From positions 62,001 through 126,000 of the forward strand of contig JAFXSR010000012.1 of assembly GCA_017525505.1 (NCBI GenBank): DNA of 64,000 nucleotides, given 5' to 3'. Below the pieces are notes generated by a model. The model did not search any database. It saw only the letters and a list, made by a program, of their open reading frames with translations, and was not told the origin of the DNA. Made by a program: the position numbers and the translations under genes. The stretch comes from Bacteroidales bacterium (GTDB taxonomy: Bacteria > Bacteroidota > Bacteroidia > Bacteroidales > WCHB1-69). Positions 1 to 64,000 of the stretch are shown in pieces; position 1 is the first letter of the stretch, and every line of letters starts with the position of its first letter.

Positions 1-675
1 CTTAGAATTTTCAATGGAGATGTCGATGGGGAAGCTGCGCGAGTTGACGTTGAAGTCGAAGTCGTTGGGCAGCATCAGGGCAGAGCAGGGGATGTGGTTG
101 ATTTCGAGGGCGGCGTGCAGGTCGCGGGCCACACCGTAGTGCGAAATAGCATCGCTACGGTTGGGGGTGAGGCCAATCTCGAAAATCCAGTCCGATTCCA
201 CCTTGAATAGCTTGGCGGCGGGAGTGCCTACCACTGTCTCAGGCGGCAGCACCATGATGCCGTCGTGGGAAGAGCCCACGCCAATCTCGTCTTCGGCGCA
301 AATCATGCCTTCGGAAACCACTCCTCTCAGCTTCGATTTTTTGATGGTGAAGGACTCGTCACCATTATACAGTACCGTGCCGATGGTGGCCACAATGACC
401 TTCTGTCCCTGTGCCACGTTGGGGGCACCGCAAACAATGTTCAGCGGGGTCTCTCCGCCCACATTTACGGTGGTGACATGCAGGTGGTCGGAGTCTGGAT
501 GCGGTTCGCAGGTGAGCACCTCGCCTACCACCAGACCTTTCAGTCCGCCTTTGATAGTTTCGTATTCTTCCAAACCTTCAACCTCTAAACCGCAATCGGT
601 CAAATATTTACCTGCTTCTTCGGCACTGAGGTCGCATTTCACATATTGCTTCAGCCAATTATAAGAAATCTTCAT
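1..675 (-). CDS. pheT: Phenylalanyl-tRNA synthetase beta subunit, N-terminal part
   Basis: The gene runs off the left edge; only about 225 N-terminal residues are visible. They begin MKISYNWLKQYV and carry the tRNA-binding OB-fold segment typical of PheT (residues about 40-150, with a HPDSDHL motif), followed by the PNRSDA stretch of the next domain. PheT pairs with PheS to charge tRNA-Phe in the cytoplasm. The ATG at 675 is the only sensible start and lies 24 bases downstream of a TAnnTTTG promoter. The identity is secure; the catalytic-like core lies outside the window. Confidence 0.95.
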   Translation of the reverse strand, partial: MKISYNWLKQYVKCDLSAEEAGKYLTDCGLEVEGLEEYETIKGGLKGLVVGEVLTCEPHPDSDHLHVTTVNVGGETPLNIVCGAPNVAQGQKVIVATIGTVLYNGDESFTIKKSKLRGVVSEGMICAEDEIGVGSSHDGIMVLPPETVVGTPAAKLFKVESDWIFEIGLTPNRSDAISHYGVARDLHAALEINHIPCSALMLPNDFDFNVNSRSFPIDISIENSK

Positions 676-698
676 TGAGTTGTATTTTAATAAGCTTG

Positions 699-706
699 CA
701 AAGATA
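699..706 (-). promoter_or_regulatory. Bacteroidota -7 promoter element for pheT
   Basis: Read on the minus strand this is TATCTTTG, a perfect match to the Bacteroidota TAnnTTTG -7 consensus, 24 bases before the pheT ATG. No clear TTTG -33 box was checked in detail. Confidence 0.6.
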
Positions 707-937
707 CAAAAAAATAGCAAATGTGCAAATGAGTAAATTAGCAAATGATTTAATTTTTAATGTGCCAATTAACAATGTGCTAATATGCCAATTCTTATTT
801 GAATTTCACCTATAATTTGAAAAAAATATGTATTTTTGCTTTTTCTAATCCGTAATTTCAAATCTTCTAATCTTCTAACCTTCTAACCTTTTAACCCTCT
901 AACCATCCTAACCCATTAACCTCCAATCAAAAAAAAC
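707..937. repeat. AT-rich intergenic region with degenerate short tandem repeats
   Basis: No ORF is supported. The left half repeats AGCAAATG/GTGCAAATGAG-like words. The right half (about 855-930) is a run of degenerate units of the type TTCTAACC. Similar words recur near 10410-10490, 36895-36935 and 58996-59025. A TATTTTTG promoter-like box at 831-838 could serve the DUF4932 gene at 938. Confidence 0.6.
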
Positions 938-2368
938 ATGAAAAGAAAAACCACTATCCTTATCGTCACGTTTCTCTCTGCGCTGGCTTCCTTCGCCCAG
1001 AATCCCATTCCGGCCCATTTCGACGAATGCGTTGATTTGGTGGCTACAGTGTGGCGGCTTTCCGGTGCCCATGAATACAGTCGCTGCGACGTTCCTAACT
1101 ATGCGCATGAGCTTGATTCCGTTTTCGCAGCCTACAAAGAGCACCCTGTTGTACAGCTGGCCCGTCAATATCCGCAGGAATCAGGAATCGGTTACGACGC
1201 GGTTGCTTCGTATGGTTTGCATCTGACCATGACGGAAAACGGCGATATTGTGCTCAACGACAATTTCGCGGAAGGAGGCGATGCCTCTTTCGACCGTTGG
1301 ACTGAGCGGCAGAAAAAGGATTTTTTGGAACCGCTGAACGATTTTTATCGCACTTCCCATTTCCACGACTGGTACTTGAGGAAAAAAGACTTCCATGCGC
1401 AGGTTGAGGAGGCGTTCAACGCCATCAATGAGAAGGTGGACTACAGCTGGTTCAGCAGCTATTTCGGTCCCCAAAGCGGCAGTAGCTTCCGCATTGTGCT
1501 CAGTCTGCTGGTGGGTCCGAATAATTACGGGTGTAGTGCCCGATTGAAAGATGGTAGTAACGCTTTGAGTCCTGTCATCGGCTGTTGTCAGCTTGATGAG
1601 AACGGGGAGATATTCTACAATGCGAACGCTGTGTTGCCCATTGTTATCCACGAGTTTTGCCACCATTACTGCAATCCGCTGAACGACCAATTCTGGCCGT
1701 TGATGGGCAAATCCGCTGAAAAGGTGTATAAGGAGAGAGAAGAGCAAATGCGGAAATCCGCCTACGGCTCGGCACAGATTATGATGAATGAGACATTTGT
1801 CCGTGCTTCGGTAATCCGCTATATGAAAACGCACTATCCGCAACTCGATGAATCCGCACTTATCAAATCGGAGGAAGAACAGGGTTTTATTCTTACCCAA
1901 ACTCTGTGCAATGCACTGAAACAGTACGAACAGCAGCGTGACAAGTATGCTACGATGACCGACTTCATGCCTGTTTATGCCCAATCCATCAACGACTTTG
2001 ATTTGAAAGAATATTTGAAACAATACAAGAAAGAGCAAAAAGAACTGGCCAAGATGAACGCCACGTACAAAGTGAATATCAAGAACGGTGCCAAGAACGT
2101 GCCCAGCGGTCTTTTCCATCTTGTCATCAAATTCTCTAAGCCGATGACCGGGGGTATTGCTTTGGGTTACAGTCAAACGGGGGCGGATTTCCCTACGGTC
2201 AAGAACTATTCGTGGCCTGATAACCGTACTTTGGATGCCGTCTTCTCTCTGGAACCCTCGCATCAGTATGGTTTTACGGTTTTAGGCTCTTACTTCACTA
2301 CCGCGGACGGCCATACTGCCGGAGACACCAAAGAGTTCAACTTCACTACTTCCTCAGCCAATAAATGA
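938..2368 (+). CDS. DUF4932-type putative secreted zinc metallopeptidase
   Basis: A 476-residue protein with a type I signal peptide (MKRKTTILIVTFLSALASFAQ). A gluzincin-like HEFCHHY motif sits at residues 238-244; His238, His242 and Glu239 would be the zinc ligands and the catalytic base. The central part resembles the DUF4932 family common in Bacteroidota. From about residue 385 a beta-rich tail (FSKPMTGGIALGYSQTG...) resembles a bacterial Ig-like Big_5 module. The likely location is periplasm or cell surface; the substrate is unknown. There is no T9SS sorting tail. Its 3' end overlaps the convergent membrane-protein gene by 23 bases. Confidence 0.75.
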   Translation: MKRKTTILIVTFLSALASFAQNPIPAHFDECVDLVATVWRLSGAHEYSRCDVPNYAHELDSVFAAYKEHPVVQLARQYPQESGIGYDAVASYGLHLTMTENGDIVLNDNFAEGGDASFDRWTERQKKDFLEPLNDFYRTSHFHDWYLRKKDFHAQVEEAFNAINEKVDYSWFSSYFGPQSGSSFRIVLSLLVGPNNYGCSARLKDGSNALSPVIGCCQLDENGEIFYNANAVLPIVIHEFCHHYCNPLNDQFWPLMGKSAEKVYKEREEQMRKSAYGSAQIMMNETFVRASVIRYMKTHYPQLDESALIKSEEEQGFILTQTLCNALKQYEQQRDKYATMTDFMPVYAQSINDFDLKEYLKQYKKEQKELAKMNATYKVNIKNGAKNVPSGLFHLVIKFSKPMTGGIALGYSQTGADFPTVKNYSWPDNRTLDAVFSLEPSHQYGFTVLGSYFTTADGHTAGDTKEFNFTTSSANK

Positions 2369-3293
2369 GAGCGGCGATGACGAGGAGCGATAAGCTGATG
2401 AGCCCAAAGAGATCGCCGAAAGGCCAGTGAAACATCCTGAATGCGGCGTTGGCGACAAGGAACAGTCCTGCGATTTTGGCGATTCGGATAACCGGTCGCT
2501 CCTCCGGGACAATTCGCGCCAGATGGTTTCCCGTCATCAACACAAACACTAGTCCCGAAACTCCCGCTAACATATAGATAATGCTGCCGAAAGGCCAATG
2601 TATCAGTTTGAAAACGAGGCCGACAAGACACAGCGCGACCATGACGATGCCTGTCCAGTAGGCTTTGCCACGACAATAGCTCGGTGACTCGGTGGTTTCG
2701 TTGCCGTTTAATCGTGCGGTCAGCGACAAAAGCTCATCGCTCATCTTGGCAAGCCGGTCTATGTTGATGATTGCCAGAATGATGGATACCGTGAGGATGG
2801 CCGCCACGATGATGAACGAGGAGTGCAGAGGTGCTATTCCTGGTTTTCCCTCTGTTTCGGTTACAAACCACATCATCCATAGACAAAGGGCAAGCGTTCC
2901 GGTAATCCAGACCAAAGAAAAGCGGGTCTGTGCTGTTTTCACCTTTTGGATAATCGTTTGGATATCGGAATCCTCAGTGTTGATTTTCAGCACTTTCCTG
3001 CAGCTGAGCAGCTCAAATAGTCCGATGAGCAAAAACATCAGCACCGATAGGACCATAAACGAAACTTGAAGTTCGAAACGATACCAGCTCCAGCAAACTG
3101 CGGCGGAGAGCAGCCCGTAAGTGAGCACTATTTCCATATTGCGGCGTTTGAAGTCCGATATTTTCGAATGCAGCATCTCGTGAATCAGGTCATTGTTGAC
3201 AATTTCCTGCTGGTTGAATTTTTCTTGGAGTGTCTTGTATTGCATTTGTAACGAAGACAATTCCGCTTCCTGGTTTTGTTTTTTCTCTTCCAT
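2346..3293 (-). CDS. Polytopic membrane protein paired with an ECF sigma factor
   Basis: About 315 residues. I chose the ATG at 3293 (MEEKKQNQEAEL), 11 bases after the sigma-factor stop. The longer frame opening at 3431 would run antisense-like through the sigma gene. A short coiled coil (residues 1-45) is followed by about six to eight membrane segments. The C-terminal half contains two related hairpins, each with an HWPFG motif (KLIHWPFG and RMFHWPFG), a signature also seen in GldL-like Bacteroidota membrane proteins. Tight linkage to the ECF sigma gene suggests a regulatory partner, but it does not look like a classical FecR or zinc anti-sigma factor. Function is inferred from context only. 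Confidence 0.7.
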   Translation of the reverse strand: MEEKKQNQEAELSSLQMQYKTLQEKFNQQEIVNNDLIHEMLHSKISDFKRRNMEIVLTYGLLSAAVCWSWYRFELQVSFMVLSVLMFLLIGLFELLSCRKVLKINTEDSDIQTIIQKVKTAQTRFSLVWITGTLALCLWMMWFVTETEGKPGIAPLHSSFIIVAAILTVSIILAIINIDRLAKMSDELLSLTARLNGNETTESPSYCRGKAYWTGIVMVALCLVGLVFKLIHWPFGSIIYMLAGVSGLVFVLMTGNHLARIVPEERPVIRIAKIAGLFLVANAAFRMFHWPFGDLFGLISLSLLVIAALIYWLRK

Positions 3294-3304
3294 GATACTA
3301 AGGC

Positions 3305-3799
3305 TTAATGGGTGATGGATTTCGCTTTCTGGACCAATTTTTCCTTGATACGGTGCAGTTTGATCCCGACATTTGCGACAGAGATGCCCATAACGGCGGC
3401 GATTTCGTCGTAGCCGATCCCCTCCAACCACAGCAGCACAAGACCGCGGTCCATCACATCGAGTTGGTGAATGAGCGCATAAAGCTGGCGAATCTGTTCG
3501 AGAGAGCTGTCCTGAGGGTCGTAGGGGTCAATGTCGGTGCTGAGTGAAACCGTCTGCGGACGACGTTTCGTACGTTTGTTGCCGTTGATGGCGGTGTTGA
3601 GTGCGATGCGATACACCCAGGTGTTCACACTGCTTCGGTTCTCGAACTGGTTGAATCCCAACCATAAGCGGACAAGAATTTCCTGAAACAGATCGTTGAT
3701 TTCCTCCTTGTCGCGCGAGAACATGTAACAAACGGAGTAAATCGTCTGTTTGTACTGTTTCACCAATTCCTCGAATTGTTTTTCTTTGTCACTTTTCAT
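3305..3799 (-). CDS. ECF-type RNA polymerase sigma factor
   Basis: A 164-residue sigma-70 family protein. Region 2 spans about residues 8-75 (DLFQEILVRLW, then VNTWVYRIALNTAIN) and region 4 about 105-158 (GYDEIAAVMGISVANVGIKLHRIKEKL, the helix-turn-helix). There is no region 3, as expected for ECF factors. It directs RNA polymerase to a specific regulon, usually for envelope stress or transport. The membrane protein downstream, 11 bases away on the same strand, is the likely cognate regulator. The regulon cannot be read from the sequence. Confidence 0.92.
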   Translation of the reverse strand: MKSDKEKQFEELVKQYKQTIYSVCYMFSRDKEEINDLFQEILVRLWLGFNQFENRSSVNTWVYRIALNTAINGNKRTKRRPQTVSLSTDIDPYDPQDSSLEQIRQLYALIHQLDVMDRGLVLLWLEGIGYDEIAAVMGISVANVGIKLHRIKEKLVQKAKSITH

Positions 3800-3922
3800 C
3801 TGACCGTTTTTTGGATTTTTATGGCATTGGACAACTCTTTCCCAAAATTCTTACAAAAAAAATCATTTTTTTTTCACAACAGCCTTCTCAGTCATACTCC
3901 ACAATGTTGGCTTTTATTTTTG

Positions 3923-4411
3923 TCAATTTTCGTTCGGTGCACAGGAAGAGGGTATTCTCAAACTCCAGTGGCTGTAATTTCCCAAGGAGTCAATTTCCAA
4001 CATTATGGGCATGTAATTCACTTTTTGAAAATCAGGAATTATCTTTTTCAGGATATTATTGGCCACCATTTTATCCAAACCGCTTCTACTGTCAAATCTA
4101 TAGGCGCTTCCTTTGTAGTTGACTTCTGATAATAGCTTGTCAAAATGTGATTTGTCTGAAAAATAAATGACCATAACCCCTATGGAATCTTCCTGTAATA
4201 AGGGATTCTGCAAGAACTGCTCTTCAAGACTCGGTTTGCATGCCCTACACCATTGGGCTCCGATAAAGATAAAACTTGTTTTGGAATGCTCTATTTCCTT
4301 CGACAGCAAGTCTATACATTCTTGTTCACTCGAAGACGAGGTGTGAAAACAAGAACTTGTCACAAAAGAGAGACAGATCGTTGATAATAAGAAAACAAAT
4401 ATTCTTTTCAT
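3923..4411 (-). CDS. Thioredoxin-fold lipoprotein
   Basis: About 162 residues from the ATG at 4411; an alternative ATG at 4438 adds nine residues ahead of the signal peptide. MKRIFVFLLSTICLSFVTSSC is a lipoprotein signal with a lipobox ending in Cys. A thioredoxin-like segment follows: FIFIGAQWCRACKPSLEEQ carries a CxxC pair in the WCxxC position. It is likely a periplasmic or outer-membrane-anchored thiol-disulfide protein. The normal proline of WCxxCK(P) spacing is partly kept. No cytochrome c biogenesis neighbours are present, so the partner is unknown. Confidence 0.65.
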   Translation of the reverse strand: MKRIFVFLLSTICLSFVTSSCFHTSSSSEQECIDLLSKEIEHSKTSFIFIGAQWCRACKPSLEEQFLQNPLLQEDSIGVMVIYFSDKSHFDKLLSEVNYKGSAYRFDSRSGLDKMVANNILKKIIPDFQKVNYMPIMLEIDSLGNYSHWSLRIPSSCAPNEN

Positions 4412-4482
4412 GGTCTTGGTTATTTTGTTTGTTATCAATTTTTTGTTGTATCTAACAACAAGCTTTTCTTGTTTAATGATTA

Positions 4483-4712
4483 GGTGGGGGCAAAGATATA
4501 AAAAATGTCTTCTTTCACGATAGTAAATGTGGCGAAATTCGCTATACAGTCATTTTCGCTGGCCGTCAGGTCTGCGGGCGAAATGATAGTCTGCGTGCTG
4601 AAAGCACGTTACTCTATTAACCCCTAACAAGGCCGCAGGCCGCAGTTTGGGGTGGTGATACTCGTGGTGGAATGCAGCGTGCCGAAGGTACGCCACACTG
4701 CGCTCCTTTGTC
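4483..4712. repeat. Dispersed repeat, copy A (R2 fragment plus R1)
   Basis: This stretch lies between the FISUMP gene and the thioredoxin-like gene and has no ORF. About 4510-4550 matches a fragment of repeat R2 (AATGTGGCGAAATTCGCTAT). About 4560-4703 matches repeat R1, which recurs at 10270-10406: both contain GGCCGTCAGGTCTGCGGGCG, GTGCTGAAAGCACG and GTTTGGGGTGGTGATACTCG. Copy A carries an extra GCAGGCC step. Confidence 0.75.
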
Positions 4713-4795
4713 GCTTCTCTCCAGGGAAGCGAAGTCCGTTGAACATGCCTTGGAGAGAACGACGGTGCAAATATACAATTTTAATCGCGAACGCA
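4713..4795 (-). repeat. Dispersed repeat R3, copy 1, with embedded promoter box
   Basis: This segment overlaps the 3' end of the large FISUMP gene and matches 9050-9135, sharing TTGGAGAGAACGA and GTGCAAATATACAATTTT. On the minus strand it contains TATATTTG (4768-4775), a good -7 promoter box. It could drive the thioredoxin-like gene, though over a long leader. Confidence 0.7.
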
Positions 4796-7700
4796 GCGGA
4801 CGGACATACCGTGGTTTTTGAAATAGGTGGATTTGACGACATTGCCTTCGCCATATCTTAGGATACGGATGCTTGCATGCAGGTTGTCGGTCTCTTCTGT
4901 AGCACTCCAAAAATCAGCGACATTCCCCAAATTAATAGATAACGAAAGTCCTGCGGGTAAAGCCGAAAAGCCAGTACTGTTGTTTGTGCTTGGATTATTG
5001 CCTATTGTGCAAGTGGAGGTGTAGCTGTTCCATCCTGTGGTAGCTGCCAATGCCTTTCCTATATTAGATATGTCGTTGTTGCATAGATAGGCGCTATGGA
5101 TACTTACATAATCGGTTAGTTGTGTCCATTCCGCATCGCTTGGCACGTGCCATCCATTAGGACAAATGCCCTGCACACCACTGGGGTTGGCAGTACTGCT
5201 ACTTGCCCCATTCATTACAGCTGCCCAATTGTATAGGTAGCCATAAGTGCCAACTAATTCGGCATTGTTGTTGGGATAATAGCGTTGTGCAGCATAATCG
5301 TGATGGGTGGCGGAGCTTCCAAGAGGGATTTCTGTACTGCCGGCATAATGTGTGGTGCGAAGGTTTTCTTTCATCCAGCACTGATTGCCAATTTGTACAG
5401 TATTGTACATATTACCGTCCACATCAGTTACAGTGGCGGCAACTGTGCAGGGTTGTCCGTCATTGCCTGTGCCGGTATGAAAGCTTGTTTCATTGCTATA
5501 CGCAGTACCGTTGTTGTTGGTTGCGTATGCGCGCACAAAATAGGTGGTGTTGGGAGTCAAACCTGTTATTTCACTGTCAAAATCACCCAAGCCAATGTTT
5601 ATGCTATCACAAGTATGTGAATCCATGATAGTGGGTTGTGGTGTGGTGCTCCAGCATATTCCTCGGGCTATCAAGGTGTCTCCAATAAAGGAAATATGAC
5701 CATGCCCCACAGCGGAAGTGTCTGTGATAAAATTGACATTGGTTGTAACAACCGAAGGTACTGCCGGAGGAGCAAACCCCAGGTTTCTAACACATCTGAC
5801 GCTCAAAGCATAAGCTTTGAACATGGAATTAAAGACACCTGTTGTGCTAATATCGGGCCACATGTGGAGAATCGGGAAACAGGATACTTTATCGCTTGTG
5901 CTATTGTTTGAGGTCCAGAATAGTGTGCAATAGCCTATTGGGTAAGTGCTAGAACTGACTCCTGCTGGTAGTGCGGAAAAGCCCGTCATATCGTTTGTCG
6001 ATACCTCATTGCCTGGAGCGCAAGCAGTACTTGAACTTCTCCAATCTGTGGTTGCGGAAGCTAATGCTTTTGCAATATAGCTTGTGTTATCGCCACAGTG
6101 ATAGTTGCTTTGACTTTCCACATAGTTTCGCAAGGTGGTCCATTCAGCCAGACTGGGCAAATGCCAACCGTTTGGACAAACACCTTGTATAGTCGTTGTT
6201 TCTGTTGCGGGTACATTATATGCTGCGGCATGCCAATTGTAATTGTAGCCATATATGTTGACGTCGCCATTTGCGTATCTATATGGGGTGCCTGACATGT
6301 CATTGTCAACAAAAACAGGTATTTCTTCTCCATTGGGGTAATGTGTTGTTCTCAGGTTCTCTTTCATCCAACATTGCGTGCCTAATCTTACCATGTGATA
6401 CACATTGCCGTCATAATCCGTAAGCGTGGAATTACATGCGGTATCCAAGGTGGTAAAGCTTTTTTCCTCGCCATACGCAATGCCGATGGCATTGATGGCA
6501 TAACAGCGATAATAATAAGTCTGTCCTGGCGTTAAGGGACTTGCTGTGACAGAGAATGTTCCCGTACCATCACCTTCCACAGCATGCGGACCGTTCACAT
6601 CTGGATTAGGATTGACATCCCAGCAAACGCCTCGTTCCGTCACAGTAGAATACCCGTCGTGAATAACCTTTCCGTAACACACTGCCGAGTCGGAAGTGAT
6701 AAACACTCTGCTGTCGGTGGATACTTCTGGAATAGTGAGCACATGGTAGATGGTGTCAATTCTGTTGCCGAAAACAAACTCTGCCTCTTCCAAATATCCG
6801 TTATCACCGGAATTGCCATCTATGATTTGTATTTTCCATGTTCCATTAAGAGGGCATCCTATAAGTTTGGAGAAAGAATCGTCAGGCTTATATATATTTG
6901 TCATATTCACCACATCTGAGGAATCCACATACTTGTCATTTGTGTTCCCGTGTGGATTTTCGACAGTAATGTGATTACACAATTCGTACACATGTGAATT
7001 TCCACAGGCATATTGATATCCCTGTGTGGTATCGTTGGACCAACAGTAATTCCAGCATTCACCTATGGGATTATTTGCGGTGTCGCACAGGTAGTAATTG
7101 CTATTGCTACTGTTATAACAGCCAAAATAAGCTTGAGAGGAAGATACCCCCTGCCAACCTATTTCTGTATTGGGAATGCTCGATTGGCAATTATTCCCAT
7201 TATTGCCTTTTCTCAGAATGGTTGCGTACTGACCATTGGGGCAAACAAGGGATATCCATAAGTCAGAGATAAAGGAATGCTCCATTTTTAAGCGAACAAA
7301 GGCAATATCCTCTTCACTTTGTATAGTATCCGTAGAATCAAATTCATGAACATCAAATGTCCTATACAAATAACAACCTCCTATACAGTTGCCATAAACA
7401 GGTATATAAAGAGTACTATCATTAACGTAGTTATATAGATGCTCAAGGGTCATCCATGCTGGAAATATCAGTTCAATATTTTCATTCTCACTTACGGTTT
7501 GTTCAATAGTATTGCTTGCCAAGAAGGTGTCCAGTCTTACATAGCCTGTAAACTGCATCAAATCACCTTCATTATAAGGATATTCCATAACCCCTTTGCC
7601 AGACTTTACTTTCAACTCAACGTCTATTGTGGAACTTTCATATTCTATTATATTGTTGCCCTTTGAAGAAAGATTGACCATTTTGATGCTGGCACTTTCT

Positions 7701-8152
7701 TTTGAGCCAAGTACACTAAGCACATACGACTGGGCAGCTCCCAATGAGAGCCTGAAAACATGACTGCCAGCAGTCAAGTTGCGGGACTCCCGCAATACCA
7801 AACGTCCGTTGATGTCATAAATGCTGATATTTACGTCATCATTATAGGGAAGATGTATAGAGAAACGTGTAGTTCCGTCGAAGGGATTGGGAATGTTCTG
7901 AGACAAGTACAATCCCTTTTGTTCTGGTGTTGGTGTATTATGATCCTCAATACCCACGTAGGTCAATTCCAATGTGGTGTCTGGATAATATATCGTTTGG
8001 GTCCAGTCTTGCGTTACATTATGGATGTCCACGTGATGTAGTCTTACATACTGGTTTAATACGTCCATCCCTGTAAATGACAGGTGAATCTGTGCGAAAA
8101 GGACTGGCAAAGCCAGTAATTCGATAATAATCACTAACAATATTTTTTTCAC
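4781..8152 (-). CDS. Large secreted FISUMP-domain surface protein
   Basis: A 1123-residue protein with a signal peptide (MKKILLVIIIELLALPVLFAQ). Residues about 85-160 look like a T9SS type A sorting module (NIPNPFDGTTRFSIHLP, DINGRLV), but here it is near the N-terminus, not at the end. About 270-470 resembles a proprotein-convertase P-like beta domain (VCPNGQYATILRKG ... LNGTWKIQIIDGNSGDNGYL). Two Fn3-like segments (TPGQTYYYRCYAINAIG; TPNTTYFVRAYATNNNG) each precede a FISUMP domain (about 625-800 and 955-1123, with CWMKENLRTT, CPNGWHLPS or VPS, and a terminal SVRCVRD). It is probably exported and displayed on the cell surface; the ligand is unknown. A TACATTTG promoter box lies at 8196-8203. 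Confidence 0.8.
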   Translation of the reverse strand: MKKILLVIIIELLALPVLFAQIHLSFTGMDVLNQYVRLHHVDIHNVTQDWTQTIYYPDTTLELTYVGIEDHNTPTPEQKGLYLSQNIPNPFDGTTRFSIHLPYNDDVNISIYDINGRLVLRESRNLTAGSHVFRLSLGAAQSYVLSVLGSKESASIKMVNLSSKGNNIIEYESSTIDVELKVKSGKGVMEYPYNEGDLMQFTGYVRLDTFLASNTIEQTVSENENIELIFPAWMTLEHLYNYVNDSTLYIPVYGNCIGGCYLYRTFDVHEFDSTDTIQSEEDIAFVRLKMEHSFISDLWISLVCPNGQYATILRKGNNGNNCQSSIPNTEIGWQGVSSSQAYFGCYNSSNSNYYLCDTANNPIGECWNYCWSNDTTQGYQYACGNSHVYELCNHITVENPHGNTNDKYVDSSDVVNMTNIYKPDDSFSKLIGCPLNGTWKIQIIDGNSGDNGYLEEAEFVFGNRIDTIYHVLTIPEVSTDSRVFITSDSAVCYGKVIHDGYSTVTERGVCWDVNPNPDVNGPHAVEGDGTGTFSVTASPLTPGQTYYYRCYAINAIGIAYGEEKSFTTLDTACNSTLTDYDGNVYHMVRLGTQCWMKENLRTTHYPNGEEIPVFVDNDMSGTPYRYANGDVNIYGYNYNWHAAAYNVPATETTTIQGVCPNGWHLPSLAEWTTLRNYVESQSNYHCGDNTSYIAKALASATTDWRSSSTACAPGNEVSTNDMTGFSALPAGVSSSTYPIGYCTLFWTSNNSTSDKVSCFPILHMWPDISTTGVFNSMFKAYALSVRCVRNLGFAPPAVPSVVTTNVNFITDTSAVGHGHISFIGDTLIARGICWSTTPQPTIMDSHTCDSINIGLGDFDSEITGLTPNTTYFVRAYATNNNGTAYSNETSFHTGTGNDGQPCTVAATVTDVDGNMYNTVQIGNQCWMKENLRTTHYAGSTEIPLGSSATHHDYAAQRYYPNNNAELVGTYGYLYNWAAVMNGASSSTANPSGVQGICPNGWHVPSDAEWTQLTDYVSIHSAYLCNNDISNIGKALAATTGWNSYTSTCTIGNNPSTNNSTGFSALPAGLSLSINLGNVADFWSATEETDNLHASIRILRYGEGNVVKSTYFKNHGMSVRCVRD

Positions 8153-8195
8153 GATGATTTTGGCTTAATTGTTTTTTTGTATTCTTTCGTTGCGG

Positions 8196-8203
8196 CAAAT
8201 GTA
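8196..8203 (-). promoter_or_regulatory. -7 promoter element for the large FISUMP gene
   Basis: The minus-strand sequence TACATTTG matches TAnnTTTG 44 bases upstream of the ATG at 8152. No convincing TTTG -33 box was seen at the usual spacing. Confidence 0.45.
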
Positions 8204-8239
8204 CTGTTTTTTCAGTTTGTGTTATTGTTTTCTAAGTTG

Positions 8240-8470
8240 AAAAAAAGAGAATCTCGTCCATATTCCGTCATGTTCTCGTTCTAACTATATTGTGTTCAGT
8301 AGTTTAAACCACTGCAAAATCTTCTTCTCCCCCAATGAAAAATGTGGCGAAATTTGCTATACAGGGGTAAAATTCTTTTCCGTGGACGAAATATGGAAGG
8401 AAAACAAGAATTGTTTCCGCTTTTTTGGCATGCCAGAGGCCTGCCAGGTTTGGTAGAGTTTGTTGTTGAT
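8240..8470. repeat. Dispersed repeat R2, copy B
   Basis: A non-coding stretch upstream of the large FISUMP gene. It matches about 10035-10260 over most of its length: CGTCCATATTCCGTCA, CAGTAGTTTAAACCACTGCA, then GGCATGCCAG followed by GGCCTGCC. CAGTAGTTTAAACCACTG is an imperfect inverted repeat. The copies have diverged by substitutions and small indels, so they are not recent. Confidence 0.8.
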
Positions 8471-8522
8471 TTTGTTGAAAACGCCTTCGTATGTAGCCCA
8501 GTATATCAACACCACAATCACC

Positions 8523-9011
8523 TTACTGCAACCCTTTTGCAATAAAGTCCTTTAGGGTCCCTTTGTTCTTTATTTTGAGAAGTTGCTCCGCACCCTTGTC
8601 TTTTGGGAGCGATTTTTTATATTGCTCATAGTAGTTGAGGGCGGTTTCTATGCCGGCATAACAGCCTTCCACTTTGTCATTGTCCTCGTTTTGGATGGCA
8701 TACTGAGCCCAGCCGCCAAGGAACAAAATAAGCAGGTTGCCGTCCTCGAATTTTACCACATTGGTGTTGAGCTCCATGTGTACGTCGGGTGTGCCTGTAA
8801 GCCACCACATTGCGTAACTGGCCACATCCTTGCGTTTTGAATCAGACGGCGAATGGGTTTTCAGCCAGTCGATGCAGTTCATCGCATCCTGCGTGTACTG
8901 GGCATATTCTGATTTTTCGATGTCACCGGGAATTGCTGGCACAACGAACTTCTGCGCGCTCACGCCTTGCATGAGAAGCAGACATAAGGTAATAAAAGCG
9001 AACTTTTTCAT
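8523..9011 (-). CDS. Secreted protein of unknown function
   Basis: A 162-residue protein with a clear type I signal peptide (MKKFAFITLCLLLMQGVSAQ). The mature part is mostly helical, with WLKTHSPSDSKRKDVASYAMWWLTG and a C-terminal helix (ALNYYEQYKKSLPKDKGAEQLL). I do not recognise a named family. It sits between the two FISUMP genes, behind its own TATATTTG promoter inside repeat R3, and may have been carried along when the FISUMP cassette was duplicated. The predicted location is the periplasm. Confidence 0.7.
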   Translation of the reverse strand: MKKFAFITLCLLLMQGVSAQKFVVPAIPGDIEKSEYAQYTQDAMNCIDWLKTHSPSDSKRKDVASYAMWWLTGTPDVHMELNTNVVKFEDGNLLILFLGGWAQYAIQNEDNDKVEGCYAGIETALNYYEQYKKSLPKDKGAEQLLKIKNKGTLKDFIAKGLQ

Positions 9012-9049
9012 AACATTCTTGTGGACTTCTGTTATTTCCTTTTTATGCC

Positions 9050-9135
9050 GTCCTCTCCAGGGATGCGAAGTCTTTTAAACATACCTTGGAGAGAACGATG
9101 GTGCAAATATACAATTTTTTTAATCGCGGACACAA
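9050..9135 (-). repeat. Dispersed repeat R3, copy 2, with promoter box
   Basis: Matches 4713-4795 and overlaps the last codons of the second FISUMP gene. The minus-strand box TATATTTG (9104-9111) lies about 93 bases before the ATG at 9011, so the repeat probably supplies the promoter of that gene. Confidence 0.7.
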
Positions 9136-9905
9136 CGGACGGAAGAAGCATAATCTTTGCGTTTATTATCATAATTTACAGAACCATAATTGTAAAATAG
9201 ATAGGGACTGAATGCGTTATCGCTAGATTCAGTGCTGCTCCAAAATTGTGCATGCGTTCCAAAAAAGGCAGGATCACTCAATGCAAAGCCTGCAGGGTAT
9301 GCGGAGAAACCTATCGCATCGTTAGCACTTTGATTATTGCCAACAGTATACGGATCAGTGCTTGTTTGCCAGCCTGTTTTTGAAGCTAAAGCTTTGGCAA
9401 TGTATAGATTATATCCACCGCTACGATATTCGGTCTGACTATTGACATAGTCTAGCATTTGTTTCCATTCCGCTTCGCTTGGAACATGCCAGCCGTTAGG
9501 ACAAATACCCTGTACCCCGCTGGGATTGGCGTTGCTTGAACTGCTTCCATGCATCACAGCAAGCCAATTATACAAATAGCCGTATGTTGACACAATGCTC
9601 TCGTCAGAATTAGGAGCAAAACGTAGTGATTCATAATTATTAGTGTGATGCCCCAATTCAATATTTGTTCCGTCAGGGAATTTTGTGGTTCTCAGATTTT
9701 CCTTCATCCATAATTTCCCACCAATCCAAACTGCGTTGTAATGGTTCCCGTCGATATCGGTTACCGCATTGTTCACCACAGTTCCAGTCGTTTGCGGATC
9801 GGTGTTGTCATTGTTGCCATTGTTGTTTGTCTCGTCTTTTTTGCACGAAACCAATGCAAGGCAGCATAAGAATGCTGTCAGAATCAAAAATTGTCTTTTT
9901 TTCAT
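9120..9905 (-). CDS. FISUMP-domain lipoprotein
   Basis: A 261-residue protein starting with a lipoprotein signal (MKKRQFLILTAFLCCLALVSC, lipobox LVSC). A low-complexity Asn/Asp/Thr linker (residues 22-42) leads into a single FISUMP domain (about 48-261) with DIDGNHYNAVWIGGKLWMKE, CPNGWHVPSEAEW, FSAYPAGF and a terminal YASSVRCVRD. It is closely related to the second FISUMP domain of the 1123-residue neighbour, and both genes share flanking repeats, which points to duplication. Expected location: lipid-anchored at the outer membrane. A TAATTTTG box at 9983-9990 is a plausible promoter. Confidence 0.85.
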   Translation of the reverse strand: MKKRQFLILTAFLCCLALVSCKKDETNNNGNNDNTDPQTTGTVVNNAVTDIDGNHYNAVWIGGKLWMKENLRTTKFPDGTNIELGHHTNNYESLRFAPNSDESIVSTYGYLYNWLAVMHGSSSSNANPSGVQGICPNGWHVPSEAEWKQMLDYVNSQTEYRSGGYNLYIAKALASKTGWQTSTDPYTVGNNQSANDAIGFSAYPAGFALSDPAFFGTHAQFWSSTESSDNAFSPYLFYNYGSVNYDNKRKDYASSVRCVRD

Positions 9906-10029
9906 AATAGTAAAGTTTAATTTGTTATGTAATGTGTTTATTTGTGTTGTTTTTTTCGTGACAAAGAAAACTAAATCATTTGCAAAATTATTTTTTTTTC
10001 AGGATATATTTTTTCTTGTATAAGAAAAA

Positions 10030-10406
10030 AAATGAAAATTTCGTCCATATTCCGTCAAGTTTTCGTCCATTTTTCATCCTAACTATATTGTATTCAGTAG
10101 TTTAAACCACTGCAAAATCTTCTTCTCTCACGATGAAAAATGTGACGAAATTCGCTATAGAGGGGTGAAATTCTTCTCTATGGACGAAATATGGACGAGA
10201 AAAAGACTTGTTTTAGCTCTTTTGGCATGCCAGCGGCCTGCCGGGCTTGGTAGAAATGGTAATGGTGTGGTAATAGTTTCACAGGCCGTCAGGTCTGCGG
10301 GCGAAATGTTAGCTTGAGTGCTGAAAGCACGCTATCCTATTAACCCCTAACAAGGCCGCAGTTTGGGGTGGTGATACTCGTGGTGGAATGCTGCGTGCCG
10401 AAGGTA
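10030..10406. repeat. Dispersed repeats R2 (copy C) and R1 side by side
   Basis: This gene-free stretch lies between the hexosaminidase and the FISUMP lipoprotein. About 10035-10260 is R2 (also at 8240-8470). About 10270-10406 is R1 (also at 4560-4703). It is the only place where R2 and R1 are both close to complete, so it may reflect the ancestral arrangement. An AT-rich run of ATTTGCTAATT units follows at 10410-10480. Confidence 0.75.
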
Positions 10407-10483
10407 CAAATCCATTTGCTAATTTGCTAATTAACTAATTTGCTAATTCCATTGGCACATTAGCACATTGTCTCATTAGCACA

Positions 10484-12124
10484 TTAATCCTTCATTTCCC
10501 CTATTGTCGTGCAGGGGTTGTATCCCAACTGCTGTAGCAAATGCACTTGTGCGGGGATGGTGGCTTCGAAGCGGGGCCAGTCTTTCCGTTCTTTGGGAGT
10601 CCATACGGTTTCGGCCAGGGCGCACAAGCGGGGCAGAAGCATGTATTCGGCATGGTCGTAAGTGAAAATAAACTCCGACCACAAGTTGCACTGGGCTCCC
10701 TTGATACATTTGGCTTGCTCGTCGGTCAGGGTGTCAGGGATGGGCTCGAAAGCATAAGCTTTTCCAAGGGGTACGTAGCCGCCAATGGCCTTGGGCTGGG
10801 TTTCGGGCTCGTCTTGGTAGTAGTCGAAGTAGCAGAAGGCGGTGGGCGACATCACCACCTCGTTGCCTAACTGGGCGGCCTTGATGGCGGTTTCGGCCCC
10901 CCGCCAGGATTGCACGGTGGCCGTGGGAGTTACACCTCCATCCAGAATCTCGTCCCAGCCAATGATTTTCTTGCCGTGCTTGATCACTTCTTTCTCAATC
11001 TCAGCCACCATCCAGGCTTGCAACTCCTCCTCGTTGGCCAAACCCAAATCCTTGATTTTCTGCTGGCATTTGGGACAAACTCTCCAGTTGTCCTTGTAGG
11101 CTTCGTCACCGCCAAGGTGAACGTATTCATAGGGGAAGAGTTCCATCACTTCGTCAAAAACATCCTTCAAGAAGACCATCACCGAGTCGTTACCGCCGCA
11201 AAGGATGGCTTTAGGGGGCCAATAGGGACCGAGGGCCACGCAGTAGGGATAATCGTCGCAGGCAAACTGCGGATAGGCGGTCAGAATGGCGGAACTGTGG
11301 CCGGGCATTTCGATTTCGGGTACCACATCGATATGGCGGGCGGCAGCGTATGCCACAATCTCGCGAATCTGGTCTTTGGTGAAGTAGCCACCATAGCTGC
11401 GTTCCTCGCCTTCTTTGGCCTCTTCGGCCTCGCCCCAGGGCACATCGCTGCGATCTACTCGCCATGCACCCACCTCGGTGAGCAAGGGATATTTGTCAAT
11501 CTGGATGCGCCAGCCGTGGTCATCGGTGAGGTGGAAGTGGAACTTGTTGAGCTTGTACAAGGCCATCACGTCCAAGTGTTTCTTCACTTCGTCGATGTTG
11601 AAAAAATGACGGCACACATCCAGGTGGCTGCCTCGCCACTCGAAACGGGGATAGTCGGTGATTTTGACTCCCGGAACAGCCAATGCCACAGGATTCTCCG
11701 TGTTCGCATTGGCCGGCGCCAGCTGGAACAGCGTCTGGAAACCATAGAACAGTCCCGCTTCCGTATTGGCGGAAATCAGAATGATCTTTTTATCCACCGC
11801 GAGCTGGTAACCTTCGTCGCCAAGCTGGTCGTTTTTTTCGTCATTCAATTCAAAAATGATGATATTTCTGACAGGTGAATTTTGCACTTTGGGTTCAAAA
11901 CCGAAATAGTGCTTGTAATTTTCAACGATGTATTGTCGGGTGGGATTTTGCTCGTCGAGATTCAAAAATGACAATTTGGTGTGCTTGTCAAGGATGAAAT
12001 TCTTGAGCGAATCCTGCTCTATCGACACGGGTTCGGGCACTAAAGCTATTTTCTGGGGCATGGGTTTTTCGCTACAGCTGTAAAGCAAAAATGCCAAACT
12101 GAGCAGTAAAAAAATTTTTTTCAT
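10484..12124 (-). CDS. Beta-N-acetylhexosaminidase, GH20 family lipoprotein
   Basis: A 546-residue protein with a lipoprotein signal (MKKIFLLLSLAFLLYSC). An N-terminal GH20b-like domain (about 25-150) precedes the GH20 barrel (about 155-510). The barrel contains FHFHLTDDHGWRI, VPEIEMPGHSSAI and the catalytic pair in HLGGDEAYKDNW (Asp/Glu near residue 340). It releases terminal GlcNAc or GalNAc from glycans, probably host mucin or chitin-type oligosaccharides, at the outer membrane or in the periplasm. Length and motifs fit the family. There is no SusC/SusD pair next to it, so it is not in an obvious polysaccharide locus. Confidence 0.92.
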   Translation of the reverse strand: MKKIFLLLSLAFLLYSCSEKPMPQKIALVPEPVSIEQDSLKNFILDKHTKLSFLNLDEQNPTRQYIVENYKHYFGFEPKVQNSPVRNIIIFELNDEKNDQLGDEGYQLAVDKKIILISANTEAGLFYGFQTLFQLAPANANTENPVALAVPGVKITDYPRFEWRGSHLDVCRHFFNIDEVKKHLDVMALYKLNKFHFHLTDDHGWRIQIDKYPLLTEVGAWRVDRSDVPWGEAEEAKEGEERSYGGYFTKDQIREIVAYAAARHIDVVPEIEMPGHSSAILTAYPQFACDDYPYCVALGPYWPPKAILCGGNDSVMVFLKDVFDEVMELFPYEYVHLGGDEAYKDNWRVCPKCQQKIKDLGLANEEELQAWMVAEIEKEVIKHGKKIIGWDEILDGGVTPTATVQSWRGAETAIKAAQLGNEVVMSPTAFCYFDYYQDEPETQPKAIGGYVPLGKAYAFEPIPDTLTDEQAKCIKGAQCNLWSEFIFTYDHAEYMLLPRLCALAETVWTPKERKDWPRFEATIPAQVHLLQQLGYNPCTTIGEMKD

Positions 12125-12146
12125 ATTAAATTGGATTTAGAAAGTG

Positions 12147-12184
12147 CAAAAATAATCTATTTTTCAAAAAAAAAGTTATCTTTG
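12147..12184. promoter_or_regulatory. Divergent promoter boxes for hexosaminidase and rnfB
   Basis: The minus-strand TATTTTTG (12147-12154) lies 23 bases before the hexosaminidase ATG. The plus-strand TATCTTTG (12177-12184) lies 23 bases before the rnfB ATG. Both match TAnnTTTG, giving a compact divergent promoter in an 82-base gap. Confidence 0.6.
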
Positions 12185-12206
12185 CAAATTCAAAAATTCA
12201 ACGACT

Positions 12207-13130
12207 ATGACATCAACTGTTACCACTATTCTATATGCCGCTCTAATCATCGGAGCGATAGGTATGATTGCGGCAGTAATCTTATATTTTGTCTCCAAGG
12301 CGTTCAAAGTGATAGAAGACCCCCGTATCGACGAAGTCGCCGAGCATCTGCCGGGTGCCAATTGCGGTGGTTGCGGCTTCGCTGGTTGCCGCGCGTTGGC
12401 GGAGGCTATCGTGAAAGCCAACACCCTGGACGGCTACAAATGCCCTGCTGGCGGTGACATGAAAGCGATTGCCGGAGTGATGGGGCTGGAGGCCGCCGAG
12501 ACTGAACCGATGGTGGCGGTGGTACGCTGCAACGGCAGTTGTGAGAATGCCCCTGCCAAGGTGAAATACGACTCGGCATTGTCCTGCCAGTTCGCCACAT
12601 CCATTTATGCCGGCGAGAGCGCTTGTCCTTTCGGCTGCCTCGGTTGCGGTGACTGTGTGAAGGCTTGTAAGTTTGATGCTATCCATATCGACGATACCAC
12701 AGGTTTGCCAGTAGTGGATGAAGAGAAGTGTGTGGGTTGCGGCGCTTGTGCCAAGACCTGTCCGCGTAAAGTCATCGAAATCCGTCTCAAGGGAAAACTG
12801 GGCAGAAGAGTGTTCATGTCCTGCGTCAATAAAGAGAAAGGTGCCGCGGCACGCAAGAATTGCTCCGCTGCCTGTATCGGTTGTGGCAAATGTGCCAAGA
12901 CCTGTCCTTTCGAAGCGATTACGGTGGAGAATAATCTGGCCTATATCGATTTCACCAAGTGCAAGAGCTGCCGTAAATGTGTGGCAGAATGTCCTACAGG
13001 TGCCATCCATGCGGTGAATTTCCCGCCGAAGAAAGAGGCTCCCGCAGCTCCTGCGGCAGAGATGAAGGCTCCCGTTGAGAAGGCGGCAGCCCCCGCCGAA
13101 GCATCTTCAACTTCCGCTTCCGAACAATAA
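12207..13130 (+). CDS. rnfB: Rnf complex ferredoxin subunit B
   Basis: A 307-residue iron-sulfur protein. A membrane anchor (residues about 8-30) is followed by the RnfB Fe-S domain (GANCGGCGFAGC ... YKCPAGG). Four CxxCxxCxxxCP-type clusters come next, at about 148-235 and 215-270 (GCGDCVKACKF, GCGACAKTCP, GCGKCAKTCP, SCRKCVAECP). The tail is Ala/Pro/Glu-rich and probably disordered. RnfB takes electrons from ferredoxin into the membrane-bound Rnf (ferredoxin:NAD oxidoreductase) ion pump. It is followed after 29 bases by rnfC, but the usual D, G, E and A genes are missing here. Confidence 0.95.
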   Translation: MTSTVTTILYAALIIGAIGMIAAVILYFVSKAFKVIEDPRIDEVAEHLPGANCGGCGFAGCRALAEAIVKANTLDGYKCPAGGDMKAIAGVMGLEAAETEPMVAVVRCNGSCENAPAKVKYDSALSCQFATSIYAGESACPFGCLGCGDCVKACKFDAIHIDDTTGLPVVDEEKCVGCGACAKTCPRKVIEIRLKGKLGRRVFMSCVNKEKGAAARKNCSAACIGCGKCAKTCPFEAITVENNLAYIDFTKCKSCRKCVAECPTGAIHAVNFPPKKEAPAAPAAEMKAPVEKAAAPAEASSTSASEQ

Positions 13131-13159
13131 TTTTTCTGAAAAAATCAATCTTATATAGA

Positions 13160-14482
13160 ATGAAGACTTTTAAAATAGGTGGTATCCACCCCGAGGAAAA
13201 TAAATTAGCCAAGGCCAGTTCTGTGGAGTTGTTCCCGATTCCGAAACAGGTTACCGTTTTCCTGACCCAGCACCTTGGTGCTCCTTCTGTGCCTCAGGTG
13301 CAAAAGGGTGACAAGGTGAAAGTGGGTCAGTTGATAGGCAAAGCCGAGGCTTTTATTTGTGCCAATGTTCATTCTCCCGTATCGGGAACGGTGGCCAAAA
13401 TCGAGCCAGTGGCCGATTTCCTGGGCTATAAAAAAGATGCTATTGTAATCGATGTGGAAGGCGACGAATGGGCTGAAGGAATTGACACTTCCACCGAGCT
13501 GAAAAAGGACATCACCCTGACCAAGCAGGAAATTATCGACCGCATGAAAGCATGCGGTATCGTCGGTTTGGGCGGTGCATGTTTCCCCACCCATGTGAAA
13601 TACATGGTGCCGCCAGACAAGAAGGTGGACTACCTGCTGATTAACGCCGCTGAGTGCGAGCCGTACATTACGGTGGACTACCGCATGATGCTGGAGCGTG
13701 CAGATGAGGTGATGGTCGGCATAGAGGCCATGCTGATTGCTTCGGGAGCTCCCGTGGCGCTGATTGGCGTGGAGTCCAACAAACCCGATGCTATCGCGCA
13801 CCTGAGCAAAGTGGCTGCCAACTACAAGAATATCCAGGTGGTGGAGCTAAAAACCAAATACCCGCAAGGTGCTGAAAAACAGCTGATCAAAGCGTTGACC
13901 GACCGCAATGTGCCTAATGGCAAACTGCCGATTGAAGTGGGTTGCATTGTCAACAATATTGCTACTGCCTTCGCTATTTATGAGGCGGTGCAGAAGAACA
14001 AACCAATTATTGAAACCTTCACGACAGTGAGTGGAAAGTCGGTGAAGAATCTGAAGAATTACAGAGTCCGTATCGGTACTTGCATCAACGATATTCTGAA
14101 TGCTGTTGGTGTTCCTGAAGATACAGGAAAGATTATTTCCGGTGGTCCAATGATGGGCAAGGCTATTTCCAACCTCAACGCATTCACCGCCAAAGGTATG
14201 TCGAGTTTGCTGCTGATGACCGAATCAGAAAGCAAGCGCGGCGAGGTATATGAGTGCCTGCGTTGCGGCAAGTGTGTTCGTGCCTGCCCGATGGGGCTGG
14301 AACCCTACATGCTGCATGCTTTCAGCGAACTGCAACGCTACGAGGACTGTGAGAAATATGGTATCATGAATTGTATCGAGTGTGGCTCTTGCTCTTTCGG
14401 CTGTCCCTCCAACCGTCCTATTCTGGACATGATCAGGGTGGGCAAGAACAAGACGGGTGCGATGATTCGTGCGAGAAAATAA
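13160..14482 (+). CDS. rnfC: Rnf complex subunit C
   Basis: A 440-residue RnfC. The N-terminal barrel-sandwich segment (IGGIHPEENKLAKASSVE) is followed by the NADH/FMN-binding Rossmann-like region (GLGGACFPTHVKYM, INAAECEPYITVDYR). Near the C-terminus are two 4Fe-4S motifs (CLRCGKCVRACPMGLEP and CIECGSCSFGCPSNRP). It is the NADH-facing subunit of the Rnf pump at the inner membrane. The length is that of a plain RnfC without the long repeat tail found in some proteobacteria. The next gene, 49 bases on, is an epimerase-like gene instead of rnfD. Confidence 0.95.
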   Translation: MKTFKIGGIHPEENKLAKASSVELFPIPKQVTVFLTQHLGAPSVPQVQKGDKVKVGQLIGKAEAFICANVHSPVSGTVAKIEPVADFLGYKKDAIVIDVEGDEWAEGIDTSTELKKDITLTKQEIIDRMKACGIVGLGGACFPTHVKYMVPPDKKVDYLLINAAECEPYITVDYRMMLERADEVMVGIEAMLIASGAPVALIGVESNKPDAIAHLSKVAANYKNIQVVELKTKYPQGAEKQLIKALTDRNVPNGKLPIEVGCIVNNIATAFAIYEAVQKNKPIIETFTTVSGKSVKNLKNYRVRIGTCINDILNAVGVPEDTGKIISGGPMMGKAISNLNAFTAKGMSSLLLMTESESKRGEVYECLRCGKCVRACPMGLEPYMLHAFSELQRYEDCEKYGIMNCIECGSCSFGCPSNRPILDMIRVGKNKTGAMIRARK

Positions 14483-14530
14483 ACGAAAAGCGGGTCTGTT
14501 TCAGACCCTGCTTTGTTTTAAAAACAGGAT

Positions 14531-15529
14531 ATGATTGTCATAACAGGGGCCGACGGTTTTATCGGAGGCTGCATGGTTCAGTATCTCAGTAAATTAGGTC
14601 GTGACGATTTGGTTCTGGTGGATAAATTTCCCGTAACACATGTTGAACCAGGCCACGATGCGCCAAAAATAGCGTCCTGTCCTGATGTAGAGACGTTTCA
14701 TGAAACGTCTCTACAAACGATGCGGTATATCGAAAAAGTGCCCCGTGATTTTTTTTTCGATTGGGCGGCGCAGAATATGGCTCATATGGATTTCATCCTT
14801 CATTTTGGAATGGAAAACGCAGGAATGCAAGCTGATGCAGCATTGCTTCGGGAGTACAGTCTAGAGTTTTCGCAACGTTTGTGGAGTTTGGCGGCGATGA
14901 ACCGCATCCCCTTGCTTTATGCGGCATCTTCTACCGAGGCAAAATGGAGCTGGACAGGCCAGGAGTGGACTGTGTGGGGGCGTGGGATGGCCGAAACGGA
15001 GCGGCTGAAGTGGCAGTTTGACCTGTGGGTGTTGAAGCAGCGTATGACACCACCGCTTTGGGCGGGTTTTGCCTTGCCCGAAGTGTACGGTCCCGGAGAA
15101 ACATGCTTGGGAACCGCAGCCTCTTCCGTGTGCCAGCTATTCAGGCAATGGCAAAAGGATGGACGCATGCTTATTCCCCTATGCAGAGATTCAGAAAACA
15201 TTGAAAATGAGCCCACAATGGACAGAATCTACGTCAGGGATGTGGTGACGGTATTCACTTGGTTCATGAATCATCTGCCTGCCAGCGGTTTCTATTATCT
15301 GGGTGCTGGCTATCCCCGTCCGCTGAGCGCAGTGGCGGCGGCAATTTTTTCTGCCCTGAAACTGACTCCCCAAGTGGAATGCCAAATCATTCCTTTTGCC
15401 GAAATTCTTTTTCCCCAGCAGAAAAATATATTGCCACTGAATAGAATAAACCGTATTGGTTACAAGAAAAATTTCACTCCTCTGGAGAAGGGAATCAGGC
15501 TTTATGTAAAAAATATTCTTAATGGATAG
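14531..15529 (+). CDS. NAD-dependent epimerase-like SDR protein (HldD-like), possibly inactive
   Basis: A 332-residue extended SDR protein. The N-terminal GADGFIGG motif is the NAD-binding glycine motif, and DRIYVRDVV near residue 235 is typical of the family. Overall it resembles ADP-heptose epimerase (HldD/RfaD), including an FDLWVLK segment. Where HldD has YxxxK I align TERLK, so the catalytic Tyr appears to be replaced while the Lys is kept. Codons 53-62 are encoded by a 28-bp perfect palindrome (14687-14714). Together these hint at a diverged or decaying enzyme. The start is the ATG at 14531. Confidence 0.65.
   Translation: MIVITGADGFIGGCMVQYLSKLGRDDLVLVDKFPVTHVEPGHDAPKIASCPDVETFHETSLQTMRYIEKVPRDFFFDWAAQNMAHMDFILHFGMENAGMQADAALLREYSLEFSQRLWSLAAMNRIPLLYAASSTEAKWSWTGQEWTVWGRGMAETERLKWQFDLWVLKQRMTPPLWAGFALPEVYGPGETCLGTAASSVCQLFRQWQKDGRMLIPLCRDSENIENEPTMDRIYVRDVVTVFTWFMNHLPASGFYYLGAGYPRPLSAVAAAIFSALKLTPQVECQIIPFAEILFPQQKNILPLNRINRIGYKKNFTPLEKGIRLYVKNILNG
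14687..14714. repeat. 28-bp perfect palindrome inside the epimerase-like gene
   Basis: The half-site GTAGAGACGTTTCA is followed at once by its exact reverse complement. The palindrome lies in frame inside the coding sequence and encodes part of DVETFHETSLQT. The GTAGAGACG...CGTCTCTAC ends resemble short REP-like palindromes that are scattered through many bacterial genomes. Confidence 0.9.
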
Positions 15530-15624
15530 TTGTTTTTAACAAAATTATCATCCTGAAAATCAATAAGTTGATAAAAATCAGTCGAAAATAGCAGAAAAAT
15601 GCCCCCTTGAGTGAAAATTTTTTA

Positions 15625-15632
15625 TACTTTTG
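15625..15632 (+). promoter_or_regulatory. -7 promoter element for recQ
   Basis: TACTTTTG matches TAnnTTTG about 70 bases before the recQ ATG. A TTG at 15607-15609 lies a little close for a -33 box. The rest of the 172-base gap is AT-rich with no ORF. Confidence 0.45.
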
Positions 15633-15701
15633 TTATTCCATTTAAGTTTTATATATACTGTTAAAGAAGCTAATAAAAACCATATTCAAAGCTAAGATAC
15701 A

Positions 15702-17906
15702 ATGGCTACAATTACGGAAAAACAGATTTCCAAAATGCTGAAAAAATTTTTCGGCTTTGATAATTTTAAAGGAAATCAGCTCAAGATTATCAAGTCTCTG
15801 CTGAAAGGGAAGGATTGTTTTGTAATTATGCCGACTGGCGGTGGAAAGTCGTTGTGCTACCAGCTGCCAGCCCTGATGACAGAGGGCACGGCCATCGTTA
15901 TTTCTCCCCTGATTGCCCTGATGAAGAATCAGGTTGATGCCATTCGCAATTTCGGCACGGAGATCGGTATCGCCCATTTTTTGAACTCCTCGCTAACCAA
16001 GCAGGAAATCAAAGAGGTGAAAGATGATTTGCTTTCAGGCAAAACCAAATTGCTGTACGTGGCTCCCGAGTCACTGACCAAAGAGGAAAATGTCGGTTTT
16101 TTCAAGGATATCAACATATCGTTCTACGCTATTGACGAGGCGCATTGTATTTCCGAGTGGGGACATGATTTCCGTCCGGAATACCGTCGCATCAGAAATA
16201 TCATTGACACCATCGGGAAAAAGGTGCCGGTGATTGCCCTTACGGCAACGGCTACCCCGAAGGTGCAGAGCGATATTCAGAAGAACCTGGGCATGGACAA
16301 GGCCGAGGTGTTCATCTCTTCTTTCAACCGTCCGAATCTATATTACGAGATCCGTGAGAAGACCAAGGATGTGGACAAGGAACTGGTGAAATTCATCAAG
16401 AACAATCCCGGCAAGTCGGGCATCATCTATTGCTTGAGTCGAAAGAAGGTGGAAGAGCTGGCGGAGTTCTTGCAGGCGAACCAGATTAAGGCCCTGCCGT
16501 ATCATGCGGGCTTGGATTCGCATACCCGTGTGGAGAACCAAGACGCTTTCCTGATGGAAAAAGCCGATGTCATTGTGGCAACCATCGCTTTCGGCATGGG
16601 TATCGACAAACCCGATGTGCGCTATGTCATCCATTACGATATGCCGAAGAGCCTGGAGGGCTATTATCAGGAAACTGGTCGCGCCGGCCGCGACGATGGT
16701 GAAGGCGTTTGTATCGCTTTCTATGACCCGAAAGACCTGAACAAACTGGAGAAATTCTCCACGAAGAAGTCGGTGGCGGAACAGGAGATTGTGAAACAGC
16801 TGTTGGCGGAAACCGCCTCGTACGCCGAGTCAACCAACTGCCGCCGCAAGCATCTGCTCCACTATTTCGGCGAGGACTTTGAGGAGGAAAACTGTCACAA
16901 TTGCGACAATTGCAACCATCCGAGACCCAAAATGAACGCCGCTGACCAAATCTGCCTGGCCATCGAGGTGATTCAAACCGTGAAACAGCAGTTCAAAGAA
17001 GATCACGTCATTGACATCATCAGAGGCGAGAAAACTACCTCCGTGGAGAAATTCAAACATCAGAAACTGAAACAGTTCGGCGAAGGCATGGATTACGACC
17101 AGAACTTCTGGGCCAATGTGATTCGTGTCGCTATTTTCGAGGAACTGATCGTGAAAGATGTGGAGAACTATGGCTTGCTGAAGGTGACACCCAAAGGCGA
17201 GAAATATATGGTGAATCCCTATTCTGTGATGGTGGCCAAACCGAAAAATGCGGTTGACATTGACGAGGATTGTGACATGGTGGAAGAACCCGTAATGTCG
17301 AAAGGAGACGCTTTTGACAAAACTTTGTTCTCTTTGCTGAAAAATCTCCGCAAAGAATTGTCCAACAAGGAGAATCTGCCCCCATACGTCATTTTCCAAG
17401 ACCCGTCGCTGGAAGATATGTGTATCCAATATCCGACCAATATCGAGGAAATGACGCATATCACCGGGGTGGGCGCCGGCAAGGCACAGAAGTATGGCAA
17501 GCCTTTCGTCGATTTGATCAAGAATTATGTGGAGGACAATGAGATTGAGCGTCCACAGGATTTCGTGGTGAAAACCGTGGTGAACAAGTCGGCCAACAAG
17601 GTGTATATCATTCAGAATATCGACAGAAAAATCGCGTTTGAGGATATAGCGGTATCCAAAGGTATGGAAATGGACGAGCTGCTTTCTGAAATCGAAAGCA
17701 TTGTCTCTTCCGGCATGAAACTGGATATCAATTATTATATTGATGAGGTGATTGATCCGTATCATCAGGAAGATATACTGGACTATTTCAACAATGCCCA
17801 GTCCGATTCCGTACAGGATGCCCTCGAGGAATTGGGCGAGGATGAATATAGCATGGAAGAAGTCAGAATCATGCGCATAAAATATTTGTCGGAAGTCGGC
17901 AACTAA
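15702..17906 (+). CDS. recQ: ATP-dependent DNA helicase RecQ
   Basis: A 734-residue 3'-5' helicase. Helicase motifs: I (MPTGGGKSLCYQLPAL, about residue 46), II (DEAHCISEWGHDFRPEYR), III (ALTATATPKV), and V/VI (ATIAFGMGIDKPDVRYVIHYDMP, QETGRAGRD). The RQC zinc-binding cysteines follow (CRRKHLLHYFG ... CHNCDNC), then a winged helix. An HRDC-like segment (about 545-620) and an extra acidic C-terminal tail complete it. It is somewhat longer than E. coli RecQ (about 610), as is usual in Bacteroidota. It acts in recombination and replication-fork repair. Confidence 0.96.
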   Translation: MATITEKQISKMLKKFFGFDNFKGNQLKIIKSLLKGKDCFVIMPTGGGKSLCYQLPALMTEGTAIVISPLIALMKNQVDAIRNFGTEIGIAHFLNSSLTKQEIKEVKDDLLSGKTKLLYVAPESLTKEENVGFFKDINISFYAIDEAHCISEWGHDFRPEYRRIRNIIDTIGKKVPVIALTATATPKVQSDIQKNLGMDKAEVFISSFNRPNLYYEIREKTKDVDKELVKFIKNNPGKSGIIYCLSRKKVEELAEFLQANQIKALPYHAGLDSHTRVENQDAFLMEKADVIVATIAFGMGIDKPDVRYVIHYDMPKSLEGYYQETGRAGRDDGEGVCIAFYDPKDLNKLEKFSTKKSVAEQEIVKQLLAETASYAESTNCRRKHLLHYFGEDFEEENCHNCDNCNHPRPKMNAADQICLAIEVIQTVKQQFKEDHVIDIIRGEKTTSVEKFKHQKLKQFGEGMDYDQNFWANVIRVAIFEELIVKDVENYGLLKVTPKGEKYMVNPYSVMVAKPKNAVDIDEDCDMVEEPVMSKGDAFDKTLFSLLKNLRKELSNKENLPPYVIFQDPSLEDMCIQYPTNIEEMTHITGVGAGKAQKYGKPFVDLIKNYVEDNEIERPQDFVVKTVVNKSANKVYIIQNIDRKIAFEDIAVSKGMEMDELLSEIESIVSSGMKLDINYYIDEVIDPYHQEDILDYFNNAQSDSVQDALEELGEDEYSMEEVRIMRIKYLSEVGN

Positions 17907-17947
17907 AGAGTTAAGAATTAAGAGTTAAAAGTTAAAAATTAATAGAT

Positions 17948-18634
17948 ATGGGTGAATTTGAAGAAAATGTAACGAATGTTGTCAACGAAGAACCAGTGAA
18001 GGAAACTTGTGAAACTAAGAAAAAATGCAAATGTAATTTATGCCGTTGCATTTTGGAGGCTGTACTCGTAGTGGCTGTAATTGTACTCTATGTACTGTAT
18101 TTCTTTTTCCCGAAAACAGCCAGTCACAAGCCTTCACAGAATGTGGTGAATACAGAGCCTCGTTCGGGTGAGATTATTTATATCAACATCGACAGTGTCA
18201 ATGCCAAATATGAGTTGGTGGATATCTTGACCAAAGATATTGAGGCCGAGATGAGCAAACAGGAGGCTGTGTTCCAGAATCGTCAGGCTACTTTGGAAAG
18301 AAAAGCCGCTCAATTCCAACAGAATTACCAGGCGGGTATTCTGACCCAAGTCCAGATTGAAAACGCTCAGCAGCAGCTGATGCAAGAAAGCGAGAACCTG
18401 AAAGAGGATTATGCCCGTGTGATGGGTGATTTAGAAGCCCGTCAGGCCGCGGCCTTGAAGCAGATTGCCGACTCGGTAATCAGTGCTACCAAGCTGATCA
18501 ACGCTGAGAGAAACGCCTCATATGTTTTCTCTTATCAGTATGGCGGTCAGTTGATTGATGCTGATCCTTCCAAGGATGTGACCAATGAGCTGCTGGAGAT
18601 ATTGAACGAACCTTTTAAATCGACAAAGAAATGA
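17948..18634 (+). CDS. Membrane-anchored OmpH/Skp-like protein
   Basis: A 228-residue protein. A short cytoplasmic head contains a CKCNLCRC cysteine cluster (residues about 27-37), followed by one membrane helix (about 38-58). The periplasmic OmpH/Skp-like coiled coil (about 75-205) contains INIDSVNAKYELVDILTKDIE and long Glu/Gln-rich helices. Skp-type proteins chaperone unfolded outer-membrane proteins. Here the usual signal peptide is replaced by an uncleaved anchor, so the protein probably stays in the inner membrane. The stop overlaps the next start by four bases (ATGA), indicating translational coupling with the MORN lipoprotein. Confidence 0.75.
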   Translation: MGEFEENVTNVVNEEPVKETCETKKKCKCNLCRCILEAVLVVAVIVLYVLYFFFPKTASHKPSQNVVNTEPRSGEIIYINIDSVNAKYELVDILTKDIEAEMSKQEAVFQNRQATLERKAAQFQQNYQAGILTQVQIENAQQQLMQESENLKEDYARVMGDLEARQAAALKQIADSVISATKLINAERNASYVFSYQYGGQLIDADPSKDVTNELLEILNEPFKSTKK

Positions 18635-19218
18635 TGAGAGTTGCTGTGTTGTTTCTGTTTGCTTGTGCGCTGATCCTGTCTTTCGGTTCATGCAAGGGAA
18701 AAGCTAAACAGGCGCAGGAACAAGTTGAGGTGGAGACCGTGGAGATGAATCCTGCGGCTATCGGTGCGGGAACGGATAATACATACAATGATACGCTGTC
18801 CGGCAAGAAGGTGGAGGAACAGTATGGTGACAACCAGGCAAAAGTGGTGGCTTATTATAAAGTGGATGAGAACGGTGTGTTGACGGATGAAAAATACAGA
18901 GAGGTCTATTATTACGATAGTACTCATTATAAATACACCGAAGGCAATATCGTGAGCCAAAGCAAGCGCGATGGTGACTGGTTCGCTTATCACAAGAACG
19001 GAAACCTCTGTACAGAAGCCCATTACGTGAACGGCAAGGAAGAAGGTATGTACAAGGTATATCACGATAACGGTTATTTGTATTATGCCGGTGAGTATCG
19101 TCAGGGACTGAAGGAAGGGCTCTGGAAATTTTATGACGAACAAGGTCGTTTGATGTACAGTCAGATATACGAGAATGGCCGTTTGAAAGAGACAAAACAA
19201 ATCAATGATAATCAATAA
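18631..19218 (+). CDS. MORN-repeat (YwqK-type) lipoprotein
   Basis: A 195-residue lipoprotein (signal MMRVAVLFLFACALILSFGSC). The C-terminal half (about 95-190) carries MORN-like repeats: DGDWFAYHKNGNLCTEAHYVNGKEEG, MYKVYHDNGYLYYAGEYRQGLKEG, LWKFYDEQGRLMYSQIYENGRLKE. Such repeats are frequent in Bacteroidota envelope proteins and in the YwqK antitoxin-like family, but no toxin partner is seen here. It is translated together with the OmpH-like gene by a four-base overlap. Function unknown; predicted to be outer-membrane-anchored. Confidence 0.75.
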   Translation: MMRVAVLFLFACALILSFGSCKGKAKQAQEQVEVETVEMNPAAIGAGTDNTYNDTLSGKKVEEQYGDNQAKVVAYYKVDENGVLTDEKYREVYYYDSTHYKYTEGNIVSQSKRDGDWFAYHKNGNLCTEAHYVNGKEEGMYKVYHDNGYLYYAGEYRQGLKEGLWKFYDEQGRLMYSQIYENGRLKETKQINDNQ

Positions 19219-19233
19219 AAAAACAAAAAAATT

Positions 19234-20610
19234 ATGGAATTACCATTTGCAGAATCATGGAAAATCAAGATGGTGGAACCCATTAAGAAATCCACCCGTG
19301 AACAACGTGAGAAGTGGCTCCTTGAAGCCCACAACAACATCTTCATGCTGAAGAGCGACCATGTGTATATCGACCTGTTGACTGACTCTGGTACAGGTGC
19401 CATGAGTGACCGTCAGTGGAGTGCGATGATGATGGGCGACGAGAGCTACGGTGGTGCCCGCTCTTTCTACCACATGAAGGACACCATCACCGAACTCACC
19501 GGTTTTGAGTATGTTATCCCCACCCACCAGGGACGTGCGGCCGAGAACGTGCTGTTCTCCTATCTCGTTAAACCAGGTATGGTTATTCCCGGTAATGCTC
19601 ATTTTGACACTACCAAGGGCCACATTGAGAGCCGTAAGGCATTCGCAATTGACGTTACCGTTCCTGAGGCATACAACACCCAGCTCGAAGTTCCTTTCAA
19701 GGGTAATGTCAGCCTTGAGAAATTGGAGAAGGTTTTGAAAGAAAACGAAGGCAAAGTGCCATTCATGGTTCTCACTGTTACCAACAATACCGTTGGTGGT
19801 CAGCCTGTGAGCATGCAGAATGTCCGCGAGACCTGCGAACTCTGCCACAAATACGGCGTGCCTGTGGTGGTGGACAGCGCCCGTTTCATCGAGAACTGCT
19901 ATTTCATCAAGACCCGTGAGAAAGGTTACGAGAACAAGACTCTTCGCGAGATCGCCCTCGAGATGTATTCGTATGCCGATGCCATGACGATGAGTGCCAA
20001 GAAAGATGGTCTCGTCAATATGGGCGGTTTCATCGCCACCAATAAGAAAGAATGGTATGAGGGTGCGAAATTGTTCTGCATCCCATTTGAAGGCTTCCTC
20101 ACTTACGGTGGTATGAACGGCCGTGACATGGACGCTTTGGCTGTCGGTTTGAAAGAAAACATCGAGTTTGAGATGGTTGAAACCCGTATCAAACAGGTCC
20201 ACTACCTCGCTGCCAAATTGGATGAGTATGGTATTCCTTACCAGCGTCCTGCCGGCGGCCACGCCATTTTCGTGGATGCCGACAAGGTGTTGACCAACAT
20301 CCCGAAAGAAGAGTTCCCGGCTCAAACCCTGACCTGTGAGCTTTATCTGGAAGCCGGTATTCGTGCTTGCGAGATTGGCTACGTGCTGGCCGACCGTGAC
20401 CCGGTAACCCGTGAGAACCGCTTCGGAGGCAACGACTTCGTGCGCCTCTGTATCCCCCGCCGTGTCTATACCAACAATCACATGGACGTTATCGCTGCTG
20501 CCTTGAAGAATGTCTATGACCGTCGCGATACCATCAAGCGCGGTCTGGAGATCACCTGGGAAGCCGAACTGATGCGTCACTTCACTTGTCAGTTCAAGAG
20601 ATTACAATAA
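19234..20610 (+). CDS. tnaA: Tryptophanase (PLP-dependent)
   Basis: A 458-residue beta-eliminating lyase that splits tryptophan into indole, pyruvate and ammonia. The PLP lysine lies in MSAKKDG (Lys257 by alignment with the family). Two positions separate tryptophanase from tyrosine phenol-lyase. In AHFDTTKGH the Asp matches the tryptophanase Asp137, where the lyase has Thr. In GIRACEIGY the Ile matches the tryptophanase position where the lyase has the substrate-binding Arg. I therefore prefer tryptophanase. It has its own start 15 bases after the MORN gene. No tnaC-like leader or permease is adjacent. Confidence 0.93.
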   Translation: MELPFAESWKIKMVEPIKKSTREQREKWLLEAHNNIFMLKSDHVYIDLLTDSGTGAMSDRQWSAMMMGDESYGGARSFYHMKDTITELTGFEYVIPTHQGRAAENVLFSYLVKPGMVIPGNAHFDTTKGHIESRKAFAIDVTVPEAYNTQLEVPFKGNVSLEKLEKVLKENEGKVPFMVLTVTNNTVGGQPVSMQNVRETCELCHKYGVPVVVDSARFIENCYFIKTREKGYENKTLREIALEMYSYADAMTMSAKKDGLVNMGGFIATNKKEWYEGAKLFCIPFEGFLTYGGMNGRDMDALAVGLKENIEFEMVETRIKQVHYLAAKLDEYGIPYQRPAGGHAIFVDADKVLTNIPKEEFPAQTLTCELYLEAGIRACEIGYVLADRDPVTRENRFGGNDFVRLCIPRRVYTNNHMDVIAAALKNVYDRRDTIKRGLEITWEAELMRHFTCQFKRLQ

Positions 20611-20625
20611 TATTTGAAATAAAAA

Positions 20626-23457
20626 ATGAAACGAATAATATCAACCATACTGCTTATCGCTTTTGCGATAGGCAGTATTTTGGCTGCTCCGCTGAAAAAC
20701 GTGCCCTGCACCTTGGTTCAGCCTAACGGGGAAGTGATTCACTGTTTTGTCAGTGGTGACGAGTTCTTCAACTATTATCATGATGCGGACGGTTATACCA
20801 TTATTATGGATACGGAAACAGGGTATTACACTTACGGTGTCGAACAGAATGGTATGGTGGTGCCTACAGCGTATATTGTGGGACAAACCAATCCCGCTGT
20901 TACCCCGGCTTTGACACCAGGTGCGCGTATCAGTGACGAAATCATCATGGCACGCCGTGTCGAACACGCCCGCCAAATCGCTGACAATGACCCGGCCGTT
21001 GCGACTACCCGCGAGATGAATCATGGGGTGATGAACAACATTGTGGTGTTTATCAGCTTCCAGAATGACACGGTTTTCCCGAAAACATACAGTCAGGTGG
21101 ATGCCATGTATAACGATACTACAAACACCACCTCTGTTTCGTTGAAGAATTATTATAGGAATGTGTCGTACAATCAGTTCACGATACAGTCTTTTCTGTT
21201 TCCTCAGGCAGGACCAGAAGATGTGATTGTTTCGTATCACGACATCCACCCACGCAGTTATTACAGTCCGTATAGCGCAAATAATCCGTACGGTTATCTT
21301 GACGACGCCGGAAGACGAGAAAGAGAGTTTACCTTGTTGGACAGCGCTATCAGATATGTCAAGAATTTCATTCCGACGACGCTGGATATGGATTATGACA
21401 ACGACGGCAAGGTAGATAATGTGGTGTTTATCATCAATACCGGCGTGGATGGATGGTCCAGCTTGTTATGGCCTCACAGATGGTCGATTTTTGACCGGTC
21501 TGTATATATGCACGGGAAACGTGTGTATGATTACAATTTGATTCTGGCAGATGATGACTATTATTTTGACATTGGCACTTTGTGTCACGAGATGTTCCAT
21601 TCCTTGAGTGCCCCCGACCTGTATTCATCCAGTGGAAATTCTTCATATAATGGCCATTGGGATTTGATGGAGGGAACGACCAGTGTGCCGCAGAATATGA
21701 GTGCCTATATGAAACAAAAATACGGGCATTGGATTGAGGATATTCCGGAGGCAGACGCCAATGGATACTATACCATCTATCCTGTTGCCACTTCCCCTGA
21801 CTGTGCCTATAAGATTTATCCTGACAGAACTCATCACTCCAACCAATTTGTGGTAGTAGAATTTAGAAATACTTCTACGCCATTCGATGGAACAGTCTAT
21901 GGAACAGGTGCCCGTATCTACCGAATCAATACTGATTTCAACGGAAATCATAGCACCGATTATAGTACTGCTTCGTATCCGGAAGTCTATACTTTCCGCA
22001 GGGGAGGATTCCCAGGTGCTGACGCTTATACAGTTCCTACAGTGGGCAATATGGAGCAGTCTTATTTTGGTGCGCAAAACCGGACTGAGTTCAGCGAATT
22101 TACAAATCCCGCGCCGTTTTATAGCAATAATTCCGCTATAACGGGATTCCGTATCGCTGACATCACCAATTATGGCGATAGCCTTCGTTTCTATTTGGTG
22201 AAAGATGAGATTGTGATTGATACTTTCCCCTGGATGGAGTCTTTTGAAGGTGTCAATATTCCCTATTGCTTCCATCATGAGTTCGTTAACAATTACAATA
22301 GTTGGATAGTGCGTAGCGGTAACAATTCAGGATCGATTCCCAACGCCCATTCGGGCAACACCAATGCCATGTTCTATTCGATTTCAAACGGTGTGACGAG
22401 GCTGGTGTCACCCATTTTTGACTTCAGTTTATTGCAGAATCCGACTCTTTCGTTCTGGTATGGTCAGGTGGGTGGTGTCAATTACACTATGAATGTGTAT
22501 TACCGTAGTACCCCCTCAGATGCTTGGACTTTGTTGCAGAATTACTCGTCTTTTGCAGGTCCCTGGAGTCAGGCAACCCTTACATTGCCAAATCCTTCTT
22601 CCTCTTATCAGATAGCTTTTGAAACGGAAGGCGTCAATGGCACGGGTCTCGTACTTGACGATATTATGATTAACGGCACTCCGATTACGGATGTCACTAT
22701 CATGGCTTCCGCAGGTGAGCACGGACAGATTTCGCCCTCTGGCAATGTAATCGTTCCTGTGCATAGCAATCAGACATTTGATCTGATTCCTGAACAGGGT
22801 TATACCGTTGACCAATTGTTGGTGGATGGCGTTGCCCAGTCAAGAGTGCTGCATTATACTTTCGAAAATGTGGTGGAAGACCACACCATTTCAGCTACGT
22901 TCCGTGTCGCTAACCCGTCATTGAATGTTACGCCTGCCGCTTTGTATTTTTCCACCGCTGCTGGCGAAACTTCCGCACCGAAATCGGTGAATGTGATCGT
23001 CAATGATTTGGTGGAAGATGTCCAAGTGCAGGTTGAGGATCCTTTCAAAGTGTCCAATGATATGGAAAATTACGGTCTGACAACAACTGTGCCTTATAAT
23101 GGCGGCATGGTTTATGTGGTTTTTGCTCCAGATATGGGTGGTAGCCATAATAAGACGATGACCATTACAGCTGAGTCCTTGACGGCAACGGTGGCATTGA
23201 ATGGTTCGTGTACGGGCATTGAGGAGCAGAGCGCAGAAAAGGTACAACTGTATCCGAATCCTGTCGAAAACAGTCTGAATCTGGTATTTGCCGCTAATGA
23301 TCTGCCTGAGAAGATTGAAATTATTGATGTTACCGGTCGAGTGGTGATGCGTGTGAAGGTGGTAGATGGTACCACAACCGTCAATGTGGGAAGTCTGAAC
23401 GCCGGTGTGTATTTCGTCAGAGCCGATAATATCGTCAAGAAGTTCATCAAGAAATGA
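20626..23457 (+). CDS. M6-family metalloprotease secreted by T9SS
   Basis: A 943-residue protein. Signal peptide (MKRIISTILLIAFAIGSILA), then a pro-region (about 22-130), then the M6 (immune inhibitor A-like) catalytic domain with zinc motif HEMFHSLSAPDLY (His321, Glu322, His325). A MAM/jelly-roll-like segment (about 530-690) with FDFSLLQNPTLSFWYGQVGG follows, then a Big-like repeat (GEHGQISPSGNVIVPVHSNQ). A T9SS type A sorting tail (about 870-943: LYPNPVENSLNLVF ... GVYFVRADNIVKKFIKK) ends the protein. It is predicted to be a surface or released protease. It overlaps the next gene by four bases. Confidence 0.92.
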   Translation: MKRIISTILLIAFAIGSILAAPLKNVPCTLVQPNGEVIHCFVSGDEFFNYYHDADGYTIIMDTETGYYTYGVEQNGMVVPTAYIVGQTNPAVTPALTPGARISDEIIMARRVEHARQIADNDPAVATTREMNHGVMNNIVVFISFQNDTVFPKTYSQVDAMYNDTTNTTSVSLKNYYRNVSYNQFTIQSFLFPQAGPEDVIVSYHDIHPRSYYSPYSANNPYGYLDDAGRREREFTLLDSAIRYVKNFIPTTLDMDYDNDGKVDNVVFIINTGVDGWSSLLWPHRWSIFDRSVYMHGKRVYDYNLILADDDYYFDIGTLCHEMFHSLSAPDLYSSSGNSSYNGHWDLMEGTTSVPQNMSAYMKQKYGHWIEDIPEADANGYYTIYPVATSPDCAYKIYPDRTHHSNQFVVVEFRNTSTPFDGTVYGTGARIYRINTDFNGNHSTDYSTASYPEVYTFRRGGFPGADAYTVPTVGNMEQSYFGAQNRTEFSEFTNPAPFYSNNSAITGFRIADITNYGDSLRFYLVKDEIVIDTFPWMESFEGVNIPYCFHHEFVNNYNSWIVRSGNNSGSIPNAHSGNTNAMFYSISNGVTRLVSPIFDFSLLQNPTLSFWYGQVGGVNYTMNVYYRSTPSDAWTLLQNYSSFAGPWSQATLTLPNPSSSYQIAFETEGVNGTGLVLDDIMINGTPITDVTIMASAGEHGQISPSGNVIVPVHSNQTFDLIPEQGYTVDQLLVDGVAQSRVLHYTFENVVEDHTISATFRVANPSLNVTPAALYFSTAAGETSAPKSVNVIVNDLVEDVQVQVEDPFKVSNDMENYGLTTTVPYNGGMVYVVFAPDMGGSHNKTMTITAESLTATVALNGSCTGIEEQSAEKVQLYPNPVENSLNLVFAANDLPEKIEIIDVTGRVVMRVKVVDGTTTVNVGSLNAGVYFVRADNIVKKFIKK

Positions 23458-24437
23458 TTATAATCAACAATGTCCTGGTATCCGATGACCTCTTCGACAG
23501 TCAGTTTTGCTGCGATTTAGCACAGTGCAAGGGCTTGTGCTGCGTGGAAGGCGACACAGGAGCTCCCGTTGACCCTGAGGAGATTGCGGACTTGGAGGAC
23601 AATTATCCTCTCTTCAAGAGATATATGTCTGAAGAGGGTATTGAAAAAGTGGAGGCGGAGGGAACCTTCGATTATGATATGGAAGGTTCTTTCGTGACCC
23701 CGCTGCTGAGCGACGAACGTTGCGCTTACGCTTACTACGATGAAAATGGCATTGCCAAATGCGCTATTGAAAAGGCTTTTGAAAAGGGAGAGATCGACTT
23801 TCAAAAGCCTATTTCCTGTCATTTGTACCCCATCCGCATCAAAAAGCTGCCCGACTATGAGGCGTTGAATTACCACCGCTGGTTTGTATGCGCCGAAGCC
23901 TGTGAGCTGGGACATCGTTTGGGGCTTCCAGTTTTCCGCTTCCTGAAGAATCCCATAATCAGAAAGTATGGTGAGGTATTTTACCAGCAACTGGAAGACA
24001 ACTACTGCGAGATCAAGGCCGCAGGTGGAGTGGTGCTCAATGCGGAAGGCAAGGTGCTGATGATTTTCCGCCGTGGCAAGTGGGATTTTCCCAAGGGAAA
24101 AGTGGAAGACGGAGAAACTGTCGAAGAAGCCGCCTTGCGCGAGGTGAGTGAGGAAACCGGCCTGCAACAGCTGTCCATTGTCAAGCCCTTGCCCGATACC
24201 TTCCACACCTACAAGTTAGGTGGAAAATGGGTGGGCAAAACCACAGCGTGGTATATCATGAAGTCGTATGCCCACGAGAATCTGGTCCCTCAAACTGAAG
24301 AGGATATAGAGGAAGCCCGATGGGTGAAATTTGATGAGGTTTCACGTCTCCTCAAAGACTCCTACCCGAATCTCCGGGAACTATGGAGTAAACTGAAACG
24401 TGAAGACGAGGAGACGCTCACTGCGTTCGCTCGGTAA
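23454..24437 (+). CDS. DUF3109 - NUDIX hydrolase fusion protein
   Basis: A 327-residue two-domain protein. Residues 1-185 match the Cys-rich DUF3109 family (CDLAQCKGLCCVEGDTGAP, CAYAYYDENGIAKCAIEKAF, ISCHLYPIRI, FVCAEACELG), whose many cysteines may bind a metal or Fe-S cluster. Residues about 190-320 are a NUDIX hydrolase with the complete box GKVEDGETVEEAALREVSEETGL, so nucleotide-diphosphate hydrolysis is plausible. DUF3109 is usually a stand-alone protein of about 190 residues. The reading frame is continuous, with no sign of an artificial join. The last residues (TLTAFAR) are encoded by a dispersed intergenic repeat. It is coupled to the protease gene by an ATGA overlap. Confidence 0.88.
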   Translation: MIIINNVLVSDDLFDSQFCCDLAQCKGLCCVEGDTGAPVDPEEIADLEDNYPLFKRYMSEEGIEKVEAEGTFDYDMEGSFVTPLLSDERCAYAYYDENGIAKCAIEKAFEKGEIDFQKPISCHLYPIRIKKLPDYEALNYHRWFVCAEACELGHRLGLPVFRFLKNPIIRKYGEVFYQQLEDNYCEIKAAGGVVLNAEGKVLMIFRRGKWDFPKGKVEDGETVEEAALREVSEETGLQQLSIVKPLPDTFHTYKLGGKWVGKTTAWYIMKSYAHENLVPQTEEDIEEARWVKFDEVSRLLKDSYPNLRELWSKLKREDEETLTAFAR

Positions 24438-24566
24438 GACGCTAAGACGATATATTCGTCTCCTCGAGCTAACAAAGTGAGCGACTTCCCGAACGAACGA
24501 AGTGAGTGACTCCACGTATAAACGATTAAACAAATAAACGATTAAACGATTAAACAAATAAACACC
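24415..24566. repeat. GCTCGC-type dispersed repeat plus AAACGATT tandem units
   Basis: About 24415-24515 holds inverted words such as CGCTCACTGCGTTCGCTCGG and GAACGAACGAAGTGAGTGA, related to 34384-34543 and 52975-53150. About 24518-24563 is a short tandem array built from AAACGATT and AAACAAAT units, ending at the purE start. The repeat supplies the final codons and stop of the DUF3109-NUDIX gene. Confidence 0.8.
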
Positions 24567-25046
24567 ATGAACACCCCCCTCGTTGGAATCATAATGGGCT
24601 CAAAGAGCGATTGGAACACCATGAAAGCCGCCTGTGACGTGCTGGAAGAATTTGGCGTTCCGTATGAAAAATTTGTCATCAGTGCACACCGCACGCCGGA
24701 GAAAGCCATTGAATATGCCTCTACTGCCCGTGAGCGCGGGCTGAAAGTAATTATTACCGGTGCCGGTGGTGCTGCCCATCTGGCAGGTATTACCGCAGCC
24801 AAAACCACCTTGCCCGTTATAGGCATCCCTATCAAGAGTGCCGCACTGAACGGCTTGGATTCACTGCTGTCTATCGTACAGATGCCTGGCGGAATCCCGG
24901 TGGCTACTGTGGCTATCGACGGTGCCAAAAACGGCGGCCTGCTGGCTGTGGAAATCCTCGGCGCTTTCGATGAGAAGATCGCTGCTCAGCTTACGGAATA
25001 TCGTCGCACCATGGAGAAAAAAGTACTGGGATCAACACTCGATTAA
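24567..25046 (+). CDS. purE: N5-carboxyaminoimidazole ribonucleotide mutase
   Basis: A 159-residue class I PurE. Signature segments: [66 protein letters not shown] and [16 protein letters not shown]. It converts N5-CAIR to CAIR in de novo purine synthesis, working with PurK, which is not in the window. Length is normal. The ATG at 24567 follows directly on a tandem-repeat leader without a visible Shine-Dalgarno, which is normal for this phylum. Confidence 0.97.
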
Positions 25047-25063
25047 TAGCTTGACAGCCTGAG

Positions 25064-28000
25064 ATGTTCAAGGTTTATAAGGCATCGGCCGGCTCTGGCA
25101 AAACTACCAGCCTTGTGGCTGAATATTTGTCTTTGTGTCTGCTTGAACCCAAAAAGTTCAGGCATGTGCTGGCTGTGACCTTCACCAACAATGCGACTGC
25201 CGAGATGAAGGAACGCATTGTGAAAACCTTAAAAATATTCGCTTTTAGTCCTGCCTCCGAATGGAAAGGCTCTGAGGCGGCCATTTATAAGCTTATATTG
25301 AGGGATAGTCGTTACAAATTGCTGAGTGAAAGCGAATTCCGTGGTAAGTCGCTCGGCTTGCTGAAGGAGATTTTGTACGATTATCCGAATTTCACCATCA
25401 GCACCATCGACAGTTTCTTCCAGCGTATCATCCGCTCGTTCGCCTTCGACCTGGGCATTAACATGAATTACAATGTTGCCATTGACTTGTCCGATTGTTA
25501 TGAGCAAACCGTGGATATGCTGCTGAATAAGTTGTCGAAGAGCGACAAGGATTTGTCAGAGCGTATCATGTTTCTGGTGGACAAGCAGATGAACGAGAAA
25601 GGTCGCTGGCAGCTGGAGGGTGAGTTAAAAAAGTCATTGGCGACGATTTACAATGAAAGGGCTTTCGAGCCTGCAAAGGCTTTGGAGAAAATGCATGAAT
25701 CCGATTCACCCAATGATTCAGAAAATGGTGAACTGAAAAAGGCCGTGAAGGAAGTGTTTCAGCAGCTGGCTGTCAAACGAAACACTCTTCAGCAAGAGGT
25801 GAACAAACTGCTTGTTATTTTCAATCAGCTGAGTGATGACTCTTCGGCATACATTGGCGGTTCAACGGGCATTTACAAGTGGGTGCGCGTGCTGCGTGAC
25901 CAGCCGGCGACCGTTCCAGGCAAGACCGTTTTCAAGGCGCTGGAAGCGGAATCGGTCCTCAAAAAACCGTCGCCAAACGAGAAACAGCTGCAACCTGCCA
26001 TTGTGGAACTGGCTCAGGATATTATTGATCAGCAAGCGGCATTGAAAAACTGGGAGCTGATTTCAAAACATGTGTCGTCTTTGCTCTTGCTGTTCGACCT
26101 GAAGTTTATCATGGAGGATATCAAACTTCGCGACAATCTGTTTTTCCTGAATGAGACCAATGGCCGTATTTTTGACGAGATCAAAGATATCGATACGCCT
26201 TATATCTACGAGAAAATCGGCAACAAGTTTTCCTATTTTTTCATTGATGAGTTCCAGGACACCTCGCGTATGCAGTGGGAAGATTTCAAACCACTGATTA
26301 AGAATGCGCTGTCCGGTTTGAATGCCTTCGGAGAGGAAGGTAAAACCATCCTCTTCGGGGATGTGAAGCAGTCTATTTACCGCTTCAGGAACGGTGACTC
26401 CACCTTGCTTAATAGTCTGTCCACCCTTGAAGGGGTGAACCTGAATCTGGGTGATGGTTTGTTGACTCCTGATGATTTCGAGTTGACCTTGTTGGACACC
26501 AACCATCGTTCGTCGCAGGCTGTGATAGATTTCAATAATGGATTTTTTAAATACCTGATAAATAAAGAATTCAGTCATAATTCCTTGCTGGTGGATTATT
26601 ATGCGGATGTGCAACAAAAGAAAAGTCGGGAGAAGGAGGGTTTTGTGTATGTGCGTTTCCAGCAGGAGGATGACAGTGAGGATTACCTGATGGAGGAAAC
26701 ACTGAAAGCGGTGCAGGATGCTGTCAGTAGAAATTACGAATATAGGGATATAGCGGTTCTGTCCAAGTCCAACCGGACATGCAGCGACCTTGCCCGCTAT
26801 CTGACGGAGCATCAGATTCCAGTGATTTCTTCGGATTCCTTGCTTTTGAGTGCCTCTCCGGAGGTGCTGCTGCTGGTGAATACCATGCGCTATCTGCTCT
26901 CGCCCGATGACAAGTTGTCGCAATTGTCTATTGCAGAGTATTTCTGTAAAGACAGTATGACGGATGCGGTGGATAAAATCAGTCAGGAAAATGGCTTTCA
27001 GAAATTGATAAAAGATTTGGGAGAGCGGGTGGACGCCGATATATTGCTGGATATTCCCCGTTTGCTTTCGTTTCCGGTCTTTACCATCGTGAAAGAATTG
27101 CTGTTGGCCTATCATATCTCTACGCCTGATGCATACGTAATTGCTTTTATTGACGCTGTTTACGACAATTTCAATTCGCAGTTTTCGGATTTGACGCAGT
27201 GCATGAACTGGTGGGAGGAAAAAGGCCGCAAGATGTCGCTGACTTCATCCAAAGAAACTGATGCGGTGACAGTGACTTCCATTCACAAATCCAAGGGTCT
27301 GCAGTACCCGGTGGTCATTTACCCGATGAAATCCTATCGACAAGGCAATGGCATGGAGACCGTCTGGTGCGAGAATGAATTGGACGATTGTCCGCTGCCG
27401 TATTACATCCTGGATACCAGCCAAAGCGCTTTGTCGGGTTCCTCTTTCGAGGCTTTGGCGGAAGAAGAGCGCGTCATGACGGAGATTGATAATGTCAACG
27501 TGATGTATGTGGCCCATACGCGTGCCGGAGACGTTTTGTATGTCATTACAGGGAATCCTGCGATCAGCAGGGGCAATTACGCCAAGTTTTTGGGCAATTA
27601 TATCCGTTCCCAACAAGAGGAAGGGCAAGCGTTGCAGAAAGAATATTTTTTTGGCGATAGCCTGTGCCATAAGGAGACCCGTGCCAAGGAGAAAGAGCCT
27701 CAGTACAATATCGGTCAGCTTTATTCTTCGGATTTCACTTTGCAATCGAAACAGTTGCTGGCTGTTTCCGACCGTAGCTACAAGCAGGAGCTGGGTGTGT
27801 ATATTCATGATTTTCTTTCAAGAATTGAAAACTTCCCTCAAACCGAGGAAGAGCTGGCTGAAATTATAGAAAATGTGGTCGATATGGCAGACCGTCAAAT
27901 TCTGCGGTCGGTGTTGCGCAAGATTATGAATGATGCTAGCCTCCAACCGTATTTTGCTCCTGGGGTGGAGGTGATGAACGAAACCACCATCATGAATTGC

Positions 28001-28174
28001 GACGGCCAGTTGCGCCGTCCTGACCGTATCGTGTTCCTTGATGATGAGGTGATGGTGATTGACTACAAAACCGGTAAGGAGGATGAAACTTATCAGCAGC
28101 AGCTGGATGAGTACTGCGAACTGTTGCGGCAAATGGGTTATCACAATGTGCAAAGCATGTTGTTGTACGTTTAA
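25064..28174 (+). CDS. AddA/RecB-like UvrD helicase with C-terminal nuclease
   Basis: A 1036-residue superfamily 1 helicase. Walker A is KASAGSGKTTSLVAEYLS (residues about 6-23). VTFTNNATAEMKERI, FFIDEFQDTSRMQWEDF (Walker B), FGDVKQSIYRFRNGD, VTSIHKSKGLQYPVVI and NVMYVAHTRA are further motifs. The C-terminus (about 985-1036) carries a PD-(D/E)XK signature: PDRIVFLDDEVMVIDYKTG. This fits the AddA-like subunit of a double-strand-break end-processing helicase-nuclease. The usual partner (AddB-like nuclease) is not adjacent. The gene starts 17 bases after purE, so the two are probably co-transcribed. Confidence 0.88.
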   Translation: MFKVYKASAGSGKTTSLVAEYLSLCLLEPKKFRHVLAVTFTNNATAEMKERIVKTLKIFAFSPASEWKGSEAAIYKLILRDSRYKLLSESEFRGKSLGLLKEILYDYPNFTISTIDSFFQRIIRSFAFDLGINMNYNVAIDLSDCYEQTVDMLLNKLSKSDKDLSERIMFLVDKQMNEKGRWQLEGELKKSLATIYNERAFEPAKALEKMHESDSPNDSENGELKKAVKEVFQQLAVKRNTLQQEVNKLLVIFNQLSDDSSAYIGGSTGIYKWVRVLRDQPATVPGKTVFKALEAESVLKKPSPNEKQLQPAIVELAQDIIDQQAALKNWELISKHVSSLLLLFDLKFIMEDIKLRDNLFFLNETNGRIFDEIKDIDTPYIYEKIGNKFSYFFIDEFQDTSRMQWEDFKPLIKNALSGLNAFGEEGKTILFGDVKQSIYRFRNGDSTLLNSLSTLEGVNLNLGDGLLTPDDFELTLLDTNHRSSQAVIDFNNGFFKYLINKEFSHNSLLVDYYADVQQKKSREKEGFVYVRFQQEDDSEDYLMEETLKAVQDAVSRNYEYRDIAVLSKSNRTCSDLARYLTEHQIPVISSDSLLLSASPEVLLLVNTMRYLLSPDDKLSQLSIAEYFCKDSMTDAVDKISQENGFQKLIKDLGERVDADILLDIPRLLSFPVFTIVKELLLAYHISTPDAYVIAFIDAVYDNFNSQFSDLTQCMNWWEEKGRKMSLTSSKETDAVTVTSIHKSKGLQYPVVIYPMKSYRQGNGMETVWCENELDDCPLPYYILDTSQSALSGSSFEALAEEERVMTEIDNVNVMYVAHTRAGDVLYVITGNPAISRGNYAKFLGNYIRSQQEEGQALQKEYFFGDSLCHKETRAKEKEPQYNIGQLYSSDFTLQSKQLLAVSDRSYKQELGVYIHDFLSRIENFPQTEEELAEIIENVVDMADRQILRSVLRKIMNDASLQPYFAPGVEVMNETTIMNCDGQLRRPDRIVFLDDEVMVIDYKTGKEDETYQQQLDEYCELLRQMGYHNVQSMLLYV

Positions 28175-28221
28175 ACTTGCGCCTTTTTGGTGTGTCGTTA
28201 TATAGTTTAATATTGAGGAGT

Positions 28222-29523
28222 ATGAAAGAAACAATGGTTCTGACTTTGTTCCTTGCCTTGGCATTTGTCGCTTTCGCCCAGGAACAACCCACTCGTTTTT
28301 CCCTTGAGGATTGTCTGAAATATGCCGAAGAGCATAGTTATGACCTGCAGAATGCCAGATTGAATCAGTCCGCTTCGGAGATCAATTACAAACAAGCCAA
28401 ACTGCAGATGTCACCTACGGTGTCCGCTTCCGCCTCGCAGGGTTTTTCCTATTCGCACAGCTCTGTCAACGGCGGTGCCGACTGGACCGGCAACTACGGT
28501 CTTTCCGCTGGAATCACGCTTTTTAATGGACTGAACACATTCAACACCATCAAGCAACGAAAACTGGACATCACCCAGTCTTCACTGGCATGGGAGCAGT
28601 CGAAAAACAATGTCAATATCCAGATTGTGCAGGCCTTCCTGAGTATTTTGATGAACGAGGAATTATCAGTGTATCAGAGGGAGGTAATCAACAAAAGCCG
28701 TGAGCAGATGGAGCAGGGATATCAGCGTTTCAAGGTGGGCCAGATTTTGGAAAGCGATTATCTGCTGCTGCAAGCCCAGTATGTCTCCGACTCGGCCAAT
28801 TATGAGAATACTTTGCTTACCCTGCAAAATAACTATGCCAACCTGAAATCTTTGTTGGCTATTTATCCCTATGCGCCTTTGGAGGTGATAAAACCTGACA
28901 CGGCTACGATGATGAGCAATTTGACGATTCCTGCCATGCAGGAGGTGATAGATAAGGCTATGGATTATCTTCCTGCATTGAAAATCAGTCAGAATCGCGT
29001 CGAGAGTGCCAATTATGATGTGAAAATTGCCAAATCGTCCTACTATCCTTCCCTGAACCTGAATGCGGGTGTCAGCACCGGATATGCTTCCAAAAACGGT
29101 TCATTTGGCACACAGCTAGGCGAACGTCTGGGCGAGAATGTGGGACTTCAGCTCAATATACCCATTTATAACCAGAACCGTGCACGCGCTGCGGTGAAAC
29201 TGGCGAAAATCGGAGTGCAGCAGGCAGAAAACGATTACCAATCGCAACAGATTGAAGTGCTGGAGGAGTTGGAACGTTACTATATCGCCGTCAAAGAGGC
29301 TCAGAATAATTACGAGGTGTCGGCAATCAGAGAGAGGGCATACGAGGCCAATTTCAGTGCCTATAACATGAAGTTCATGTATGGTACTATCACCGCCGCC
29401 GACCTGCTGACCCAGCAGAACAATTACTTGTCAGCTCTGAATACCTACATGCAAAACAAATACTCCTTCGTCCTGCAGCGTAAGATTCTGGATATCCTGA
29501 CCGGTGTTCCAGTGACCCTTTAA
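28222..29523 (+). CDS. TolC-family outer-membrane efflux protein
   Basis: About 433 residues from the ATG at 28222, chosen because it starts a signal peptide (MKETMVLTLFLALAFVAFAQ) and follows GAGGAG; an in-frame ATG at 28177 would add 15 residues. Two OEP repeats (about 25-215 and 235-425) have the long helical hairpins of TolC (FSLEDCLKYAEEHSYDLQNARL; YDVKIAKSSYYPSLNLNAGVS). It forms the outer-membrane channel of a tripartite pump with the next three genes (MacA-like adaptor, ATPase, permease). Confidence 0.92.
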   Translation: MKETMVLTLFLALAFVAFAQEQPTRFSLEDCLKYAEEHSYDLQNARLNQSASEINYKQAKLQMSPTVSASASQGFSYSHSSVNGGADWTGNYGLSAGITLFNGLNTFNTIKQRKLDITQSSLAWEQSKNNVNIQIVQAFLSILMNEELSVYQREVINKSREQMEQGYQRFKVGQILESDYLLLQAQYVSDSANYENTLLTLQNNYANLKSLLAIYPYAPLEVIKPDTATMMSNLTIPAMQEVIDKAMDYLPALKISQNRVESANYDVKIAKSSYYPSLNLNAGVSTGYASKNGSFGTQLGERLGENVGLQLNIPIYNQNRARAAVKLAKIGVQQAENDYQSQQIEVLEELERYYIAVKEAQNNYEVSAIRERAYEANFSAYNMKFMYGTITAADLLTQQNNYLSALNTYMQNKYSFVLQRKILDILTGVPVTL

Positions 29524-29665
29524 ATTCCCCTTCTTTTAGAAGGGGTGCCCGAAGGGCGGGGTAGTGACAATTATTATACCAAAAGACCTCGAAGAGGTCA
29601 CATTTCAATAACCCCGCACAAGCGAAGCGCAGTGTGGGGTGGTGACAAAGGAGAAACATAAAAAC
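29524..29665. repeat. Hairpin-rich intergenic repeat
   Basis: It contains two inverted repeats (CCCCTTCTTTTAGAAGGGG at about 29526-29544, and GACCTCGAAGAGGTC at about 29584-29598) and the word GTGTGGGGTGGTGA, which echoes R1. Lying inside the efflux operon, it could modulate mRNA stability or cause partial termination. Confidence 0.7.
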
Positions 29666-29672
29666 ACACTAT

Positions 29673-30905
29673 ATGGAAGCAAAAAAGAAGAAAAAACTGA
29701 TTATCTGGGGCATCATTGTGGCGTTGCTCATCATTGTGGTGGTCGCTATGATGGCGTTGAAAAAAGGCAAACCACATGGTATGACGCTCAACACCGAACG
29801 TGCTAAAGTTGACAGTATTGAGGTGACGGTGACCGCCACGGGCGAAATCCAGCCCGTCTATAAGGTGGATGTGGGTACACAAGTCTCCGGTAAAGTGGAG
29901 AAATTGTATGTGGATTTCAATTCCGAAGTGAAGAAGGGTGACTTGCTGGCTGAACTGGACCGCTCGACTTTGTCGGAGCAGGTGCAACAGGCGGAAGCAC
30001 AGCTGTCGAATGCCCAGAGCAATCTGACTTTGGCACAGCGAACGTATGACCGAACAAAAGCCTTGTTTGATAACAAAGCAGCAACACAGGAGGCTTTGGA
30101 TGCGGCCGAGGATGAGCTGATCAGGGCCAAAAACCAATTGGTGACGGCCAAGTCCAACTGCCAGAAGGCCAAGGTGGACTTGGGTTACGCCATGATTTAC
30201 TCGCCGATTTCGGGGGTGGTGCTCAACAAAGCTGTGGAGGAAGGCCAGACTGTGGCTTCTTCTTTCAATACCCCGACGCTGTTCACCATCGCCAACAACC
30301 TGACGGAAATGCAGGTGGAAGCCAATGTGGATGAAGCGGATATAGGTCAGGTAAAAGTGGGCCAGCCGGTGACTTTTACCGTTGACGCTTTCCCCGAGGA
30401 TGTGTTTATGGGCACGGTAAAGCAGGTGCGTCTGGAGCCTACGGTTACTTCCAATGTGGTGACATATACCGTGATTATTGATGCGCCTAATCCAGACGAA
30501 AAGCTGTTTCCGGGTATGACCGCCAGCGTGTCCATCATCGTGAAGAAGGAGGTGGGCGTTTCCGTGCCTATGGAAGCCTTGTACTGCAATATTGACAAGA
30601 CTGCGATGGAAGCTTTGATGAAGCAGGGTATTACGATTAAGGAACTGTATGCCAGTCAGGAAGAGTTGACCCAGAGTCTGAAGGATTTGGAATCCAAGAC
30701 GGTGTGGGTGAAGCGTCAGAATACGGTGGAGCAACTGAGTGTGAAACCGGGACTGAACGATGGAGCCAAGACACTGATTACCGAGGGAATCCATGAGGGT
30801 GACGAGGTGGTGCTTTCCGTCTCCGAGATGAAGATGTCTGGCACACCTCAGAAGGAAGGTAATAAACCCTTCATGATGGGTCCACCACAACGTAAACAGA
30901 GATAG
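29673..30905 (+). CDS. MacA-like periplasmic adaptor (HlyD/MFP family)
   Basis: A 410-residue membrane-fusion protein. An N-terminal anchor (KKLIIWGIIVALLIIVVVAMMAL, residues 7-28) is followed by a lipoyl half (VTATGEIQPVYKVDVGTQVSGKVEKLYV), a helical hairpin (about 95-165), the second lipoyl half (YAMIYSPISGVVLNKAVEEGQTV) and beta-barrel/MP domains. It links the MacB-type ATPase/permease with the TolC channel across the periplasm. A low-complexity basic C-terminus ends the protein. It is followed after three bases by the ATPase gene. Confidence 0.92.
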   Translation: MEAKKKKKLIIWGIIVALLIIVVVAMMALKKGKPHGMTLNTERAKVDSIEVTVTATGEIQPVYKVDVGTQVSGKVEKLYVDFNSEVKKGDLLAELDRSTLSEQVQQAEAQLSNAQSNLTLAQRTYDRTKALFDNKAATQEALDAAEDELIRAKNQLVTAKSNCQKAKVDLGYAMIYSPISGVVLNKAVEEGQTVASSFNTPTLFTIANNLTEMQVEANVDEADIGQVKVGQPVTFTVDAFPEDVFMGTVKQVRLEPTVTSNVVTYTVIIDAPNPDEKLFPGMTASVSIIVKKEVGVSVPMEALYCNIDKTAMEALMKQGITIKELYASQEELTQSLKDLESKTVWVKRQNTVEQLSVKPGLNDGAKTLITEGIHEGDEVVLSVSEMKMSGTPQKEGNKPFMMGPPQRKQR

Positions 30906-30908
30906 GCT

Positions 30909-31649
30909 ATGGGCAATGAGATTCTTAAAATAACGGATTTGAAACGCATTTTCCGTGTGGGTAACGAGGATGTGCACGCATTGAACGGAGTCTCCTTTTC
31001 GGTCATGGAAGGCGAGTTCGTCAGCATCATGGGCACCAGTGGTTCGGGTAAATCCACATTGCTGAATATTCTGGGCTGCCTCGACCGTCCGACTTCAGGC
31101 GATTATTGCATTGATGGGGTGTCCGTCAATACTTTGTCGAAAAGGGAACTATCAACCATGCGCAACCGCAAAATCGGTTTTGTGTTTCAGAATTACAATC
31201 TGCTGGCGCGTACCACTGCTATCGAGAATGTGGAGCTGCCGCTGATGTACAACTCGGAGGTGTCAGCCAAAGAACGTCGCGAAAGGGCGGTGGAAGCGTT
31301 GAAAGCGGTGGGCTTGGAGAATCGTATGCAACACCTGCCCAATCAGTTGTCGGGTGGACAGCAGCAACGTGTGGCCATTGCCCGCGCATTGGTCAACGAT
31401 CCCGTTATTTTGTTGGCGGATGAGGCCACGGGAAACCTTGATACCCGCACTTCATACGAAATCATGAGCTTGTTCCAGGATCTGCACGACAAAGGCAAAA
31501 CCATCGCCTTTGTGACGCATGAACCTGATATCGCAGTGTTTACCACTCGTACCATCAAGCTGAGAGATGGCAATATTATTGAGGACAGCTTGGTGGAAAC
31601 CCAGTCAGCCGCCAAGGCCTTACAAGAGTATAAAGAGTTTAAGATTTAG
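30909..31649 (+). CDS. ABC transporter ATPase, MacB/LolD type
   Basis: A 246-residue ATP-binding subunit with Walker A (GTSGSGKSTLLNILG), Q-loop (FQNYNLLARTTAIENVELP), signature (LSGGQQQRVAIARAL), Walker B (ILLADEATGNLD) and H-loop (FVTHEPDIA). It belongs to the MacB/LolD/FtsE class that pairs with FtsX-type permeases. In E. coli MacB the ATPase and permease are fused; here they are separate and only three bases apart. It powers export of a drug, peptide or lipid substrate that cannot be deduced. Confidence 0.94.
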   Translation: MGNEILKITDLKRIFRVGNEDVHALNGVSFSVMEGEFVSIMGTSGSGKSTLLNILGCLDRPTSGDYCIDGVSVNTLSKRELSTMRNRKIGFVFQNYNLLARTTAIENVELPLMYNSEVSAKERRERAVEALKAVGLENRMQHLPNQLSGGQQQRVAIARALVNDPVILLADEATGNLDTRTSYEIMSLFQDLHDKGKTIAFVTHEPDIAVFTTRTIKLRDGNIIEDSLVETQSAAKALQEYKEFKI

Positions 31650-31652
31650 ACT

Positions 31653-32873
31653 ATGAATGTATTGAATCTTGTCAAAATAGCCATCAAAGCCTTGTTGCGC
31701 AACAAAAGCAGGGCGTTTCTGACCATGTTGGGTATCATCATCGGTATCGCTTCAGTGATTGCCATGGTCAGCTTGGGACAGAGTTCCACGCTGAGCGTGC
31801 GTGAGCAGCTGTCAGGCATGGGTTCCAACATGATTATGGTCATGCCTGCACGGCAGATGCGTGGTGGTGTCAATATGGGTAATTCAAGTGCAAAGTCTTT
31901 GGATATGAAAGATTTGCGTGCTTTGGAGCAAAATACTCGCTATGTGGCACATGTCTCCCCTTCGGTGAGCACGGGCGCACAGCTGGTGTTTGGCTCCAAC
32001 AACCATCCTGGTCAGATTCAGGGTGTGTCTCCCAGTTACCTCGATATACGTATGTACAAACTCGAGAGTGGCATCATGTTCACCGAAGAGGATGTGAAGA
32101 CTTATAACAAGGTTTGTGTAGTAGGTAAGACGGTAGTGGACAATTTGTTTACCAATGGCGAGAATCCGATAGGGCAGGTGGTGCGTTTCGGTTCCATTCC
32201 GATGAAGATTATCGGGGTGCTGGAATCCAAAGGACAAAACCAGATGGGTCAGGATCAGGATGATATCGTACTGGCACCCTATACCACTGTGCAAAAGCGT
32301 TTTATGGCTATCACGCATTTCAACATGCTGTTTGCTTCGGCCACTTCTGAGGAAGAGTCGGAGCTGGCAGCCACAGAGATAACCTACATCTTGCGAGCCA
32401 ATCACAAGATTGCCGAGGGCGAGGAGGATGACTTTGACATCCGTACCCAGGAGGAATTGCTGAGCACCATGAGTTCGGTGACGCAGATGTTGACGATGCT
32501 TTTGGCCGCTATCGCTTCTATTTCACTGATCGTGGGTGGTATCGGTATCATGAATATCATGTATGTAACCGTTACGGAAAGAACCAAGGAAATCGGTTTG
32601 CGTATGGCTATCGGTGCGCAGAATCGTGACATCATGTTGCAATTCCTGTCTGAAAGTGTGATTCTGAGTTTGATTGGCGGTGTGATAGGAATTATCCTTG
32701 GACTGATATTGTCGTATGCCCTTTCCCATATTCTGAGTTGGCCGTATGTGGTGAGTCAGACAGCCATTCTGGTATCATTTTTGGTGTGTGCCGCCACAGG
32801 TATCTTCTTCGGCTGGTATCCGGCCAAGAAAGCTGCCAATATGGATCCCATCGCCGCCTTGCGTTACGAGTGA
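31653..32873 (+). CDS. MacB-type ABC permease (FtsX family)
   Basis: A 406-residue permease. One membrane helix near the N-terminus (residues about 20-45: FLTMLGIIIGIASVIAMVSLG) is followed by a large periplasmic MacB_PCD domain (about 50-250). Three C-terminal helices form the FtsX domain (about 285-400), with the conserved ERTKEIGLRMAIGAQNRDI loop and a PAKKAANMDPIAALRYE tail. It is the last gene of the four-gene tripartite efflux operon. Confidence 0.94.
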   Translation: MNVLNLVKIAIKALLRNKSRAFLTMLGIIIGIASVIAMVSLGQSSTLSVREQLSGMGSNMIMVMPARQMRGGVNMGNSSAKSLDMKDLRALEQNTRYVAHVSPSVSTGAQLVFGSNNHPGQIQGVSPSYLDIRMYKLESGIMFTEEDVKTYNKVCVVGKTVVDNLFTNGENPIGQVVRFGSIPMKIIGVLESKGQNQMGQDQDDIVLAPYTTVQKRFMAITHFNMLFASATSEEESELAATEITYILRANHKIAEGEEDDFDIRTQEELLSTMSSVTQMLTMLLAAIASISLIVGGIGIMNIMYVTVTERTKEIGLRMAIGAQNRDIMLQFLSESVILSLIGGVIGIILGLILSYALSHILSWPYVVSQTAILVSFLVCAATGIFFGWYPAKKAANMDPIAALRYE

Positions 32874-32876
32874 TTA

Positions 32877-32955
32877 GGGGTTAGGGGTTAGGTGTCAGTG
32901 GTCACTAACTATTAATTGTCAATTGTCAACTATCAACTGTCAACTGTCAACTAAA
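32877..32955. repeat. Short tandem repeats between convergent genes
   Basis: It holds two adjacent simple repeats: TTAGGGG units (32877-32890) and about five degenerate GTCAACT/GTCAATT units (32918-32952). It lies between the converging permease and thiN genes; no terminator-like hairpin is obvious. Confidence 0.75.
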
Positions 32956-33601
32956 AACAAAACTCCCTAAACACCAACCCTTTTCCGCCGTTAATTTTCA
33001 CGGTGAAGCGTTCGTCAAGGGCTTTGTTCAAACTGCCTTCCCATAGCTGGGCAAAACGGCGGTTGTGGACAGGGTATTGAAGTCCGCTGAAGCTGAAAAG
33101 AGCTTGTCCGTCAAAACTGAATACTGATACTTCCTGCCCAGGAGTGGAGGCAAATGTTGTGTCCTCAGAGATAAAAGAAAATAAGCCGTAGTTGCTCACC
33201 ATGATGAGGTCCATGTGTTCAGCATACATGTTTAGTATTGACAGATTGGCCAGCTGGTGGTCATCGCGTAGTCCAGAGGCTCCTAATATGGCTACGGGTC
33301 CGAGCTGTTGTCTCTGGCAGTATTTCAGGGCTTTCTGCAGATCATTGTATTCTTCGTTCTGATCTTTAATAATGATATCCTTGAATTGCTGTTGCCTCTC
33401 TTTGGAAACGGAATCGCAGTCGCCAATGACCACATCAGGTTTCATGCCGATTTTAAGCAGCTTTTCCAGGGCCCCATCACAGCACACAATGAAACGGGCA
33501 TGTTGAAGAAACAGCATTGGGATTTCTCCCTGCGGAGTCTCTCCATTTCCTACAATAACTGTGGAATAGCGTGACAGTTCGTGTGTGAAAATATTTTCCA
33601 T
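32951..33601 (-). CDS. thiN: Thiamine diphosphokinase
   Basis: A 216-residue protein that transfers pyrophosphate from ATP to thiamine to form thiamine diphosphate. Family motifs are GNGETPQG, FIVCCDGALEKLLK, PDVVIGDCDSVS, DQNEEYNDLQKAL and GASGLRDDHQLANL, with the Asp residues expected to bind magnesium and substrate. Length matches TPK/ThiN. Its start overlaps the stop of the nitroreductase gene by one base (TAATG), so the two are translationally coupled. Confidence 0.92.
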   Translation of the reverse strand: MENIFTHELSRYSTVIVGNGETPQGEIPMLFLQHARFIVCCDGALEKLLKIGMKPDVVIGDCDSVSKERQQQFKDIIIKDQNEEYNDLQKALKYCQRQQLGPVAILGASGLRDDHQLANLSILNMYAEHMDLIMVSNYGLFSFISEDTTFASTPGQEVSVFSFDGQALFSFSGLQYPVHNRRFAQLWEGSLNKALDERFTVKINGGKGLVFREFCF

Positions 33602-34362
33602 TATTCTTTGGCCAAAAAGTCTTGGTCTTGCAACGCTCTCTTCAATACTTCCGCAAAAAACTCATTGTCTTTCTTGGTGTATCTTCTCTCGGTGAAAACC
33701 TGAGCTAGATTGTCTAATTTGTTTTCTTCCAAAATTTTAAGGGTATTGGGGTGAGCTTCTTTTTCCTTATACAGTTTATTGATATCGTATTCTGAATAAT
33801 CCTGATATACTTCCTGATGAATCATCGCCTCCACCGGCAGTTTGTCGGTCAGTTCGGGTTGCTCATCGGGATGGCCAATGGAGATGCATGCCACGGGGAT
33901 GACGTTTTTGGGCAGTTTCAGCAGTTCGATGAATTTGTCAATCTGATAAGTGATCGTGCCTAACCAGCAAAGTCCCAGCCCCAAGGATTCGGCAGCCACA
34001 CAGGCGTTCTGGGCGGCGATGAGGGCATCGGTGACAGCCCACTGGTACGATTGCAGGTTGCTGTAGCAGTCGGTGGCGGCGCCGCGGAACTCGCAATAGC
34101 GGTTGAAGCGGTGCAGGTCGGCGCAGAAGGTCAGCATCAGCGGGGCATTGGTGGCAATGGGTTGGTTGAAGTGCAGCGGTGCCGCCTTCTCCATCATCTG
34201 CTTGTCGGTGGTGACGATAATGCTGAACAGCTGCATGTTGCCCATGGTGGAGCCGTTGCAGGCACAACGTAATATCAGATCCAAGTCTTCTTTGCTGACT
34301 TTCTCCGAGGTGAATTTCCGGATGCTGCGGTGTTGCAGTATTGTTTCAATAGTCTTATTCAT
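33601..34362 (-). CDS. Nitroreductase-family flavoprotein
   Basis: About 253 residues from the ATG at 34362 (MNKTIETILQHRSIRKF); an upstream in-frame ATG at 34404 is less likely. HRSIRKFTSEKVSKEDLDLIL is the typical FMN-binding N-terminus, and the GLGLCWLGTI and ISIGHPDEQP segments also fit NfsA/FRP-like enzymes. It reduces nitro or quinone compounds with NAD(P)H using FMN. The tail after about residue 200 (TERRYTKKDNEFFAEVLKRAL) is typical of the NfsA-like subgroup. Upstream DNA is a dispersed repeat. Confidence 0.9.
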   Translation of the reverse strand: MNKTIETILQHRSIRKFTSEKVSKEDLDLILRCACNGSTMGNMQLFSIIVTTDKQMMEKAAPLHFNQPIATNAPLMLTFCADLHRFNRYCEFRGAATDCYSNLQSYQWAVTDALIAAQNACVAAESLGLGLCWLGTITYQIDKFIELLKLPKNVIPVACISIGHPDEQPELTDKLPVEAMIHQEVYQDYSEYDINKLYKEKEAHPNTLKILEENKLDNLAQVFTERRYTKKDNEFFAEVLKRALQDQDFLAKE

Positions 34363-34383
34363 AGTTTTTTTATTGTTTATTTG

Positions 34384-34543
34384 TTGATACGTTAAGACGC
34401 TCACTTTGTTCGCTCGGTGAGTCGCTCATTTCATTCGCTCGCGGAGGCACTCGCTGCGCTCGCTCGGTTAGATTATCGTCTTCCCGTCTTCCCGTCTTTC
34501 CGAGTACACGTCAGTGTACGTCTTCCCGTTCCCCCGAAAAATC
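34384..34543. repeat. GCTCGC-type dispersed repeat overlapping the acyltransferase 3' end
   Basis: It has repeated inverted words (CGCTCACTTTGTTCGCTCGG, GCACTCGCTGCGCTCGCTCGG) followed by CGTCTTCCC tandem units and CCCCCGAAAAATCA. The same final word closes the related repeat near 53150. From 34511 it is inside the acyltransferase reading frame. Confidence 0.8.
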
Positions 34544-35395
34544 ATGCTTCCACCGGCGATGGCTCCACAGCCAGTAGGCCGGTTGCTTGCGGATGCTTTG
34601 CTCCAGCAACTGCACATAGCGGTCGGTGATATAGCCATGATCCGTTTCGTTGGGTTTCTCTGTTATTAATTCAAATTCAAGATGATAATGCCCTATGCGG
34701 TCTTTCACTACTTCGTAGTAAACAACGGGTAAATCGTATTTTTTGGCGAAATGTTCCGCACCGAAAATAATCCCCGAGCGCTGGTTCAGGAAGTCGGTGA
34801 CGTAGCAGCTCTTGGGATTGCTAGGCGATTGGTCGCTGAGCATCATGTAGCAGCAGGGCTTGTGCTCCGATTCGTAGCGCTCGAAAACCTGGCGCACCGT
34901 GTCAGCGAATACCACCTCCGTGCCGTAGCGGGTGCGCGCTCTGTTGATGAGTTTCTCGAAGTTCTTGTTGCTGTTGGCCTTACCCACCCCGATACCATGG
35001 TGCTTGAACTGCATATCCAGACTCAGCACCATCCATTCCCAGTTGTTGTAATGGCTCGACATGATGATGACACTGCGTCCTTCGTCAAAGAAGTGGTTGA
35101 CAATCTCCGCATTCTTGCTCCAGTAGCGTTTTTTCACGCCACGGCGACTAAGGGTGAGCATCTTCAGCATCTCGGCAGCTAACTGGGCCAGATGCCAATA
35201 ATATTGTTTTCTGATTTTGGCCAGCTCTTTCTCACTTTTTTCCGGAAAAGAGTTCCGCAGATTCTTGTCGATGACTTTCCTTCGGTATCTCACTACATAA
35301 TTCAGGAAAAAATACAAAATACCACCGATGCCGTATAAGATGAACAGTGGCAACAATGAGAGCGGATAGAGTACAAACCAGAATAAAAAGTGCAT
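34511..35395 (-). CDS. LpxL/HtrB-like lysophospholipid/lipid A acyltransferase
   Basis: A 294-residue membrane-associated acyltransferase. An N-terminal hydrophobic helix (residues about 3-33) precedes the catalytic HxxxxE motif in SSHYNNWEW (about residues 118-124). GIGVGKANSNKNFEKLINRARTRYG and MLSDQSPSNPKSCYVTDFLNQRSG follow as in late acyltransferases. It adds a secondary acyl chain to lipid A precursors at the inner membrane. The last few residues (GEREDVH) are encoded by a dispersed repeat, so the tail may be recently acquired. Confidence 0.9.
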   Translation of the reverse strand: MHFLFWFVLYPLSLLPLFILYGIGGILYFFLNYVVRYRRKVIDKNLRNSFPEKSEKELAKIRKQYYWHLAQLAAEMLKMLTLSRRGVKKRYWSKNAEIVNHFFDEGRSVIIMSSHYNNWEWMVLSLDMQFKHHGIGVGKANSNKNFEKLINRARTRYGTEVVFADTVRQVFERYESEHKPCCYMMLSDQSPSNPKSCYVTDFLNQRSGIIFGAEHFAKKYDLPVVYYEVVKDRIGHYHLEFELITEKPNETDHGYITDRYVQLLEQSIRKQPAYWLWSHRRWKHDFSGEREDVH

Positions 35396-35441
35396 AATTG
35401 GTATTTTGCAATGTCGTTTTGCGTGATGCTACTCAAGGGCG

Positions 35442-36830
35442 TCACTTGAAGAACGCCCGGATGATATCCATACCATTGGCGTAAATCAGCAGGATGATCA
35501 GCAGGGTAAAACCAATAGTGTTGGCCACACCGATGAACTTGTCGCTGGGCTTGCGGCGGGTGATCATTTCAACAATGATAAACAAGAGGTAACCACCGTC
35601 CAACGCCGGGATGGGGATGATGTTCATGAAGGCTAAGATGATACCCAGGAAAGCGGTCATGTTCCAGAAACGCTCCCAGTCCCAAACTTTCGGGAAGATG
35701 CTGCCGATAGTGCCAAAACCACCCAGTTGCTGGGCTCCTTCTTTGGTGAACACCAGCTTGAACTGTTTCACGTAGGTGGCCAGGGTTTCGAAGCCTTTGT
35801 CAATGCCCACGGGAATAGATTCGAAGAAGCCGTATTTCACAACTTTGGAGGTGAGGAAAGAAGCCGGACTGACGGGGTAAACGCCGATGACACCTTCGTC
35901 GCTGATGTGGACAGTGGCCTGATACAAAGAGTCGCCACGGTAAAAACTCAACTCCACATCCTCGTTTTTGCTTTGGGCAAAAGTGGACTGATAGTCGAAG
36001 AAGGAGAAACACTCCTCGCCATTGATGGCCACCAGGGAGTCGCCGTGCTGCATGCCGGCAGCTGCGGCAGGATGGTCTTCCATCACCATATCCACCACAA
36101 AGGGGAAGTTGAACTGGCAGAAGCCCGTGTTGTCGCCGGCAGCCAGCACTTGCTGCCCGAAATTTTTGGGAATCCTGACGCTGACGGTCTCGCCATTTCG
36201 ATCCACCAGCACCTCTTTGACATCGTCAATCAGCAGGGCTGTGGCAAAATCGCCCATGGTTTCGGGAACTTGACCATCCACGGAGATGATTTTGTCACCG
36301 TTCTGGAAACCGATATTTTTGGCGCTTTCGGTAAACTGCAGGCCATATTGGGCTTCGGTGACGGGCACGTATTCCACACCGTAGTGGTACATGACGCCAA
36401 CATAAATGATCAAGGCAGTGAGGAAGTTCATAAGCACACCGCCGATGATGATGAAAAAGCGCTGCCATGCGGGTTTGGCGCGGAATTCCCATGGCTGGGG
36501 TTCGGCAGACAGTTCATCGGCCTTGGTGGTCTCATCCACCATGCCGTTGATGGAACAGTAGCCGCCCAAAGGTAGCCAACCAATGCCCCATTCGGTCGTT
36601 TCAGGATAGTTCTTCCAGTCTTCCGGCGAGTCGGCGGAGAAGAAACTGAATCGGTACTGTTCGCCGCATTTCTTCATTCTCACAATGGAAAAACCAGGGT
36701 TGAAAAATAGATAGAATTTATCTACCCGGGTATGAAAAAGACGGGCGAAAAGATAATGTCCTAATTCGTGTACAAATACCAGTAAGCTTAAACTCGCAAC
36801 AAGTCCTAAAATCTGCATTCCAATTCCCAT
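35442..36830 (-). CDS. rseP: RseP-type site-2 zinc protease
   Basis: A 462-residue M50 intramembrane protease. HELGHYLFARLF (about residues 21-32) carries the catalytic HExxH in the first membrane helix. Two PDZ-like regions lie about 190-330 (QNGDKIISVDGQVPETMGDFATAL; AGMQHGDSLVAINGEE). The NIIPIPALDGGYLLF motif near residue 410 gives the third zinc ligand (Asp). It cleaves anti-sigma factors and signal-peptide remnants in the inner membrane. It lies in a minus-strand cluster with dxr upstream and the acyltransferase downstream, all envelope or isoprenoid functions. Confidence 0.94.
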   Translation of the reverse strand: MGIGMQILGLVASLSLLVFVHELGHYLFARLFHTRVDKFYLFFNPGFSIVRMKKCGEQYRFSFFSADSPEDWKNYPETTEWGIGWLPLGGYCSINGMVDETTKADELSAEPQPWEFRAKPAWQRFFIIIGGVLMNFLTALIIYVGVMYHYGVEYVPVTEAQYGLQFTESAKNIGFQNGDKIISVDGQVPETMGDFATALLIDDVKEVLVDRNGETVSVRIPKNFGQQVLAAGDNTGFCQFNFPFVVDMVMEDHPAAAAGMQHGDSLVAINGEECFSFFDYQSTFAQSKNEDVELSFYRGDSLYQATVHISDEGVIGVYPVSPASFLTSKVVKYGFFESIPVGIDKGFETLATYVKQFKLVFTKEGAQQLGGFGTIGSIFPKVWDWERFWNMTAFLGIILAFMNIIPIPALDGGYLLFIIVEMITRRKPSDKFIGVANTIGFTLLIILLIYANGMDIIRAFFK

Positions 36831-36923
36831 AATCCTATATATTTCAAAAATTCAAAATTCAAAATCCCAAATCCAAAATCCATCATCCTGTAATCTTCTA
36901 ACCTCCTAACCTTTCTAACCTTT

Positions 36924-38081
36924 CTAACCCCTAACACCTGTCCCCTGTAACCTTCTCCTCACTTCCCTGTCAATCTCCAAATACTCCTCAATGCTTGTAG
37001 GATGCGAAAAGGGTACTTCCTCCAGTTGCTGTTCAATCATGCACGGAATATCCAGGAAGCCGATACGGTCGTTGAGGAAAAGCGATACGGCCACTTCGTT
37101 GGCGGCGTTCATCACGCAGGGACGGTCACCACCAGCCCTCGATGCCTGGTAGGCGATGTTCAGGCATCGGAAGGTTTGGGTATCGGGCTTTTCGAAAGTC
37201 AAAGAGGGGTAGTCGGCGAAGTTCAGCCGGGGCATTTTGTTTCTTTCCCGCTGGGGGTAGGTGAGGGCATACTGGATGGGCAGCTTCATGCTGGGCAGTC
37301 CCAGCTGCGCTTTCACCGAGCCGTCGGCAAATTGCACCATCGAGTGGATGATGGACTGCGGATGCACCACCACCTCAATCTGGTCGAGGGTGGCGTCAAA
37401 CAGCCACTTGGCCTCTATCACTTCCAGCCCTTTGTTCATCAGGGTGGCGCTGTCGATGGTGATTTTGTTGCCCATACTCCAGTTGGGGTGCTTCAGGGCC
37501 TGTTCTTTGGTGACATGTTCCAGAAAAGCCGTATCTTTGCCCCTGAATGGTCCTCCGGAAGCGGTAATGATAATTTTCTCCACGGGGTTTTGCCATTCCC
37601 CTGCCAGACACTGGAAAATGGCAGAGTGTTCTGAATCGACGGGCAACAGTGGCACTCGGTGTTCCACAGCGGCCTGGGTCATCAGTTCGCCTGCTACCAC
37701 TAGTGTTTCCTTGTTGGCCAAGGCGATGGGCTTTCCGCAGCAGATGGCGCGGTAAACGGGTTTCAGGCCGGCCACGCCCACAATGCACGACAGCACGATG
37801 TCGATGCTGCTCATCTCCACAATGTCGCACAGCGACGACTCCCCGGCAAACACCTTGATGCCATCGTCCCACAGGGCGTCTTTCACCTGTTGGTACAAAT
37901 CCTCCTTGATAATGACCACTGCATTGGGTTTGAATTTTTTGGCTTGTTGTATCAGCATTTCGGCGTTGGAGTAGCATGCCAGCACCTCCACCTCGAACAG
38001 ATCAGGCAGTGCCTCAATCACTTCCAGGGACTGAATGCCCATGGAACCCGTAGAACCCAGTAAGCAGACTTTCTTCTTCAA
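36924..38081 (-). CDS. dxr: 1-deoxy-D-xylulose 5-phosphate reductoisomerase
   Basis: A 385-residue enzyme of the MEP isoprenoid pathway that makes MEP from DXP with NADPH. The NADPH-binding motif is LGSTGSMGIQSLEVIE. ALANKETLVVAGELM, LLPVDSEHSAIFQCL, TASGGPFRG, NWSMGNKITIDSATLMNKGLEVIEA and VVHPQSIIHSMVQFADGSVKAQLG are all canonical. Length is normal. A TATCTTTG promoter box is at 38102-38109. Upstream of rseP a run of CTTTCTAACC-type units fills the gap. Confidence 0.97.
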   Translation of the reverse strand: MKKKVCLLGSTGSMGIQSLEVIEALPDLFEVEVLACYSNAEMLIQQAKKFKPNAVVIIKEDLYQQVKDALWDDGIKVFAGESSLCDIVEMSSIDIVLSCIVGVAGLKPVYRAICCGKPIALANKETLVVAGELMTQAAVEHRVPLLPVDSEHSAIFQCLAGEWQNPVEKIIITASGGPFRGKDTAFLEHVTKEQALKHPNWSMGNKITIDSATLMNKGLEVIEAKWLFDATLDQIEVVVHPQSIIHSMVQFADGSVKAQLGLPSMKLPIQYALTYPQRERNKMPRLNFADYPSLTFEKPDTQTFRCLNIAYQASRAGGDRPCVMNAANEVAVSLFLNDRIGFLDIPCMIEQQLEEVPFSHPTSIEEYLEIDREVRRRLQGTGVRG

Positions 38082-38101
38082 TGGTCAAAATTTTAAGTCT
38101 G

Positions 38102-38109
38102 CAAAGATA
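38102..38109 (-). promoter_or_regulatory. -7 promoter element for dxr
   Basis: The minus-strand TATCTTTG matches the Bacteroidota consensus 20 bases before the dxr ATG. Confidence 0.6.
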
Positions 38110-38168
38110 CGAAAATTTCCCTCACACTTTTCTCATATATTTACTCCACATCTTCTTGATTTTTCCAG

Positions 38169-38828
38169 TCATTTCCTTGCGGAGCCAAGCGGGTTGTCCA
38201 CAATGATACCGAAACATCCGTCAAAAAACTCTTCTGCCTTCCAATCTTTGGCCATTTTGAATGTCTTTTCTGTTTTTGTGATGCTTTTAATCCTGTCAAG
38301 AGCATAAATTCTGCATCCATGACCTTGACCGACCAGATACCAGCACTGTCTGAACAGTTTGATACGAAGGGGCATCACATCAAAAGTCGTGTCCTCGTCT
38401 CTCCAGTAGCTGTGATAAATGATATTGAGGAGAACACTTTCTTTCATGGCCCCGATAATGGTCTGAAGATGTTCATGTCCCGAAGGTACATATTCCAGTA
38501 GTATTCGGTCTTTCAGTTGTTTGTTTTCCGTCATCAGATTACTGACAGAAATGGTGTTCAGCAACCAATTTCGAAGTCCTCCATTCTTTATGTCATCAGC
38601 ATTCTCGATATAGTATTTGTAGCCACCTTTGCGTTCGCATTGAATGATAAGACCGAACATTTCTTCTGCTTCATGAATCCAAGTATGGAAGGTCCGTTTG
38701 GGTATCTCAAGCCCTTCGCTAATATCGTCGGCAAGCCATTTCTTGTTGATTTCATCGTATGAAATGTACCCGTTCTTGTAGATGGTGTCCACAAGCCAAA
38801 CGTATTTGGTTAGTGTGTTTGTTGACAT
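38169..38828 (-). CDS. WYL-domain transcriptional regulator, C-terminally short
   Basis: A 219-residue protein. An N-terminal winged-helix-like part (about 1-65: YISYDEINKKWLADD ... IPKRTFHTWIHEAEEMFGL) is followed by the WYL domain (about 120-195: SVLLNIIYHSYWRDEDTTFDVMPLRIKLFRQCWYLVGQ, IYALDRIKSI). Family members usually run to 300-340 residues with a WCX domain after this point. This one stops at FFDGCFGIIVDNPLGSARK, so the effector-recognition end appears lost. Such regulators often control anti-phage or stress cassettes. It is the third gene of a minus-strand cassette, three bases after the 302-residue gene. Confidence 0.75.
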   Translation of the reverse strand: MSTNTLTKYVWLVDTIYKNGYISYDEINKKWLADDISEGLEIPKRTFHTWIHEAEEMFGLIIQCERKGGYKYYIENADDIKNGGLRNWLLNTISVSNLMTENKQLKDRILLEYVPSGHEHLQTIIGAMKESVLLNIIYHSYWRDEDTTFDVMPLRIKLFRQCWYLVGQGHGCRIYALDRIKSITKTEKTFKMAKDWKAEEFFDGCFGIIVDNPLGSARK

Positions 38829-38831
38829 GAT

Positions 38832-39740
38832 TTATTCAAATATCTTCTTTAATTTCTCGTATATTTGACCTAAATTTTTTTTCGTGATAGCCTGACTCAT
38901 TCCATTGTTTGTTTTGTAAAAAATGACACCGTTATTATTGTCATTGTATATTTCGAGGAATGTTTTTTGATTGTCATTCGATAAATTTAACCACCCATCA
39001 TTCAACAAGTTCTTCCATTTCGTTTTAGATCTCATGATTAAAAACCGTACATCTTTCTTTTCCGCCAAATACCAAATCATTTTTTTTATAAAAATCTGAG
39101 TTTCCAAATAGTTTGGGAATTTGGTCTTTTTGTTTTTTAATGGAAACTCATGATCAGATTTTATAGAACTGTATCCATGATATTCAATTAATGCTATATG
39201 TTTGAAAAACTCATCCTCAGTTAACTTATACTTTTCTTCAACTTCTTTTCGTAATGATTTTAATTTCTCATACCAATACCAATCACCAAGCATGTTAACA
39301 GCCTCTTTGAGTGAAATAGGTATGTCTTTGACGTCATCCTCTGGTAGAAATGATTCAGCTTCCAATAAAAGGGTCTTTTTCTTATAAGCCATAAGTTTTT
39401 GTCTTATAATTTTATTCGACTGAAGCAGTTTCGCCAAAGATTCATTCACCTCCGGCACATAGCCTGGGTTAAGGGTCAATATAATTAACTTGGCTTCTAA
39501 TGGGTTTCCCCACCAAGGTTCAACAGGTATCGTGGTGATGATTTCGTCAGTAGTTCCTTTCCATTTTTTATTAAAATCATTTATTGCTGATAAATCATCT
39601 TCGCAGTAATATTTATTGTCCTGTCCGTATAAACAGTCATCATTGAGTGCAAGTTTGTCATAATCCTCGGCCAGTTTTTTCCATGGATTATAAGTTTTGA
39701 TTTCATCGTCATTTTTAAATTTTTCTGGTATTTTACTCAT
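38832..39740 (-). CDS. Uncharacterised 302-residue cytoplasmic protein in WYL cassette
   Basis: I do not recognise this family with confidence. It is AT-rich compared with the core genes and highly charged, with no signal peptide or membrane helix. The motif PWWGNPLEAKLIILTLNPGYVPE (about residues 74-96) recalls the NPG loop of uracil-DNA glycosylase-like folds, but the other family motifs are not evident. Later segments (AEKKDVRFLIMRSKTKWKNLL) look like an alpha/beta core. It follows the 340-residue gene by 47 bases and precedes the WYL gene by 3 bases, so the three are probably one transcript. Confidence 0.7.
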   Translation of the reverse strand: MSKIPEKFKNDDEIKTYNPWKKLAEDYDKLALNDDCLYGQDNKYYCEDDLSAINDFNKKWKGTTDEIITTIPVEPWWGNPLEAKLIILTLNPGYVPEVNESLAKLLQSNKIIRQKLMAYKKKTLLLEAESFLPEDDVKDIPISLKEAVNMLGDWYWYEKLKSLRKEVEEKYKLTEDEFFKHIALIEYHGYSSIKSDHEFPLKNKKTKFPNYLETQIFIKKMIWYLAEKKDVRFLIMRSKTKWKNLLNDGWLNLSNDNQKTFLEIYNDNNNGVIFYKTNNGMSQAITKKNLGQIYEKLKKIFE

Positions 39741-39787
39741 AATTGCATCCTTTCATTATTATAGTTGTTGCAAAAATAATAATTTTT

Positions 39788-40810
39788 TCAAACCAATTCT
39801 GTAATCAATTCCTCCACAATCCAACGTGGTAGCATAATATTCTGTATGTAATATTCGAACATCGGCTTGAAGTGTTGGGCGAATTCTTTCCGGCATTTGT
39901 CGAAAATCACAATATCCTCAAAGAAGTCGCATAGCACAAAGCATTTCTCAGGAGTTCTGTGCGCTTTTAGCATCAGCTCGTACAAAAGTTGCCGGTAATT
40001 TTCATGGTCAACGACCAGTTCATATTTCTGCTTGACTTCTCTTGAAGGATAGTTGTCTATGAAACAAGCATACACTTCAAGAAGCTCTCCGTTTTCATCA
40101 GGGATTGTTTCTTTAAACGAGCTCCTGAAATAAACCAACACCGCATCGTCATCCATTACATCATCGATGTTTGAATAAATTCTTGACCATCTCTTGTTTG
40201 GTGTGGGCAGACCATCAACAAATACTGGCTTTTTCAGAGCATTATGTGCCTTTTCTCGTTCTGGTGGGTCATCAAATTGATTCACACGCCATATTTCCCA
40301 CGGGTTGAAAATCTCAAACATACCTTTTTTCAAATCATACAATGTCGTTCCGGATTTTTTAAATCCGCCGTGCGCTTTTGCCCACGACAAAGGCACCGAA
40401 TGATTATCCGCCATCAGGCAAGGCTCGTCAAAACTCAAGTATTGAACCATGAGCCTGTATCTGCCAAAATCGCAGTAATCGTAGGTGTAAATCTCTTTTC
40501 CTTCATCATCCGTAAAGCCAGTTTCAACCCCTGCAAAAATTACTGGTACTGTTGACCACAAGCTGTTTGACATCTGGTCAGGCCTATGGTACCTTGTATA
40601 ACTCAGATCATTTGTTATCAACATCATGACATTCCCAGTGTCGAAGTAAAAATCTCCGAAATAACAGAAATCAAATCTTCCCATGGGATTCACAAATCGT
40701 ATTTTTCTGTCTTCCAATAGATGTTTCAAAGGCTTGCGATTCAGAATGTCTTCATGATGCTTTCTTTCCAAATCAAAAACACCTTGATAAGAAAATTGAT
40801 GTGTATTCAT
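39788..40810 (-). CDS. Uncharacterised 340-residue protein, first gene of WYL cassette
   Basis: The family is not recognised. It is a soluble, aromatic-rich protein beginning MNTHQFSYQGVFDLERKHHE, with no signal peptide. Notable stretches are RFDFCYFGDFYFDTGNVMMLI, WSTVPVIFAGVETGF and CFVLCDFFEDIVIFDK, suggesting a mostly beta fold. It begins the three-gene minus-strand cassette and ends 63 bases short of the left inverted repeat of the IS3-like element on its upstream side. Function is unknown; the context (WYL regulator, mobile elements) is of the accessory or defence type. Confidence 0.7.
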   Translation of the reverse strand: MNTHQFSYQGVFDLERKHHEDILNRKPLKHLLEDRKIRFVNPMGRFDFCYFGDFYFDTGNVMMLITNDLSYTRYHRPDQMSNSLWSTVPVIFAGVETGFTDDEGKEIYTYDYCDFGRYRLMVQYLSFDEPCLMADNHSVPLSWAKAHGGFKKSGTTLYDLKKGMFEIFNPWEIWRVNQFDDPPEREKAHNALKKPVFVDGLPTPNKRWSRIYSNIDDVMDDDAVLVYFRSSFKETIPDENGELLEVYACFIDNYPSREVKQKYELVVDHENYRQLLYELMLKAHRTPEKCFVLCDFFEDIVIFDKCRKEFAQHFKPMFEYYIQNIMLPRWIVEELITELV

Positions 40811-40918
40811 AGTGCCATTGTTTTAAATTTTCTGCAAAATAAAAACATACATATGCCAAATTATAGCATAGGTGTCTTATACTGAAAAAAGTTGACACTT
40901 TTTGGAGCAATACCGAAT

Positions 40919-41961
40919 ATGAAAATGAAGAAAAATACACGAACAACGAGGGTGTACAACCCAGACCTCGACGAGTACGAATGGAGAGAGGTCGAGACAG
41001 ACAAGTATGTTTTTGACGAAACAGACAAAATTGCGATAGTGCGTGAATACCACGAGCGAGGTTGCCCGGCATCGGAGATTGTGGCCAAGTACCACATCAG
41101 CAGTGCGGACTGTTTGGTTATAGCAGGCAGACATATTACAAGCGTGACGACGACAACGACTTCAAGCCGCTGGCACTGGAGCCGCTGATAGTGGAGCGCG
41201 TCAAGGACTACCGCAGGGAGAACCCGAGGCTGGGCAGCGTCAAACTATGGATGATACTGAGGAGACTGTTTGATGAGACCGGTTGTTTTCCCGGAAGAGA
41301 CGCCTTCATTGAGCTACTGCGTCGCCACGGCCTGATGGTAAAAATCCGAAAGCGGAAACACTATGTCACCACGGACTCAAACCACAACTACCGCAAATAT
41401 CCCAACCTAGTCAAAGGGGTGCAGGTATATGCCCCGAACCGGATATGAGTGAGCGACATCACCTACGTGGAGACAGAAGAGGGCGTGTACTACCTCTCTC
41501 TAGTCACTGACCTATATTCCCATAAAATTGTTGGCTGGTCCATCGGGCCAACACTCGACACCATATATCCGCTGGAGGCGCTGCGCATGGCCCTTGCTAC
41601 GCTACCCGAAGGCGACGCACCCTACCTTACCCACCACTCCGACCGCGGATGCCAGTACTGTAGCCGCACATACGTGGACACCCTCAAAATCAGGAAGATA
41701 CAGATCAGCATGACACAGAGCGGTGACCCTCTGGAAAACGCTGTGGCCGAACGTGCCAACGGAATACTGAAGTCAGAGTGGCTCTATCACATGGATCCGC
41801 CATCAGAGAAGGAATGCAAGAGTGTCGTCTCGCACATAATCGACTTTTACAACAACGAGAGACCGCACATGAGCGTCGGCTATCAGACACCGTCTGAAGC
41901 ACACTGTCAGAGCGGGTTACAGAAAAAAATGCTGGAAAAATCCATGGGAGAAGCCGCCTGA
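40919..41961 (+). pseudogene. IS3-family transposase, orfA/orfB remnants
   Basis: The orfA part (40919-41188) retains only the helix-turn-helix start (DKIAIVREYHERGCPASEIVAKYHISS) and then runs out of frame. The orfB part is in another frame (from about 41105: CGLFGYSRQTYYKR) and continues to 41961. The expected coiled-coil half of orfA is missing, as if deleted at about 41100. Within orfB an in-frame TGA at 41446-41448 sits where the family has Trp before VSDITYV. The DDE residues survive on both sides (SDITYV, HHSDRGCQY, GDPLENAVAERANGILKSEW). Confidence 0.85.
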
Positions 41962-41976
41962 TACCCAAATTATGAG

Positions 41977-41984
41977 TATCTTTG
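41977..41984 (+). promoter_or_regulatory. Outward-facing promoter box inside the IS3-like element
   Basis: TATCTTTG matches TAnnTTTG and points right, out of the element, towards the AAA ATPase gene 300 bases away. Confidence 0.4.
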
Positions 41985-42037
41985 CAACGCCAAAAGAAAA
42001 CTCACTCGGGTTTGTCCACTGGCAATGAAAAAATGGA

Positions 42038-42179
42038 TGTCAACCGAATCAGTGAAATGGCATGTAAAATGTAAACCTATACAGGGATAGTGTAAACCTG
42101 TTCAGTGATATGAACGAAACAATGTAAACCAATTTAGTTTAACCTTCCCAATTCTGTCAACCTTTTTCAGGGAAAGTCA
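42038..42179 (+). repeat. Five phased copies of a TGTmAACC-N4-CAGkGA motif
   Basis: Direct copies start at 42038, 42070, 42091, 42123 and 42155: TGTCAACCGAATCAGTGA, TGTAAACCTATACAGGGA, TGTAAACCTGTTCAGTGA, TGTAAACCAATTTAG and TGTCAACCTTTTTCAG. The start-to-start spacings are 32, 21, 32 and 32 bases, close to 3, 2, 3 and 3 helical turns, so all copies face the same side of the DNA. The last copy is the right terminal repeat of the IS3-like element. The set is likely an array of protein-binding sites, for transposase or a repressor. Confidence 0.8.
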
Positions 42180-42206
42180 TTCTTTCCATAGGGATTTCAT
42201 ACATGT

Positions 42207-42269
42207 AGCATTTGAAAAAGTTTTTTTTTTGAAAAAAAAGCATTTGAAAAAGTTTTTTTTGTATCTTTG
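42207..42269 (+). promoter_or_regulatory. Direct repeats and promoter for the AAA ATPase gene
   Basis: AGCATTTGAAAAAG followed by a T-run occurs twice, at 42207 and 42239, exactly 32 bases apart. TATCTTTG at 42262-42269 is a good -7 box 18 bases before the ATG at 42288, and a TTTG at 42243-42246 lies inside the second repeat. Confidence 0.6.
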
Positions 42270-42287
42270 CCAAACAATTAATAAGAT

Positions 42288-43499
42288 ATGACAATGGAAT
42301 ATTCAGATGTTAAAATATTGTATGATAACTCAATACGAAAAATATACAATGTAAATACAGATTTCAAACGCTATCTTTATCCAACGATAAATTGGAATAA
42401 TCGATTGATAGGTATCAAGGGCGCGCGAGGTGTAGGGAAAACCACCCTTGTCTTGCAGCACATAAAGGAGACTTTCAAGGATGTGGAGAAGGTGTTGTAT
42501 GTCTCAATGGATGACCTTTGGTTTACCTCACATTCTGTTATGGATTTGGTGGATTATCATGTAACACATGGGGGTACGTATATTTTTATGGATGAGATTC
42601 ATCGGTATGACCATTGGCAGACTTTGATTAAAAATATATACGACCATTATAATGACCTGCATATTGTTTATACGGGGTCTTCCATGTTGGAACTGGATGC
42701 GAAGGAGGGAGACCTCTCTCGCCGGTTACGCTCATACGAGTTGTTCGGTATGTCGTTTCGGGAGTTTCTGTGGTTTGAAGGTATAGCACAGCTACAAGCG
42801 GTGACTTTGGAAAAATTACTGCAAAAACACCTTCGGCTGGCATTGGAGTTGACCTCTAAAGTGAAAATAATTCCGTTGTTTGAGAAATATCTCAAATGTG
42901 GGTATTATCCCTATTATGCGGAAGAAGGGGATGGCTTTTATCAACGTTTGCAAGGCACAATCCGGCAGGTGCTGGAATCCGATTTGCCTGCTGTGGAGGA
43001 TATCTCGTTTGCCACCATTCAGAAAATAAAAAAAATGCTGATGATACTGGCCCAGCGAGTGCCTCAAACACCCAAGATGAGCGAGTTGTATGCCCAATTG
43101 GAAACAGGGCGTGACCAAGGACTGAAAATGCTTCACCTGCTTGATCGTGCAGGTTTGGTGTCCTTGCTGAGTTCTGAGGCAAAATCCTTAAAACAGCTGT
43201 CAAAGCCGGACAAAATTTATCTTGGGAATCCGAATCTGATGTACTGTCTTTCCCAAAACATTGACACAGGCACGCTTAGAGAAACATTTTTCAATAATCT
43301 GCTACGTGTGGCACATTCGCTGGTGCTACCATCTAAAGGTGATTTTCTGGTGGATGAAAAATGGCTGTTTGAGGTAGGTGGAAAAACGAAGGATTTCTCG
43401 CAGATTAAGGATATTCCCAACAGTTTTTTGGCTCTTGACGGCATTGAGTTTGGTCAAGGCAACCGTATCCCCTTATGGATGTTCGGGTTGTTGTATTAG
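42288..43499 (+). CDS. AAA-type ATPase with DUF4143-like C-terminus
   Basis: A 403-residue protein (start at 42288, or 42294). Walker A is GIKGARGVGKTTLVLQH (residues about 42-58) and Walker B is YIFMDEIHRYDHW (about 97-109). YTGSSMLELDAKEGDLSRRLRSYELFGMSFREF is the sensor region typical of the AAA_14 family. The C-terminal part (about 250-400) fits the winged-helix and nuclease-like DUF4143 region (LDRAGLVSLLSS ... LFEVGGKTKDFSQI). These proteins are common, usually solitary, and of unknown role. It is flanked by decayed elements and ends against an ORF6N remnant. Confidence 0.85.
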   Translation: MTMEYSDVKILYDNSIRKIYNVNTDFKRYLYPTINWNNRLIGIKGARGVGKTTLVLQHIKETFKDVEKVLYVSMDDLWFTSHSVMDLVDYHVTHGGTYIFMDEIHRYDHWQTLIKNIYDHYNDLHIVYTGSSMLELDAKEGDLSRRLRSYELFGMSFREFLWFEGIAQLQAVTLEKLLQKHLRLALELTSKVKIIPLFEKYLKCGYYPYYAEEGDGFYQRLQGTIRQVLESDLPAVEDISFATIQKIKKMLMILAQRVPQTPKMSELYAQLETGRDQGLKMLHLLDRAGLVSLLSSEAKSLKQLSKPDKIYLGNPNLMYCLSQNIDTGTLRETFFNNLLRVAHSLVLPSKGDFLVDEKWLFEVGGKTKDFSQIKDIPNSFLALDGIEFGQGNRIPLWMFGLLY

Positions 43500-43763
43500 G
43501 GTGTTGTTTTCGTTATCGGATAATTCCCAAATGTAGCCATTCGGGAATTTTTCAGGTTTATTGCTAACCGACTCATTGATTCTCTTATTTTCTACACCAT
43601 ACAATTCTGCCACATCGGCATCCAATATTTTGGAAAATTCGGAATGAATTTCCCGTATGTGGAACTTCGTCAGGAGTTCCAGGCCTGTGGTTTGCTCAAA
43701 ATAAGAGATTTTACTTTTTTGCTCGTTCTCTTGCAAGTGCTTCTTTTGTGCGTTCCACTTCAC
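43473..43763 (-). pseudogene. ORF6N-domain remnant (distal copy)
   Basis: The 96-codon frame contains a recognisable ORF6N core (SKILDADVAELYGVENKRINESVSNKPEKFPNGYIWEL) as in phage KilA/ORF6N-type DNA-binding proteins. The start is not normal, and the frame ends prematurely in NTLIQQPEHP, which is antisense to the end of the ATPase gene. The 5' part overlaps the 83-residue gene. I read it as a fragment left by recombination at about 43500. Confidence 0.65.
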
Positions 43764-43962
43764 GTTTCAGGCTTTCGATTCGCCGGTCGTGACTTGCAGC
43801 CCGGTCAATCTTCTGTTTGCGATAGCTGGCCTTGCTGCTAGGAGACGATGCATTCTTAATCAGGCTGGCATAATGTTCATTGTCCTTTTTTTTACGTTCG
43901 CGCTCCTTAGCGATGTCTGCGCGGAGATCAATCAGTTTCTTTCTGTAATATTCTACACTCAT
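43711..43962 (-). CDS. Small charged coiled-coil protein
   Basis: An 83-residue protein (MSVEYYRKKLIDLRADIAKERERKKKDNEHYASLIKN...) of very high Lys/Arg/Glu content. It is predicted to form two helices with coiled-coil character and has no signal peptide. No family is recognised. It is the last intact gene of the five-gene minus-strand cassette that starts with the GIY-YIG gene. Confidence 0.6.
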   Translation of the reverse strand: MSVEYYRKKLIDLRADIAKERERKKKDNEHYASLIKNASSPSSKASYRKQKIDRAASHDRRIESLKREVERTKEALARERAKK

Positions 43963-44120
43963 TGTTTTGTTTTTTTAATGGCCTATAGCCAAATTCAAAG
44001 TTTCTCTGATAATGTTCTTCGCCTTCTCAAGTTCACTGCCCAGCGAATCTTTTCATGGGTGAATTTCAGCGTTGGAATTTGTGCCTTTCAAATAGTTCAT
44101 ATGAACGATATATTAGGACT

Positions 44121-44414
44121 TCATAACAAATTGATGATGCCGGCCACAGATGCTGGAATGCAGAAAAATAGGAGGGCGTAGCCCAAAGCAGTAAAAACGC
44201 GGCTGTTAAAAAGAGCCACTCTACTTTTCACCCAGAACCAGCGTGGCGGAACTGTTTCTGCCCAGCTGGTGAAGCCGATGATAAGACCGAATAGTGCCGA
44301 ACCAGCGCCCGCATAAAGCACCCAGTCTTCAATGTCACCCATTGCAAAATAACCTGCAGCTGTGAACAGGATTATGGGATAGAGAATGTTTAAAATCCAA
44401 AGCAGAATTTTCAT
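44121..44414 (-). CDS. Small membrane protein, unknown function
   Basis: A 97-residue protein with about three membrane helices (LLWILNILYPIILFTAAGYFAM; WVLYAGAGSALFGLIIGFTSW; VFTALGYALLFFCIPASVAGIINLL). No family is recognised. It begins with MKILLWILNIL, 17 bases after a terminator-like hairpin, and overlaps the end of the preceding 122-residue frame by 80 bases, so one of the two boundaries is unusual. Membrane effectors of this size are frequent in toxin or defence modules, but nothing here proves that role. Confidence 0.6.
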   Translation of the reverse strand: MKILLWILNILYPIILFTAAGYFAMGDIEDWVLYAGAGSALFGLIIGFTSWAETVPPRWFWVKSRVALFNSRVFTALGYALLFFCIPASVAGIINLL

Positions 44415-44703
44415 AAACTGTTATTTGATGAAAAAGTGGGGCATTTCGCCCCACTTTGGCGGGTGACCATTTCCCTTCGGCAAAGTCTAATAGTTTTTTG
44501 CCGAGTTGCTGGACTGTCCAGTCTGGATCGAACTTAAACCCAGCCTTGGTTGCCAGTTCTCTTAATGCAGCTTTTGCTGAACCGCATTTTTCCACCATCT
44601 CTTTGCTTACTTCGATGGAGTTGTCTTCGTTTTGCCAAACCATGTGACCGGCAATTTTTTTGCCTCTTTTCTTGTCACCTTTTGTAATGGAACCTGTTGC
44701 CAT
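44335..44703 (-). CDS. Small basic protein of the GIY-YIG cassette, possible run-on C-terminus
   Basis: A 122-residue frame. The first 85 residues (MATGSITKGDKKRGKKIAGHMVWQ ... TVQQLGKKLLDFAEGKWSP) look like a folded basic domain. The remainder crosses a terminator-like hairpin (44431-44457) and overlaps the next gene by 80 bases, so it is probably a run-on. In the neighbouring frame the hairpin region reads PKWGEMPHFFIK then stop, which suggests a one-base frameshift near the natural end. No family is recognised. Confidence 0.55.
   Translation of the reverse strand: MATGSITKGDKKRGKKIAGHMVWQNEDNSIEVSKEMVEKCGSAKAALRELATKAGFKFDPDWTVQQLGKKLLDFAEGKWSPAKVGRNAPLFHQITVYENSALDFKHSLSHNPVHSCRLFCNG
44431..44457 (-). 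terminator. Rho-independent terminator-like hairpin inside the small-gene cassette
   Basis: On the minus strand a perfect 10-bp stem AAAGTGGGGC / GCCCCACTTT with a five-base loop is followed by T residues. It lies in the 3' part of the 122-residue frame, just before the membrane-protein gene, so it could attenuate the distal genes. Confidence 0.7.
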
Positions 44704-44715
44704 AATTGTTAAATT

Positions 44716-45114
44716 TTAATTTTGCCTACTCTTGTTCCCGCGTTTGCCGATACCTTTTTCCGCTTCCTCGTATTCAGCAATTTCGATACCGTATCGTTTA
44801 GCGCACTTTTCTATCTTCTTGAACTTGTCGGCGGGCCACATGGGATTGGTGAACGTCACCTTGCTTCCGTCTTTCAAAGTCAGGAACATCTCCATGTCAG
44901 TAATCTGTTTGGAGAGTCTCTTATCAAATCTGCTGTCTTTTTCTTTGCTAACAATGTTGTCCACGGTGTCGATTTCATCGTCGATTTTATTTTTCGGGAA
45001 TACTTTTTGCAAATCCGAAAGTGTGGCATTCGGGTGTAGCTTAATGTAAGCCTTCATAATTCCTAAAGCCGTCCATTTCTGTGACTGACCATAAACTCTT
45101 ACTTTTTTTGACAT
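44716..45114 (-). CDS. Small uncharacterised protein of the GIY-YIG cassette
   Basis: A 132-residue soluble protein (MSKKVRVYGQSQKWTALGIMKAYIKLHPNA). The segment ALGIMKAYIKLHPNATLSDLQKVFP looks like a small helical DNA- or RNA-binding unit. It ends in a basic KRGNKSRQN tail. No family is recognised. It starts 39 bases after the GIY-YIG stop and ends 12 bases before the 122-residue gene, consistent with one transcript. Confidence 0.65.
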   Translation of the reverse strand: MSKKVRVYGQSQKWTALGIMKAYIKLHPNATLSDLQKVFPKNKIDDEIDTVDNIVSKEKDSRFDKRLSKQITDMEMFLTLKDGSKVTFTNPMWPADKFKKIEKCAKRYGIEIAEYEEAEKGIGKRGNKSRQN

Positions 45115-45153
45115 AATAACTGTTTTTATAGTTCTTGATTTGATTTTTTTTGC

Positions 45154-45738
45154 TTATTTTTTCAAGTTAGATCTCATTTGTTTCAACTCTGCAATCCATT
45201 CGGAAGGTACGGTGTTGTTTTTGCTGATGTTGAGAGGATAAGCGAACTTTTTTTGGGCAAGTTCATCCGTTTCTTTTTTTTCAGCCTGTATTGTGCTGTC
45301 CGTGTATTGCCACTCCCAATAGCAGTTGTCTATCAGTCTGTTCACAATTGTTTCCGCATTTTTTTCATCCGTGTTTGGTGCCATAATGGCACGCAAGGTT
45401 CTCCGCAGGGTTGAGCTCTTGAACGGACCGCAGATGTGCCAGCGGATACGACGACTCATATCGCTGCTGATGCCAAAATAAAGTGCACAATATGTTTCAC
45501 CGTGTATTTGTCGGATTTGAATACTATTGTCGGGAATAAGATGTCTTTTGGAGAATTGAGAGAGAATCTTTTCGGCGTCCTGTTTTGGGAACCACCAGCA
45601 ATATACACCAGGAAGTTTCTCCACTTCCAGATGTCGCTCTTGGATTTGCTGACGAATTAGTGCGGCAGATTGAATAATTTTCCCTCCATTTTTGGGAGAA
45701 CTTATGTTTTTATGTGAAATGGTTGATAAAACTGTCAT
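45154..45738 (-). CDS. GIY-YIG nuclease-like protein
   Basis: A 194-residue protein. LPGVYCWWFPKQ (about residues 42-53) and YCALYFGISSDMSRRIRWHI (about 83-102) correspond to the GIY and YIG motifs and the catalytic Arg helix. The putative catalytic Glu would be in WEWQYTD or nearby. Compared with classical GIY-YIG nucleases there is a long insert between the two motifs. It heads the five-gene minus-strand cassette. A role in DNA cleavage (mobile element or defence) is inferred. Confidence 0.7.
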   Translation of the reverse strand: MTVLSTISHKNISSPKNGGKIIQSAALIRQQIQERHLEVEKLPGVYCWWFPKQDAEKILSQFSKRHLIPDNSIQIRQIHGETYCALYFGISSDMSRRIRWHICGPFKSSTLRRTLRAIMAPNTDEKNAETIVNRLIDNCYWEWQYTDSTIQAEKKETDELAQKKFAYPLNISKNNTVPSEWIAELKQMRSNLKK

Positions 45739-45775
45739 TTTTTTGTTATTTATAGTAATCTGAAATGTCTTGCCT

Positions 45776-45874
45776 TCAATTTTTAGGGAACTGGTCGAAA
45801 ATTTCGACCACCTCCGACTTCTCTATTTCATTCAACTTCCAAATGTATCCTTCTGGGATGGGTGATTTTTTCTT
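45776..45874 (-). pseudogene. ORF6N-domain remnant (proximal copy)
   Basis: About 32 codons between stops read KSPIPEGYIWKLNEIEKSEVVEIFDQFPKN. The PEGYIWKL stretch matches the PNGYIWEL stretch of the ORF6N fragment at 43473-43763 and is in the same orientation. There is no start codon. It is a leftover of a second copy, or of the same gene split by the cassette. Confidence 0.55.
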
Positions 45875-46013
45875 CTAAAATCACATCATGATGTTAAAAT
45901 ATCCCATTAAATTAATTTACTATTGTTAAAATATTGTGTTTGAATTTCTAATTTACTGGTTTTCAGTAATGAAAAATTTTTAAGAAGATGTTGAAAGTCA
46001 TCGTTCCATGTAG

Positions 46014-46021
46014 TATCTTTG
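46014..46021 (+). promoter_or_regulatory. -7 promoter element for the DUF5618 gene
   Basis: TATCTTTG matches TAnnTTTG 23 bases before the ATG at 46045, with a TTG at 45991 as a possible -33 box (20-base gap). It shows that the earlier in-frame ATG at 45988 is not the start. Confidence 0.6.
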
Positions 46022-46044
46022 CCGTTGGAAAAAATACAGAAGTC

Positions 46045-46356
46045 ATGGAGAATCCAGAAGTTCAGAACCCCATAGCAGAAGCCAGAAGATACGTGGACAA
46101 TGCGGCAGAAATTATTGTCAATTCAAAATATGATCCTGAAAACCAATTGTATAGGGACAAAAAGTATGTCCGTATAGCAGGTGATACCCTATGGAAGGGC
46201 TGCCTGATAGCCCTGGATGCGTTATTGCATGTGCGTAAAGGCAAGGGTCGTCCGTCAATAGAGAAATACAAGAAAGCGGCAGCACAACGCGACCATAAAT
46301 TATTGTCATATATTGTGGCGGGTTATGAAACCATGCATCTCACTAGTGTCTCTTAA
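46045..46356 (+). pseudogene. DUF5618 gene, 5' fragment (cut by IS4-family element)
   Basis: From MENPEVQNPIAEARRYVDNA to ETMHL this encodes the first about 99 residues of a DUF5618 protein (KYVRIAGDTLWKGCLIALDALL, KRKG-like basic stretch, LLSYIVAGYETMHL). At 46341 the insertion sequence begins and the frame ends in TSVS-stop. Removing the element and one 9-bp duplication restores GYETMHLVMGYDGN in one frame, continuing at 47663. The family is a small helical protein of unknown role found in Bacteroidota accessory regions. Confidence 0.85.
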
Positions 46357-47653
46357 TAAATGTTAATACAAAAAATCGATTTCCAATTGTCCGTCATCCA
46401 CGTCCTCTTCCTGTCTGTGCTTGAAAAGTTCGCGCATGTTGTCTTTGACCAAAAGGGAACTTCCAAGGATGCGCATGACCTCGAAGACGGGTCTGTCCAG
46501 CTTGAGGTCGTGCTCGATGATGGCAACGAGACAGTACGTGATGATGGCGACGTGGATCTGTATGCGCACAGCATTCTCGGACTCGCCCCAGAACCTTTTG
46601 ACGCGGAGATGCTGTTTGATCCATTTGAAGAAAAGTTCCACCTGCCAGCGGTAGCGGTAAAGCAGTGCGATGTCCTTGGCAGAGAGATAGAAGTTATTGG
46701 TGTAGTAAATGAACGAACGTCCGAGGTCAGCTGCATAATAAACGATTCGTCTGATCTGCGACGGATAGTTGTTGAAATTGCGTTTGCCAGTGAAACGGAT
46801 GGTCTGGTCAAGGAGTACACCATCCTCTCCATCAAGAAGGTTCTCGCCCGAAAGGACCTCATATTCAGGCTTTCCCTTTTCCCGTATGATGAAGAAAGCC
46901 CCGCACAAATGGATGGAGAAAAGCCGTGCAAGGTCGAAATAGCCCCGGTCAAACACGTAGCAGGCCGACGGCTCATAGGTGATGCAGTCCATGAATTTCG
47001 TGTCGTGGACAGCGGCGTTTGTGATTCTGTAGAAGATAGGGATTTCAGTGGCGATGTCGATTTGTGTATGGACCCTGATGCCGGACTTTGTGCTTCTGAA
47101 GTGTGCCCAAAGGAAGAGGGACATGCAAAGGTCAATGGTGGTGGAGTCAACCGCATAAAAGCGCCCATGCAATTCAAATTCCTTGGTAAGGCGCCTTTCC
47201 TGTGCAAGGAATACCATAAGAAAAGCGTATTCCTCGAATATATGTGGGTCGCGGAGCATGTTCGCTTTGGAGAGCATGTTCCTGTTGGCGGGAGTTTCGC
47301 CGAGGCCAAGATGGTAGGATCGTTTAGCATGTGCAGCAGTTATGTCGGTGAGTTCCCTGAGGGTTCCGCATCCCAGCAGTTGCCCGAATATGAGCGTGAG
47401 CAGATGATTCCAGTGGGAAAAAGACCATTTCTGGGTTTTGTCGGGATACTTCAACACAATTCTTCTGAACTGCCGTTGCGGCAGAAAGCTCACGATTTGA
47501 GCGAAAACATACTTTCCAATGTGCATCTTTGTTCCATATTTGATACGGGTGCAAAGATGCAAATTTCAAATCACGGACGATATATTTCAATTCTAAGTAA
47601 TTGTGCATAAAGTATATAATAGTAATTTTAAGAAAATTTAAGAGACACTAGTG
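46341..47653 (-). mobile_element. IS4-family insertion sequence (1313 bp), intact
   Basis: Perfect 16-bp terminal inverted repeats (CACTAGTGTCTCTTAA on the left, its complement on the right) enclose one transposase gene. The 9-bp target duplication CATGCATCT is present at 46332-46340 and 47654-47662. The perfect repeats and duplication, and the clean interruption of the DUF5618 gene, show a recent insertion. Confidence 0.93.
46363..47526 (-). CDS. IS4-family transposase with DUF4372 N-terminus
   Basis: About 387 residues from the ATG at 47526 (MHIGKYVFAQIVSFLPQ); an in-frame ATG at 47562 adds 12 residues. An N-terminal DUF4372 DNA-binding region (about 1-75) is followed by the DDE domain: Asp in FYAVDSTTIDLCMSL, Asp in CYVFDRGYFDLARL, and the Glu in the YREK-type segment YRYRWQVELFFKWIKQHL. 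Length and motifs are complete, so it is probably active. It is transcribed opposite to the gene it interrupts. Confidence 0.92.
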   Translation of the reverse strand: MHIGKYVFAQIVSFLPQRQFRRIVLKYPDKTQKWSFSHWNHLLTLIFGQLLGCGTLRELTDITAAHAKRSYHLGLGETPANRNMLSKANMLRDPHIFEEYAFLMVFLAQERRLTKEFELHGRFYAVDSTTIDLCMSLFLWAHFRSTKSGIRVHTQIDIATEIPIFYRITNAAVHDTKFMDCITYEPSACYVFDRGYFDLARLFSIHLCGAFFIIREKGKPEYEVLSGENLLDGEDGVLLDQTIRFTGKRNFNNYPSQIRRIVYYAADLGRSFIYYTNNFYLSAKDIALLYRYRWQVELFFKWIKQHLRVKRFWGESENAVRIQIHVAIITYCLVAIIEHDLKLDRPVFEVMRILGSSLLVKDNMRELFKHRQEEDVDDGQLEIDFLY

Positions 47654-47654
47654 C

Positions 47655-47786
47655 ATGCATCTTGTGATGGGCTATGATGGCAACAAGGAGAAAAAAGTTT
47701 CTGATGCGGGGTTCGAGAGGGCCAATGCCATTATCGACCGCTGTGCAATATTGATGCCTGGAACGGCGCAAAACAGCACAGCGTAA
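47655..47786 (+). pseudogene. DUF5618 gene, 3' fragment
   Basis: From MHLVMGYDGNKEKKVSDAGFERANAIIDRCAIL to the stop at 47784-47786. This is the C-terminal part of the protein begun at 46045; the reading frame joins exactly once the IS4-family element and one copy of the 9-bp duplication are removed. Confidence 0.85.
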
Positions 47787-47859
47787 AGTGCAAAACAATT
47801 CGATGCATGTGGCAAAGTACAAAATTTATCCGTCTATTACGTAATTCGGGAAATTTGTG

Positions 47860-47867
47860 TAAATTTG
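47860..47867 (+). promoter_or_regulatory. -7 promoter element for the rhomboid gene
   Basis: TAAATTTG matches TAnnTTTG 23 bases before the ATG at 47891 and supports that start over the in-frame ATG at 47807. Confidence 0.55.
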
Positions 47868-47890
47868 CATTTTTAAACCAAAATGCGAAA

Positions 47891-48919
47891 ATGAGCAACG
47901 AAATTCGGGCCGGTGGCTTTAGTATTCTGCCAACGGTGGTCAAGAACCTTTTGATAATCAACTGTTTGTTCTTTCTGGCAAAGATAGTTCTTTCCAGCAA
48001 GGTCGACTTGGATGCCCTTTTGGGCTTGCACTATTTTTCCGCCTCTGACTTCCATGTGTGGCAGATTATCACCTATATGTTCATGCATGGCGATTTCGGT
48101 CACCTGTTTTTCAACATGTTTGCTCTGTGGATGTTCGGTGCGGCGGTGGAGAACGCATGGGGTGAGCGGCGCTTCCTTTGCTATTACCTGGCCACCGGTA
48201 TCGGGGCCGCCATGGTGCATTACCTGATTATCTACTTCCAGCTCCATCCATCTTTGGCGTTGATTGACGCTTTCCTTGCCAATCCTACTGTTGACACTTT
48301 CAGTCAGCTGTCGAATGTGTCGCGTATCAATCAGACGGCTATCGCCCAGAATCTGATGTATCTGCAGGCCCATCCGTACGCAGTGACAGAATTTGTGCCC
48401 CAAATAGAGGCTTTCCGTGAGACTTTGCTGAATTCCTACAATATTATCGGCGCCTCGGGAGCGGTCTTCGGCCTCCTGCTGGCTTTCGGTATGATGTTCC
48501 CCAACGCAGAGATTTACGTGTATTTCCTCCTGCCCATCAAGGCCAAGTGGTTTGTGGTGATTTATGGTGCCATCGAATTGGTATATGGGGTATTGGGCTC
48601 TTCCGACGGAGTGGCGCATTTCGCCCATTTGGGCGGTATGCTGGTCGGCTTCCTGCTTATTATGGCTTGGCGTAATCACGATCGCAACGATGGGTGGACA
48701 CAGCCTCGCAATCGCAACCGGCGGAGAATCAAGTTCGCCACTTCGTATGACGACGAGGAGGAGAGTTATACCCGCCCGATGAGCGACGAGGAGTATAATG
48801 CGAGAAAAGTCAATGAGCAGAAACGCATAGACGAAATCCTGGACAAAATCTCAAAGTCGGGTTATGACTCCCTGTCCCGCGAGGAAAAAGATCTTCTTTT
48901 CAAGGCTTCAAAAAGATAA
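47891..48919 (+). CDS. Rhomboid-family intramembrane serine protease
   Basis: About 342 residues from the ATG at 47891, placed 24 bases after a promoter box. Six membrane helices lie within about residues 15-250. HGDFGHLFFNMFALWMFG and the catalytic GASGAVFGLLLAFG (Ser) with AHLGGMLVGFLL (His) form the serine-histidine dyad. A large insert of about 55 residues (QLHPSLALIDAFLANPTVDTF...) lies before the catalytic helix. The C-terminal cytoplasmic tail is charged (TRPMSDEEYNARKVNEQKRIDEILDKIS), typical of Bacteroidota rhomboids. It cleaves membrane proteins; the substrate is unknown. It is 12 bases upstream of the EEP gene. Confidence 0.92.
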   Translation: MSNEIRAGGFSILPTVVKNLLIINCLFFLAKIVLSSKVDLDALLGLHYFSASDFHVWQIITYMFMHGDFGHLFFNMFALWMFGAAVENAWGERRFLCYYLATGIGAAMVHYLIIYFQLHPSLALIDAFLANPTVDTFSQLSNVSRINQTAIAQNLMYLQAHPYAVTEFVPQIEAFRETLLNSYNIIGASGAVFGLLLAFGMMFPNAEIYVYFLLPIKAKWFVVIYGAIELVYGVLGSSDGVAHFAHLGGMLVGFLLIMAWRNHDRNDGWTQPRNRNRRRIKFATSYDDEEESYTRPMSDEEYNARKVNEQKRIDEILDKISKSGYDSLSREEKDLLFKASKR

Positions 48920-48931
48920 TACTCCATCATC

Positions 48932-50122
48932 ATGGAAAGGCGAAACCGATATCAGAAAAGCCAAAAGAAAAACAAGCTTTCCATTGTGGGGAAGATCCTG
49001 AAGTTTTTGCTGATTGTGGCGAATGTGCTGCTCTCCCTCTCTTTGTTGATGGCTTTCTTGTCGGCATACCTGCCCCCGTCGCATAGCATGGTAGCCAGTT
49101 ATTGCGGACTGGCATTCCCGTACTTGCTGATGGCTAATTTGGGTTTTGTGGTGTTGTGGCTGTTTATCGATTATCGTTTTTCTTTGGTCTCTTTGAGTAT
49201 GGTTTTGCTGAATATCAACAATATCGACCGTACTTTCCAGCTCCGCCCCACAGAAAAGCCTTCGGTATGCGCAAATTGCGTGAAGGTGATGAGTTATAAC
49301 GCCAAGTTGTTCGGCCTGTACGACGAGGAAACCAGGATCATGCGAGATGTCAAGCGGAACCAGGTGTATGCGCTTTTCGAGCGGGAGCGCCCGGAAATCC
49401 TTTGTGTGCAAGAGTATTTCTACGATGGCAGTGGCAAATTGAAATTCCCCACCACCGATACAATATTGCAGATTTTGCGTTTGGACAATCCGAAACGTAA
49501 TTGTTACCAATATTTCCCGGTGAACAACAAAGCCAAGAATTACCATTACGGCATGGCGATTTTCAGCCGCTACAGAATTCTGAACGGTGACTGTGTCTAT
49601 ACCACCGACAGTTCTGCCAATGCCGCGGTGTACGTGGATGTGAAGTATAAGTCTGATACGTTGAGAATCTATAATGTCCACCTGGCTTCCATGCACATGG
49701 ATGCCGATGATTATGCCATGGGCAGAGAAATAGCTTCCAATGGCATGGATGATCCTAATCTGGACAAGAAAGCACGATTGTTGTCCAAGAAAGTGGAAAA
49801 GGCTTTCCTTGAAAGGGAGGAACAGGCCCGTATGCTGCGTGCCCACATTGACAGTTGCCATTATCCGATTATTATTTGCGGCGATTTCAATGATTCTCCG
49901 GTGTCGTATGCCTATCATAAGGTGGGACATGGCCTGAAGGATGCGTTCCGCGCAAGTGGGGGAGGACGTGGAAAAACATACAACGGCGAGGCGTTCCCGT
50001 CATTCCGTATCGACTATATCTTCCATGATGACCGATTCAAGAGTTTCGGTTATACCACCTACGATTCGCTAAAGGTCTCCGACCATTTCCCGATTTGGAC
50101 GAATATATCACTTCTGAAATGA
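48932..50122 (+). CDS. Membrane-anchored endonuclease/exonuclease/phosphatase-family protein
   Basis: A 396-residue protein with a basic N-terminus, then two to three membrane helices (about 18-95), then an EEP catalytic domain (about 110-395). Motifs are VMSYNAKLFG, ILCVQEYF (catalytic Glu), YNVHLAS, IIICGDFNDSPVSYAY and RIDYIFHD, ending in DHFPIWTNI (His). It may cleave phosphodiesters such as lipids or nucleic acids outside the cytoplasm. It follows the rhomboid gene directly and overlaps the lipoprotein gene by four bases, so all three are one operon. Confidence 0.88.
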   Translation: MERRNRYQKSQKKNKLSIVGKILKFLLIVANVLLSLSLLMAFLSAYLPPSHSMVASYCGLAFPYLLMANLGFVVLWLFIDYRFSLVSLSMVLLNINNIDRTFQLRPTEKPSVCANCVKVMSYNAKLFGLYDEETRIMRDVKRNQVYALFERERPEILCVQEYFYDGSGKLKFPTTDTILQILRLDNPKRNCYQYFPVNNKAKNYHYGMAIFSRYRILNGDCVYTTDSSANAAVYVDVKYKSDTLRIYNVHLASMHMDADDYAMGREIASNGMDDPNLDKKARLLSKKVEKAFLEREEQARMLRAHIDSCHYPIIICGDFNDSPVSYAYHKVGHGLKDAFRASGGGRGKTYNGEAFPSFRIDYIFHDDRFKSFGYTTYDSLKVSDHFPIWTNISLLK

Positions 50123-50823
50123 AAAAACTGAGCCTTTTCTTGCTGTTGTTTCCGTTATTGCTATCATGTTCCCGCATGAATACTGTGGAGTTGTCGGGAG
50201 AGCTGGAGCATGGCAATGGACGGATGTTGCACCTCTCATTGCTTACCGCCGAGGGGTTGCAGCCGCTCGATTCGGTCATGGTGCGGCATAACTCTTTCCG
50301 TTTTAAGCTGAATGCCGATGAGGTGGAATGGATGGAGGCGGGGCAGCCGGTCTTCCTGCAACTGTCGTTCACTCCTGATAATGGTCTGACAACTCTGGCT
50401 CGTGGCGGGGAAAGCGTGAGCCTCACGGCGGATGCCAACCAGCTGGTGTCGTCATATCGTGTAAGTGGCCCCGAAGACGCCCGTTTGATGTGGACCTTGG
50501 ACAGCGCATTGGCTTCGTTTGTCCAATGCACAGACACCCTTCTCCAGATATACCATCTTTATATGGATGTTGACAGTATGCGCGGTGTGGTGGAACAACG
50601 ATATAACAAGGCTGTGGAGAGCCATCGGCGGTTTTTGCGGGACTTTATCCAGTCTCATCCGCAGTCGTTCAGTACCATGATCGCTTTTTATCAAGGTTAC
50701 AATAATTTGCGTTTTTTTGATGAAGCAGAGGATGCTGATTTGCTGCGTTCGTTGACAGATTCATTGGATTCTTATTATCCTAATAGTCAGTATGTGAAAT
50801 ATTTGCAGTCCAGAATTAGGTGA
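50119..50823 (+). CDS. DUF4369-type lipoprotein
   Basis: About 234 residues from the ATG at 50119 (overlapping the previous stop, ATGA). MKKLSLFLLLFPLLLSC is a lipoprotein signal. The DUF4369-like domain (about 20-125: NTVELSGELEHGNGRMLHLSLL ... NSFRFKLNADEVEWMEAGQPVFLQLSF) is followed by a helical C-terminal part, without the thioredoxin domain that often follows in this family. The predicted location is the periplasmic face of the outer membrane. It is translationally coupled to the EEP gene. Confidence 0.8.
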   Translation: MKKLSLFLLLFPLLLSCSRMNTVELSGELEHGNGRMLHLSLLTAEGLQPLDSVMVRHNSFRFKLNADEVEWMEAGQPVFLQLSFTPDNGLTTLARGGESVSLTADANQLVSSYRVSGPEDARLMWTLDSALASFVQCTDTLLQIYHLYMDVDSMRGVVEQRYNKAVESHRRFLRDFIQSHPQSFSTMIAFYQGYNNLRFFDEAEDADLLRSLTDSLDSYYPNSQYVKYLQSRIR

Positions 50824-50917
50824 TGTTGCAGAGGTGCTGAGCCTCTGTTTTTACAATTTAAAATCCGTATTAGAAGAAATAATTTCATCAATTGGTGAAA
50901 TTATCAGGATATTTATG

Positions 50918-50925
50918 TAACTTTG
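50918..50925 (+). promoter_or_regulatory. -7 promoter element for buk
   Basis: TAACTTTG matches TAnnTTTG 35 bases before the buk ATG, with TTGG at 50892 as a possible -33 region. Confidence 0.55.
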
Positions 50926-50960
50926 CACACGGAAAATATTAATAACAAAACAATATAATT

Positions 50961-52034
50961 ATGAAGCATTTGATTTTAGCTATTAATCCCGGTTCAACTT
51001 CAACCAAAATCGCTGTTTTTGACCAGATGCAGCAAGTGTTCCTGAAGAATATCAAGCATACCACCGAGCAGCTTTCCGTGTTCGGTTCAATCGCTGATCA
51101 GTATGATTTCAGAAAAAACACCATTCTGGAAGAATTGAAAAACAATAATATCAATCTGGATGAAATCGCAGTGGTGATGGGCCGTGGCGGTTTGGTAAAG
51201 CCTTTGACCTCTGGTGTGTATCGTGTCAATGATTTGATGAAGAAACACTTGCGTGAAGGTTATAACGGCCAGCACGCTTGCAACTTGGGTGGTTTGATTG
51301 CCGATAGTATCGCCAAATCCATCGGTTTGGAGGAGGCTTATATCGCTGACCCGGTGGTGGTGGACGAGTTCGAGGAAGTGGCCCGTATTTCCGGTCATCC
51401 CAAATTCGAGAGATTGTCCATCTTCCATGCCTTGAACCAGAAGGCTATCTCCAGAATGTATGCCAATGATAATGGCAAGAAGTATGAAGACCTGAACCTG
51501 ATTGTGGCTCACATGGGTGGCGGTGTCAGCGTGGGTGCCCACAAGGAAGGCCGTGTGATTGATGTGAACCAGGCCCTCGATGGTGAAGGCCCGTTCTCTC
51601 CCGAGCGCTCTGGTACCCTCCCGATGAACCAGATCATCGATGTTTGCTTCAGTGGTAAATATACATACGAAGAAGTGAAGAAGATGATTGTGGGCCAGGG
51701 CGGTTATGTGGCTTATTTCGGTGTCAACGACGCATACGCTATCGAGAAAGCCGCACTGGAAGGCGACAAGAAAGCCGACCTGCTGGAAGAGGCTATGGCC
51801 TATCAGGTGGCCAAGTATATCGGCGAAGCCGCTGCGGTGCTGAAGGGCAAGGTGGATGCAATCATCTTGACCGGCGGTATCGCTTACGGTGTGCCCGTGG
51901 TGAACCGTATCAAGAAATACATCTCCTGGATAGCTCCTGTGGCTGTTTATCCTGGCGAAGATGAAATGAAGGCTTTGGCCATGAATGCCAATATGATTCT
52001 GGATGGCGAAATCCAGGTGAAAGAATACGCATAG
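50961..52034 (+). CDS. buk: Butyrate kinase
   Basis: A 357-residue acetate/butyrate kinase-family enzyme. ILAINPGSTSTKIAVF is the phosphate-binding N-terminus. VMGRGGLVKPLTSGVYRVN, DPVVVDEFEEVARISGHP and HMGGGVSVGAHKEGRVIDVNQALDGEGPFSPERSGTLP are typical of Buk and separate it from acetate kinase. It makes ATP from butyryl phosphate (or branched-chain analogues), consistent with a fermentative lifestyle. The usual phosphotransbutyrylase (ptb) is not adjacent. The TAG stop overlaps the nadK GTG start by one base. Confidence 0.95.
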   Translation: MKHLILAINPGSTSTKIAVFDQMQQVFLKNIKHTTEQLSVFGSIADQYDFRKNTILEELKNNNINLDEIAVVMGRGGLVKPLTSGVYRVNDLMKKHLREGYNGQHACNLGGLIADSIAKSIGLEEAYIADPVVVDEFEEVARISGHPKFERLSIFHALNQKAISRMYANDNGKKYEDLNLIVAHMGGGVSVGAHKEGRVIDVNQALDGEGPFSPERSGTLPMNQIIDVCFSGKYTYEEVKKMIVGQGGYVAYFGVNDAYAIEKAALEGDKKADLLEEAMAYQVAKYIGEAAAVLKGKVDAIILTGGIAYGVPVVNRIKKYISWIAPVAVYPGEDEMKALAMNANMILDGEIQVKEYA

Positions 52035-52969
52035 TGAGATTCGCAGTTTACAGTCGCCATGGCGACGGGAATGATATCCTTTTTATAAGGGAAGTACTTG
52101 CAGCCCTGCACGATAAGGGCTGCAAGTTGTTTCTGCATGAACACTGCAAGGAGGTGGCATCGTGGACAACTGCGTCCCGCAGTTGTGAGGAACAGTCCGT
52201 TGATGAACCTTGTGAAAATCATGCTATGGCCAGCGGCTATTTCAGCAATCACGAAGAATTGAGCCAGTTGCAGCCTATGGATTTCATGCTCTCTTTTGGC
52301 GGCGACGGCACCTTTATTGATGCGGCCAATCTTGTCGGTGACCTGAAAATCCCCCTCCTGGGTGTCAACACAGGCAGGGTGGGCTTTTTGACAGCCATCA
52401 ACAGGAACAACTATCAGTTGTGTTTCCAAAAACTGCTTCAGGGTCAGTATGTGGTTGAGAATCGCTCGCTCTTGCATTTGGACTGTTCAGGACCGCTGGA
52501 TATCGACTGTGATTTTGCCCTGAATGACATCACGGTCCGGACTTCTGACGAGAACTCTATCAATGCTATTAAGGTATGGGTGGGGACGAAGCCGGTCAAT
52601 ACCTACTGGGGCGACGGTCTGATCATCTCCACGCCAACGGGCTCCACCGCCTATTCGCTGAGTTGTGGAGGACCCATCATTGTGCCTGATGCCAACGTGA
52701 ATGTGCTGACTCCTATCGCCTCGCACACATTGGCTGTCCGGCCGATGGTCATTTCTGCCGACGAGGATATACGTATTGTGGTGGAAAGCCGGAACAACAC
52801 GTTCTCACTGGCCCTCGACTCCCGTCGTGTGGTGGTGGAGAATCCAGTGGAACTGCGTATTTCCAAAGAAAAGTTCCAAATCAAAACCGTGTTGTTCGAG
52901 GATACCGACTTTTACCGCACTATCCGCGAGAAACTGCTCTGGGGGATTGACAAGCGGAATCTCGGGTGA
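52034..52969 (+). CDS. nadK: NAD kinase
   Basis: A 311-residue enzyme that phosphorylates NAD to NADP. It begins with a GTG at 52034, one base overlapping the buk stop. FGGDGTFIDAANLV is the GGDGT motif. GVNTGRVGFLT, DDITVRTSDENSINAIKVWVG, GDGLIISTPTGSTAYSLSCGGPI (conserved NadK core) and the C-terminal AVRPMVI region all match. It is moderately long because of an insert near residues 40-65. The cotranscription with buk is probably fortuitous in function. Confidence 0.95.
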   Translation: MRFAVYSRHGDGNDILFIREVLAALHDKGCKLFLHEHCKEVASWTTASRSCEEQSVDEPCENHAMASGYFSNHEELSQLQPMDFMLSFGGDGTFIDAANLVGDLKIPLLGVNTGRVGFLTAINRNNYQLCFQKLLQGQYVVENRSLLHLDCSGPLDIDCDFALNDITVRTSDENSINAIKVWVGTKPVNTYWGDGLIISTPTGSTAYSLSCGGPIIVPDANVNVLTPIASHTLAVRPMVISADEDIRIVVESRNNTFSLALDSRRVVVENPVELRISKEKFQIKTVLFEDTDFYRTIREKLLWGIDKRNLG

Positions 52970-53160
52970 TATTCGTTAAGGCGTGATGGCGTTTATGTCG
53001 TGCGCTTCGCGCATTCGGTTAGGCGTTAAGTCATGCACTGTGTGCATTCGTGAAGGCGTTTAAGCAATTATCGTCTTAGCGAGCGAACGAAGTGAGCGTC
53101 TCCACGTCTCCACGTCTCCACGTCTTCACGTCCCCCGAAAAATCAACCCCAAAAGTTATT
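52970..53160. repeat. GCTCGC-type dispersed repeat with CGTCTCCA tandem units
   Basis: The 293-base gap before secDF has no ORF. It contains inverted words (GCGAGCGAACGAAGTGAGCG, GTGCGCTTCGCGCATTCG, GTCATGCACTGTGTGCATTC), four ACGTCTCC/ACGTCTTC units, and CCCCCGAAAAATCA at the right end. The same words occur at 24415-24515 and 34384-34543. Confidence 0.8.
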
Positions 53161-53171
53161 TTTAAAAAACC

Positions 53172-53201
53172 TTGTGCATATCAATATATTTTGTATATTT
53201 G
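53172..53201 (+). promoter_or_regulatory. Promoter of secDF
   Basis: A TTG at 53172-53174 and TATATTTG at 53194-53201 are separated by 19 bases, fitting a Bacteroidota sigma-ABfr promoter. The ATG is 61 bases further on. Confidence 0.65.
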
Positions 53202-53262
53202 CAAGCTAAAATTTTACTATGGTGAATAAATCTAAATTATTAATAATCAAATAAATAAAACA

Positions 53263-56200
53263 ATGCGTAACAAAGGTTTAATTCTGTTTTTTACAATACT
53301 TCTTGCATTAGTGTGCTTGTATTGTTTGTCTTTCTCCTTCGTAACATGGCGTGTGGGACAGAAAGCCAAGGCTTTCGCCAATGATGCTGCCGCTATCGAA
53401 GAAGTGAAAAAAGCCGCTAACGGTGACGTGATGCGCGAGAATTACCTGGTTGACTCTTTGTTGTCCAGCAGAGAACAGTATTATCTCTCTAACATGAATG
53501 ACTCTGTCATTTATCTGGGAAATACGTACAAAGACTGCAAATACAAAGAAATTAACCTGGGTTTGGACTTGAAGGGTGGTATGAACGTAACCCTCGAAAT
53601 CTCTATTCCTGATGTGGTCCATAGCTTGGCCGTCAATACCGATGACCAGTTGTTTACCAACACCTTCGAGAAGGCCAATGCCAAGTATGTGGCCGATGGT
53701 GGTGATTTCATCGACATCTTCGTGAATACGTTCAACCAGGAGAAAGTTGCCCTTGGTCTGGAGAACGCCAATCTCCGTACTTACTTTGGAGAGCGTTCCG
53801 GTATCAAGAATGCCAGCGATGCGCAGATTGTTGAATTCATCAAAACAGAGTCCAGCGAAATCGTTGACCGTACTTTCAAAATCCTCCGTACACGTATCGA
53901 CCGATTTGGTGTGGCTCAGCCTAACCTACAGCGTCTGCAGGGTGGCCGTATTCTCGTGGAACTTCCTGGTATCAAGGAACCCGAGCGTGTGACCGACCTG
54001 TTGAAGAGCACCGCTAAACTGGAATTCTGGGAAGTGTATAACGACCCGGTGAACGGCAAGTCCATCCAGCAGCGTTTTTATGAGGCTGATGCTCAGCTGG
54101 CAAAGGAAATGAAGTCCAAAGAAGCCGCCGCAGAACAGCTGGCTGCCGCAACACAAACTGCTGAGACCGCCGAGGCCGATACTACTGTGGCAGCAACAAG
54201 CGCCTTGGAGGCTCAGTTGGGCGCCACTGAAGAAGAGGATGAGGACGAAGACGAAGAAATCGACACCCGCCTGGGTGCTATCATGAGCAAGGCTGTGGCT
54301 GGTACCGATGGTCTGGTAATCGGCTATTTCAAAGAAGCTGATGTGAAAGAAATCGATGCCATGCTGCCCGACTTGCAGCGTATTTTGGGCGACAAGAGCG
54401 CCGTTTTCTACTGGGGCTCCGCTGAAAAGCGCTTCAACAACGCCATGCCTTTGGTTCCTTTGAAAAAGAATAATGATCGTATCGGTCCTAAATTGAGTTC
54501 CGAGACTATTGGCGGTGCCCGCGTGGTGCGTTCCGCCCGTCAGGATGTGGACCAGAACAATCGCGTGGTGGTGACCATGTCAATGGAAGATCAGGCTGCC
54601 GACGAATGGCGTAAAATTACCCGCGCTGCCGTAGATAATAAATCTAAGGTAACCTGCATCGCTATCGTGTTGGATAACTTTGTATATTCTTATCCGAGCA
54701 TCCGTAGTGAGATTCCTAACGGTAATTCTGAAATCTCCGGTAACTTCACCATCGATGAGGCTAAGGACTTGGCAACTGTGTTGAATTCCGGTAACCTCGA
54801 AGCCCAGGTGAATATCGTACAGTCCGAAGTGGTTGGTCCTACCTTGGGTAAGGAATCCATCCGTTCTGGTTTGCTGTCCTTCGTACTGGCATTCGTGCTC
54901 GTGTTGATTTATATGGTTCTCTATTATAACCGCGCTGGTTGGGTGGCCGATATCGCCTTGTTCACCAACGTGTTCTTCATCATGGGTGTGCTTGCTTCTC
55001 TGGGTGCTGTGTTGACGCTGCCTGGTATCGCTGGTTTGGTGTTGACCTTGGGTATGGCTGTGGATGCCAATGTGTTGATTTTTGAGCGTGTTCGTGAGGA
55101 AATGCGTGCTGGCAAGGGCAGCAGAGTGGCCGTTGAGGAAGGTTACAAGAATGCCTACTCCGCTATCATCGACGGTAACGTTACTACCTTGATTACCGCT
55201 ATTATCCTTTATATCTTCGGTTCAGGTCCTGTTCAGGGTTTCGCAACTACCTTGGCTATCGGTATCCTGTCATCCCTGTTCACCGCTATCTTCGTTGCCC
55301 GTTTGATTTTCGAAAGACGCTTGGCTAAGGGTAAAGAAATCACCTTCGGTAATGAGTTCACCATGAATACTTTCAGAAACGCTCATTTCGATTTCTTGAA
55401 AGTGAGAAAAATATGCTACGCTATTTCAGGTACTTTGATTGTCATCTCCTTGATTTCATTTTGTACTTTGAAATTACAGCCCGGTATCGACTTCACCGGT
55501 GGTAGAAACTATGTGGTTCGCTTCGACCAGGAAGTGAAAACCAATGATGTTCGTGCCGCTGTGGCAGCCGAATTCGGTGGTAATCCTGAAGTGAAGACTT
55601 TCGGTGGCAACGACCAGGTTCGTATCACTACCAACTACAAGATTGATAGCAACGATCCCGCTGTGGATAAAGAATGCGAAAAGAAATTGTATAACGCTTT
55701 GAAGGGTTTCTATCAGAAAACTTCCATCACAGAGTCTGAATTTACCCAGCAGGTTGATCCTCGTGGTATCCAGAGCTCTCAGAAAGTACAGCCCACCATC
55801 GCAAGCGAATTGTTGTGGGATGCTATCTGGGCCGTTTTGGTATCCCTCGTGTTGATTTTCATCTATATCGCTATCCGTTTCAAGAACTGGCAGTTCGGTA
55901 TGGGTGGTGTGATCGCTTTGGTTCACGACTCCTTGCTGACCATCGGTTTGTTCTCCTTGTTCTACAAGGTGATGCCGTTCTCCATGGAGATTGACCAGTC
56001 CTTCATCGCCGCTATCCTGACGGTAATCGGTTACTCTATCAACAACGTCGTAATCATCTTCGATCGTGTTCGTGAGAACTTGGCTCTGTATCCGAAACGT
56101 GATAATTACGACAACTTCAACGCCGCTATCAACAGCACTTTGGGCCGTACGGTGAACACCGGTGGTACCACCCTCGTGGTGTTACTCGCTATCTTCATCT

Positions 56201-56352
56201 TCGGTGGTGAAGTAATCCGCGGTTTCGTCTTCGCAATGTTCGCCGGTATCTTGATTGGTACTTATTCAGGTATCTTCGTTTCCAACCCCTTGGCTTACGA
56301 TATGCTGAAGTCAAAGAAGAATGTAAACAGAGCGAAAGTTGAGTTGAAATAA
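53263..56352 (+). CDS. secDF: Protein translocase SecDF fusion
   Basis: A 1029-residue fusion. The SecD part occupies about residues 1-660, with its first membrane helix at 7-27, the periplasmic P1 domain, and the core motifs LGLDLKGGMNVTLEI and LRTRIDRFGVAQPNLQRLQGGRILVELPG. An Ala/Glu/Asp-rich insert lies about 285-335. The SecF part covers about 690-1029 (GIDFTGGRNYVVRFD; RFKNWQFGMGGVIALVHDSLLTIG). Together they form a 12-helix proton-driven motor that helps Sec export at the inner membrane. The fusion is usual in Bacteroidota. The acidic insert is also common there. Confidence 0.96.
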   Translation: MRNKGLILFFTILLALVCLYCLSFSFVTWRVGQKAKAFANDAAAIEEVKKAANGDVMRENYLVDSLLSSREQYYLSNMNDSVIYLGNTYKDCKYKEINLGLDLKGGMNVTLEISIPDVVHSLAVNTDDQLFTNTFEKANAKYVADGGDFIDIFVNTFNQEKVALGLENANLRTYFGERSGIKNASDAQIVEFIKTESSEIVDRTFKILRTRIDRFGVAQPNLQRLQGGRILVELPGIKEPERVTDLLKSTAKLEFWEVYNDPVNGKSIQQRFYEADAQLAKEMKSKEAAAEQLAAATQTAETAEADTTVAATSALEAQLGATEEEDEDEDEEIDTRLGAIMSKAVAGTDGLVIGYFKEADVKEIDAMLPDLQRILGDKSAVFYWGSAEKRFNNAMPLVPLKKNNDRIGPKLSSETIGGARVVRSARQDVDQNNRVVVTMSMEDQAADEWRKITRAAVDNKSKVTCIAIVLDNFVYSYPSIRSEIPNGNSEISGNFTIDEAKDLATVLNSGNLEAQVNIVQSEVVGPTLGKESIRSGLLSFVLAFVLVLIYMVLYYNRAGWVADIALFTNVFFIMGVLASLGAVLTLPGIAGLVLTLGMAVDANVLIFERVREEMRAGKGSRVAVEEGYKNAYSAIIDGNVTTLITAIILYIFGSGPVQGFATTLAIGILSSLFTAIFVARLIFERRLAKGKEITFGNEFTMNTFRNAHFDFLKVRKICYAISGTLIVISLISFCTLKLQPGIDFTGGRNYVVRFDQEVKTNDVRAAVAAEFGGNPEVKTFGGNDQVRITTNYKIDSNDPAVDKECEKKLYNALKGFYQKTSITESEFTQQVDPRGIQSSQKVQPTIASELLWDAIWAVLVSLVLIFIYIAIRFKNWQFGMGGVIALVHDSLLTIGLFSLFYKVMPFSMEIDQSFIAAILTVIGYSINNVVIIFDRVRENLALYPKRDNYDNFNAAINSTLGRTVNTGGTTLVVLLAIFIFGGEVIRGFVFAMFAGILIGTYSGIFVSNPLAYDMLKSKKNVNRAKVELK

Positions 56353-56361
56353 AAAATGAAA

Positions 56362-56404
56362 AAAATAATTGGGAAGACGTTCGTTTTCTCAATTATTTTT
56401 TTTA
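56362..56404 (+). terminator. Probable intrinsic terminator after secDF
   Basis: An AAAATAATTG stem pairs with CAATTATTTT around an 18-base loop, followed by a run of T. The long loop and AT-rich stem make it only moderately convincing. Confidence 0.45.
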
Positions 56405-56438
56405 ATTTAGCACCCTCAAATTTGAAAAGTATAATTAT

Positions 56439-58964
56439 ATGAAAATTTTCAAGTCATTCGTTGTTTTCTTGGCGGCAGTTTTTATGACTGTTGGTGCTGT
56501 GAAAGCCCAATCACCATTGCGGGATGCCGATTATGATTTCAAAAACTGCAAGTACGAAAAAGCACTTGAGGAATATAAGAAAGGTATCAAGAAAATCAGC
56601 AAAAACCGTGTTGAGGTTCAGCGTGTAACTTTCCAAATCGCCGAGTGTTATCGTATCATGGGTGACTTGAAAAAAGCTGAACAGCAGTATTTGCGTTTGG
56701 AAAAAAAGAACTACCAGAAGGACAATCCGATCATTCTTTTCCACTTGGGAAGTATCTACAACCTCAGAGGCGAATACGACATGGCCTTGAAATATTACAA
56801 TAATTACAAAAAACGTGCTCCAGAAGACACTCGTGTCGATGTGCGTATTGAGGGCTGCCAAAAATCCAAAACCTGGTCTGAGAATCCTACCCGCTATGAA
56901 GTGGAAAACCTGAAAAAGTTCAACACCAAGCAGGATGAGTGGGCTATCAGATGGGGTAATCCTGAAAAACAGAACCAGCTGATTTTTACTTCCAACCGTG
57001 AAGGTTCTACCGGAAAAGGTACTGACCAGTGGACTGGTTCTTCGTTCTCAGATATATACAAATCTGATAAGCCGAAAAGCAAAAATACCGAATGGCCGGG
57101 CGAGTGGTCTCCTATCACTCCGCTGGACGAAGGTGAGACTTTGAACTCAGGTGTTAATGAGGGCGAGGCTTCCGCCAATAAAAAAGGTACGGCGTTGTAT
57201 CTGACCAAATGTCCTCAAGACAAGAAAGTGGTCTATGGTTGCTATATCTATGTCTCTCAGAAAAAGGGAAAGTCCTGGGGTGAACTGGAAAAGGTGGTCC
57301 TCGGCCCTGATTCATTCAACTATGTGCATCCGTACATCATGCCGGATGAATTGACCATTTATTTCGCCTCTAACCGTCCTGGTGGTCATGGTGGCTATGA
57401 TATTTACAAGGCTACCCGTGCGAAGAAGTCTGCCAAATTCGGCAACATTACCAATTTGGGTCCTAATGTGAATACTCCCGGACAAGAGGTGTTCCCGACC
57501 ATGCGTGGCGATAATGAACTGTATTTCTCTTCTGATGGTCATCCGGGCATGGGTGGTCTTGACATTTTTGTGTCAGAGTTGAAAGACGGTCAGTTCCAAG
57601 TGGCCGAGAATATGATGGTACCCATCAATTCCTGCTGGGACGAAATCGGAATGATTTTCGATGACAACGAGTCTTTGGATCCCAAGTCCAAATCTCCTTA
57701 CCTCGCCAAGGGTTATTTCTCCTCCAACCGCCCTGGTGGCCGTGGTGGTGACGATATTTATTATTTCGTGCTCCGTCCGTTGGTTTATACCCTCGCCGGT
57801 TATGTGAAGGATGCGGTGACCCTGCAGTATATCGATGGTGCCGAAGTGGAGATTATCGGCTCCGATGGTACTTCCTATAAGACTACCACCGATGTGAAAG
57901 GTTATTATTTCTTCGATAAGACCAAAATTCTGGGCAATACTACATACAATATGCGTGTGACCAAGCCTAAATATTGGGAAGAGAACAACACTGCCACACA
58001 GACCACTATCGGTTTGAGCGAGAATACCGATTTGAAACAGGATTTCGTTCTCGAACCGATTCCTACCGAACCAATTGTGCTGCCGGAGATTCTGTATGAT
58101 TTGGCAAAATGGGACCTGAAACCGCAATATAAGGACTCCTTGATGTATTTGTATGATATTATGGTGAAGAATCCTACTCTTGTGGTTGAGTTGAGATCCC
58201 ACACTGACTACCGCGACTCAGATGAGAAGAATGAAGTTCTGTCTCAGAACCGTGCCCAGACTTGTGTGGACTTCCTCGTCAATGAGAAAGGTATTGCGCC
58301 GGGTCGTATCGTGGCCAAGGGTTATGGTGAGTACAGTCCCCGTAAGATTGAGAAAGACATGCGTGGCACCTACCAGGGCAAGCCGTATTTCTTCCCCAAA
58401 GGAACAGTGCTGACCGAGGAATACATCCTTTCACTGCCGAAAGCTGAACAGGAAGCTGCTAACGCTTTGAACCGTCGTACCGAGTTCATCGTGTTGCGTA
58501 CCGACTATGTGCCTTCAAGCGATGAAATCGCAGCCGCTCATGGTACTAGCAGCGCTATCGCTGTGGTACAGCGCCGTACGGTACCTGTGACGATTACGGA
58601 TAACAAGGTCGAAGGTACCTGTATTGCCAATAACAAGTCCTTCAAGTTCCAGATTGGTGAGAATTCAGAAGAGGTGTATATCAGCTATACTCTGGCATCT
58701 CGTTTGCTGAAGGAGATGATTATTAAGGCTAATGACTTTGAGGATGTGGAAACCGCTATCAACAAGGAGGACGGTTCCATTACTGATAATGCTATCCTTT
58801 ATCTTGAAGAGTTGCGTGTGGGTGATGACTACGATGAAAACGTGAAGGTCATTGTGAAGAAAGGACTTCCCACTGATTTCGTTATCGGTGATGCCTTTAT
58901 CACTGATGCCTGGGGCAAATACACCATCGATAAGGAAAAGAACATGATAGTTTATGATAAATAA
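56439..58964 (+). CDS. PorE-like OmpA-family envelope protein
   Basis: An 841-residue protein. A signal peptide (MKIFKSFVVFLAAVFMTVGAVKAQ) precedes TPR-like helices (about 28-135: YEKALEEYKKGIKKIS). A PD40-type beta-propeller (about 160-450) carries repeats such as LIFTSNREG, IYFASNRPGGHGGYDIY and GYFSSNRPGGRGGDDIY. A carboxypeptidase-regulatory-like fold (about 450-530) and an OmpA_C-like peptidoglycan-binding domain (about 545-690: VELRSHTDYRDSDEKNEVLSQNRAQTCVDFLV) follow. This order is that of the T9SS component PorE. Unlike P. gingivalis PorE it has no lipobox, and it carries an extra about 150-residue tail. Confidence 0.82.
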   Translation: MKIFKSFVVFLAAVFMTVGAVKAQSPLRDADYDFKNCKYEKALEEYKKGIKKISKNRVEVQRVTFQIAECYRIMGDLKKAEQQYLRLEKKNYQKDNPIILFHLGSIYNLRGEYDMALKYYNNYKKRAPEDTRVDVRIEGCQKSKTWSENPTRYEVENLKKFNTKQDEWAIRWGNPEKQNQLIFTSNREGSTGKGTDQWTGSSFSDIYKSDKPKSKNTEWPGEWSPITPLDEGETLNSGVNEGEASANKKGTALYLTKCPQDKKVVYGCYIYVSQKKGKSWGELEKVVLGPDSFNYVHPYIMPDELTIYFASNRPGGHGGYDIYKATRAKKSAKFGNITNLGPNVNTPGQEVFPTMRGDNELYFSSDGHPGMGGLDIFVSELKDGQFQVAENMMVPINSCWDEIGMIFDDNESLDPKSKSPYLAKGYFSSNRPGGRGGDDIYYFVLRPLVYTLAGYVKDAVTLQYIDGAEVEIIGSDGTSYKTTTDVKGYYFFDKTKILGNTTYNMRVTKPKYWEENNTATQTTIGLSENTDLKQDFVLEPIPTEPIVLPEILYDLAKWDLKPQYKDSLMYLYDIMVKNPTLVVELRSHTDYRDSDEKNEVLSQNRAQTCVDFLVNEKGIAPGRIVAKGYGEYSPRKIEKDMRGTYQGKPYFFPKGTVLTEEYILSLPKAEQEAANALNRRTEFIVLRTDYVPSSDEIAAAHGTSSAIAVVQRRTVPVTITDNKVEGTCIANNKSFKFQIGENSEEVYISYTLASRLLKEMIIKANDFEDVETAINKEDGSITDNAILYLEELRVGDDYDENVKVIVKKGLPTDFVIGDAFITDAWGKYTIDKEKNMIVYDK

Positions 58965-58968
58965 AAAA

Positions 58969-58996
58969 AAGGCTCGCATCCGCGAGCCTTTTTTTT
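58969..58996. terminator. Bidirectional intrinsic terminator between porE-like gene and gltX
   Basis: The stem AAGGCTCGC / GCGAGCCTT with a four-base loop is flanked by A-run and T-run. It serves both the plus-strand PorE-like gene and the convergent gltX. Confidence 0.9.
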
Positions 58997-59001
58997 ATTT
59001 G

Positions 59002-60525
59002 CTAATTTGCTAATTTGGCAATTGCCTCAATTCCGTTTTTCAACCGGATGACAGTTTCTTCCACACCGAGAATGTCGATGATTTCAAACAAATCCGGACC
59101 TTTGGCGTCGCCTACCAGTGTCAGGCGGAAACTGTTCATAATTTGTCCCATGTTCAGCTCATTGCCGCGGATGTAATCCATTACTTTGTCGTGCGCTGCG
59201 GTTTTGTCAAACGGCACTGTTGAGGTCAACAGTCCGGCGATGTGCGTCAGATGTTCCGCAGTGCCTTCTTTCCATCTCTTCTTGATGACCTGCTCATTGT
59301 ATTCGGTGGGTCTCTCGAAGAAATAATAGCTCTGAGACCATAAATCGTTGATAAAATACAGTCTTTCCTTGATTAATGCTACTGTACGGATGATTTTGCC
59401 CATGTCCGCGTCAAGTCCTTTGCCTTGCAGGGTCGATTTTAGGCTCTCTGCGAGCTTTTCGTCGGGATAGGCTTGCAGGTAATGGTGGTTGAACCATTTG
59501 GCTTTCTCAAGGTCGAATTTGGCGCCTGCCTTGCTGATTTTCTCCAGAGAGAACAGTTGGATCAGCTCATTCATTGACATGACCTCTTGGTCGTTGCCTG
59601 GATTCCAGCCCAGCAGTGCCAGCATGTTGATAACGGCTTCGGGAAGATAGCCGGATTCGCGGTAGCCCGAGGAAATCTCACCGCTCTTGGGGTCTTTCCA
59701 TTGCAGCGGAAATACCGGAAATCCCAAGCGGTCGCCGTCGCGCTTGCTCAGCTTGCCGTTGCCGTCGGGTTTGAGCAGCAGGGGCAGGTGGGCGAAACGG
59801 GGAGCTTCCCAGCCAAAAGCCTTGTACAGCATCACATGCAGGGGAGCTGATGGCAGCCATTCCTCGCCACGGATTACGTGGGTGATCTCCATCAAATGGT
59901 CATCCACAATGTTGGCCAGATGGTAAGTGGGCATACCGTCGGATTTGTACAAGACTTTGTCATCCAATATATTGGAATTAATTCTAACCTCGCCTCTGAT
60001 AATGTCATTTACCAGAATTTCCGTGTCAGGCGTATGTTTGAAACGGATGACGTAGGCATCCCCATTGGCCAAACGCTGAGCCACTTCCTCTGCACTGAGT
60101 GTCAGAGAGTTGGTCATGCTTTCACGGGTGCGCCAGTCATACTGGAAATTCTTCTTTTCGGCTTCGTATTCCTTGCGTTTCTGCTCCAGCGCTTCCGGCG
60201 TGTCGAAAGCGTAATAAGCCCAGCCGTTGGCAATCAGCTGGTCGGCGTATTGCTTGTACATGGGTTTGCGCTCGGATTGTTTGTAGGGACCATAATTCCC
60301 GCCAATACCAACACCTTCGTCAAATTTGATGCCTAACCACTGGAAGGCCTCGACGATGTATTCCTCAGCGCCTTCCACAAAACGTGTCTGGTCGGTGTCT
60401 TCGATTCTCAAAATCATGCTACCGCCGTTCTGTTTGGCGAACAGGTAGTTGTACAATGCGGTTCTCACTCCACCGATGTGAAGTGGTCCTGTGGGACTGG
60501 GAGCAAAACGTACTCTTGGTTTCAT
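59002..60525 (-). CDS. gltX: Glutamyl-tRNA synthetase
   Basis: A 507-residue class I synthetase. The HIGH-like motif lies in [22 protein letters not shown] and the KMSKS-like motif in [23 protein letters not shown] and WLGIKFDEG are typical of GluRS. It charges tRNA-Glu in the cytoplasm. Length is normal. It converges on the PorE-like gene with a shared terminator between them, and starts 13 bases after the stop of the 625-residue gene on the same strand. Confidence 0.97.
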
Positions 60526-60537
60526 TTTATTTGTAAT

Positions 60538-62415
60538 TTATTGAAGATGAATATTTTCTTTTTGGATTTCAATAGGTTCGTTTTTCAAAGCCTGGCGCAG
60601 TTCTTTGGAGGCTTTCTTGTTCTGGATGCCTCTCACCATGGCTTTGATCATGCCACCCAAATGAATGCTGCCACCAATGCTGACCCCGCCAATGGCTGCC
60701 CATTTGCATACTTCCTTCTTGGTGTTCAGACTTTTGGCGTCTTTTTCATCGAGAGTTGCGGAGGTCTCGTTATACTGTTTTTTGTAATCCTTGTACAACA
60801 CGTATGAAGCAATGGCTCCCCCGTAAAATGCAAGTGACAATACCATACATGCCACGCCTTCTTTCCCTTGCGTAGCGATTAAAGTGCCCATGCCGGGAAC
60901 GAGACCGTAGAAAAAGGCTTCTCCCCCAACAGTTTTGTATTTGATAAGACTGATGTCTTGGAAGTTCTTGTCGTTGCAGCTTTTGTTTTTGGTCAGAAAA
61001 TGGTAAGTGCCGTAGTGCATCCGTGGGTCGCTGGCCAGTTTGTCTTCGATCACCGGATTCAGGGCATAAGGGGATTTGTTGACAGTCTTTTTTCTTTTTT
61101 TGACAATAATCTGCTGATAACTGTTCCATCCCAGGTCTATGTTGAAGGTGGAGGAGGAGCGTATGGGAATTTCCTCACGGTAGCTCGGCTGTAATGCCGG
61201 ATGCCCTAACAGGCTTGACATGCGGCTTTGCAGCACGGGGAGATTCTTATCAGTTGATATAGTGTTGAAACTGATGATATTATAAAAGGATTGGTTGATT
61301 CCCAGCGTGTCAAAAATGATGGAGAAGTCCATGCGGAGAGAACCGTTGTCGGTGTTGTTCACCAGCTGATTCAGTTCGTTTTCAAGGGCATTGCGAAAGT
61401 CGGAATATTGCTGGGGATTGCTTTCGCTGTACTCGTAGGTGATCTGGTCGCGCTGCTGCAGAATGTCTAATTTCCTGTTGATACTGGAAATGCGTTCAGT
61501 GGCGTTCTGGTTGTTGAGATCTTCTTTCAATACCTTGGCATACATTTCTTTAGCTCCTTCGTAATCACCGTTGCTGTATAGTCTGTCCCCTTCTTCGGTA
61601 TAGTTTTTTATTTTGTACTCCTTGTATTGTTTTTTGATGATACCCATTTTGGTGTCCACCCTTCCTATATACTCCGGGAGCAGGTCATATACTTCTTCCA
61701 GCAACTTGATGGCTTCGGGAAAAGAACCCAGCTGGGCCAAAGAGTCGGCTAAGGCCATGTTCTGGAGAATAGTCTGCTCCTTGATTTGTCTGGCGATGTT
61801 CAGTTGCTCTTGTTGAGTTTTGCTGTCAAGAATCAGTTGCTGTATGTTGGCGGGACTGTAGCATTGGATAAGAAATAGCCCGTTCCCTTCCTTCTCTTCG
61901 GGGAAAACGATGCGGTAGCCCTCGTTAAAGTCGAAAGTCAGCTGTGGCGCTTGTTTTTTTGGTTCTGAAAGGTTGTGAGTATTTGGTCTGACAAAAGTGT
62001 CAATGATTCGTGTGTCCTCGTTCTCATCGTACTGCTCCATGTATATTTCCTTGCATTCCTTCAGCAATTTGTTGGCACAGTCGGCGGTGGTGTTGTATTC
62101 CACGAAATTGTAAAAGCCTTCTTTGTAAAAGGCATTGACATAAATGTCGTTGAAACCCTGCGAGAACTGCCAGTTGCACAGGCTGAAATGCAAAGTGTCG
62201 TTTCCCCATGCGAAAGACGCGTTGTTTTCGTTGGAAACCATAAAAAAGCGCTGCCGCCCCATCATTTGTCCCATGGAAAACACGTCACCACGGTATAGCT
62301 CATAAAGTTGGGCGTGGCTGAGACATCCGTCAAAAGTCTGATTTTGTCCAGAAACTTGCAAAGTAACGGTCCCTGTCAGCAGGAGGATAATCGCTCGCAG
62401 ATATCTCATTTTCAT
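60538..62415 (-). CDS. TPR-containing membrane protein of unknown function
   Basis: A 625-residue protein with a signal peptide (MKMRYLRAIILLLTGTVTLQVSG; ATG at 62415 or 62409). The middle (about 200-320) carries TPR-like helices (FPEAIKLLEEVYDLLPEYIGRVD; LYSNGDYEGAKEMYAKVLKEDLNNQNATERI). About 500-600 contains two hydrophobic segments (FFYGLVPGMGTLIATQGKEGVACMVLSLAFYGGAIASYVLY; AAIGGVSIGGSIHLGGM) that are probably membrane-spanning. No named family is recognised. It is likely co-transcribed with gltX, which follows after 13 bases. Confidence 0.75.
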   Translation of the reverse strand: MKMRYLRAIILLLTGTVTLQVSGQNQTFDGCLSHAQLYELYRGDVFSMGQMMGRQRFFMVSNENNASFAWGNDTLHFSLCNWQFSQGFNDIYVNAFYKEGFYNFVEYNTTADCANKLLKECKEIYMEQYDENEDTRIIDTFVRPNTHNLSEPKKQAPQLTFDFNEGYRIVFPEEKEGNGLFLIQCYSPANIQQLILDSKTQQEQLNIARQIKEQTILQNMALADSLAQLGSFPEAIKLLEEVYDLLPEYIGRVDTKMGIIKKQYKEYKIKNYTEEGDRLYSNGDYEGAKEMYAKVLKEDLNNQNATERISSINRKLDILQQRDQITYEYSESNPQQYSDFRNALENELNQLVNNTDNGSLRMDFSIIFDTLGINQSFYNIISFNTISTDKNLPVLQSRMSSLLGHPALQPSYREEIPIRSSSTFNIDLGWNSYQQIIVKKRKKTVNKSPYALNPVIEDKLASDPRMHYGTYHFLTKNKSCNDKNFQDISLIKYKTVGGEAFFYGLVPGMGTLIATQGKEGVACMVLSLAFYGGAIASYVLYKDYKKQYNETSATLDEKDAKSLNTKKEVCKWAAIGGVSIGGSIHLGGMIKAMVRGIQNKKASKELRQALKNEPIEIQKENIHLQ

Positions 62416-62462
62416 TATTTTAGGCTATTATTTTCAAGATTGTCAGCTGGGTTCTGAAAAAG

Positions 62463-62495
62463 TTTGCAAAATTACCAAATTTTTTGGTATCTTTG
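62463..62495 (+). promoter_or_regulatory. Promoter of tex
   Basis: TTTG at 62463-62466 and TATCTTTG at 62488-62495 with 21 bases between them make one of the best -33/-7 pairs in the window, 23 bases before the ATG. Confidence 0.7.
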
Positions 62496-62517
62496 CCCTC
62501 GTTTTTAACTTGTATAT

Positions 62518-64000
62518 ATGAAAAATTATACAGCATTGATTTCCGAGGAATTGGGCTTGACCGAATTACAGGTGAAAAATACCCTTGATTTGTTGGAGTC
62601 TGGTGCCACGATTCCTTTTGTGGCGCGTTATCGTAAGGAAGTAACCGACAGTATGGACGAAGTGCAGATTGCTGCCGTCCGTGATTTACATGCCAAGTGG
62701 GTGGAGCTGGACAAACGGCGCGCCGCCATTTTGGATTCCATCGGTGAACAGGGCAAACTGACTCCTGAGCTGGAAGAGAAAATAAATAATGCCCTGAAGA
62801 TGAGTGAGTTGGAGGATTTGTATTTGCCTTACCGTCCCAAACGTAAAACGAAAGCTTCTGTGGCCATCGAAAAGGGGCTGGAACCTCTGGCGAAAATCTT
62901 GATGCGCCAAGGACCTGTAGATGTGAAGGGAACCGCTGCCAAATTTGTGAATTTGGAAAAAAGCGTGCGAACCACCGATGAGGCTTTGGCTGGTGCACGC
63001 GATATCATGGCCGAATGGGTCAGCGAAAATATCCATATCCGTGAGTCGCTTCGCAATAGTTTCAAGACATATTCCGTCATCACAGCCAAAGTAGTGAAAG
63101 GCAAGGAAGAGGAAGGGGAAAAGTATGGGATTTATTTCAATGCCTCTGAGAAATTGGCGAAAGCGCCGTCCCATCGTATTCTGGCCATGTTGCGTGGCGA
63201 GGAAGAGGGTTTTCTGCGTCTAACTATCGCCCCTGACGAGGAACGTGCCTTGAATATGATGGAACGCTACTATCTGCGTGCCGATAATGATTGCTCCAGG
63301 CAGGTCTCGATGGCGATTGCGGATGCATATAAACGATTGCTGCAACCTCAGATGGAGACGGAAATGCGTAAATTGTATAAGGAAAAGGCTGATACAGAGG
63401 CTATCAAGGTGTTTGTGACCAACTTGCGCCAATTGCTGATGGCGCCGCCATTGGGACAAAAGACGGTGCTGGCTCTTGACCCGGGTTTCCGTACGGGTTG
63501 CAAACTGGTAACCCTGGACAAGCAGGGCAAGCTGTTGCACAATGAGACCATCTATCCGCATCCGCCGCATGCCCAGTACAAATTGGCTTCCGACAAGCTG
63601 AAACGCCTGGTGTTGCAGTATAAAGTGGATGCCATTGCTATCGGTAATGGCACAGCTGGCCGCGAAACGGAGAATTTTGTCCGCCATATCCCCTTCGAAC
63701 GTGATGTGATGGCCGTGGTGGTGAACGAAAGCGGGGCATCGGTGTATTCGGCTTCAGAAGTGGCTCGCGAGGAATTTCCCGATTACGACGTGACCGTTCG
63801 AGGGGCGGTTTCCATTGGCCGCCGACTGATGGATCCGCTGGCAGAGTTGGTCAAAATCGACCCGAAATCCATAGGGGTAGGGCAGTATCAGCACGATGTG
63901 AACCAAACTCGCTTGCAGGAAAGCCTGCAGGAAACCGTGGAGAGTTGCGTGAACAAGGTGGGTGTGGAGGTGAATACGGCCAGCAAGGAGTTGCTGTCAT
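62518..64000 (+). CDS. tex: Tex-family S1 RNA-binding protein, N-terminal part
   Basis: The gene runs off the right edge; about 494 residues are visible. MKNYTALISEELGLTELQVKNTLDLLESGATIPFVARYRKE is the Tex N-terminus. A helical region follows (LYLPYRPKRKTKASVAIEKGLEPLA), then the YqgF-like RNase H-fold segment (VLALDPGFRTGCKLVTLDKQGKLL; AIGNGTAGRETENFV), and the start of the helix-hairpin-helix region (VNESGASVYSASEVAREEFPDYDVTVRGAVSIGRRLMDPLAELVKIDPKSIGVGQYQHDV). The S1 domain lies outside the window. It acts in transcription and RNA metabolism. Confidence 0.95.
   Translation, partial: MKNYTALISEELGLTELQVKNTLDLLESGATIPFVARYRKEVTDSMDEVQIAAVRDLHAKWVELDKRRAAILDSIGEQGKLTPELEEKINNALKMSELEDLYLPYRPKRKTKASVAIEKGLEPLAKILMRQGPVDVKGTAAKFVNLEKSVRTTDEALAGARDIMAEWVSENIHIRESLRNSFKTYSVITAKVVKGKEEEGEKYGIYFNASEKLAKAPSHRILAMLRGEEEGFLRLTIAPDEERALNMMERYYLRADNDCSRQVSMAIADAYKRLLQPQMETEMRKLYKEKADTEAIKVFVTNLRQLLMAPPLGQKTVLALDPGFRTGCKLVTLDKQGKLLHNETIYPHPPHAQYKLASDKLKRLVLQYKVDAIAIGNGTAGRETENFVRHIPFERDVMAVVVNESGASVYSASEVAREEFPDYDVTVRGAVSIGRRLMDPLAELVKIDPKSIGVGQYQHDVNQTRLQESLQETVESCVNKVGVEVNTASKELLS

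What the first reader, a model, noticed from the sequence alone, without database searches (positions are those of the whole stretch)
42038..42179. Five helically phased TGTmAACC motifs at the right end of the IS3-like element
Five direct copies of an about 18-bp motif start 32, 21, 32 and 32 bases apart, i.e. near whole numbers of helical turns. The last copy is the terminal inverted repeat itself; the left end carries only one copy. IS3-type ends are not generally described with such arrays. It could be a transposase loading array or the operator array of another regulator.
Basis: partly seen in the sequence, partly recalled or inferred. Interest (0 to 1): 0.58.

Follow-up and report, generated by a model that had tools for sequence, protein, structure and literature searches.

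The report
Phased transposase-site array in IS3-like elements
A jumping gene's right end carries five evenly turned copies of what is probably its own enzyme's docking sequence, a lopsided design kept across many related elements of gut bacteria and not seen in the well-known members of this family, which makes end choice and self-control in these elements testable.

Summary
Five direct TGTmAACC copies lie at 42038, 42070, 42091, 42123 and 42155 (spacings 32, 21, 32, 32). The last lies inside the right inverted repeat of a broken IS3 element (40873-42179); the left end has one copy. In 300 Markov shuffles no cluster exceeded two. The array belongs to the element. In 49 non-redundant right ends of relatives, mostly Bacteroidota, 133 internal copies were found, against 13 in coding DNA, 18 on the other strand and 10 in 40 left ends. 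Distances to the terminal copy fall at whole helical turns (3, 5, 6, 8-13; best period 10.5-10.6 bp). Internal copies change type together with the element's own inverted repeat, so they are most likely binding sites for OrfA/OrfAB. In 39 of 49 elements an outward Bacteroidota promoter box precedes the right terminus, and 120 of 125 copies lie downstream of it; in an excised circle it would drive the transposase through the array. Best reading: a one-sided transposase-loading array that also self-regulates. E. coli IS2, IS3 and IS150 have no room for it (11-30 bp). No binding was measured.

The parts
40873..42179 (+). IS3-family element, decayed copy (about 1.3 kb; relatives about 1.5-1.8 kb)
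   Evidence: Inverted repeats; rve and rve_3 matches in 41449-41961; single copy in own genome; window reading frame over the NF033516 IS3 cut-off with one stop inside.
40873..40906 (+). left inverted repeat with its single motif copy (reverse orientation)
   Evidence: left-end model match 40.1 bits
40892..41188 (+). remnant of OrfA (HTH part), running into an internal deletion
   Evidence: ORF list; N-terminal part resembles intact OrfA of L011 by eye; no Pfam match of the remnant itself
41062..41448 (+). remnant of OrfB, N-terminal part
   Evidence: ORF list compared by eye with intact OrfB of L011; no Pfam match
41449..41961 (+). OrfB catalytic part, separated from the upstream part by an in-frame stop
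   Evidence: PF13683 2.7e-17, PF00665 2.2e-15
41977..41984 (+). outward Bacteroidota-type -7 promoter box TATCTTTG, 203 bp from the right terminus
   Evidence: a TAnnTTTG box on this strand is present in 39 of the 49 right ends
42038..42054 (+). array copy 1 (-117 from terminal copy) TGTCAACCGAATCAGTG
42070..42086 (+). array copy 2 (-85) TGTAAACCTATACAGGG
42091..42107 (+). array copy 3 (-64) TGTAAACCTGTTCAGTG
42123..42139 (+). array copy 4 (-32) TGTAAACCAATTTAGTT
42155..42172 (+). array copy 5, the terminal copy inside the right inverted repeat
42146..42179 (+). right inverted repeat
   Evidence: right-end model match 36.7 bits

Best explanation
The five repeats are binding sites for the element's own transposase proteins (OrfA and OrfAB), laid out on one face of the DNA helix at the right end only. 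SHOWN by sequence: the array belongs to a group of IS3-family elements; copies sit at whole helical turns from the terminal repeat; copies follow the type of the element's own inverted repeat; the left end has no array; an outward promoter box precedes the array in most members. INFERRED: several OrfA/OrfAB protomers, each with a helix-turn-helix and a predicted coiled coil, bind side by side and load transposase at the right end, making it the preferred donor end for the copy-out step. In the excised circle the right end abuts the left end, so the outward promoter reads through the array into orfA, and protein on the array limits further transposase synthesis. The window copy is a broken relic with an intact right end.
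For: Relatives keep the array. 133 internal copies in 49 non-redundant right ends against 13 in coding control, 18 on the reverse strand, and a Markov-shuffle mean of 15.7 with maximum 25. Phase concentration 0.74 at 10.5-10.6 bp, and still 0.59 when each of the 43 distinct distances counts once. Left ends: 10 copies in 40. Co-variation: elements with TGT-type inverted repeats have 56 TGT and 2 AGT among 77 copies; AGT-type have 26 AGT and 1 TGT among 39 (Fisher 2e-18, not corrected for descent). OrfA has an HTH_Tnp_1 domain in L013 and L090. Outward TAnnTTTG on + in 39 of 49 right ends, on - in 10, shuffle expectation 2.4, against 1 of 40 left ends. 120 of 125 copies lie between the box and the terminus. 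In IS2 the right end is the sole donor, OrfA represses transcription, and the joined ends form a strong promoter (passages of PMC3299598).
Against: No binding or transposition was measured. A sister clade (L041, L042, L047-L049, L057, L061, L065) has 0-1 copies, so the array is not essential for IS3 elements of this kind. The AGT-type group is one clade, so the co-variation may be a single evolutionary event. In minor types (CGA, TGA, CGT, GGT; 7 elements, 17 copies) the internal copies mostly do not match the terminal type exactly. Among AGT elements alone the best period is 15.55 bp, since spacings near 32 fit both 15.5 and 10.6. Most TGT-type internal copies differ from the terminal copy by one base of spacing and by A instead of C at position 4. 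The loading and autoregulation roles rest on analogy.
Confidence: 0.72

Rival explanations
1. The array is only an operator: OrfA binds it to repress the outward/circle promoter, with no role in building the transposition complex.
For: 120 of 125 copies lie between the promoter box and the right terminus; left ends lack a TAnnTTTG box in 39 of 40; IS2 OrfA is described as a repressor.
Against: The nearest internal copy is 3 turns from the terminal repeat in many elements and the array is continuous with it. L035 (assigned to Parasutterella, Pseudomonadota) has three phased copies but no TAnnTTTG box.
Confidence: 0.3
2. The array is bound by a host or neighbour regulator, for example the protein of the adjacent AAA_14 ATPase gene, whose family often has repeats upstream.
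For: The AAA_14 gene starts 108 bp from the right terminus; its paralogues often have phased upstream repeats.
Against: The repeat motif follows the element's own inverted repeat across elements beside unrelated genes; the AAA_14 genes have different, gene-specific repeats.
Confidence: 0.05
3. The right-end region acts mainly as RNA: the outward transcript has a structured leader and the repeats matter in the RNA.
For: A leader hairpin in the AGT clade is supported by compensatory changes: 9 of 16 pairs changed on both sides, 96.9% of cells paired, 0 of 500 shuffles as high, 8 sequences. Strong hairpins follow the box in several other members.
Against: Helical phasing of about 10.5 bp is a property of DNA; the window copy has no strong leader hairpin; no Rfam match at gathering threshold in six loci apart from a tRNA.
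Confidence: 0.1
4. Chance or a recent tandem duplication in one dead element.
For: The window copy is a single, broken copy.
Against: The array recurs in diverged relatives with conserved motif and phase while the DNA between copies differs.
Confidence: 0.01

Closest known systems
IS3 family, IS150-like (OrfA/OrfB, DD35E)
   Same: NF033516 match of OrfB at 240 bits against a cut-off of 160; D-61-D-35-E spacing; A-run before G at the OrfA/OrfB overlap in L011; TG..CA inverted repeats; 3-bp target duplications in relatives.
   Different: Classical members end right after the gene: 26, 11 and 30 bp from OrfB stop to right terminus in K-12 IS150, IS2 and IS3B, against 116-458 bp from the end of the OrfB match here, filled by a promoter box and a phased array. 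None of 17 other IS3 loci of the order showed three or more copies (rough control).
IS21 family (IstA)
   Same: Ends composed of multiple transposase repeats (L1/L2, R1/R2; legend passage of PMC10122671).
   Different: IS21 has two repeats at both ends and, from recall, an IstB helper; here there are up to about six at one end only, and the enzyme is IS3 type.
Phage Mu and Tn7 ends (MuA, TnsB)
   Same: Several transposase sites per end, unequal between the two ends (Mu's multiple sites mentioned and Tn7's additional end repeats; details recalled).
   Different: Different transposases and larger multi-gene elements; no family relation tested or claimed.
IS2 right end and circle junction
   Same: Right end is the unique donor, OrfA acts as repressor, the joined ends make a strong promoter (passages of PMC3299598).
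   Different: K-12 IS2 has only 11 bp after OrfB; its junction promoter is split between the two ends, whereas here a whole promoter box lies inside the right end.

Membership tests
IS3 family | DDE transposase with DD(35)E | tested here: met
   D-61-D-35-E in OrfB of L011, L013, L090; NF033516 over cut-off for L011 and L013. Window copy broken by a deletion and a stop.
IS3 family | upstream OrfA with helix-turn-helix, overlapping OrfB in another frame with an AnG slip site | tested here: met
   HTH_Tnp_1 over cut-off in L013 and L090, below it in L011; overlap and A-run in L011. Frameshifting itself not tested.
IS3 family | short inverted repeats ending 5'-TG...CA-3' and 3-4 bp target duplications | tested here: met
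   Identical 3-bp flanks in 16 of the 44 rows, read by eye (some of the 44 have wrong or cut ends). The window copy has no duplication.
IS3 family | copy-out/paste-in through a circle with a junction promoter | not testable with these tools
   needs experiment
IS3 family | single transposase site per end, little DNA after OrfB (as in K-12 IS2, IS3, IS150) | tested here: not met
   116-458 bp after the OrfB match and multiple copies. This is typical of the known members checked, not a definition of the family.
Multi-site transposon ends (Mu/Tn7/IS21 like) | several transposase-binding repeats inside the terminal repeat | tested here: inconclusive
   Repeats and their co-variation with the inverted repeat shown; binding not shown.
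IS21 | IstA/IstB gene pair | tested here: not met
   transposase matches IS3; no second gene of IstB type seen among the ORFs of L011, L013, L090 (by eye)

The most novel reading that the evidence does not exclude
These elements carry a circle-specific switch in the right end. A complete outward promoter, a structured RNA leader and a helically phased row of transposase sites make transposase expression depend on circle formation and shut it off cooperatively, while the same row fixes which end is cut first. One DNA module would set both polarity and copy-number control, and the leader RNA may have a function of its own.
Probability: 0.3. Interest if true: 0.68.

Novelty: new variant of a known kind. 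Interest (0 to 1): 0.55.

Why it matters
IS3 is one of the largest families of bacterial insertion sequences, and how one end is chosen for the first, asymmetric cut is a live question. A natural subgroup with a many-site right end and a one-site left end offers a direct test of end choice, cooperative loading and self-limitation. It also shows that the multi-site end design known from Mu, Tn7 and IS21 exists, or arose again, in simple IS3 elements. The outward promoter box, if active, could let such insertions switch on neighbouring genes.

Tried and rejected
Chance was rejected by shuffles and by relatives. A host-regulator array was rejected because the motif follows the inverted repeat. 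Other copies in the own genome: none. Same-genus genomes gave mostly right-end scraps of 55-83 bp and two left-end scraps, so relatives from other species were used. Plasmid search gave only one short Hymenobacter hit. Rfam on six loci gave only a tRNA. Seven literature searches on IS3/IS21 ends, arrays and outward promoters showed no description of such an array in their listings; subscription journals and ISfinder itself are not held, so this is not proof of novelty. Papers were seen as passages only: PMC2909936, PMC3299598, PMC10122671, PMC7366714, PMC7780238, PMC5771124. Of 82 relatives fetched, three further copies from the same Chitinophaga genome (L084, L086, L088) were not analysed; of the other 79, eight had no usable right end (L025, L043, L069, L081, L082, L085, L087, L091). 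With the window that left 72, reduced to 49 non-redundant. The search motif was loosened after seeing the first arrays; the coding, reverse-strand and shuffle controls used the same loosened motif.

Full report
OBSERVATION. They are the only exact TGT[AC]AACC on that strand of the 64 kb. In 300 Markov shuffles of the local 10 kb no cluster exceeded two. With one mismatch allowed, TGTMAACCNNNNYAG has 10 matches in the window against 3.0 expected, four of them exact and in this array. In the whole genome it has nine exact matches, four here and the rest scattered.

THE ELEMENT. Imperfect inverted repeats bound 40873-42179. The frame 41449-41961 matches integrase core domains. In intact relatives OrfA carries a helix-turn-helix and OrfB matches the IS3 family at 240 bits against a cut-off of 160, with D-61-D-35-E spacing and an A-run before G at the overlap in L011. 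The window copy has lost the OrfA/OrfB junction and has a stop inside OrfB, and no target duplication is visible, so it is a relic. It is single copy in its genome.

RELATIVES. One scan each of genome and viral contigs gave 82 loci at 44-84% identity to the OrfB query; 79 were analysed. A right-end profile placed the right terminus in 71 of the 79 and in the window. Reducing to right ends less than 80% alike over the last 160 bp left 49. A generic core, G[TA]NAA[CAG]-N5/6-[CT][ACT]G, occurs 133 times within 180 bp inside the terminal copy, against 13 in a coding control and 18 on the reverse strand; Markov shuffles of the same stretches give a mean of 15.7 and maximum 25. Of the 49, 27 have three or more copies, 10 have two, 7 have one and 5 have none. 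In the tree of OrfB all 20 members of the branch that holds the window have three or more. A sister branch (L041, L042, L047-L049, L057, L061, L065) has none or one. The AGT branch of 15 has zero to four.

PHASE. Distances from internal to terminal copies pile up at 32, 53, 64, 85, 95, 106, 117, 127 and 138, i.e. 3, 5, 6, 8, 9, 10, 11, 12 and 13 turns. The concentration at 10.5-10.6 bp is 0.74; counting each of 43 distinct distances once, it is 0.59 with a Rayleigh p near 3e-7. This answers the worry that related elements are counted many times, though not fully. In the AGT branch alone the spacings near 32 cannot tell 10.6 from 15.5.

ONE-SIDED AND SELF-MATCHED. Forty left ends have 10 internal copies in all, near background. 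Elements whose inverted repeat is of TGT type have 56 TGT and 2 AGT among 77 internal copies; those of AGT type have 26 AGT and 1 TGT among 39. AGT is one branch, so this is at least one joint change of terminal and internal sites, as expected if one protein reads both. In the minor terminal types (7 elements, 17 copies) the match is poor. Three-base target duplications flank 16 of the 44 rows (by eye), so in those the array lies inside the mobile unit.

PROMOTER AND LEADER. Between the OrfB stop and the right terminus 39 of 49 elements have the Bacteroidota box TAnnTTTG reading outward, 10 have one inward, and 2.4 are expected from mononucleotide shuffles. A TTG lies 22-23 bases upstream in up to 14 of 39. 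The consensus TAnnTTTG / TTTG is from a passage of PMC7366714. Left ends have such a box in 1 of 40. Of 125 copies in 36 elements, 120 lie between box and terminus. In the AGT branch the leader forms a hairpin supported by changes on both sides in 9 of 16 pairs over 8 sequences. The window copy has the box (41977) but no strong hairpin.

CONTROLS. K-12 IS150, IS2 and IS3B have 26, 11 and 30 bp after OrfB. Seventeen other IS3 loci of the same order show no array of three or more; L100 has two hits; inverted repeats were found only weakly or not at all for several, so this control is rough.

MECHANISM. The simplest reading is a row of OrfA/OrfAB sites on one helical face at the right end. In IS2 the right end is the only donor and OrfA represses (passages); IS911 transposase dimers bridge ends (passages). 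By analogy the row would load transposase at the donor end. In the circle it would lie between a promoter and orfA, giving negative feedback. Both are inference. L035 has three phased copies but no Bacteroidota box, which speaks for a role beyond that promoter.

A SIDE OBSERVATION. In the near group, 7 of 21 right-flank genes are AAA_14 ATPases, against at most 1 of 39 in the distant groups and 1 of 38 left flanks (Fisher 0.002). Such genes often carry their own phased repeats. This is listed separately and not explained.

Noticed in passing
window 42207-42260 and 42288-43499; loci L124-L151: AAA_14 ATPase genes (28 over cut-off in this genome) often have their own gene-specific repeats upstream of the promoter box, spaced about 22-23, 32-34 or 53 bp. 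Self-repeat p<0.02 in 9 of 28, against 1 of 40 control genes of the window. Each paralogue may have its own phased operator.
   Followed up: partly
window 42179-42288; right flanks of L010-L035, L038: In the near group of these IS elements 7 of 21 nearest right-flank genes are AAA_14, against at most 1 of 39 in distant groups. Two of the 21 are recA (L033, L034 by their sequence).
   Followed up: partly
L002, L003, L004, L007, L008 (same-genus genomes): Solo right-end scraps of 55-83 bp that keep the exact terminus, with no transposase match beside them. L003 and L004 appear to share one flank. Left-end-only scraps (e.g. L005) were rarer.
   Followed up: no
right ends of L016, L017, L019-L021, L028, L050, L072 and the L045-L078 group: Strong hairpin at the start of the predicted outward transcript, with compensatory changes in the AGT group; could be a leader stabiliser or a small RNA.
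   Followed up: partly
window 46363-47562: Second transposase gene (DDE_Tnp_1 with DUF4372) about 4 kb from the IS3 relic.
   Followed up: no
left ends of L042, L046, L048, L065: These array-poor elements have a motif copy facing the left repeat just before the transposase start, forming an inverted pair; possibly a left-end operator in place of the right-end array.
   Followed up: no
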